Below, piece by piece: positions 1 through 64,000 of a stretch of DNA of 64,000 nt; position 1 is the stretch's first letter, and each line of letters starts with the position of its first letter. Position numbers and translations under genes: made by a program. The stretch covers positions 34,016,611-34,080,610 of the forward strand of contig NC_092576.1 of assembly GCF_037975245.1 (NCBI RefSeq), given 5' to 3'. The notes below the pieces were generated by a model. That model ran no database searches. It worked only from the letters and a program-made list of their open reading frames with translations, and was not told where the DNA came from. This stretch comes from Apostichopus japonicus (lineage: Eukaryota; Echinodermata; Holothuroidea; Aspidochirotida; Stichopodidae).

Positions 1-347
1 CACCTAAACCTGGCCTATACTAATGTACACAAAATCCAAGTATTCTTAATTTTTCTCTCCACAGGAGCAAATATATACAAAAAGCACAGGTAAAATAGTT
101 TAACAGAAACTCATCTTTAACTAAACATTCACATAGAGACCTAAGATTTTGGACAGACCCGCTGGTCAATGTGTATGTGAGCTTGTGTCGATACGCTATT
201 GGTCCGCTGTCGGCAAAACGCTGGGTTTTTCCAAGTAGCAATGTCTATCGGTCCGTTGGCGGACCTCCAGCGTTTTACCGCCAGCGGACCGCCAGTGTGA
301 TGCGTACTGGGTCCGACGTCAAAATGTTTACTGGGTATATGCATGCA

Positions 348-655
348 CAATGGCGTAGCTAGGGGATTCCCGAATTTACGTTTTTTAATTTAGACTGATA
401 CAACATTATACATAAAATGGAAATTAACCATTTCGCCTCGAGACATGTTTTGTAAATTAAGGATCCTTAGATGCAATCTGGTGCTATATTTTGCAACTTG
501 AAGTAATTTTTTTGCTTTGAGAATTTAAGAATTAGAGTAATTTATAATTTTTTGTTTGAGTATTTTTTGACACTCCAAATCTCATCTGGGGGCACCTGGT
601 GGCGGGAGGGCAAGTGCTTCCGCCCCCCCCCCAGGCCACCCTGACAACGCCACTG
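348..655. mobile_element. Short TIR element (MITE-like)
   Basis: The left end reads CAATGGCGT and the right end ACGCCACTG, which are inverted complements at 8 of 9 positions. The 308-bp interval is non-coding and has a poly-C run near its right end. This layout is common in non-autonomous DNA transposons of marine invertebrates. I see no clean target-site duplication, so the superfamily and the exact ends are open. Confidence 0.4.
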
Positions 656-1317
656 CACGTTCGCAATAGTGTTGATAGACTGGTGCTATAGCCTATCTCT
701 TCCACGTCGCGTGCTCTTCGGATAAAGGGGTTTACACAAGAAAGACAATGTTACAGCCCGTTCATGTTACATGAAATTGTTTTACCATCTTACCAAAATG
801 GGAGAATTATTACGGGCATCTCAATAGCCAATCGCCAGCTGTAACTGTTGTAAGTGAAGCCTAAACCACGCCTACATCTTCCTTATACACTGCTTGATTC
901 GATAGAAAATGTCCAATGTAGGCAGATCAATTCTGTGTCACGTAAGTTTCAGTAGCCAATAACATAGGCCAACACTGACTATATGACGTATGTCTGGTAC
1001 GTAAGGCAATCACGTGAGACTCGATGGCCAATCATATCATGTAGCGATCATTTGCGGCAAGGCTAGGTATACCCAGGAAAACTGGATGTCAAGGTCATGA
1101 CATGACCACCCGCTCTGCGCACCGGTCTATTGTAATTTCTGTTTGTTGACCTTCATCGGTACAGTATGCAGCGACCTCAACTTTAACCACCGTATACTAC
1201 CACCTCGTGGCCTGGCTGAAGGTAGCAGCCATTAACAGAAGACAATGATGTTATAAGGACAGTATGTCAAAACTGTGGGTGGACGGAATGACACTTCGAG
1301 CGGCTGTTTTTTTTCAC
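656..1317. other. Intergenic, no gene recognised
   Basis: I see no convincing coding exon, RNA gene or element here. An imperfect palindrome with two AGGTCA-type half-sites lies at 1092-1107. Confidence 0.4.
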
Positions 1318-2475
1318 CATTAATTATATGCTAAGTATATATGCTGTCTCTATATGTATCATGTGGCCCAAAAGTGCAATGTAACGGAAACAGTCATGCT
1401 GTCATGATGTTTTAGTTACGAATAAAAATTACGAAACGAAGTAATGTATCTGTAATGTGTGTGTTGTGTTGTCTATATATGTGAGATATGACCCAAAATA
1501 CACTGTAACAGATACAATAATATTGTATGTATTAGTTACGAATAACAGTTACTAAAGCAAAGAACGTATATGTTCAGTTACTGTTTCGCTGTCTTTATGT
1601 GTAACAAATGTACTGAACTGCAATGTAACTGATATACTTATTTTATGTATTAGTTGCGCTTTGAAGTTACAAAACAAAATATATTATATGTTAAGTATAT
1701 GTTATGCTGTCTCTATATGTAACATGTGGCCCAAAAGTGCACTGTAACGGATACAGTCATGTCGTATGTTTTAGTTACGAATAACAATTACGAAACCAAG
1801 TAATGTATCTGTTATGTGTCTGTTATGTTGTCTATATATGTGAGATATGACCCAAAATACACTGTAACAGATACAATAATATTGTGTGTATTAGTTACGA
1901 ATAACAGTTACTAAAGCAAAGAACGTATATGTTCAGTAACTGTTTCGCTGTCTTTATGTGTAACAAATGTACTGAACTGCAACGTAACTGATATACTTAT
2001 TTTATGTATTAGTTGCGCTTTGAAGTTCCAAAACAAAATAAAATATATGTTAAGTATCTGTTATGCTGTCTCTATATGTAACATATGGCCCAAAAGTGCA
2101 ATGTAACGGATACAGTCATGTCGTATGTTTTAGTTACGAATAACAATTACGAAACGAATTATTGTATCTGTTATGTGTCTGTTGTGTTGTCTATATATGT
2201 GAGATATGACCCAAAATACACTGTAACAGATACAATAATATTGTATGTATTAGTTACGAATAACAGTTACTAAAGCAAAGAACGTATATGTTCAGTAACT
2301 GTTTCGCTGTCTTTATGTGTAACAAATGTACTGAACTGCAACGTAACTGATATACTTATTTTATGTATTAGTTGCGCTTTGAAGTTACAAAACAAAATAT
2401 ATTATATGTTAAGTATATGTTATGCTGTCTCTATATGTAACATATGGCCCAAAGTGCAATGTAACGGATACATTT
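1318..2475. repeat. Satellite with higher-order structure: 359-bp unit built from three ~120-bp subunits
   Basis: A landmark beginning GCTGTCTCTATATG recurs at 1343, 1706, 2065 and 2424, giving spacings of 363, 359 and 359 bp. Inside each unit two diverged versions of the landmark occur: GTTGTCTATATATG at 1468, 1827 and 2186, and GCTGTCTTTATGTG at 1588, 1947 and 2306. The regular spacing is 121, 120 and 118 bp. Equivalent subunits in different units resemble each other more than neighbouring subunits do, which defines a higher-order repeat. Three full units and the start of a fourth are present. It is non-coding. Confidence 0.9.
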
Positions 2476-3598
2476 AAGTTATGTATCGTGTTTGTAGGGT
2501 TTACAAGTCATTGGAAGTTCCGCACTAAGTTACTTTTCTTCGACAGTGTGTTGATTCAAGAGCAGTTTAACGACAGTAATCTCGATCTTGGCAAATAATT
2601 CACTGCACATAAATCCTGTGTCTCTCTCACACGAGGGTATTTATGAATGTGTCAGTAACGCTTCTACAAAATGGAGGTACAACTTGGAGGTGAAAGGTAT
2701 GTTAATCATTTTACTTTCACAAGACGTTTCGCTTGAATGCTTAGCTTAAAAATAACTTGAACGAGGTAAACGAATCAAGCTAGAACTAGAATAACATGAA
2801 TATACATACATATAAATCAACATTTCACTGTAATAGTGAAATTGCGTTATTTTATAATTGACCTTTAAATTTGTTACTGTCACTTCACCGTAAGATGCAT
2901 AAACGTTAAGTCCCCGAGAACTTTTTAATAATTACTTCGACTGACTTGCACGCTTGTGTTCAAGCACGAGGAACTCGAAAACGCAAAAACATAGTATATC
3001 TATGTATTCTATGTATTCTCTGTATTGGACTATAAAGTTCATATCTCAAATGTAACATTTAGAAACAAAAATATTTTAAGCAAGAATTGCGTTCACAGGT
3101 GTTGATATTTCTCTGACTTGTTCAGAAAGATAATTAAGACATATAAACAGTTCTCTTACCATATTATACAGAGATCGTACCAGGATATATGCATCGACTA
3201 ATATGTAAGTTTGATGAATCTTTTATATCTACACAAAGAAAATTCAGAGAGGATCATAAAGGACAAAGGTGATAAAATATCGTTATCAAATGAGACAGAT
3301 TTCGTTCGAGGTGGATTATAGTTAAAGAAAATTTACCACGTATACATTTAACGATCGCAAAACATTGAAACGATATACGTCAAAGTATACATTTTGGAAC
3401 ATCCTGTGTATCTACATATATTATCTAATTCTTTCAAAGATATTGCTTTTATTGGAAGACTTATGATTCTAATTATTATTTAATGTCTCTAATGTTTCTG
3501 AAATAGTGGTTTGTGATTTTAAAGACATGCAAAAACTATGCATATACATATTTCAAGAAACATATTCTTATTCATAGTAATTATATGCTATATATTTT
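2476..3598. other. AT-rich intergenic DNA, nothing recognised
   Basis: This is unique-looking AT-rich sequence between the satellite and the microsatellite block. I found no long ORF, splice-consistent exon or terminal repeat. Confidence 0.4.
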
Positions 3599-3890
<292 letters not shown>

Positions 3891-3930
3891 AAATATAACA
3901 ATATAATAATATAATAATATATATATATAT

Positions 3931-8829
<4,899 letters not shown>

Positions 8830-9162
8830 TTGTTGTCTAGCCATGTTGAGCTTCCTACAGAGAGGATGGAAAAGAAAAAAATCATCAAGCTTTTCTTCAT
8901 GTCTGATTCTGTTACAGATATATACAGTTATAATATCATAATCAACATAGTCAGCACGGAAGATTGTCTAAGCGTACCACAGATCTCGAACGATTTGCAC
9001 AAAGCCATTTGGCGTGTTCAATTTATTATGAAAGAAAACCGAACATACTATTTCAACTTAGAGACGAATAAGTCTTCATGGGATCTCCCACTTGTCGAAG
9101 AGTCCATTAGACTGCAAGCAGATAGGGTTGATTCATTCATCCTGCCGTATCTTTGTAGATGA
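8830..9162 (+). CDS. Orphan ORF with a WW-domain-like segment
   Basis: The 110-residue frame contains a segment with the spacing of a WW domain: a first Trp (codon 9010-9012), a Tyr-Tyr-Phe-Asn core twelve residues later, Thr-Asn-Lys-Ser-Ser, a second Trp (codon 9079-9081), then Asp-Leu-Pro. WW domains bind proline-rich ligands. The Tyr-to-Trp spacing is canonical; the loop before the Tyr pair is one residue longer than in the commonest WW form. No Gly is visible in that loop. Upstream AG sites (CATAG before 8951, CCACAG before 8983) could be splice acceptors, and a GTAAGT at 9229 lies after the stop codon. No partner exons were recognised. It may be a terminal exon of an unrecognised gene, a gene relic, or chance. 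Confidence 0.4.
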
Positions 9163-9486
9163 AGTGAGCTGACTTTACTTGACATTTAAACCATCACTCA
9201 AGACTGTCTCATTCATCGCGCTGTACGGGTAAGTTGTTATGGAATATTCTTTAAGCCGTACATTGGGAGACGTAAAATTGACCAAATAATAAAAAATACT
9301 AATCAGCAGTTATTTTTACAACGCTTAAGCGACCACAGTTGTAGGAGAAATCCTCAAGCCCTCATGGATTGCAACTTACACGCCGGGTGGCTTCCAATTC
9401 AACATTTTACTGATATCTATTTTTTTTTTCAATTTAGACAGTCATTGCAGATGGGGAACTCCGTAGATTGCTCTTTAATGAAAAAC

Positions 9487-9575
9487 TCTCATCACTTGAC
9501 CCGGCCGGGTATCGAAACCAGGAACTGTCCGATTGCTAAGTCGTAATGCTGCAAATATCACAGCCTGTATCTACT
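9487..9575 (-). repeat. tRNA-like SINE fragment
   Basis: Read on the minus strand, the segment has a tRNA-like course ending in GGTTTCGATACCCGG, close to a B-box (GGTTCGANNCC). It is preceded by GACTTAGCAATCGGA, like an anticodon-arm-to-variable-loop stretch. The cloverleaf is imperfect, so it is annotated as SINE or tRNA-pseudogene-like, not as a functional tRNA. Confidence 0.4.
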
Positions 9576-9644
9576 CGCCCACAGCACCGGAATATATATA
9601 ATAGAAATAAGCTGTCAGGACCAATACTTGCCCCGGCGGGTAAG

Positions 9645-9760
9645 TCATCTCCAGTTGTCAGAGCTGAGTCTGTGCCAAATCGTTGTATTCTTTGGACGAC
9701 CCTGACACGTAAAATTCGATAAATTCACCGTCGGAGATGTTATTAATGGGGTTGTATTTG
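9645..9760 (-). pseudogene. Polinton major-capsid-like N-terminal remnant
   Basis: In one minus-strand frame the sequence includes EFIEFYVSGSSKEYNDL. This resembles the conserved N-terminal pattern (I-E-F/Y-x-V-x-G-S-x-x-x-Y-x-D-L) of the capsid-type protein encoded by Polintons and by the related F54H12.2-like genes. It stops about seven codons later and the rest of the gene is absent. It follows the minor-capsid-like remnant on the same strand, as neighbouring virion genes do in such elements. Confidence 0.55.
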
Positions 9761-10164
9761 ACCAATTGACCTCGTCTGTGTCGGTGTCACGACAAATATG
9801 TATAGTTTGGACTTGCTTCTTTCGTACGAGTGCTCGCTTAAGAAAGACATAGTTTACGAGGTGGTCAATCGAAGATGTCTTGAGTCTTTCTCGCCTGCTT
9901 GACTCGATCGCTACTGATGGAAGATTGTGAACGGTTACACCTTTCATTACCTTTCCCAAGGGTTGCTACGCTCGGGATGGCCTTTCTGGCTACTCTTTTT
10001 TTTCAGCTGCCACACCTTTCGTTTTTACAGACGGCTCGCGTGATTTAACGTCGAGCACGTCTTTAACAATGCTCATATATGTTAGCAACGCTTTTGTACC
10101 CAAGGCTTTGGCTCATTTTTTGAGAGGCGGTACTGCCGAATGAAACAAACCGCCTAGTTTAGTC

Positions 10165-10500
10165 CTAAGACATTGGTCTCGCTAAACAATCCCACCTTGA
10201 AACACGGGTAGCCATGACCAGTTTGATAGAGATATAAGTGCTCGTAGCGACGTGGGCTGCTACGAAACTGAGAATGATGATGATGATGCATGGTGCGGTG
10301 CGCTTCTTGAAATGAACTGTGGAGATCTTCGAAGTCGGAGATTGAAGTGTCACGATGACGTTGCGGCGTACGAATAGTATATTGCTGCAGGTGTTGTACC
10401 TTATATGGATTTCGATGGTATCAAAGTATTTGTACTTGACGGGGTGGTAGTAGATGTTGGCGAAGATTGAACTTATGTTACCCCAATATTGTTTTGACAT
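10165..10500 (-). pseudogene. Polinton minor-capsid-like remnant with overlapping small frame
   Basis: The ORF starts at the ATG ending at 10500 and carries an N-terminal YYHPVKYKYFDTIEIHIR segment followed by an IVTL strand. That pattern is typical of the short single-jelly-roll-like minor capsid protein of Polintons. Its C-terminal half is disturbed. A second minus-strand frame around 10170-10290 contains QTGHGYPCF, which resembles the start of the small protein usually encoded next in these elements. Both look inactive. Assignment is by motif resemblance only. Confidence 0.5.
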
Positions 10501-11433
10501 TAACTACGCTAATGAGCTGTACTTTGGAATTTCCAACTGCATGGGGTTTCACAATATCGCAATACACTTACAAATTATGTGATGTGATTGTTATATAATG
10601 GATATTTTAACATCATGCACTTTGTAACCGTAAATGTCGTTTTGAATCCCCACAACTTCGGCCAGTCTACGTTCGAACCTCACTTGGACGTCTGGGTCGA
10701 TTTGAGTGCAGATGTAGACGATTTTTTTTTCGGGGTTATTCGTCTCCAGAACCTGAACGATGGATTACCCGATAGCTTTAAACAACCATTGATGTCCATT
10801 GACAGTGTATGAATATTTACACTAATTGTTACTGCTGTACCACTTTTAATGATAAATCATCTCGGCCAGACCAACCTACCATGTCCTTTTATGCTGGCGT
10901 CACACTGTCCCGAAGTTGACACCAGATGGACACACGATAAAGAAAATGTTCAAATTCGGCTCTGATCGTAAAAACATCGGGCCATTCGTGAGGGCATCTT
11001 AAGCCATCGCATGACCGCCGGTGGAGTTTTTCAGGCTCCGGCGGCAACTTCGTGAGCGGTGGCAAAATCTTTGGCATGCCAAAAAATTACCGGAAGACCT
11101 TGCGATGGTTCATTTTCGTGTTGAATTCGTGTGTCCATTTTGCCTTTCATAAGGCCATCGTGAGGGCATCTTATCAAATCGTGTCATCTTCGTTTTTACT
11201 TCGTATGATCATCGGTGCCATCGGGCATTTTCGCCTCACGAAGACAATACGAAGGAAACAAGTAGCGGCCCGATTGTCTTATGAAGGCAACACGACTACG
11301 TGAAGCCCTCGCAATGCCGTCGAGTAACCATCGTATTATAGTACGATGACATCGAGATGGGACCACGGTGTCGGCGAAGACAGCCGAATTTGAGAACCTC
11401 AAGCGTTTCCCAGGTGTCATGGAAACGTGGACA

Positions 11434-11469
11434 TATAAAGGCCAGCCTCATAGCATCTTCCTCAGTCAG
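11434..11469 (+). promoter_or_regulatory. Core promoter: TATA box plus initiator inside the Harbinger element
   Basis: TATAAAG begins at 11434, and a TCAGTCAGT initiator-like sequence has its A at 11464, exactly 30 bp downstream, the usual TATA-to-start spacing for RNA polymerase II. The first ATG downstream is at 11557 and opens a short transposase-like N-terminal frame. This is probably the element's own promoter; activity is untested. Confidence 0.55.
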
Positions 11470-11598
11470 TCCTAAGCAACGTTACAGAGTAGAGTCATGT
11501 GTAACTCCCGAAGCTACAATCACAATCACAATTAACCACAATTCAGTTCCTGCAGAATGGCATACTTTGGTGATGAGACTTTGGTGATGAGACAACCA

Positions 11599-11990
11599 GG
11601 AAAAAGAAAGCAGCAGCATTGCTTGTTTTGATGTACCTCAGAGAACATGATGAGCAACTTTTACAGGCCCAGCACCTCCTCTTACAAAAAGAAAGCATTA
11701 TTTTATTTCACTTTTTCATTTCTTGCTATTTGCCTTTCTAGCATTCGACAATGTACTTATCAATCGTGGATAGCCATCGTGTGGCCTTAGTGTGGAAAAA
11801 GAAAGCAGCAGCATTGCTTGTTTTGATGTACCTCAGAGAACATGATGAGCAACTTTTACAGGCCCAGCACCTCCTCTTACAAAAAGAAAGCATTATTTTA
11901 TTTCACTTTTTCATTTCTTGCTATTTGCCTTTCTAGCATTCGACAATGTACTTATCAATCGTGGATAGCCATCGTGTGGCCTTAGTGTGG
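11599..11990 (+). repeat. Exact tandem duplication, period 195 bp
   Basis: The segment starting GGAAAAAGAAAGCAGCAG at 11599 repeats at 11794, and I see no difference between the copies over their whole length. The duplicated part carries a basic N-terminal frame (KKKAAALLVLMYLREHDEQ) and the following TTTCATTTCTTGC region. The first copy is also preceded by a small duplication of TTTGGTGATGAGAC. Identity of the copies implies a recent event, or assembly duplication. Confidence 0.85.
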
Positions 11991-12364
11991 CATTCGTGTG
12001 TCCTGCGGGTAAACTACTTATATAGAAATGCACATCTTCGTGTTGCCTTCGTGCGTGGTTCGGGTGCCATCGTGTGGCTTTCTGTAGGCATCGTACTTGC
12101 TTCGGCTGTTGATTGGCTGTTGACCAAGTTCGGGGCCATCTTCGTGCGAAATTCAAAATTCCATATTCGTATGGCCATCTGGTGTCAATTTCGCGACAGT
12201 GTGACGCCTGCATTAACGAAATCGGATGTGCCAGCTTTAGGCGATAGTTTGTGAGTGTGTAATTTAGATGTTCGTGCGGTGAGTTATTGCTCGGTTCCAA
12301 CACCATTCACATATAAGATACTTTATGTCTCTCATGTCTTAAAAATTATGAAAAGTATTAAAAG

Positions 12365-13840
12365 TATAAACATCATTCACCCAACTGTTGAACTTGGAAG
12401 GAAATCCCTGCTACTTACAAAATACTTATTTTGCCGTTTTGAGTTTGGCGACGTATGGTTTTATCGATGCGATAAGTGTTGTCTGTTTTTTGACACGTTT
12501 ACATTTTTTGTTCGTAAAATGTACCTTCGATGATCTCACCATGTAATCTTTAAGACGGATAGCGCTGTAATATCTTGACCACTCTGGAGGCTTCTTTGGT
12601 TCATTGCAGTAGATAACCATTGTTTGCATACAATCGTAATGGTATGGAGTTACAGGAGGTCTCTGTTGAAAGAGACCTAAGTATCTACATTGACTCATCT
12701 CTGCAACCTTCTAAACATTGTCTTGAAGCTGCTAAAAGAGGTAATAGGGTTTTAGGTATGATCAAAAGGAACTTCAGTTTTTCTGAAAGAGGACATCGTA
12801 GTTAGGTTTTATAATCAGTTGCTTAGGCCTCATCTGGAATATGCTGTGCAACCAATATATTGCTAAGGATAAGGAAGTACTTTAAAAGGTCCAGAGGAGG
12901 GCTATTAGAATGTTTAGTCCCTTAAAGAGTGTTTCTTGTTATAGGCGGTTACAGCTGTTGAATCTCACCTCACTGGATCTTAGGAGGTTACGTGGGGACT
13001 TCATCCAGGTTTTCAAGAGTGTGTATGGTTTCAACAATATATACTTTACCGACTTTTACATGTTTGCTAACAGTAGTTGTACCAGAGGTCATTGTCTTAA
13101 ACTCCAAAAGTCACATAGTAGGATTAATATTCGGCATAACTTTTTTCTAATAGGGTTGTGAACGAGTGGAATGGTTTGCCTGAGAAAATTGTACTTGCAA
13201 GTAGTGTCAATGGGTTTAAGGATGCTTTGGAAAATCACTTTAAGCAATGTAATCGGGTCTGAGTGTTTGTGTCTTCAGTTCTTTCCTCTCTCTATAGGGT
13301 CCTTGATGGGGATTTAAGTGTCCCTCCTGATCCCTTTTCTACTAAACTAAACTAAACTAAACTAAAAGGTCGATTCACCATGCCTATGCGTACGGGATCA
13401 TCTAGTTCAAATTTAAAGTTGAACTTTGCGGTGCGTGCTCCAGATGACAGATGTCCATACAGTCTTTGCCACACTGTCTCATGAGGCAGGTTGTTGACCT
13501 CCTGCAGTACATGCCAATGCTACGGTGCTTACTGTTGTTGTATCCAACGAGAAACTATTGCAAAACCACAACGTAGGTAGGTGTTCCGTTGGCTGTGAAG
13601 TTTTGCAAAATTTTTGGTATCTCTTCATTGCTATCATGCTCTGATATCTCTGGCAATGATGTTATTGTTATCCTGGATTGCTGCTCGTGTTATCACTGCT
13701 ACTCCTCCAAACGCGGCGGAATGGGAACGATCGTCGTTTATATCGCTTAGTACTTGTTCATCACCAGAGCCGGCGACACATCGTACCACAACTTGCGATA
13801 ATACATCATATTGTGCATAAAAGCAATTGAATAATGTGAT
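12365..13840 (-). pseudogene. Polinton integrase remnant, split by a LINE
   Basis: Minus-strand frames right of the LINE contain YNNSKHRSIGM, then PHETVWQRLYGHL and FKFELDDPVRIGM. Left of the LINE come IRLKDYM, EIIEGTFYEQK and a chromodomain-like TYRIDKTIRRQTQNGK. In order, these match the C-terminal half of a Polinton-type retroviral-like integrase: the end of the catalytic core, an SH3-like barrel and a chromodomain. Several frameshifts and stops show that it is dead. The DDE catalytic residues are not recognisable in what remains. The break coincides with the insertion of the CR1-like LINE, so that insertion is younger than the Polinton. Confidence 0.65.
12600..13375 (+). mobile_element. 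CR1-like LINE, 5'-truncated 3' end
   Basis: The plus strand encodes the C-terminal reverse-transcriptase region of a CR1/L2-type non-LTR element: ELQEVSVERDLSIYID, then AAKRGNRVLGMIKRNF, a PHLEYAVQ-type stretch broken by a frameshift, then RRAIRMFSP, LRRLRGDFIQVFK and a final WNGLPEKIV, stopping at 13263. The 3' end is an ACTAA/TAAAC microsatellite (about 13342-13366), the kind of short tandem tail CR1-like elements use in place of poly-A. At least two frame breaks make it inactive. The 5' truncation point lies near 12600. Confidence 0.75.
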
Positions 13841-14339
13841 CAGTGTAAGTCGACTTTAATGTTTGACTTTCTTCGACTTTTATGCAGTCTCATATTTGCC
13901 ATTCGACTGTGACGTGGAAATCGAGAGATTGTTTCTGGAAGGAAAATGATAAGCTTCATGGAACATATCCTATCATCTGCATTATCAAATAAAAGGAAAT
14001 GCAACACTTCATCTATCTTCAACGGCCGGGATTACCGATCAGTTCACGGGACATTTTCAGTTTGGCCAAACCTTTAAAGAAATCTTTGGGAGTTGCTTCT
14101 TTTCGTTTTCGCATGATGTCATGCAACGATTATACGATGTGAGATCCTTTGGTAATATGGTTATGCACGAACAATTCCACCTTGCCGATCCAATCTGTCA
14201 GAGTGATTTCGCATCCGTGTTTGTGGATCCTTTGGGAAAACTTTTTATGACATCTTGTTCAATGGCTCGATTTTGATAAAAAGTAATTATCTTCGAGAGA
14301 CGTTTCAGGTAGCAATCGCACCTTTGATGGTTCGCCTGC

Positions 14340-14815
14340 TTGTTCGATATAGCTTTTCTATTTAGTTGCGTCGTGATGGTGTGGATTGTTCAGCACTGGA
14401 TAGATTTTCTTCGAGTTCTTGCACTTTCGGTCTCTACAATGGGTCCGAGTCTTCTAAGTATTATAAAGATACTAACTCGGGCTTTTGGTGCTCTCCGTGT
14501 TCACTGTTCAGATACAACGCTACTGAGGACCCCGATGAGTGAAAGTAACAGAACCACCCAGATGAAACCACCTTCAAAAGACAAATTTCTTTTTGGAACT
14601 GATCAATGTACGTGTGTTGCCAGATTGCACAAGTGGCATAGGTTTTCTGCTTATTTGTTTTTCTTCTGCTGTCTGTTCAGCTGGTCTTTTCCTTTCAACG
14701 TGTTTACAGCGCCCTTGCAGATACAGGTGATCAAGTCTTTGGATGCTCTGTGTATAACACCTTGCCTTTGTTTCGGAGAAACTTTCGCTAACACGTGTAA
14801 ATAAGATTGATGTTT
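14340..14815 (-). pseudogene. Polinton small Lys-rich/hydrophobic protein remnant
   Basis: A minus-strand frame contains LAKVSPKQRQGVI, ASKDLITCICKGAVNTLKG and a basic stretch. After a stop it continues KRNLSFEGGFIWVVLLLSLIG, i.e. a basic patch, Gly-Gly-Phe and a hydrophobic run. That architecture recurs in a small protein of metazoan Polintons whose function is not established. The 154-codon frame on the opposite strand is its shadow. Confidence 0.5.
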
Positions 14816-15350
14816 ACGCCACCGTCGTCGCCGAAAACAAGGGACATATTTTTTTTCTTTTTCAACAGGTAAACGTACTGAACTTCTCCGGGAAGAATAT
14901 AAGCTCTCAAGCGAACGTACTTTTTACGTGACCCGCCCTGCGGTAACTAAAAATAGCATGGCAATCGGCACTGAAATACCGACCCCCCCCCCCCCATTCT
15001 CATAAGAAACTCACAACTTGAGCACGCTCCCCAAAAAAGCCCACCGACATTCGGAAAAAATATCCCAACCCCCAGTAGAACATTCAAAATACCACAAACC
15101 TTAAACCTGAAGGCGAATGTTACACTTCATTGCCTCCAGTAAGGCCTGCCAAGTGGAAAATCTTCCCCTTAAACTATCTCACGCATATTGCTCCAAATAT
15201 GTCTCTTTGCAAAGTCGCAGAGATACAAATAATACGGCACAAAACACCAGCAAAACACACTGGAGGGTCTACTCTATACATTACAAAGCTGTGCTACCGA
15301 CCTTGAACGGTCTCCCGTAACACGGTAAGAAAAAACATGCGCAGTACTCT

Positions 15351-15625
15351 CTAGGCTGTCATTGTCAGTCCTCGGGCACAGCCTATCACCCTATCGCCAA
15401 TGATACGTTTTACATTGGTCACCAAGGCACCATGTGCAATTCTCCAGGCAAGATCTCGAAGCCTGCAACTATGAAACTTTGATTGTACCGAACGCCATAC
15501 CTCGGTAGAATAACGACCCTGTACAAGCATTGCACTCGAGGCCCTATTCCGCAAGGAACTGAGCACAAGGGCTGGCCGTGACAGGTCAACGGGGGACAAC
15601 TACTAAAGAGTGGTACATATGACAC
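15351..15625 (-). pseudogene. LINE ORF2 C-terminal fragment
   Basis: The frame includes LRDLAWRIAHGALVTN and GDRVIGCARG. This matches the C-terminal region of Tx1/L1-type ORF2, where a D-L/x-W-R-x-x-H-G block precedes a Cys-rich motif. It is short and frame-broken. It could be the 3' end of the element whose RT lies at 17517-18281, separated from it by the ORF1-bearing segment. Confidence 0.55.
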
Positions 15626-16018
15626 GCACTAATCTACTCGGAGAACTACTATGCGGTGCGATGTTGTGCTTTTTACGTGCAAAGAAACGGACACGGACCA
15701 AAGGTCAACAAAACCAAAAACAATCCCAGTCTGTTTAACAACCACCAAAAACCCAACTGAAACCTCACAAACAGAAATCTCTCACTGTATAAAACGTAGC
15801 GTTTAACGTGACGTGAAAAGGACACGGACCCAAAGCTAACAGAACCAGAACAATAAAGCTCTACAAACCAGCCCAAAAAAGCCAACTCCAAACCACAAAC
15901 AGACCCCCCAACCCATATTATGTTACGACCACAATCCCCCCCCCCCCACATAACAACTAACTCACTCCAAAATTCATCCGTGGTACGCCGTCCCAATAGT
16001 AGACGACAGGCTTGCGCA

Positions 16019-17300
16019 TTACCTGCGAAGTTTTCCCAATACGGGTCTTTTCAGGCCCCAAGCAGTGTTCCCCCTTTTTCTTCGAGCAAGCAGAGTTCTT
16101 AGCTCCCCGTCAACTTTGATCGAGTGGACCTCCCTGTCACGAACAGGAGGTCCACTAGCGACCATCGTGTCCGGTATAGCGGAAGCGACTGCGGGCAGGA
16201 TGGAAGAGCCACTCGAGTCAATGAGATCAGTGGCCTGTTTCGTCTCATCAAACCAATCGGAGGACTCCTTAGCCACAACTACTAAGGCTGTAGTGCAGTC
16301 CTCCAATGGCGAGTCAGAATCTGGGCCACTTAATTCGAGGCCCGACTAATATCACCGATGGCGGACGTAGCTACCGGTGAACCAGTACAATCGGCATCAT
16401 GCTCCGCATGCAACTCCGCTAGTACAATCTCCGCCGTTTTGTCCAGCTCCGCCTCAGTGGGCAGGCTGACAGTCTCGGCAGACGAGGTGGGACACGAAAG
16501 GGGAAACAAATCCTCCACCGGGGCGCTAGTGTCGGACACTGGGGCGATCAACTGAGCATTAGCTGATACGGTGTCAGAGGCCGGAACGGGGACCACTTCA
16601 GCCACGCCCGTAGCCACTCTCGCGGCGTATGAGCGGTGTGGGCATAAACGGGCGAGATGGCCCGTTTTCCCACACGAGTTACACACGATATCCCCTTTAC
16701 ACTCGGCCAGGGTATGTCCAACCTGTAAACAGCGGATACACAGCTTGTTCGGGCACAACCTGCCCTCATGCCTTTCCAGCCCACACCTCCAACAAGTGCG
16801 AGGCTGGCCGGATATGCAATGAGGGCTCTGTGCCCATTAGCCACATATCGGATATAGGACTTCAGCTCGATTCTAACTCGTCTAATCCCGGTCTTGACAC
16901 CTTTCCTTTCCGGCTCCTCGTAGCCGGTCACTTTCCCAAAACGCCCCAGTGTCCGCACAACAACCTGTTCAGACATGTCCAGACGGAGATGGAGAACTGT
17001 CACCCAGACCGAACTGCCATACGGTGTGACCTTCAGTCCCTCAACTCCCTCCAACACATGGACGCCTCGGACACGGGCAGCCTCCGAGGTGAACCGAACA
17101 TCAAAAACATTCAACCTCTCAAGGGACCTTTAAACCAACAGAACGCAAAACTGAAAAAAACTCTTCCGGGGACGACCTTAGCCTTCCCCGAAAAGCTCAA
17201 CAATACGATTTTGCTGTCACGGCGAGCCACCATGATAGCTAGGGGTGTGGCAAGCCCTACGAAAAACAAAAACCACGAAACAAAGCCAAAACTACACTAG
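16019..17300 (-). pseudogene. LINE ORF1 (gag-like) with three CCHC zinc knuckles
   Basis: The N-terminal part starts at the ATG ending at 17114. After a one-base frame break near 16810 come three knuckles of C-x2-C-x4-H-x4-C form: CWRCGLERHEGRLC, CIRCLQVGHTLAEC and CNSCGKTGHLARLC. The tail (to 16019) is acidic and Ser/Ala-rich. Such ORF1 proteins bind the element RNA. The 223-codon plus-strand frame over the same DNA is antisense. The frame break means the protein is not made intact. Confidence 0.7.
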
Positions 17301-17516
17301 CAAACTACAAACTATTGAAAGGCCAACGTAAAAAACACAAAGTGTGTGGTCAACGAAAAATGGAGAGAAGCCGAAAACACGTCCGCACTCCACGAAAACC
17401 AACTACCACCCGGTATGTGCTATGTTACTAAACAGGTCAGGTAAAGTCAAACTTCTTTCCAGATGAATCATCCCCAACCCTCTTTTCTTTTTATGAAATG
17501 TTGGTACATTACCGCT

Positions 17517-18281
17517 CTAAACAAGCTCTTGATAACCAGACGTAATAAAAAAGAACATCACTCTCACCAGTCGCACCAGGACGCGACGCGGAATTGGGTA
17601 CACCGCGTCCGAGTACCACAAGATGGGCGAAACAAAACCATTAATGACACAGACTATCCCGACAATCGAAAACCAGCGAGTACCAAAGCTACCAAGGCGA
17701 AGGCTCTTTGTCTTGTTTGGATTTAACTTTTCCCCAGTAGCTCTCCCAAAAATCACGCTCAATACAAAATAACAAAATCTGCCAAGTCGCGCATCAACCA
17801 CAATATCTGCTGGATGCAATGACCCTTCACATCACAAGTCTGGAGATCACTTACAAGATGCGGTATGGCCAGTGCAAGGCGGTTTCACTAAACGTTATCC
17901 AGCAACTTGTAATGTACGTTCAACAAGGTCATATGGCGTTTGTTACGAGAATCCAAGAGGTCTCTAGACTTAGGCAGCAAAGTTATCATGCCCAGACGTT
18001 GACTTTGGTTTAACAGTCCGTTTTGGCACGCGTCTTCGAAGACGGCCCTGACATCGGGTTTGATTATGGCATAGAAAGTGAGGTAAAATTCCCTCGGGAG
18101 CCCGTCCGAAGCCGGAGAATTGCCAATTTTCATATTCGACAGGGCCTTTCAAAGCGCAACAGTGGATATACCACCCCCTAAAGTCGTATTGACATCGTGG
18201 GTAACAGTTTTTGTTTTTGGAGATACCCTTCAGTAGATGCCTTTGCCAACAAGTCGACAATGCCACGCGTAAAAAAAACAT
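17517..18281 (-). pseudogene. LINE reverse transcriptase remnant
   Basis: The frame at 18133-17888 has NSPASDGLPREFY, SQRLGMITLLPK and LLNVHYKLLDNV, the finger region of L1/Tx1-type RT (S-P-G-x-D-G-L-P-x-E-F-Y ... L-L-N-x-D-Y-K). The frame at 17819-17517 has HPADIVVD, an eroded Y-A-D-D region, then GEKLNPNKTKSLRLGS and LWYSDAVYPIPRRVL from the thumb. The palm between them is largely deleted and the catalytic Asp pair is not intact, so the enzyme is dead. Confidence 0.7.
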
Positions 18282-18671
18282 GAGTAAATACCTTCGAACA
18301 CGGAGACTATGCCGTGAGGGTCACTGACAGCATTCCCTTTAGCATCACGCACTGTTGGTGCATGTTTGTCAACCGTCAATGAGCTAACGGACTGGTAAAA
18401 CCTCAGTGAGGGGCGCTCCTCAACTTCCATCGCTTTAACACTGCCCCTAACGTGGGCACCATGGCACCTTCCATCAAGATACGTCTGCGAAGCGATAACA
18501 GCTAATGTGTAGTCAAGCTTCACCTCCGAGCAAGGAAGAATGTTTCTCCTCGCCGACCTGCGCGGGTCTTGCAATACTGACTTGTGTAGTGCTTGATGCG
18601 CAACTTGACATCATCCAACCATTGGTATGTAGAAGCAAAACCGGAACCTTGGCGGAACTCTACCTCCCCAA

Positions 18672-18950
18672 TTATCTGACAATTAAGCTTCCATAGGCCC
18701 CGCCCAACCTGTAAATGGAAGTCAAAGCTAAACGTGTTAAAACAACATCGTTGTCAGAGAACGGACAGCTTTCTGCCACGGAACCCGAAAATGTAAAACT
18801 AACGGGCGCATACACTCGATCTCTCCTGGGGGCATCTACCCCGTTAGGCCTCACCCACGTAAACACCTTACTACATGGGTGCATACGCTTCCAAACAAAA
18901 GTTGTGCCAAAGTGTATCTGTCGAGTTCTGCTAAACAGTATCTGGACCAA
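18672..18950 (-). pseudogene. LINE apurinic-type endonuclease C-terminus
   Basis: Contains FTWVRPNGVDAPRRDRVY and CPFSDNDVVL, the last two conserved blocks of the endonuclease/exonuclease/phosphatase fold of non-LTR elements (F-T-W...S-R-x-D-R and P-x-S-D-H-x-x-V). The catalytic His of the S-D-H motif is Asn here. The N-terminal half was not identified. The linker towards the RT continues at 18574-18230 with RGSVKAMEVEERPSLRFY and DAKGNAVSDPHGI. Confidence 0.65.
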
Positions 18951-19049
18951 CAGTCACAGAAGCACCGGGTCTGTCAAGACCCGTATAAAGCTATACAGAT
19001 TATCTTACTTTCGAAACGCGTTTGAAACTACTTCGATTTTTATATAATT

Positions 19050-21890
19050 AACCTACCATTACTCTTTCCAAATCGTCGCCAGATAAACTACGTAACGACA
19101 TGGAATTAGAATGAAGATATACAGATTATCATACTTTCGCAACTCGTCCAAGGCTACATTGGGTCCTTATCTAATTTACATACCCTTTCTAAAACTTTGC
19201 TCCTGCAAGTACCATAAACTACAACAGCTTTCCCCTCACAATCTGTTAATTTTCAAAAACAGTCGCTTGTTAATTATTCCGTAGCCTCGTACACCAATGT
19301 GCCGTAAGCGTGATTTTACACTGGCTTAAATTATTAAATCACGGTTATTTTCATGACCTCTGGGAAATTGTAACCCGGAGCATGTGCCCAACTAATTTCC
19401 AGGGATCAAGTTGTTAAGCTTCTTTTTTTTTCAATTATTTTTCCAACTACTATAGCTTATTACGCTTAATACGCAACCAAATGTGTCCTCATCATGGTGC
19501 AGAGTAAGTGTCTGTACAACGTTTGCCTTATAAAACTCAATTTAAAGTTTCTAATTGTTGTACCAGACTATAAAATCTCTAAATGATCATTTGGAGGTTT
19601 ACTAGGTATGCAAACCAAAGGATCTAACAAGCATTATACATAGCCATTGTATGTGTTTCTTCACTATATGTTACGGGTGTAAATTAAACTACCTATTCAG
19701 GATGTCACTTTCAACACTCAGACACCGGGTGCCAAGATGAGGAAGAAGATTACGGATAGTGTAAATGATAATAGTGTTGGGAAGTCATCGAGATAGCGGG
19801 GGCATTTATTGTATCAATAAAAAAAATACCTAACATGTAACTAAGAATAATCTTCACTTTGTCGTTCAAACTTTCTTTTCTGACTCTCGCGTCCAATGTA
19901 ATAACATTTTGAAAGTGCTATTTTCGAAATTTGCTCATAGCTCGTTTGATAAATGAAAATAAATAAAATACACTGTACGAATTACTGATTTATAGTATAT
20001 TGCAAAGCGACTTATAGTGACCAACGTCATTTTCTTTAACCCCACCACTTTCAAAAAAAAAATTCCTACAAATATTTTACTTCGTTTGAAACGATGCTTG
20101 TAGACAGTACGCTAGCATAAATGCACGGATGTCAACGTCCGACAACAAATCAGATTAATAAATGAAGCAATGATCTTGTTTTGCCTATCTATAACGGGCC
20201 CATTTGACATTGTAAAGTGGTAAATAAAGTTTTGTTATGTGACATGTTCCCAGATGGCTATTTGGAAGCAGATGTGCTAAGCTAAGTAGCACACTGACTT
20301 TAACAAAAGGTCGCTCACATATTACATCTGTTATCATAATTACACAAATATGAAGTGGTTTAAGCCAGATATACAATGTTTTAGGCTAATCACAATTGAA
20401 TCCAAAATCATTCTTTACGCTCCTACTTGACTATATTAAACGTGATGAACTTAGAGTTAACTCAACATGTATCATAACAATACCATTTCAATAACCCGTT
20501 CATCTGTCATCTTAGTTTAGTTACCCAGATATGCCAAACTCCTTACTACTGAGTTCTCTGTTAAAATAGGCGCCCGTGAAAAACGATGATTACGTTTCAT
20601 TATAAATACCAAACAGGAATTCATTGTGAAAAAATTCAAACTTTATTATGTTGGTTTTCTTTCGAAATTAACTCTCATGGCGTTCTCTATGGTGAGAAAA
20701 TTATTTTTTGTAATATAAGGTAATTGTTTTAACTTTCATTTTGATTCTGTTATAAGAACAATCGAAACAAAATCCATTCAAAGTTCAAAAATAAAACACT
20801 TGAAGTCCTTATCATTCTTCTCAACAGAAAAACAAAAGAAAAACAGATCCGACACTGATTAAATTTACATACAATTCGAAGAATGGGAAGCATAACCGAG
20901 GACAATTAAACAAAAAGCGAAAAACAGAAACATTTCAAAACAATTGCCATCTACATTTTGACGAGGTATTGTTTGGCAAAAAATCATAATAGATTCTCAG
21001 AAAGCATTGACAATGAGGTTTAACTTTCTGACGTATCTTACACGACGTGATACTTTATAACTGATCATATTTATTAACCATGATTTCTCTATGCAAGGTG
21101 AGTGACAATGATTATTGGTGACGATTTCTAAATTAGAGGGGGGTATAGATGTATTTGCTAGATAGTACTAAACATGTGATAAACAACAAAACTGACAACA
21201 CGTTTTGGCATGTATTTATATTAGCATAAACACCACGTTAGACACACACATATAACTAAAACAGATGATAACGCATTTGTAGAACGCTAAGGAGAACACT
21301 TGTATGGATGATGAGGTACTAACTTTGAGCGATGGTGCAAATAATTTACATAATATCATAGTTAAATATATGACAGAGTACAAAACTTACACGACCCTGA
21401 GGTGCTGTACAATGAGATACTGTACAATTGTGTGATTAACATTTACAAGCAATTTTAACCCTAGTCGGTACTATGCTTACATAGTATGCTCAGCGTAGAA
21501 AAGGTCATACAACACGTTCAAACCATTCATATTTTGTTCATATAATATGTAGTTGTCTCGAAGGACATGGCTGGGATGTATGTCGCCGACAAACTGTTCC
21601 CTGGTATACTTTGAATCTAGCGCAGATTCCGACAAAGATTAGTTCAGATTCCATGCGTTGTGCTCGAAGTCGAGCTTTGGAAGTGACAAAAGGGTTGAAT
21701 GAGTCAATTTAGTTAAAAGATGGCCTTCGTCATAAGGCGAACCAGTTATGGTCTAATTAAGATACCGGTGTGTCGTTTAAAGAACCAATCGGCTGTAAAT
21801 ATCAGACATGACGTTTCCTTAAACTCTCATTCCTGATTGAATTAGTTAGTACAGTTTTAATGGTTGTTGAGGAACTATATATCAATACCC
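19050..21890. other. Intergenic DNA, nothing recognised
   Basis: AT-rich sequence with only short ORFs. I see no domain, splice-consistent exon series or terminal repeat. Confidence 0.4.
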
Positions 21891-21895
21891 CATAC

Positions 21896-22184
21896 CTTGT
21901 TGCTATTAACAACCCAAAACACTTCTTACGACCATTCCAGGTTATGTTAACAAAGTCTTGCCATAATATGACAGAAAACGGAGGTGAAGGTTCTAAGTTT
22001 ATCACTGCAATTAGTGTTGTGTTGTGATGTGCTTACGCTGAGATGTTGTTACTTTGTCTTGACAATAACGGCATAAATCTGTGTGTTCAAATCCTGGTTT
22101 TCTTGTTAACATATTTGACATCATCGCATTAAGCCCTATCATGATCACGGATAGTAATGTTAATGTCTTCGTCGTTCTAACCAT
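21896..22184 (-). CDS. Possible first two exons of a secreted/Ig-like gene, or a relic
   Basis: An ATG at 22184 opens a signal-like start (MVRTTKTLTLLSVIMIGLNA). This candidate exon 22037-22184 ends at a GTAAGC donor. After a 32-bp gap an AG acceptor opens 21896-22004, which reads in phase LINLEPSPPFSVILWQDFVN and ends at GTATGG. The second part resembles the A-B strand region of an Ig domain, but the expected Cys is not present. A 32-bp intron would be unusually short, and no further exons were recognised downstream. It could be a fragment of a relative of the neighbouring Ig-NACHT receptor on the same strand. Confidence 0.22.
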
Positions 22185-22189
22185 TTTCT

Positions 22190-24465
22190 GGTAAAAATCT
22201 AATACAGGTCTTATCATTTAACTCATCAATAGTTTACGTTTGATATCAAATGTAAATTTATCTAAATATATATTTACATGCCTGCCAACCCTTGAGGTCT
22301 GCCTTTAAAGTAAAACTGAAACCCAATCTTGTTATGTATACAATACAAAGGTTATTTTTTATTGCTGTTTGTTTGAAGTTGATAGCTTTATATAGACATG
22401 CATGAGATGGCAAAAATCGAACCATCGGAAGCCGGAAAAATGGGGTAGGAGTTCGATTCATGATGATTATTACGTTCTTGGAGACCAGAAAATAGAAAAC
22501 CGAAGTGCAATGTCAGGCAGAAGCAACATAATGCTCTTAATGAACGCACATGACAAGCTTGTGTTATGGTACGTTACCAGATGGCATTTGTATCCCATAA
22601 CAAGCATGCAACATATAACTATATCGTCGCTGGTATTCCCTTGCCCCCACCCTTATTTCTCTATTTGTCAAACATTTTAATATTAAAATAAAATCAGTGA
22701 ACCACAATCAAACAGAAAAACGAAAAGTAGGGGAAGCAAACAAGTTTACTTGTTGAGTCCATTTTAAGCCTCTAACAAAATAGGGAATCAGTAATATTTA
22801 CTAAATACTCGTTTCATTTCCGTTTTAGTAAGCATTTATGTATAATTTAAATAAGGAAGGAAATAATATACATATAAACTTTAAGGGAATAAATATAAAT
22901 TTCAGGGAATATATATGTGTGTACATATATATAAATATGTCTAAAATTTATTTTTGAAGGTAACCATGTATTTTGCAAGTACAGCATGTATTTATTTGTA
23001 CGTTATATATTCCGCTTTCTCGCGCCATACAATACAGACATGTGATTGTTTGGTACATGACAGCTGTTTTGATAATTCCAAGGATCTAACTGAACTGAGT
23101 TATTCATCAGAACAATTAAGTCAAGTGTAATTTGAAAAGTAAGAATGGAAACAAAATTCATGTCTTTCTACAATAATGATACAGAACTAAAAACTGAACT
23201 TTGAATGGCAGAGTAGATAAATACGTGTGAATAAACAATTGTATACCGTAGTGATTAATATAGTTAGTGAATTAAAAGAAAACTGAACTTTGAATGACAG
23301 AGTAGATTATCCCGTGTGAACAAACAATTGTTTACCAAAGAGATTAATATAGTCAGTACATTAAAAGAAGAGGAATAGCTTGTTTCGGTAAGAGTGGTAT
23401 ACGTTACTTTTATTATTTAACTATTTTTACATGAATTAAAACTACAGGAAACATTCCTGTATTTGAGATTCCAGCTCATGCTATAGGCATTACAAACTGA
23501 CCGTGAGAAATTACGAGTGAGGAAAAAGTTCGGGGAAGACCCACTACTGTAGTACAATCCTTCTGTATATTATGCTCTGAAGCTCTGGTTAGGCGGTGTT
23601 ACGTCATGAAGTAGTTTCTTATCGTAAATTTGTTGGGTTTTATACTTTCTGAACAAACTAAGAGTACATTTAAGTGCAAGGACACTATTCCTAATGACGG
23701 CTGAAAGTATCCTGAATGATAAATAATGCATTTTCCGCACTACATATATAATAGGAAGAACTGCTTAAAGCAGGAATATGCCGACACACGGTTATGGGCA
23801 TTCATACCTTGCACAAATATTCACGATTGAAGACAACTGTAAACTGTACGCTTTCTGTACCATAATGAAAACAATAAGTTAGTGGATGTATTTGAACACA
23901 CTTGGCGAGATAATTCCTCCCAATCGATACCAATAGCTCGCAGGGCCGTGTATACCTGTGAGTTCAACATTTGGACCAATAGCCATTAAATTTCACAAAT
24001 GAGGGTGCTATGATTAAACAGATAGCATCAAGTCATACAATTGCTTTCAAATACCCGAAATAGTATTTAACTCAATTTGAACATTCTATTTTGAAAGGAA
24101 CCCTACATGACTCGCCACTTACTTAACTAACAAGAAATAAAATATGATTCAAACTAAGAAATTTGTAAAAGACATGTTGACTTACCAGCCTGATTATACG
24201 GATATTTTAATTTGTAAATGATAAGGGGTCTGAGTGATAAGGAGTGAATGAATCCTCAACGTTGGATTATGAAAAGAGAGAAAACTAAAATAATCAGTTA
24301 AAGAACATAATTTCTTTCATCTGCAAGTGAACTTTACTAATTTTGAATAATACTTATCACAGCATAATGGACAAGGAGAAGAAGCAGAAATTGAGAAAAC
24401 CTAGTGACTGAACTACATAAATGAAATGTGGTCATAGCATTTTACTCAGTTTTACATAACGTCCT
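22190..24465. other. Intergenic DNA with one short tandem duplication
   Basis: AT-rich, with no supported gene. An 89-bp direct duplication lies at 23190-23278 and 23279-23367 (both start AAACTGAACTTTGAATG), clearly diverged. The rest shows nothing I can name. Confidence 0.4.
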
Positions 24466-24471
24466 TTTATT
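24466..24471 (-). terminator. Candidate poly-A signal of the Ig-NACHT gene
   Basis: TTTATT on the plus strand is AATAAA on the minus strand, about 410 bp past the stop codon at 24882. Spacing is plausible for a 3' UTR. No transcript evidence is available. Confidence 0.25.
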
Positions 24472-24881
24472 GGCTTGTTCGGATCTCTAACAAAGGAGGC
24501 TCATACCTTACGATCGAGTTCAGTTTATTGAATATGTGAACAGTGTGAGGAGTGAGATTGTCTATAAACATACTAAGGATGGTAAACGGAGAGTGACGGT
24601 ATACTGAAATTTGCGAGTTAATAAAACAACGTTGATCAATTATTTCGACAAACGCCCTCACACATTGTTTCCACAAATCGCCAATAACACACTTACTCTG
24701 CTGATATAAATTTCCATCAACTCTATCAGTACTATGAGAAGTATTAAAACACAATATTTTGACATGTGTAAGGATTTCTGTGCCTCCATCAAACCTGTAA
24801 ACACGATACCATGATTGGTACAGTAAACAGTCTACATGTCTATACTCTGCTCAAATAATGTGTTATTGGAAAACAAAACTA

Positions 24882-24941
24882 TTAACGGCTTGTGACATCA
24901 GCATATTCTTCATCTGTCATCTCTTTCTTGCTCCGTTGGTC
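24882..24941 (-). CDS. Ig-NACHT gene exon 16: terminal exon with a tyrosine motif
   Basis: After a TTTTACAG acceptor the exon reads, in phase, DQRSKKEMTDEEYADVTSR and then TAA at 24882-24884. The acidic context and Tyr-x-x-Val (EEYADV) resemble SH2-binding or immune tyrosine-type motifs, although position -2 is Glu and not the Ile/Val/Leu/Ser of a strict ITIM. It lies on the cytoplasmic side. The small size makes this call less certain than the NACHT exon, but frame and phase agree. Confidence 0.55.
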   Translation of the reverse strand, partial: DQRSKKEMTDEEYADVTSR

Positions 24942-27900
24942 CTGTAAAAGCAAAATCAGAAACAAGTTTTTCATTTTTTATTTTTTATTTTATCAGTTAA
25001 CTGAAGTATTGCAGATAAGAACATAGTATTCCACATGTTAAAATTAACTTGAATAACTCAAAGGTAGTGATTTGATGACTTTATCAAGTAAAACTATTCG
25101 CAAGTCTCCTAAAATATATAACAGTCTTGCGTTGATTTTAAGCCTTGTTAAATAATGTAACTTGTCAGACCAATCCTAACAGAGTTTCAAACGTCCAAAA
25201 TTGCAAAATTTTAACACTCGATGGTAGTAAGGAGAAGTGAAAGGGTGTTGAATAGGCTGAATCTTACGAATGTGGCCTAAATAATGTAAGAAAATATGTT
25301 AACAATATGGAACTAACGGTTTATTTCATCAAAAACCTAACAATTATATTTATTAGGAATAATGATTCTATGGATAAGCAACTTCCCATCATGATATTAG
25401 GGGCACAATTCAGGAGGGGTACAAATACATGACTCAAATTCTATTATAATATTAACAACTCAAATAATGTCTAGACGACATTTACAGTTTACAATGTGTC
25501 GTATATTTACAAAGAGATCTGTCACGGAAACACTAAAATATACTCATGTACTTACAAACCATCTCCCGGATTTGACGTTGAGATTATAGTATTGTTGCTT
25601 TGGATTCCAACTCACTACAATTAAGAAGATAAAACAAAAAAGGAAATCATTAATTATGGTTTTATATTTAACAAGTGCCTTCGTCAAAAATACGAATCAA
25701 ATGAAAAGTACAAAATGTGACACAAGAAAAGTAAATCTCTACGAGTAAGTGGCATAGATAGAAACCAAATAAATCAATGCCACTTATAAAGATATATTTA
25801 TATAGATATATTTCAGATAGACGGTCGTACCTTATATGATTATATGAATATGCTAAATGGTAACCTTCTTCAAGGATAATTCAAAAAGATATACAAACTA
25901 AGAAAATATGTTCGGTAACCGTAAACAACAGAGCTAATCCCAACAAATTCTTCAAGGTAAATGGGAACAAACCTACAACCTAAGAATAAATGTGCGGTAA
26001 CCATAAACAACATAGCCAATCACGTCGAATTGGCATAAACACCTTCTGTCTGGGTTTCTTACCTTTCTTATTTCCAGATTTCATCTTTGTTGGAATGGAC
26101 TCCGGAGAAATAGAACGAGGTACCAAGCATCGGTAAAACCTGCGTGATGAAAAGAAACAACTTGTAATGTAGCAAACAATTTCAAATCTTTCATAAACAT
26201 AACCATTTATTTCTGTATCATTTCCACACCGTCCAAAAACTGAAAATGAAGCTACGTTAATGTTGTGAAATCTTCACGACACTTATTCCTCGAGAAGTTG
26301 GTATTACTGTTTGTGAATGGTTTCCTGTTTCCTCTACAATCATGAATGATCCACAATTGGTGAGTTACAAAATGGGTACTGATTATTGCTGTTGAACTGT
26401 CCATAGTATCGATGTTTTAAGCTGTACTTGCTTTTTAGTTTAAATTAGTAAATCAAGTTCTAAATGGAAGACATCAATCATCGTTTACTTACACTAGTTC
26501 CTTAATTTGCTTTGATTGTTGTACAAACTTCATTATCTCAAGACATCTGGTTTCTGTTATCTCGTTTTTATCTTCTTGTATCCATAACCTTTCTACTGAT
26601 GAGGGGCAAGCAAGGCGAAGCTTTGAACGAAGGATTATGTAAACACCATCAGTTGTTCTAAAGGAATTGATAAGCCAAAGGTCGGAAATGGAAATCTGCC
26701 AGGTAATAAAGAGATGAATCATGGATGTACTGGTTAATGATTTTAATATTACATACTCTTATTTTAAACAACAGAAATAACCAATAACATCATTTTAGAT
26801 ACAGTATTGATTATTGCTAAGAATGAGCAAAATGGTTTCATTGCAAAATATTGTATTACATTAGGTTAATTTCTTTATGCCTTCTTTGCTCGACCAATCG
26901 GTCCGCACAGAACATATCATTTTGGTCGTTTAATTCATAATATAAATCCAACACAACCTGACGTCTGTTTACTAAATGTAGATTGTGGTCAAAAGGCAAC
27001 CCTTTATAAGAGTGCTGTTGGACAGTTAATTAGGAAAAAATGAAAACAAAGGCATTGTCATCCCAGTTGCCTTGATGCCTCATTTGTCCTTTTCTATCTC
27101 CAATATCCTCAAAATAAAATGCAAGTAAGTTTGCTAGACAACAAAGTTGCGGATAATTGTTTGCAAATATCATTTGTGAAACATTAACACACTTCAGAAA
27201 AATCGCATCACACTTACGTTACATTTCGAGGCATTAAGTAATAGTTCAATGGTACATTTCTGTAGCAGATAGCTGTGTTCGTTTCTGATTTCGATCATTT
27301 CGGAACATAGTCTTGACACGGTACTGGGATCATCAACCTTGTGATAAACAGAGGGAAAGAAACATGGTAGTGATATTTTTTGTTCATAGAAACAGCTTTG
27401 TATAAAACAAGAAACATCGTTTCGAAAGTTTATACGGCGTTAAAGATGATCATGCATTACATTAAAAGCAAAACAAAAAAACATATCCCTAACTCTATAT
27501 TTTGTTTAGGTAGTAATATAATAGTTATATAGTTATAATAATAACCACAGGAATAACGACTCTGTACTTTTGCCGAAATATTGGAACGAGCGATGCATAT
27601 TTAGAAAGCATTTCTTTATATATGTTATTGTCAAGGACAGATTCATACATGTCTAAAAAGATACATGTTACTATGCCAGGCTCAGCTAAACATGAAAAAA
27701 AATCATCGAATGCATTGTCGATAAATTTTTTAACTTTGTCGGATTCTTTACTTTGAAAACCCTAGTTTATGTTGTGAAATAAATATTTATATTTTAGACG
27801 CACCTTTTGTTGCATTTTCTCTTTTCATATTGTTGATTTTCTTAATGCTTTTCTATTTAACTGGTAGTTAACATCTATGTTTTTAACCTTAAAGTAACAC

Positions 27901-30900
27901 TTACTTTCACTAAGTTCTTACACTATCGTGAAGAAAATATCAAATAAACAAACTCACCTTCCAATCCCCAGAACGAAGATTCAGACGGTAGCCGTAGCGG
28001 CGCCACGTCACTAATAAAGGAGGAACACATATGATAACAGTCAACAGTTACTTTGGCAAATCGTCCTCCGTTCTCCCGACTCTCAAAAAATACATATCTC
28101 TAGTACCAAGATAATCACATGGTATCACTTAGGATTTATTATACCGTAATTTACGAGATACGCTGATTAACCTTTCATAATTAAACTATATATTGCATGT
28201 AAAGTAGATACATGGTGAGAAAGGGCAACTTGGAGTTCACCTTGGAAAGATCATCTTTTTCTGAAACCAGTTTATACACACTTTTACATTATTTTTTTCT
28301 TTTTTTTGGAAACTAAGTTTAATAAATGCATCGGTCACGGTAATTGCCAACATGCAGAAAGACAAGTTTGTTTTGGGACAGTAGCAACTTTAATTAGCTT
28401 CTGACCTAAAGGGCAATTGACGATGAAATTACCCAGTACATTGCTGCAATAATCTGTGTAATTTGTAAAATGCAAGATAATCTGTTTAGATCTGTAACTT
28501 AGACAAACTGCATTTACCGTGGTTTTATAAGGTCTATTTTACTATGTACTCTTTTATATGAAAGTTCCACTATTTACTACAGTTTGTTTTACTCCTGCCA
28601 ACTAATGTATTATGTATGAGAGTGCAAATAATGTAAAGTAAATATATCAGCTCGGAGTATTATTGAATTCTGACTGCTCATAATTTGTTTTACTGCCTTT
28701 TGCGTTTCGGGTATTACCACTGCTCTTACAGTTGTTACTATGTTTGTTCGTGTGTGCATTTAAAATGAATTGAGGATCACATATTACTCATACTTAATAA
28801 AATCTTCAAACCAAGATTTAATACACTTAGTTATCCGTGCATTATGAACTAATACGTAAAATTTACAGTTCTCGGAGATATATTTTGAAATCTGAAAATA
28901 TCAGCCATTTTAATCAATTTCCATTTGACAATGTTCGAACAGTTTGATAAAAGTGATGTTAAGTTCATTTAGCTTCTGGACTCTTTGACGTAAATATATC
29001 TTTGAGACATTCGTTCTCATTATTAAAAAAAATTACCTTTGACTTCCTTAGACTTCATATGTGCAGGTATAGTATCCACAGGAAATGGAATAGGTAGCAG
29101 GCATCCATCAAATCTTTGAAAAGCAAGTACAAAAAGAGAAAGGGACGTGGAACGAACAATATCAGTATTAGATTAACGTAACAACTTAAACATTTGTTGT
29201 GACAGATAAATGCAAATGATAATATTTACACAGAAATCTTCCAGTAATTACTGACACGAACATATCATGATGACATCGTTTTAATGTTGTATGTAACCAT
29301 ACGAATAGCAACATATATCATTGGTCCTGCTAATTATCGACTGTTTATTTAGTGTCCGCCTAGATTTACCAGATATTGGAGAAAATGTGATAATTGTAAC
29401 ACAATAACACAATATTATAAACACCTACAAGGTACGTTGGGGTTTAAGAAAGTACACCTTATTGCAGGTAAAATAAAAATTGTATTTCTTTTGAAAAACC
29501 TTTCTTAAAAACAACATTCATAGCTCAAAAGCGCGTATTCCACCCATTGTATCATAATAAAAAACATTCCTAGCTCTTAAGCGCGTCTTCCACTTTACCT
29601 TATTACTATTGAAAACTTTCAAGTATGTATGCATTTTAGATCCTCAACTCGCGGAGAAGCGTCATTGGCTTATCGAAACCGCAAGCCGACCGGAGCCAGT
29701 CTATTAGATTCATTTTAACGTCCATGATTATGAGTTGTCAGTTGTCAACAACTCTGTAACTGGCCGACATACATTAATCTTGGAGTGATTCAAGCGCGTT
29801 TAACATTAATACTCACGACAGCTCTTTTAACTGTTGAGAATCCATCCCAATGTTGAATATCTGTCTAAGTTCGTCTTTTCCTAATGTCCTCGGTTCTCTA
29901 CCATTCTGCGCTATTTCGATGAGTATCTTTTCAACAGTCAACAGCTTTGGTAACATGAGACCCGATTTGAGTACGAAGCTGGCTTTATCGAACTGGTCAC
30001 AAGATTTATGAAGGTGTACGCACGATATGGGTACCTGTTATAAAGATGGTGCTGTATTAAAAATAATGTTGTCTGGTGTACATGCTACTACTGAAACAAG
30101 TTAATTCATTGCATCCTCCTAAAAAATGTCATAATTCTTGAAAAAAAAAAAATTCATTTACGTGGTTAGCAAACGTTGGGCAGGTTAAAAAAATATGTTG
30201 TTCTTGTTAGAAAGCTGAAGACAAATAAGAATGCTCCCTATATTTTGAAAGGTATTTGTAGTGATAAAATGGTAGACAAATCTGAATGTACAAAGTAGGG
30301 TATGCAAAGTAATCCAATATTTAAGGGACTGTCAATTTATTAGTACTTCGAGGTATAGTTTGATATAGGTTTCCAGGTTTATCCATATAGTATTTAGGTA
30401 CTACATTTCTTATAACCAATATCATTTTTCTTTTTCACGAAATACCCTATTCCATTTAATATTATTGCTAAATAACAAAGAACGAACCAAAGAGAAACAA
30501 ATACATGGAATTTGAATTATTTTCGTGAGATATTCATATTTTGACGCAGAATCATAGGCTAGTAAGCTTGACTGTAATTTCACTACCAGTATAGCTCATC
30601 ATACTGTTTTGTTCATAATATAGTTGGTTGGGTACGACCTACCTGTAAACTGTTCTCATTTATTTGTGAAAACATTTCATTGCTGAATAGTGTCAATTAT
30701 TATAAAGTTATATTAGTTGAAGAAATTGTATATGTTCTAAGTATTTCATGTCAGCCTATATTCACCTGTATCTTCGTTGCGAACTCCAATATTTGTAAAG
30801 TTGACCTCTGTAGTAGGTTGCTGTCGTCAGCGCTTATCTTAACTGGTTTTGAGACCATCTGTTTGATGACGTCAGCAATGCCGTCGGTCTGTTCAACTTG

Positions 30901-33900
30901 TTCCAAAAAGCACAATGCGGCAAACCTCTGATCTTTAACTTGTTTCTGCAAATATCTAATAATTTTGTCTGAAGCGGATTTGTTGAGTCCGCAGGCAAAA
31001 CGATATACATATTGGAGGTCAAAAGGATCCATGTTACTGAGCAATTTGTTCATATCTTCATACTCTTTGTCAGAATTGGAAATGTTGTTTGTGTCAGAAA
31101 GAACAGTTGCTATGTAGTGAGCGGCGTACCATTCACAGAAAAGCTTATGATAAAACCTTACTTTCTTTGTATATTGCATATGAACTACAGACTGAAAAAC
31201 ATTTTCTAGAACTTCCTCTTCTACTAAAATGCCGATGTGGTTATACAGGTCATAAAAGTCTTCGCCAAGTCGTTTTTGGAGAATTTCACTACCCCACTGA
31301 ATGTCTTGCTTACCACCACTTAAAGCTTCAAAAGCAACTTTATTTAACTCGCTGTGTCTTTTTTCTAACTCTTCGTTCTTCCGTTGGATGTTCACATCTT
31401 TTATTTTATTCCTAGAATGACTATGGAAGCATGATATCATATAACGAAAGAAACTTGTGACCGACTTAAATGTTTGAAGTTCTTCGCTCTCATGAGTCAT
31501 GTGCGCGAACATAACAAAGAAGAGCGGAACTTGGCACAAGTCACCGAGAACAGGGTTTTGTTGGAGCTTGCGTTTTATCACCTCTGCAGATTCTCTGTCG
31601 TTACCTGCTACTGCTTTATAAATATATTGGTCGCGTGCGCTGTCATTGAACCCTGTTAATCGCAGCCGATGCGCTTGAGGTGCAATGTTCTTTGGCAAAC
31701 AGAAAGATCTAGTTGTAAGAAAAACGACTGCATCTTGAAACATATTTTTACCAAGAATTTGTGCAATATCTGTATCAACACTTTCTTGGTCAGGGTATTC
31801 ATCGTAACCATCCAGTAATACAAATAATGACGAACATCTTGATATAATGGATTCAATATCATCGACATTAAACTTTGAGTCCTTTGGTAGTATGAATCGC
31901 TTTATCGCCTCATATACTGAAGGTACACCTTTCAACTGTCTCAATCGCAGGAAAATCAATATATCTGTCTTTGTCAAGGCAGAAGTACTCCTGGTATTGC
32001 ACCAGTCATATACAAGTTGGAGTGCAAATGTTGACTTTCCATAGCCAGGTTCACCTTCAATAATATACATGCTAGATTTCTTTACTTCTTTTAAGATCTC
32101 ATCGTGTGACTCAACTGGTTTCCAATTTAAGTTCAAAGTTTTCATGTCCATACCACCTTCAACATATATTCGATTGACACAAAACAGTCTATCTTTGATA
32201 TAAGGAATTGGTTGCACAGCGTCGTATAGAACTTCATAGCTAGTTTTAATCTCCTTGATGAATCTCCCCGTGTCTTCTGCATAATTAATGAACAATTAAA
32301 CATTATATAGGATTTCAGCGAAAATTACTATGGAAATTTACATAACAAAATTGTCAAGCACAGTTTAAATCAATACAAGAAATAAGTTAAACGTTCAAAG
32401 ATACTATGTTATGGCCATGTTTGTAATAAATGGAAATATTTTCTCTATAATTGGTAATTATGTATACGAAAAGCTTTGTTACATATGTTTGTCCGAATAA
32501 GTGAAAGAACACCAACACATTCAGTAACAGTAACCCTGTGGAGAAAAATCGTATAGGCAAAAAATACAAGATTTCGACAAGGGATGAAACAGGGCAAATA
32601 CGGAATGGGGGGTTTGGAAAAGTAAGTTATTTTAACACAAAGTGGACACTTATGGATTGTTTAGGATTACCTTACTACGATAGCTGACTAACTAAGGTAA
32701 CAGCATAGGTCTTCCAAGTAAGCAAAGAAAATTAAAGAAAAATTAAATTAGATAAAGGCTCACCATTTTGAAAATTAATCATCGGGGCCGTCTGAAAAAA
32801 AAAATGAATAAAGGAAAATAACAATAAAATTGTAGTTGACAAGCTTTGCTTTTGGAAGGTTTTAAATAAGCAATAAAAATGCTTGGACTTCTGAGTGGAT
32901 TTTCAGTTTCTTTCTTTCATTTTTAGTACAAGGTGCCTGGCAGTATGTGTTTTGATTCTTAATTGCGAAGAACTTTAATAGTCTCGACATAAATCAAATT
33001 CTCACCTCCTCTGCATTATGTCCGTCTTGCTTTCTTGGCTTCCTCCTTAATACTAATGGAGATATACAAAGGAAAGAAGATGTGACAGTAAGTGACATAT
33101 AATAACCCACTACATCAAGTCAGACATTTAGAGGGAATGATTAATTTTTTTAATGGTTAATTTATACCTATATAAACAGATACTATTCTTGCATCATACC
33201 TTTAAACAGGACCAACAGAACTGCCATGGTGATGATAATCACAAGTGCAAGAACTGTTAAAATCAAGACAGCAATCGGTAGCTTCCTTTTTGAATCGCTG
33301 GTTTCTTCTGTTAAAGATAGAAATCGGCACAAATTAAAGTGTGAGGCAAGTTAGTTAATCATATTAATTAAATTTGGCTTATGAATAACAGTATGATGTC
33401 CTTTTTGAATCGCTGGTTTCTTCTGTTAAAGATAGAAATCGGCACAAATTAAAGTGTGAGGCAAGTTATTTAATCATATTAATTAACTTTGGATTATGAA
33501 TAACAGTATAAAGTTTTCCAATCTTGTATCAAAGTTTGCTTTTATGACAGTGCAGCAGCTAACCATAGCTGATAGAAAATTCACCCACACGCATGCACAT
33601 AACTTAAACAATGGCAAACTTGGGTACTACACTGTATCTACTTGTCCCATTGAGGCAAACTTTACTTAGTTCCCACAATCTACCACAAACTTGAACATTA
33701 TCTGTTCATCATTAGCTACATTACAAAGACACATCGTGATCGTTTGTGATACTGGTCTACCTTCCTAATATATGTTGCCTACAGTATTGGTAAGAGCACC
33801 AACAATCGAAGGACATGAGATATTCGAATTGCTATTCAGTATTCCTAATTTGTAACTGATATCGTATTATTTCAAATATATCGACATTTTCTCTACACTC

Positions 33901-36900
33901 TAGACTTTATTTACTTTAAATCCATAGCAGTATAATACCAAACAGACGTTAATTGGGTAAACAATATACTTACGTTCTTTGATAATGTTTTTTTCTTATC
34001 ATAAAAGAAAGCTGTGAACACTAAAACTTAGCTGTGTATACTAACCAAACTTAGGTATAAGTTTCACTTTTGTAGACATATGAAAGAGATCTGCGTTCGA
34101 CCCCACGACCAAACACTCCAAAGTAATTTCGTCTGCAAAGGTTGCTTCAAATTTAAAGTTTCCTGAAAGAAAAACATCAAAGCTGCCTTCTCTTTCATTT
34201 GATTTTACTTCCTGACCACTCAAAGAAAAGTCATTAGTGTCGTATTGACTTTTCCACATAAGCTCGACCTCTGGTCGAATACCGAGCACAGAACACGTGA
34301 TGTTTCCTTCTTGTTTAACCTCAAGAACGCAGCTTTGTGGAGGGGTGCATCCTTCGATAATTATGTGAGGTGGATTTGGACTTTCTGCACGAGAAAAAAA
34401 GTGAGATAAAATTTTTCATTACGAAATTACCTTCTTTGCTGTCAACAGAATATAGTGCTTTATAAAAGAAAATAACAAGTTAGATGGTTAAAAACACACC
34501 ATTTTTTTTAAATTGTCAATATACATGAAAATCTTGTAGTTTAGTCATTTCTAATGATATTGTGAGAAACAAGCAAGCTCCCAATATCCAGGAATTGTAA
34601 AAGCACATCAAGGGACTTCTTCTTTAACTTCTTTTGAGGCCTAGCTTGTATGTAAGCGAGCAAGATGTGTAAAACAAAACCAAATGTATGTTTATTACAT
34701 GAATGGTTTAATTTTAACCAAGTCACATATCTCACAGCTCTTTATTGCAGCTACGACAGTTACATTATGTCCGTTTTGTTTTATAAGGACAATATTAATG
34801 TGTAATGTTTTGTTTTCTTGTTTTTTGATGAACCAATTTTCAGTTTATCTAATTATACTATGGTCTGTCAATGTGTACTAAATATGCCATTACAATAACT
34901 CGCTTACAGTGTAGGAAACATAGTATACTCACTGAAAATAAGAACATTGTAGATCCGGATGTGTTCTGCATTCGAGTCACTTGAAAGACAAATGTACAGA
35001 CCCGCATGATGCCACTTCGGCCGATGTAAAATTAATGAACCGTTCGAACCAAGTCTGTAGTCCTGATTGTATGTTTGGTTCACACTGTTTTTCCAGTTGT
35101 TAATACTTATGAGAATGACCTCCGTCTGTCCGTCTACATCTAGAGATCGTTTCCAGATGACAACGTTACCCTCATTGCATGAAAGGGTCATTTCAGAGTT
35201 AACCTCAAAATATTGCTTAACCGGATTATCTTTGGGATCAACATCTTGTCCTTCTAGAATAGCCACGGCTTCATCTTCATTAAACAGCCACTTATTGTCC
35301 TCTACTTTGCACACAAAGACGGAGAGTAATGGTAATTCTCTCGCTAATTGTAAAGAAGCTAGTGACGTAAATGTGTTTCCTTGTGATGCTGTTACATTCG
35401 ACCATGCAGTTAAGAGCTGGTCATGATTACTAATCCGTTGATACCACGCCAAAGAAACAGTGGGTCGAACGTTTTCAACAAAGCAGTTAATTGAAGACAA
35501 TTGATTATTAACAAACAAGCAAACATCCGGTTGATCTTCACAGCGTTCAATTACTGGGAACGAGAGAACAGGCGTAACTGTGAATAAAAATGATAGAAAA
35601 ACATATAAAACATAAAATAAACGTAAAATATGACAAAGATAATAAATACTATTGTTTTCTGTAATTGTTTTAACATTAGGAGAACTGTTTTTCCTCAGTA
35701 TTGTGAGGGTTAGATCTGATTCTTTGTGATAAGGTCACTTCCAACTCATAACGGTGTACAGTTAGATCAGCTTGTTTCCAATTGAGGGCACTGTGTCATA
35801 ATGGAACCATTTATGTATGTATTTTAGACCCTCCTACAAAGTGGAACTCGCAAAGAAGCCTCATTGGCTTATCAAAGCCGCAAGCTCACCGCAGTCCGTC
35901 TCTTAGATTCATATTTAACGTCCATGATTATGAGTTGTCAACAACTTTGTTACTGGACGACATATATTAATCGTGGAGTGACTCCAACCGGGGACCTTAT
36001 GATTGAAAGTTTCTGATCAAATGTGTCCAAAAGTGGAGGGAATAAAATAAAACTTCCGTGATTCAATACACGTTGTCACTTGCCCAAAAAAGTACTTACA
36101 TTTAATGTTATGGTAGAAGCATTAGTACTGTTTATTTGCAGCATATGTGTTGACGTTTGAGGCCATGAAAGGAACACAACCGATGATAATTCACTAACTG
36201 AACATGTATTGCTGCATGCCCAAATGTACGGTCATAGGATTCAAATAGATGGTCATATTACATCACAAACTGTTCATTAACCATTAGTCAAAGGCTTATG
36301 ATTTCATCAATAATGACAATGAGTACTTATTAATAATGCAATAATGGCTTTAGACAAGGAGATGATATGATACTTCACAGTTCATAAAATCAATGAATGA
36401 TCTACTAAAAGATGCAGAAAACATAAATGTTTATTTGTGTTAGGTAGATAATATTTTGTAAGTACACTGTAAAAAATGTCTGTGATATAACAGCTTTACG
36501 CCGTTCATCTACAAAAATTAATCATGTTGTTAAAAAAAATTGTTGTCCATTTACAAAATGTATTGTAACAACATTTTCTGTATATGGGAACAAAATTTTC
36601 ATAACAATACATCAACTGCTGTGTCGGAACAAAAGCATCAGGCTCGATCCAAGTTTTCATTATGCGGTCGAAGTGACCGCGAAAACGTTACACCAAATCT
36701 TGCATCATAAAACGAGAACCGTATTTTACATGTTGTTGGAATGATAGAAAGTAGCATATACGTTTAGTCTTACGCAATCAACGAGTTTTTTCCGAAATAG
36801 TAAAGTTAACAACTGTGTCGCAAAGTTGTAGACGACCTTTGTACACTACTTACAGTTGAATGACGCTGGGCGCGCACCGAAGGTCCGAAACCACTGTAAT

Positions 36901-39900
36901 TACGGTAAGTTATGATTTCAAAGCTTTTTAGTCCTTTTTAATCTAACATGAGTGCAACTATAGTGAATTGAGTCATATGAATCTGTTACAATTTACGTAA
37001 GCATTTATTAAACGTTCGTTTGTTGGTTTGTTTGTTTTGAAATAAGCGGCAAAGCAAGTAGGCTAGGCCGACAGCACAGCTCTCTGTCGGTCCATTGTGT
37101 GCATACTAGCACAGGATGCTATGGCAGTTCTTTGTTAGGCGAGCATATACGATCGCTTACTTCTAGCATATCGTCGTAGCTGTTTTGACAGTCATACCAA
37201 ACCTAAGCTTACATTCATTCTTTCGCGGTATCGTTTCTATTGGTTATGATATAACGCAGCCTAGACACTGGTCACCAATCAGTATCTATGCTTTACTATA
37301 TAACATAGATTCTCTTAGGAAACTTCTTGATATCACTTTTACTGTTTAGTTTGAAGCCCCCGATCGGCTTACACTAAATCTTGAGGGAGTCGTGCAGTCC
37401 CGTCCTGAATCTTGGGGGAGTCGTACAGTCCCCTATGGCACGCCAAATGTTAAAATTCAGAAATGAACAATCTAGGCTAGGTTTATGGTTAACAAACTCT
37501 GGTCTATCACTAAAATAGATCATCGATCAATAAAATTGTTTTTTTTTGTCTGATAAATCACGTTTTTCCAGTGATAAATCAGAATTTTACTAATACAACT
37601 TGTTTTGTTTTTCTCGCTGAATTTTGAAAACTAATTATTGGTGGGTAAAACCATTTGTTATTCCTTGTTCAATTCTGAAGGATGCTACTGCATGCAATGG
37701 GGAAACCCTGTATGTAATATGTGCCTGTCATTTGATGCCTTGGCGTATAAACACGATATCACAAGAACCAAAGATGTTTGAACTCGAAATTTAGTATTTC
37801 TAGGTATGTTTGAGTGGGAGAGGGCTTAGGTGGAAGTTAACTATACAAAAAATTCCTGAAGGAAATTTCTTTGTAAAGGGGAATTGTGATTATTGCGAGC
37901 TAGAAAAAAAAATTACAGGCAAAGTCTACCTCCTAGCCCTCCTCCCCCCACCCCCCCCCCCCACCCATCCAGAACTGTGCCTGAGCTGCTAATTGCCCCT
38001 AGCCTACTTTAAGTATCATGAACAGTTGATGTATGCACTGTTGTATGCTATACTAACCCGATCTTAGCATGAATGTGTTGATTGTGGGTGTTATGAATTA
38101 TGCCAAACTGTAACCTACTTACAGTATTAACTGATATGATTTGTCATCTGTCAATATATATGTAACCAAAAGTGTTTGTTTGTTTTCCTTTCATAGGATG
38201 GCTTCAGCTAAACCTGAGATGGAATAGTCAGGGGCACCGGATTTGTAATATATTGTTGGAGAGCCTGACCCATTTCCGAAAGGTTTTAATTTCCATGTTT
38301 TTACTCTCTTGCAGATGGTTACTTGTTCATGTGGTGTTCACTCTGATACTGCAGCTAGAAAGATGTGTCACTACAGGCTTCATCAAAATCAACCAAATTT
38401 TCAATTTACGTGCATGTCCTGAAGAAAAGTGCAACAGAATTTTTGTAAGTTATTCAGCTTTGAAAAGTCACTTCTATCGTGACCATAGAGAAGATGGTAT
38501 TGAAACACTCATTTTATCTCTATCCTAAGACTATGATTGGTCTGACATATCTATGCACTAGATCATCAGGTTTTGACTTTTTTTGTAGTAAAGTGCATCA
38601 CGGTGACCACTGGATTCATCCAGAGTGCAAGAGTTTCACTTGCAGGCTACTCTTGCATAATTTCTGAATGAAATTGCTTTTAAAATTATAATCCATGGAT
38701 CTTTATACTTTAAGATATTAATAAAAATGCTTTTGTTTTTATGTAACAGGTTGCAATCCATTTCTTAGAAACAGAATGGCAATAACAGTTGATCGGGAAC
38801 CTCTGCTGTATCCTACATCCATTATTGCTGTGTTGAAGATGTTGTTCATGAGCTACTATGTGTTCAACATATGCTATCCCACAGAGGTTCAAGCAACCAT
38901 GGAATACATACAGAGGTACAGTTTAAACCTAGTTTCTTGACAGATTAACAAAGGAGGTGCATTCAAACTACAGTTCCTCCATCTTGTTGAGATCATGCAA
39001 GAAGAACTGCAAAGAAGAACTGTCAATTCCAACAAATGTTGTGCAACATTAAATGTTTTCATTAAACTACTAGTGCACCTGTCACGGCATGCAAATAACA
39101 ACAGTTTATATATAATAAAATGGATACAAACTTTTACTTATATATATATATATATATATTTATATATAACTTTTATGTGAAGTTTAACTAATTTTGGGGA
39201 TACTATTACCAAAATTGAATAAATTTAGTTTTTAAGCACTAGGATGTTTTTGGTAAACAAGGATAGATTGGACTCATGAAACTTTTTTCAAATTATTCCC
39301 TACAGAATACTGTTCGAGATTGATCCAGGGAGAGGGTCTAGGACAAAGAAATCTTACAGATGGTGTATAAATCCGAAAGTAACTTCTCTTTGTGAGCGGA
39401 TGAAGGAAAGTAGAGAGTGAGATATGCAGTGAATGTGGCCACAAGTATTAAGCTACTTGAGCTAACTTCATTTAATTTTGTTTTGTTTAATGCCGTATAC
39501 TTTTTGTTAAATGATACCTCCATTTCAAAAGCGCTGAATCTGTGAACTATTCTGCTATAAATCACTAAATTTTACAGATTCATGTTACAATGTAACTTAA
39601 AGTTGATTTTTAAAATATTTAATAAACAATAAGGTAATCTGCTTGCTTCAGAAGTCTTTTAACCAAACATTGTATTTTCTTAAATACAAAATATGATTCT
39701 GTACAGAACAACCTCGTAGCTTTTTCAGTACAAGTTGGATGTAATTATATAAAAATATCCCAAATTTGAGCACTGTCAAGTAGATTTTCTGATTGTTCTA
39801 TATATTGGAAAGGGTTCGTTTTACCAAAAAAATATCCCAGTGTGCCTGAGCATTTCAATGGAAGTTTCATCACTTTGACATTGACCAACAATCTAACTGT

Positions 39901-42144
39901 TTTCTTTTTTCTTTCTATTGATTTGGGAGTTGTTCTGATAGCAGTAAAGCTTATTTCCAAGGGTAGCAACTGTACTCATTCGAAACAAAGTATTTTTACT
40001 AGAAGAAATCCTTTTAAGTACTCTAAGCATATAAATAGTATTTGAGTTTCACACTGTTAATAGCTTTTTGTTTCAGGTTCAGTTTCAATGCAACTTAAGT
40101 GGTTTCCAGGTTTATGTTATTGTTTTGTTTCTTATTTCTTTAGTATGTCATAGAATAGTATTTTTTAGTCGTTGCTCTTTCATTCTAGACACTATCTCTT
40201 TGTAAGAGTGCTAATTACAATGGACAGCAGTATCCTTGGTAGGTTCATAAGGTAAATTGACCCCCTGCTATTCAGCATTTATCAATCTTGCTTAAATAGT
40301 ATTTTACCTTTGGGAGTCTAATATCATCAGGAAAGTCCAGATTAATATGCTGAAATAGTTTAGTAGTAGTATGATAATATCACTGTTTTTCAACGCACTG
40401 GTAGACAAATTCACACTTTATCCCTGTTTTGGAATGATATCTAAACTGTTCATGTTAGTGTAATATATTGTTACATTGTTGTTTGCAGTGCTAATTCCAC
40501 ATTTGCTGTTTATGATATTCTAAAAGTTTAAAACACCTGTCAAGATTGCATGTTGGTAAATAAAGATATGTGTGTTTGGTAAATTTGACTCTCTCAATGT
40601 GTTCCTCTTGGTATAACGTTTATTTTTTCATCTAAATCTCTTTCATGTACAACAAATTCCTCTCCACAAAGGATTTGCCCAGGATCACAAATTACTTTAC
40701 CAACATATAGCAGCTTCATTTGAATACATAATTTTTACTTTCAACCACAACTTTTTACTGTGTATACAAACTGTTATTTGGTAAATTAACGGAAACATTC
40801 TGTCTAGAAACGAAAAAAGTTCGACCAATATACAAAAAGTATTTTGAATTTTACATCACTTTTTCCATGTTGCCACATAAAATTCTACCTGAATAAATAG
40901 AAATGAATCTGTTTCTACACAAACCGTAGTTGTGCATTTACAGTTGCTGTTGTACACTGATGAAAAAACAGATGGAAACTAATTGACAGCTTTTCTTTTG
41001 TAAATATACAGAGAAATTTTTTACAGTGTAATGTTAAGCTTTGTCAGTAACGGTATATAGACTATGATGGTAACATGACTTTAGATTTACCAACTTCTCA
41101 GTATTGTGGTATTTTCCTTTCTTTTTAGTGTCTACAGTGAAAGGAATGTTTGAGTTAAGGGAGAGAGGTGGGGCATTTGTCATGTCTCGCCCCTACCATG
41201 CACCACCCCTTCTTCACTCATTCAATTGAAGAAGTTCATATATCAACCGGGTAAAATACATTACAGCTATGGTTATACAGTCCAATGCCAAGCTTGCGCT
41301 GGAAATGGCTCATTAGCCAATTCGCATTATAAGTGGAACTTGTTAAATTATCAAAAATGCGTTAGTCACTTTTTTTGGTAATTCCAGTTGTTACAAACCA
41401 TGCATAATGCACTAACATGTAACGTAGAGTGGTTAGGGATAATATTACCTTTAGATTTCACTTGTATATACCAATCCTTTATCGGTTCATCTTCCGAGGC
41501 GGCAACCGAAACACTGAAGATCCTTTCATGGTGTAAAGTGACATTGTTAATGATCAGAGAACCATTAGGATAAACGTCGTATTCCCGAGAGAGATACCCG
41601 CTGCCGCCCTTCACAGACTTCACGAAAGTGATAATAGGTGGCGTCCCTATCGTAGTAGAATCGTACCATTGAATGCCTAGATAGCCCTCTTCAAATGCAC
41701 ATTGAACCGTTCCAGACTGAAACAGTTCCAGGTATTGTAATGTAGCGCACATTGTGTTTGAACCAGGTAAGCCTGTGTGAAAAAGTCAGCATTTGAGTAC
41801 GCTTGTATATAACTTCCTATAAGAATAGTGGCAAAAGAGAGAAAATATTTAACATTTGCTTGCTTGGAGGTTTCTTTATCTTTAGTACTGAAAATATAAC
41901 AAGGAGTCACAGTAAATGAGTTTTAAAACTGAATATGTTTATTATAATACATCTCATATATAGTCTCCATGGGAAACTATTTCAAACTGAGTATGGTGCA
42001 ACCTACTAATGCTTGGTAACATTTAGACATCCTTAATTTTCGTGTGCGTTTATGTACTCCATTTACAAATATATTCAATATGCCTACTTACTTACCACTA
42101 ACAATTGCCACCAAAATAAATAGGACAAGTCGTTCTTTGGCCAT
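24882..42144 (-). CDS. Membrane Ig-NACHT receptor (four Ig-like domains, TM helix, NACHT ATPase)
   Basis: Sixteen exons (high to low): 42144-42096, 41772-41449, 35577-34933, 34384-34046, 33307-33200, 33052-33006, 32791-32764, 32276-30766, 30034-29817, 29113-29037, 28010-27958, 27337-27218, 26695-26493, 26139-26063, 25614-25556, 24941-24882. All junctions have AG/GT ends and compatible phases; the sum is 3918 nt (1305 residues plus stop). Order: signal peptide 1-17, Ig1 about 20-124, Ig2-Ig3 125-339, Ig4 340-452, TM 463-487, NACHT 514-1017, then a duplicated C-terminal module and a tail ending EEYADVTSR. NACHT proteins are STAND NTPases that switch on ATP binding and usually oligomerise; Ig ectodomains bind ligands. 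I infer a surface receptor that signals through its NACHT. No death-fold effector domain is visible. The largest intron holds an EnSpm-like element. No gene symbol is justified. Confidence 0.85.
25556..26695 (-). CDS. Ig-NACHT gene exons 13-15: second copy of the C-terminal module
   Basis: Exon 13 (26695-26493) corresponds to exon 9 and ends KQIKELV. Exon 14 (26139-26063) is 77 bp like exon 10 and reads FYRCLVPRSISPESIP. Exon 15 (25614-25556) reads VSWNPKQQYYNLNVKSGRWF, matching exon 11. Exon order, the 77-bp length and phases (0, 2, 1, 0) are the same as in the first copy. Divergence is high, so the duplication is old. No counterpart of exon 12 was found before the terminal exon. Confidence 0.62.
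27218..30034 (-). CDS. Ig-NACHT gene exons 9-12: first copy of a C-terminal exon module
   Basis: Exon 9 (30034-29817) runs VPISCVHLH to QQLKELS. Exon 10 (29113-29037, 77 bp) has SFDGCLLPIPFPVDTIP. Exon 11 (28010-27958) has VTWRRYGYRLNLRSGDWK. Exon 12 (27337-27218, exactly 40 codons) has VDDPSTVSRLCSEMIEIRN and a Leu-rich helix ending NASKCN. Phases run 0, 2, 1, 0, 0. The L-K-E-L-x-x-x-x-C-L-x-P pattern at the exon 9/10 junction looks like one degenerate leucine-rich-repeat strand, as in NLR C-termini. The fold is otherwise unrecognised. Exons 9-11 are repeated as exons 13-15. Confidence 0.65.
29623..29795 (+). repeat. Dispersed repeat, copy 1 (SINE-like)
   Basis: Matches 35812-35986 in the same orientation, sharing CATTGGCTTATC, AACGTCCATGATTATGAG and GACATA-ATTAATC-TGGAGTGA. 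Both copies lie in introns of the Ig-NACHT gene. Length (~175 bp) and lack of coding capacity suggest a SINE or MITE; I saw no clear A/B boxes. Confidence 0.65.
30766..32276 (-). CDS. Ig-NACHT gene exon 8: NACHT ATPase domain
   Basis: A single 1511-bp exon holds the NTPase. Walker A is EGEPGYGKSTFALQ (Lys about residue 594). Walker B is LFVLLDGYDEY, the NACHT-specific form with D-G-x-D-E (about 669). Sensor 1 is VVFLTTRS (about 700). A GFND...A segment and winged-helix-like sequence follow, ending LEFATKIQ at the donor. The pre-NACHT block VNRIYVEGGMD is the usual lead-in of invertebrate NLR-like NACHT proteins. All nucleotide-binding residues are intact, so the ATPase is likely functional. 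Neighbouring exons extend it at both ends; alone it would look like a truncated NLR. Confidence 0.92.
32764..33052 (-). CDS. Ig-NACHT gene exons 6 and 7: cytoplasmic juxtamembrane linker
   Basis: Exon 6 (33052-33006, 47 bp) reads VLRRKPRKQDGHNAEE; exon 7 (32791-32764, 28 bp) reads TAPMINFQN. Phases run 1 to 0 to 1 and join the NACHT exon in frame. The basic cluster is a stop-transfer signal. An alternative acceptor 6 bp inside exon 6 is possible but gives a less basic reading. Only about 26 residues separate the membrane from the NACHT exon, and no CARD, Death or PYD domain fits there. Confidence 0.65.
33200..33307 (-). CDS. Ig-NACHT gene exon 5: transmembrane helix
   Basis: 108 bp, phase 1-1. 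After a polar stretch (EETSDSKRK) comes about 25 hydrophobic residues starting LPIAVLILTVLALV, ending at the exon boundary with Phe-Lys. The next exon is strongly basic (LRRKPRKQ), as expected on the cytoplasmic side. This sets the topology: Ig domains outside, NACHT inside. The first 24 bp of this exon with its acceptor are duplicated upstream at 33399-33422. Confidence 0.85.
33284..33513 (+). repeat. 115-bp tandem duplication including the start of the TM exon
   Basis: TCCTTTTTGAATCGCTGG occurs at 33284 and again at 33399, and similarity continues for the whole 115-bp unit with only a few differences. On the minus strand each copy carries the same splice acceptor and the first eight codons (EETSDSKR) of the TM exon. 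Only the lower copy continues into the membrane helix. Confidence 0.85.
34046..34384 (-). CDS. Ig-NACHT gene exon 4: fourth, membrane-proximal Ig-like domain
   Basis: 339 bp, phase 1-1. Key residues: GNITCSVLGI (B Cys with a sequon), ELMWKSQ (Trp) and DEITLECLVVG (F Cys). It starts with S-P-N-P-P-H, a typical proline-rich inter-Ig linker. The following exon is the membrane helix. Confidence 0.85.
34933..35577 (-). CDS. Ig-NACHT gene exon 3: second and third Ig-like domains
   Basis: 645 bp, phase 1-1, encoding two Ig domains without an intron between them. Ig2 has SSINCFVENV (B Cys), SLAWYQ (C Trp) and LLSVFVCKVED (F Cys). Ig3 has EMTLSCNEGN, VVIWKRS and AGLYICLSSD, a textbook Y-x-C F strand. 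Sequons NVT, NQT and NGS support an extracellular, glycosylated location. Both lie on the N-terminal side of the membrane helix. Confidence 0.85.
35812..35986 (+). repeat. Dispersed repeat, copy 2 (SINE-like)
   Basis: Partner of 29623-29795, same orientation, lying in the intron between Ig-NACHT exons 2 and 3. It starts TATGTATGTATTTTAGA and ends near the GTGGAGTGA block. Confidence 0.65.
36465..41028 (+). mobile_element. EnSpm/CACTA-like DNA transposon inside an Ig-NACHT intron
   Basis: The left end is CACTGTAAAAAATGTCTGTG and the right end, read inward, is CACTGTAAAAAATTTCTCTG: 18 of 20 positions match and the termini are CACTG. A TA dinucleotide flanks both ends (36463-36464 and 41029-41030), compatible with the 2-3-bp duplications of EnSpm/CACTA. 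The 4564-bp body contains a plus-strand spliced zinc-finger-like gene (about 38315-39420) but no recognisable transposase. Subterminal sequences have ACAAAATGTATTGTAACAA-type words on the left. Tc1/Mariner (also TA) is less likely given the CACTG ends. Confidence 0.6.
38315..39420 (+). CDS. Zinc-finger-like gene carried by the EnSpm-like element (partly decayed)
   Basis: After an acceptor with a good pyrimidine tract (CTCTCTTGCAG) the first piece reads VTCSCGVHSDTAARKMCHYR. After a one-base frame break it continues ACPEEKCNRIFVSYSALKSH and FYRDH, giving C2H2-type Cys/His pairs. A middle exon at 38750-38915 has LLYPTSIIAVLKMLFMSYYV and FNICYP, and joins in phase to 39306-39420 (ILFEIDPGRGSRTKKSYRWC, stop at 39420). 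The C-x-C ... H-Y-R ... S-Y-Y-V-F-N-x-x-Y-P layout is one I associate with transposon-linked zinc-finger proteins of animals; I could not check it. A noncoding first exon near 36840-36905 (donor GTAAGT) is possible. Confidence 0.42.
41449..41772 (-). CDS. Ig-NACHT gene exon 2: first Ig-like domain
   Basis: 324 bp, phase 1 at both ends, as is usual for extracellular Ig exons. B-strand Cys lies in GTVQCAFEEG and the core Trp in GIQWYDS. NGSLIINNVTLHH forms the D-E region with two N-glycosylation sequons. Where the F-strand Cys is expected the sequence is RIFSVSVAAS, with no Cys, so the canonical disulfide is lost; an extra Cys near the N-terminus (MCAT) might compensate. The D-E block is clearly similar to NGSLILHRPKWHH in the third Ig domain, suggesting domain duplication. 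Confidence 0.8.
42096..42144 (-). CDS. Ig-NACHT gene exon 1: start codon and signal peptide
   Basis: The ATG ends at 42144. The exon reads MAKERLVLFILVAIVS with a final split codon (phase 1) before a GTAAGT donor, followed in the next exon by G-L-P-G. A short basic start and a nine-residue hydrophobic core are typical of a eukaryotic signal peptide. A possible 5'-UTR acceptor (CTTAAACAG) lies about 20 bp upstream. Confidence 0.75.
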
Positions 42145-45100
42145 TTCCAAAGCTGTGGAAATTCTGTTTAAGATAAGATTGGACATTATTAGATTACACT
42201 TTACAAAGTTCTTTCTGAGGCAAGCAAACTTTGAAGATACATTGATGTCATTAATAGTATTATAACATCTGAGTTTTAACCGAAACGAATAACATTGTCA
42301 AAATTTAACATAATCTTGATATTCATGTTTATTGTAATTATATACCACCGCTTGGATGGATTGCTAATGAGTATGTACTTATTTGGTAATCCAAGCTACT
42401 CTGCATACAACCGCGCACTCTACCCAACGCTTATCAAACAAATGCAAACAAATAAATTGGAAAAGCAAATAAGTATACGAAGTTTCGGTTTCATTATGTG
42501 AATGAACCAATACTCTTTGCACCTTTTAACACTAGCAGAGATTAACGTGGACACAAATCAAGATGCCACGGGGTGTTAAGGGTTTGAGTGATTTAGTAAT
42601 TTTGTTAATATTTTGTTGCCAAGTTCGAATCGCTTTTTTGCACACTTAAGTCGTCAATATGTAAATTAGAATGAACGAATAATATGTCATCTGTCGTGCA
42701 CGATAAATACCCTGATAAGGATTGACCTTAAATATGTGCAGTCTAGTAGCTAATCTTCCTGCGCTGGGGGCAGAGGAATGGAACTATCGTTTTCCCAAGT
42801 TTAAGATTCAGAGAATTGCAGCTGAATTAACGAGTGTTTTGAATTGACTTCCATGACACCACATCAGCTCGATGTTAAGGCGCGGAACCGACTGACATGT
42901 AGCGGTTCTAAATTAAATCTTTGAAATTCTGAACAATTTTGGCGCCAAATTAGAACATTCCGAAGCATATTTCGAATATAAATTTGTTCTCTTCGAAATA
43001 AGGAATACACACACTAAGATCAACGGAAGAGCTTCTTACACATATCCCATCCACCTCTTTAAATATGTGACGGCCTCTGTACTGTACATTCAGCTAAATG
43101 ATCCTATATAACTCTCCGTTTTTTCTCTAACATATTTGTTTTGCAGTATATTTTGCGTTCCTGTACATTTATATGGTACCCTCTGGAATGTTTTGTTCCA
43201 CAAGAGTTAAACTAAACAAAATATGTCAATTTTAACCCAGTTAAACATTAATATGTTAAGTTACGATAAAAAATGGTTGTATTTCTTTGATACAGTTACA
43301 TATTAAGAAGGTATGAACAAGGTTTAATGTCAATAACAGTCTTGGAGTATCATCATGCACAATAAGGTACACAATTATTAAAATTATCTACTTTCGCACT
43401 GGAGGCCTCCGATATGAAATATATATATATATTACTAGTTCTTATTTCGGTACTATACAATTATACGACGTATGTCATATCATTCTTTACACCAATACAA
43501 AAAAACCGAAATTACAAAACGAAACGTGAGAGAAACTGTAATAAATATGAATACATAACTCGTGTGGGCTTGACATGGTTACTTATTTATAGTAAGACTG
43601 AAAAATATTAATACAACATTGATTAAGCGTCAAAATTAAAACAATTGCTTCAAATAAATGAAAGGAAATTCAATGTAACTCACACCCTGTCAACATTGAT
43701 TCAAGCAAAGTGTTTAGTAAACTCAAATATCATGTCTTGTTCCGAAGGTATATATATCATCGCAATATAATGGAATGAACTTAGATTAAAAATTTCCCTA
43801 CTTTTCCTTGGTAACTATAAATTATATCACGTATCGACAATATTGGAATTCATATAATTATCAGTATGGTTCACATTACCTTATATTTAGTTAACATTAC
43901 CTACTCCAAATGACGGAAAGCATCTTTGAAGTAGAAACATGGAAATTTCATTCAATGGTAAAGTTTTCCACAGATACAAATACACATTTACTACTATTCT
44001 ACAAAGCTAAATCAGACGATTTCAGTCACACAAAATACATTTGTGTAAGTATGACGCCTTATAGCTTAACATCGTTAGTCAACAATACGACGCTATGCTT
44101 ACTCTATGTATATCTAATTGACTGATAATCCGCAATACATGTAGCAGTTTAGTTGGCTCGTCTATTTTATGAATGATAACCCTTCGCTCTAGTTATAAAC
44201 CTAGTAGAACCGTTTCACGATTTCCTTTGAGATGCGAACTATCGTCATTTGATTGGACATTTTGTATGGCGTTGTTTGTCACTACAAATGATGGTTGTCT
44301 GCCACATTACATTGAAGAAACTGTTACAGATATATCCAGTGTACTGCTAGAAGACAACCAACGCCTAGTCATTTAGCTCTACGTCAAAAGGAATGAAGCC
44401 CGAATCTGAAAACCATTTACACTGCAACTACAATATATATATATATCGTATTGCTAGTGTTTCAATTACTAACCTTACATGAATACAAATCTGTTGTTGA
44501 ATACCCTGGTAGATCGTCTGTAAGTAAGAAAAAGAATCCAATATGGCGACGGTTTTCTTTGAACGTTCAAACCTACTATACCATGAATGCATCAGTAGTT
44601 GAAGAGTACAAAGGTCGTGTTTACTGCATATCTTTTCAAGTACGCTTTATATTTTCATATCAGTACTTTGTTTGATTTTTAGAGCCGTACATCAATATGA
44701 AAGTCCAAATTCCGTTTGTAAAGACAGAGTATCATAGATATATCTGTGGAATAAACTGCATCATTCGATTCTCAGTTTGTAAAACGTCCTTATGCCTATG
44801 CAAAACTGAAGATTTAACCTGGTTTAAAGGCTGCAATAAAAAGTATCTAGAAGATATAAATTGTAATTCATAATATTAAACCTTAAGATAAATGCATAGT
44901 TTCTAGATAAAAAAATATAAATAGAGTGATATATATCTTTGGAATTAAATGAAATTGGCAAAGTGATATACTTTATGAGACAATATAATTACAATTGTCT
45001 ATTCACCCATTAAATGTGTAAGACTTAATTGTACTCATCACAAAGACATCAATGCTACGGGTTACAGATGAAACACTTCACTTCATACGTTTTCGATTAA

Positions 45101-46782
45101 TTGAACATATTTGATTGTATGGCGCCACATAAAACAAACGTGACACGCATATACACGTGTTACTAGTCATTGACTACATTATCTTAAACTTAAATCAATG
45201 GATCATTACATTGTTTGAATTGTATCGAATTATTCAACCTATGGCTATTAAATTACAGTCCAATGAGTATATGACGCCATACGTGAAGAATGATATCAGT
45301 TTAGTATTTCCTTCTACACGAATTGCTTGTTCTCTTCAGTAATATGAGGCACGATATACAACATATATATATATATATGAGATATTCACATTAGTTTCAA
45401 TATCATTACACTCCCAATAAATAATAAACTGACGACAACTCGGGTACTAATGGTTCTAACCTGATCTACCAAATGCATGAACAAGTAAGTACAACTTTTG
45501 AAAACACAATTATAAAGATAATGGGATGAGTGCACTGGTCAATGGTATGTTTGTTAATTCATAGATCTGCTTTTCAGTTGTTGATATATCAAGTGGTTGT
45601 TAATTTGGCAGTTTCGTGAAAAAAACCGAGTGGACATGTCTCTTGTTGGACTCAAGCATTTACAGTATTTTCTTTAGTAACAAGTTTCCTTTTCTGCATA
45701 GAAGAGTGGTGTAACTCCAATATGATCGTCTTAGAGTTACAAAATTAATATGGAAGCAATCTAAATACATATATAATGTATTATCATAGACTTAAACTTA
45801 AGATAATTGAAGACAACGCGGCCTTTAGTGTTTCTAACGTGATATACAAAGACATGAAGAAGTAGTTTGCTTTGTGAAATCACAGCTCTACATATAATCA
45901 TTGGTTGTACTTTGTCTTTGTATAGGCTTACTCTTCCGTTCAAGTGATTATTACTCTTACAGTTCGTCAATAACTGAGTAGCAATCGGCATGATGAACCT
46001 TCAGACACTGGCTGTATTTGTACAGTCATAGTTTAACTTGTATACATACAATTCGTTTGGTTGAAGATTAATGATTAAATCGTCCGTTAAAGATTAGTCT
46101 AGTTAGAGCAAAGGTGTTCTTACGTCTTTCTCTAAAAGTAATTAGTATCGATAACAAAGATATTAATAATTGTCTCTGTCATAGCTTAATCCGATTACGT
46201 AGGCATTAATGTAATCCACTTTTGTTCACGAGAGATTACATTAACTACTATAAATCTTAAAGCTTTGTACCACAGTAAAAACTGGATCGTTCTGATAAAA
46301 TTGGTAGCAATTGCAATTAAGTTATTATTATACGAGTTGAACAATAAAAAATAATACTATGCCAGGCAATGGATTTCTTCACTACAGACAATATGAACTG
46401 AAAATGTACTCAATATTTGGCTAAACATTAATGTGAAAACACTGTTTCCACATGATCCACATTAAATACCAAACACCTTTCACTGTATCTTGTTCATATA
46501 AGAGTTTAGGCCGAGTTTATTAAAAATTCGTTTGTTTAGATATGCATGTAGGCCATGCACGTCATCTATTTGCGTTTCAAGTTTGGAAAAACTACATTAT
46601 TTCATGTCTGGCTTAAACTTGCGTTTGCAATTGGGTTTGAGTCAGATGCATTAAATCAATTTAAAACCGCCACATGACAAATATACCATCCTGCAAAATC
46701 TATTGTTATAAAAATTGAATATAAGCTTATTACCCTTGGCAGTCTGTTGACTTGAGCATACATTAGATGTTCCAGTCATAAT
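42145..46782. other. Intergenic region upstream of the Ig-NACHT gene
   Basis: No intact gene. Between about 43414 and 45345 the plus strand shows several short frames with Ig-strand-like pieces (a signal-like MKYIYILLVLISVLYNYTTY, and KYICVS, GRVYCISFQ, TEDLTWFKGC), but they do not join into an ORF. A weakly conserved direct repeat lies at about 45430-45490 and 45808-45868. Short TA tracts occur near 44437 and 45363. The 5' regulatory region of the receptor should lie just right of 42144; I see no clear TATA box. Confidence 0.3.
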
Positions 46783-47483
46783 CAGGCGCGTATCCAGGAT
46801 TTTCTAAACCGGGGCGAGAATTACTATCTAAGCGAAGCGCCACCATAAGTTGGAAAATTTCTGGTTTGATACCCCCCCCCCCAGATCACCGAAAATCGCA
46901 CTTCTCGGGCTTGAAAATGGCCAACCATATGTACACTCTTGCATTAGAACCAAGTGTTTCACAATGATTTTTTCATCTATAACCTTTTTGAAGATTGTCA
47001 CCATTGACACATCATGTTCGACCTCATCGCATCACCTGTGGATCAATGCTTTTGTAGGCGGCCGACAATACCCGTCAGCCCCAGTTTTGAAGGTGTTAAG
47101 CCCATCGAGTGCGGTTAGGTAGGCTATATGTATTTTGTGACGCAGTGGCCAACTGTAGGCTTTTTATATGTTATAGGCTAAATTGAGCTAATTGGCATCT
47201 GCTTAACTCAGTAGCTAACTCAATAGGCCTGAAAGTTACTACGGTTATAATCGAGTTAATGGAGCTGACGAGTATTCAAGATCAAAAGAGCACTGACAAA
47301 ATACCATGCAAAAAAGACCAACAGTTTTTATCATCTTTTCGACATTGAAGGGGGGAGCGCTGGCTCCCACTGCTCCCCCCTGGCTACCTCGAGAAGCGAT
47401 TTCATATTCATGCAGATGGGAACAATCTCAAGAAGTGATGGGTGCGTCCGCCCACCCCCCCCCAAGCCCATTATACGCCCTTG

Positions 47484-48813
47484 CAGGGGCGTATCCAGGA
47501 TTTCCCAATAGGGGGGCGTTAGGCATGAATGATCGCCGCCCTGGGGGTGGGTCTAAGGGGAGGGGTGGACAATTTTTGCTTTCGAAGAAGGGCTGAAATG
47601 CCAAATGGTGCCATATTCATGTGCGGCGATCCGTACTTCCGAGTGGGGGGATATGACCTTGCTGACTATCTAAGCGTAGCGCCACCATGAGTTGGCGCGA
47701 AGCGTACAAGAAAATTTTGGGATTAACAAACCCTCTAGATGGCCGGAAACGGCACTTCCCGAGGTTTCTAAGCGGCATATACCCAACTTTAAAATAGGGA
47801 TGTCATGTCCGAAATATCTCATAATCAGGATCCCAAATACCATTTTTATAATTTCGGGTGTTATTTTGGGAAAATTGCCCCTGTCAATCTTGTTTCAGGA
47901 GGAACGTTGTCGTTAGAATGTTCGAGAGCTCTTTTATATTATTCGATGAAGAAAATGGCCTCATGCAGGCTATTATAGGCCTATACACATGCAATACACA
48001 ATTACACATAGTTGCATTCCTAGGTACCAATTGCTAGGGCATCCAGGTGAAACGTGTATTAAGCATTACCCTGGTAACATGAAATTCTCAGCTGTTCGAG
48101 GGAACATGTACGTGTGTAGGCCTACTATAGGGCCTATATGAATACTATGAGGGTGCATATATGTACTATATCAATACCGTGGGCGCAATAATACATTTTG
48201 TTGTTATAGGGCCAATGAAGCCTACAGTCAACTATTCTTGCCTTATAAAGACGCTTTATTTGAAAAGATCGCACTGCGTTTATGGTAGGCGAGAAATGAA
48301 GCTAAAAAAGAGCCGTACATTAACGATGATGCATAAATGTAGGCATGAAAATATTCTTATCCCTGGCATTTGGTGGGGGGATATGGTGTATTACATCCCC
48401 TCCACCCATTTTCATGGGGGATATATCCCCCTTCCCCCCCCCCCCAGGATCGCCTCCCATGGCCATATGTGATCCATTTTTCGACCTTAATAATAAGCAA
48501 CATTTCCAGTAAATATGAACACAAAATGAACAATTAAGTATGGCTGGCATGTCACTTAGTGTTTATAATGATAATACAAACACAATTACCATCTATGTTT
48601 GTAAAACTATTATGCCGCCGAACTTCGCCAGAACCTTTTTTTGGCAAACAAACAAAAAAGCATACGGGAGGGGGGGGGGGGGTTTAAGGGATCACCGACA
48701 TCTCGCTTAAAGGTCGTCATCAATTTTTTTATTTTTATTGGCTAAACTTTTTTTTTGGTGACGGCCAATAGGAGGCGCGTGCCTGTTGCGCCCCCCCCCT
48801 GGATACGCCCCTG
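47484..48813. mobile_element. TIR element, inner copy nested in a relative
   Basis: Termini CAGGGGCGTATCC and GGATACGCCCCTG are perfect 13-bp inverted complements, and CCTTG is duplicated exactly at both flanks (47479-47483 and 48814-48818). Its left part (CTATCTAAGCGTAGCGCCACC) matches the outer copy (CTATCTAAGCGAAGCGCCACC near 46827), so the two belong to one family. Non-coding. Confidence 0.78.
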
Positions 48814-49140
48814 CCTTGGATCTACTACATATTATTCACAGTTGATGTGCTCAATTCTCCAATCGCATGCGGAATTTATTTTAAGATTCCTTGTACGAGT
48901 TTGTAGTAACAATTACATTCAGGTCGGAGTGCATATGGCAGTGTTTACATTGAAAGACATAGGTCTAGTGCAGTTCACATACAGATCCTGGTCTAATACC
49001 GAAATATGTCATGTTCTTCGAAGACTCGGTCGAGTTCGAGACCAGCCACAGTTGGCTTCATAGCACAATTGTTGAAGGCGTCAATACACACACGCGCGTT
49101 TACGATAGACCATATATAGTACAAATGTACATATATATTA

Positions 49141-49215
49141 GTGAGAGAGGAAAATGGAAACGTCAAAAATGGAGTTGTAGGTGTAAGGGGTAGGGTGAGG
49201 CGCACACCACTTCCG
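49141..49215. repeat. Element segment shared with 3815-3890
   Basis: Lies inside the outer TIR element, just after a short TATATATTA tract. Shares GTCAAAAATGGAG and GTAGGGTGAGGCGCAC with the fragment next to the GATA array. Confidence 0.75.
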
Positions 49216-49484
49216 GATCCTCGATCCGTCACTGGCTACCCTGTGTATATAATAGGGATCAGCGCTGTTATGTCGCTGTTATGTCACTGTTGCTCTTTCT
49301 CTTCCCGGTGTCTTTGCGTTCTTCTTCTACTCCCTCCTTTCCCCTTCTTTCTCTCTTTGCATTTCCTTCCTCTCCTTCCTCCTCCTTGCTCCCATCATTT
49401 CCCCTTTTTTCTTCTCTCTTTTTTTTCCACTCTTTGTCTTACCCGGGCAGGCGCGCCCCTAACGCCCCCCTGGATACGCGCCTG

Positions 49485-51437
49485 ATAAAGTCACGTTCAA
49501 TACGAACAATGATAACAGTAATGCATTCCTCGCACGTCTCCAATGATCACATTCTTATTCCCTTTCCCTTTATTTTCCCTCTCTTTTCAGTTTAATTCTT
49601 GCTGATTATTTCTTGTCTATCGATATCTTTGGTGAAGAGAAGCTTGTTAGTTAGTGTTTATATTTTGCTTTGTTTTTGCTTTGCGGACACTAGGCAGTTT
49701 ACAGTAGTTATATTTTCTAGTGTCCTTCATATTATGCTATTTTCCTTTTGTACTGTGTGTTGTGTTCTCTTATAAGAATGATATGAGGAAATAATTTGAA
49801 TTGAATCGATACGAAGAACAACAAAGAGTACAGCCATTCTCATAATTGAGGTACTTTACTTTATTCTTGTAACTTATCATAATAACTTTACATAATACTT
49901 GTAATAAAGATAGGCCTGTGTCTGTCAAGGTACTCGTTAAACAATTATACCACAAAATACCATTCTAAAACAACTTCCCTTCTATCCTTTTCATACCTGC
50001 ATTATATTCATTCATAGTCACATTAAATAATCTGTCGTGCTGAGAGAGCATCCGTATATACGATCTACGATATAAATCGAAGAATAAATGTCACCAAACC
50101 TCTTGACAACATTACGCTTAATCCCATGGTAATACGTCGATATTCCACCATTCTTTACACCCATCACACCCTGCTGGCTTAACATATCTCCCCCCCCCCC
50201 GCTGGCCTGAAAGGTATATAATCACACAGTCTAGTGAAGAAGTCACATAATTCAACAAATCTTGGAAGACGGTAGACGTTTATCGCCGTCGCGGAATGAG
50301 CATTTATCTTAAAAGCAGTAAAAGAACGTTTATTTACAAATAAATAAAACCTATTTCTTTCTTGTATCTATTGCACAAATTAATTCACCTCCAAACAAAC
50401 GAGAAAAAAATAAGTAAACCAACGATAATTATTATGGAATGCATTACATCTGCTCACATTACGTAAAATTTACAGTTTGGTAATAAAACGTATGCACAGG
50501 ATAAATTTACAAATATTGCTATTAGTATTTACATGGATAATCTGTTTCAATAATGTAGTTTTGATACTTTAATACACATTTTGTTGTTAAATCGAAATCC
50601 GAATTCCAAACGGATGAAATTGTGCCTGCTGCTAAAAGTGAGAGTGCTAATGTGTTAATGTAATAAATATTTAAAATAATGATCAAATATGTTATTCATA
50701 ATTTCAGTTGTATTAGCTGTAACTATGATTTCAATTTTATATAGATTTAGCTTTAATGGCTCCTTGAGAAATTTGTATTATCAATTCCAAAACCAGTCAT
50801 TTCGTGATGTGGCACAGGGTGATATCCAATTGATAAGATAATATATCTAAAACACATGTACAAAGTTAAAGCGAGCCAAAAATAAAATTAATATTGCATG
50901 CAGCTTGGGCCATGATAATCACATGACCAGAATCTTTTCTCGTATAATTATTACGTAAGTTCAACAGTTGACTTTTTTTAGAGTTCTTCTGTACTTTCTT
51001 AGCTCAGCTTCCGTTTCTTCTTCGAGAAGAATTTGTCAGATTAATACATTGGTCGTGCAACAGAACGATCGCCTCGAAAACCCTCCAAAGTTTCAGCTCA
51101 CAACGATGACAGGTCAGTAAACCATAGCATGAGTAGCTATCACTTTGTAATAACATATTGAACTTCTGGTTCTAAAAGCAAAGGAACGTTACCTAACAGT
51201 TGTGTTAATGAACGCAGCGCATTCACTTAGATATGTACAAAATAGCGTAACGTTGATATGAAAGATCAGAAGGTTAATCCGTCAACTAGCATATCTACGA
51301 CTGTCGTGGCGTATGGTGAATCATATGCAGTCAATGAATGCTGTTTGTTGCTCGGGCATAACCTATCAGCCAATTTGAGCAATTATGTTATGCGTCGTTT
51401 GTTTACAGTTCATATAAGATAGAGTGATTAACCGTTA
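49485..51437. other. Intergenic / RASEF 3' region, nothing recognised
   Basis: AT-rich DNA downstream of the RASEF stop codon; part of it is presumably 3' UTR. I see no other gene. Confidence 0.4.

Positions 51438-64000
<12,563 letters not shown>

Follow-up and report, generated by a model that had tools for sequence, protein, structure and literature searches.

Does a single gene of the sea cucumber Apostichopus japonicus join an immunoglobulin (Ig) ectodomain to an NLR-type ATPase through the cell membrane, and if so, which part lies outside and what might such a receptor do? The question is raised by a locus in a stretch of 64,000 nucleotides of NC_092576.1 (the window), where an earlier note, made from the letters alone, had proposed a 16-exon gene at 24882–42144. 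Reconstructed under splice-site constraints, the minus strand (42144..24882) bears this out, yielding 15 GT–AG introns whose phases agree, an uninterrupted reading frame, and a product of 1305 amino acids. The choice of splice sites was guided by the homologue P0001, with which the coding blocks were recovered by tblastn, so a match to P0001 in the exons chosen carries no independent weight; the open frame, the GT–AG borders, and the phases are independent of the guide. Gene predictions with cheap introns were rejected for their spurious mini-exons, and those with dearer introns for missing real C-terminal exons and keeping one spurious 27-nt exon. The features of the locus are as follows:

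42096..42144, minus strand: exon 1, start codon and signal peptide (ATG, hydrophobic residues 6–24, donor score 6.9)
41449..41772, minus strand: exon 2, Ig domain 1, V-set-like (exon edges and homologue model; Pfam alone below cutoff)
34933..35577, minus strand: exon 3, Ig domains 2 and 3 (V-set and C2-set_2 above cutoff on the whole of P0001)
34046..34384, minus strand: exon 4, Ig domain 4 (weak Pfam Ig matches below cutoff, homologue model, exon edges)
33284..33509, no strand: 115-bp direct tandem duplication (TRF, 2.0 copies, 97%)
33200..33307, minus strand: exon 5, transmembrane (TM) helix (core 466–484) and first basic residues inside
33006..33052, minus strand: exon 6, basic juxtamembrane segment (weak acceptor, score 1.4)
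32764..32791, minus strand: exon 7, 28-nt mini-exon with most of the ExxPM juxtamembrane motif
30766..32276, minus strand: exon 8, NACHT, the helical region after it, and the start of the first C-terminal module (PF05729; homologue NLR fold)
32032..32055, minus strand: Walker A GEPGYGKS (coordinates computed from the gene model)
31798..31818, minus strand: Walker B LLDGYDE (coordinates computed from the gene model)
27958..30816, minus strand: C-terminal module 1, residues 1001–1133 (end of exon 8 and exons 9–11; homologue fold)
30034–29817, 29113–29037, 28010–27958, minus strand: exons 9–11
25559..27268, minus strand: C-terminal module 2, residues 1157–1285 (within exons 12–15)
27337–27218, 26695–26493, 26139–26063, 25614–25556, minus strand: exons 12–15
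24882..24941, minus strand: exon 16, C-terminus and stop codon

The gene is intact and belongs to a large holothurian family; it corresponds to A. japonicus BSL78_16108, sharing 1273 identical residues with it over an ungapped alignment of 1282. Exon 1 is absent from P0001, whose first residue corresponds to model residue 24. All nine residue differences from P0001 fall in exons 13–16 (26695–24882), and eight of the nine match the paralogue P0002, a pattern that suggests gene conversion or a chimeric assembly record; because of these nine residues, either the window record or the P0001 record may be chimeric. A tblastn search with the 120 listed family proteins (E 1e-3) found no second member of the Ig–NACHT family in the window, and no tRNA or Rfam features were reported there.

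The domains read from the letters by the earlier note were recovered by other means. The NACHT, which had been called intact, matches PF05729 with E 1.7e-17 (64.2 bits against a cutoff of 26.7), and it retains Walker A (model residue 588), Walker B (667), and the claimed sensor motif (LTTRS, 700); together with the downstream helical region, these are the features of a STAND/NACHT NTPase. The TM helix has a core at residues 466–484 with a mean hydropathy of 3.25, and the signal peptide, judged by hydropathy only, is the N-terminal hydrophobic stretch at 6–24, giving with the Ig domains the layout of an immunoglobulin superfamily receptor with a single TM helix. Ig domains, TM helix, and NACHT follow in this order in one open reading frame. 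Ig domains were recovered by Pfam on P0001 (V-set 30.5 bits, cutoff 26; C2-set_2 24.2 bits, cutoff 21), the window's three Ig reading frames all falling below Pfam cutoffs when scanned singly; the count of four leans on an AlphaFold2 model of the homologue P0034. Both structure models are of homologues (P0011 and P0034) and not of the window protein. In the P0034 model (mean pLDDT 77.3), stretches of β-sandwich extend from about 30 to 455, and a helix at 469–501 precedes the NACHT region; the pTM is 0.49, so the model's domain arrangement was left unused. Among the best 50 Foldseek matches listed for P0034 (the VIA table likewise gives the best 50), the best are NLRC4 (E 1.2e-18) and the multi-Ig ectodomains of neurofascin, SYG-2, and Robo1. 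As assigned by eye, Ig2–4 have cysteine pairs, and Ig1 (41772–41449) is without the second canonical cysteine. The Ig1 cysteines at residues 25 and 41 seem, again by eye, to match two nearly invariant columns of the family alignment A2, and may pair instead of the canonical ones. The absence of a death-fold or TIR domain also stood: neither is among the 17 families listed by Pfam for P0001 up to E 10, where filters drop most weak matches, and the N-terminal effector of this kind that marks the strict metazoan NLR is lacking.

The cytosolic part retrieved 320 proteins, of which 120 are listed here; the query was a draft model, scored over region 480–1130, with wrong residues between Ig3 and Ig4 and several C-terminal exons missing. 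The named proteins among the 120 come from A. japonicus or Holothuria leucospilota, which sets the taxonomic scope of the counts below, and many are named 'NLR family CARD domain-containing protein 4' by one source. A strong TM helix lies 60–180 residues before the P-loop in 61 of the 120; 39 have none and 20 miss the P-loop pattern, both of these classes including partial annotations. In 42 the helix is at residue 430 or later, corresponding to a full-length ectodomain, and 37 have both Ig and NACHT in the precomputed Pfam column. The positions of the P-loop G..GK, the Walker B DxxDE, and the TR are invariant in the 80 listed proteins of alignment A1 and the 39 of alignment A2, but some relatives may have lost nucleotide motifs, because 13 of the 20 proteins without the P-loop pattern are outside A1. 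Median pairwise identity among 41 full-ectodomain relatives is 57% in the NACHT and 54% in the region after it, against 28–39% in the Ig domains, 35% in module 1, and 22% in the juxtamembrane part, a pattern expected where a variable recognition part is coupled to a conserved motor, as read from identities and not from a test of selection. The juxtamembrane ExxPM motif, searched as a loose pattern, is found in 38 of the 61 TM-bearing relatives among the 120 listed. A similar string, EEIVPM, is present in the NACHT-less proteins P0121–P0123. One A. japonicus relative, P0003, appears by eye to contain a tandem pair of NACHT-type units and shows no TM helix by hydropathy.

Which side of the membrane each part occupies can be addressed through the family. 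In the 61 TM-bearing members, the 15 residues flanking the helix have a mean net charge of +4.98 next to the NACHT part and +0.08 next to the Ig part, and the charge is higher inside in 57 of the 61. N-glycosylation sequons occur at 1.60 per 100 amino acids outside and 0.42 inside (3.8-fold) across the 42 full-ectodomain members; the window protein alone gives a weaker contrast, 1.29 against 0.61, and three basic residues (KRK) lie just outside its helix. These family-wide biases in charge and glycosylation sites favor Ig outside, NACHT inside, and one TM helix. The earlier note's claim that one polypeptide carries Ig domains, a single TM helix, and a NACHT of the NLR type is thus supported, its topology resting on the family statistics together with the membrane localization reported for the paralogue AjNLRC4 (PMC8699970). 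A second TM helix was considered and rejected: weak hydropathy peaks in several homologues about 170 residues after the P-loop fall at LCQVPLFFVM (model residue 760), a helix inside the NACHT region in both homologue models. The AjNLRC4 paper lists a second TM helix at 776–795 (PMC8699970), which we read as a buried helix, its position fitting these weak peaks.

Downstream of the NACHT, the window protein has two C-terminal modules of about 130 amino acids, as counted by a rule that admits partial copies of more than 40 positions. Among 19 such modules, none has a Pfam match better than E 0.02, and none has a PDB match up to E 10. The modules of a homologue model do align into the leucine-rich repeat (LRR) part of several NLRP3 structures, and judging by that model the modules are probably LRR-like. 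The suggestion that the receptor senses without LRRs, made in contrast to most animal NLRs, may therefore be true at the sequence level only. The modules could serve autoinhibition or inner sensing, we infer; if they are LRR-like, these proteins would be surface-anchored NLRs that might sense both outside and inside the cell.

Vertebrate NLRC4, NLRP3, and NOD2 are cytosolic proteins with classical LRRs and a death-fold N-terminus, and differ from the window protein in having no Ig or TM domain. The novelty implied for the architecture was not borne out: Ig–TM–NACHT proteins with roles in Vibrio phagocytosis have been published in the same species as AjNLRC4 (2021, 2025) and AjNLR-new (2026). 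AjNLRC4 (MN607598) is described as a membrane-located protein with Ig and NACHT domains, whose ectodomain binds microbes, which dimerizes, an activity assigned to the Ig domains, and is internalized, and whose intracellular part binds actin (PMC8699970). Its phagocytosis is reported to be actin- and Arp2/3-dependent. A complex with caspase-1, formed through the Ig domains, is said to lead to MLKL cleavage and lytic cell death, the Ig–caspase binding being placed in the cytoplasm after internalization (PMC11932488). The question of output raised by the earlier note is thus partly answered for the paralogue AjNLRC4, for which phagocytosis and caspase-1 binding are described. The two resemble each other in having Ig domains outside, then a TM helix and a NACHT, with closely placed parts (TM 483–503 and NACHT 600–757 in AjNLRC4; TM core 466–484 and Walker A at 588 here); they differ in that AjNLRC4 is described with the second TM helix and no LRRs, where the window protein has a helical region and probably LRR-like C-terminal modules. 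Identity with AjNLRC4 was tested and rejected, since seven published AjNLRC4 oligonucleotides have at least five mismatches in the window and at least six in the coding sequence; because none of them fits, the window gene is a paralogue, and so its function may differ. Peptide strings translated by eye from the AjNLRC4 primers were absent from the 120 listed family proteins. When a caspase tetrapeptide like that of AjNLRC4 was sought, only two loose LxxD strings were found in the ectodomain, and these were given no weight. Of the identifiers BSL78_16108, BSL78_16873, PIK48001, and MN607598, only the last two were met with in the papers searched, in one publication or another.

Other comparisons are by published description. 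AjNLR-new (PIK48001.1, 1197 amino acids) of A. japonicus, too, is a single protein that combines Ig, TM, and NACHT, but its NACHT is said to lie outside and its Ig inside, the reverse of our reading (PMC13133943). NLRs of the holothurian Chiridota heheva likewise have a NACHT and an Ig V-set, and the V-set is said not to have been identified in sea-urchin NLRs (PMC8913654). In another phylum, sponge NLRs with TM domains are putatively membrane-bound as well, but the accessible account does not describe an Ig ectodomain together with a NACHT (PMC12909245). To the published work, the present analysis adds C-terminal modules that are probably LRR-like, an argument on topology, and the tail exchange described below; it shows that AjNLRC4 has many relatives and, starting from the bare sequence, corroborates that extracellular recognition and an NLR core are united in a single sea-cucumber receptor.

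We therefore favor, with a probability of about 0.8, a type I membrane NLR with a four-Ig ectodomain outside, one TM helix, a cytosolic NLR core, and probably LRR-like modules, in which clustering of the ectodomain would lead to uptake and signaling. Microbes or partner Ig receptors would cluster the ectodomains, this clustering would bring the NACHT cores together, and the resulting complex could drive uptake and further signaling. The gene, its architecture, the family, and the topology statistics of the window protein are observed here; membrane location, microbe binding, Ig-mediated dimerization, internalization, and the binding of actin and caspase-1 are reported for AjNLRC4. We infer ATP-dependent switching of the NACHT, the STAND step of this scheme, from the conserved nucleotide motifs and the fold of the homologue models, on which direct Ig-to-STAND switching is plausible.

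It could be argued that no such protein is made. Two neighboring genes, one encoding an Ig–TM protein and one a NACHT protein, might be fused only by the gene model, as Ig–TM proteins without NACHT exist (P0121–P0123) and a TM helix before the P-loop is absent in 39 of the 120 listed NACHT relatives. The same domain order is nevertheless found in 42 of the 120. The relatives listed in the family and ectodomain searches include 13 distinct proteins from the source lgn, which we take to consist of assemblies of public reads, and eight of the 13 (P0004, P0046, P0076, P0104, P0105, P0108, P0112, and P0127) have an ectodomain-length region, a TM helix, and a NACHT. In six of these eight, the reading frame fills 70–97% of its contig; because the corresponding part of the window gene extends over more than 11 kb (42144–30766), these six contigs are best read, from lengths alone, as spliced transcripts from relatives, while in P0004 and P0046 the frame is 53% and 59% of the contig, leaving room for short introns. 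With antibody, knock-down, and overexpression work on AjNLRC4 (PMC8699970) also speaking against it, fusion by the gene model is exceedingly unlikely. A decayed or mosaic copy from which no working receptor is made would fit the P0002-like residues of exons 13–16 and the 115-bp duplication at the TM exon, but the frame is open over 16 exons with motifs and splice sites intact, which makes this reading improbable.

Other objections concern how the protein sits in the membrane and what its core does. The inverted topology published for AjNLR-new, with NACHT outside and Ig inside, draws on a TMHMM prediction, on membrane location in 293T cells, and on a recombinant NACHT fragment that binds the surface, as the AjNLRC4 fragment does not, with an antibody blocking the binding (PMC13133943). 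The cytoplasmic site given for Ig–caspase binding (PMC11932488) and the KRK just outside the window protein's own helix also count against the favored reading. For the family studied here, it is very improbable given the positive-inside bias in 57 of 61 members and the enrichment of sequons in the ectodomain, and 34 of the 42 full-ectodomain members have a hydrophobic 11-mer within the first 40 residues. An N-terminal hydrophobic stretch can be read by a TM predictor as a first TM helix, and the reversed topology of AjNLR-new may have arisen from a signal peptide read in this way. The topology argument thus bears on the published claim that the NACHT of one Ig/TM/NACHT protein lies outside the cell. 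The main rival accepts the favored topology and takes the NACHT part as an actin-docking surface only, in an endocytic scaffold whose Ig domains bind microbes and in which ATP binding and oligomerization go unused. The intracellular part of AjNLRC4 binds beta-actin with a Kd of 5.87 uM, uptake is actin dependent, and dimerization is assigned to the Ig domains (PMC8699970); the accessible text of that paper describes no nucleotide or Walker-mutant test. Invariance of the nucleotide-motif positions throughout A1 (80) and A2 (39), and the NLR-like fold of the homologues, speak against it, and we regard this rival as unlikely but as a real contender to the type I membrane NLR with a working core.

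The duplication at the TM exon could itself have a consequence. It repeats the acceptor and the first codons of the exon, and a splice and translation test placed a second acceptor, with the same 20 upstream bases, at 33422. A protein made through this acceptor would end after residue 466, before the TM helix, so the duplication could permit a predicted soluble splice form with four Ig domains.

Homologous ectodomains also occur on other kinds of inner tail, which looks new. One ectodomain search found 11 proteins and another, in a shorter length class, found four, with scoring in the latter limited to the 7998 candidates that had the most words in common; judged against the 42 known full-ectodomain relatives, these searches are low in sensitivity, and the tails listed are a minimum. 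P0121–P0123, three A. japonicus isoforms, have the same ectodomain and one TM helix, with no NACHT match in P0123 and none in the precomputed column for any of the three; by eye, their tail looks like a coiled coil. An unrooted maximum-likelihood tree was built from 48 ectodomains, omitting P0001, P0122, and P0123 and using only residues 119–584 of the Death-tailed proteins; in it, P0121 and the window gene are sisters with support of 100/95 and share a 98/98 clade with five further ectodomains, all of Ig–NACHT receptors. In P0125 and P0126, from lgn, the ectodomain is accompanied by an extra Ig domain and three hydrophobic segments; both also match the Pfam Death domain (E 1.6e-13 and 5e-14). 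Aligned collinearly, the P0125 ectodomain (119–557) is 32% identical to that of the window protein (9–444; E 2e-72 in pairwise BLASTP), a closeness to the window ectodomain that four Ig–NACHT relatives also show (31–33%). In the unrooted tree, P0125 and P0126 are placed among the Ig–NACHT ectodomains, with support of 94/93 at the nearest fork. By sequence comparison, then, an exchange of tails is clearly supported in the case of the NACHT-less P0121 and probably in that of the Death domain. A published Ig–Death receptor in sea cucumbers was not found in a search that would miss papers without the word NACHT (PMC8699970 and PMC8195603, in their accessible parts). As a tentative and rather doubtful extension, a single family of Ig ectodomains in holothurians might be interchangeable among immune output modules of different kinds (an NLR core, a Death domain, a coiled coil); hypothetical pairing between Ig domains would then lend the Ig–NACHT receptors a death-fold output, and the soluble form would act as decoy or opsonin. 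If the ectodomain is shared by NACHT, Death, and coiled-coil tails, this would amount to a modular receptor system in echinoderm immunity.

Elsewhere in the window, a 1.35-kb ATAG/GATA microsatellite occupies 3919–5269 with 99% matches. Zinc-knuckle CX2CX4HX4C strings occur in a minus-strand reading frame at 16333–16836, beside long reading frames in a GC-richer stretch (16333–18610) that looks, by eye, like the remains of a retroelement.
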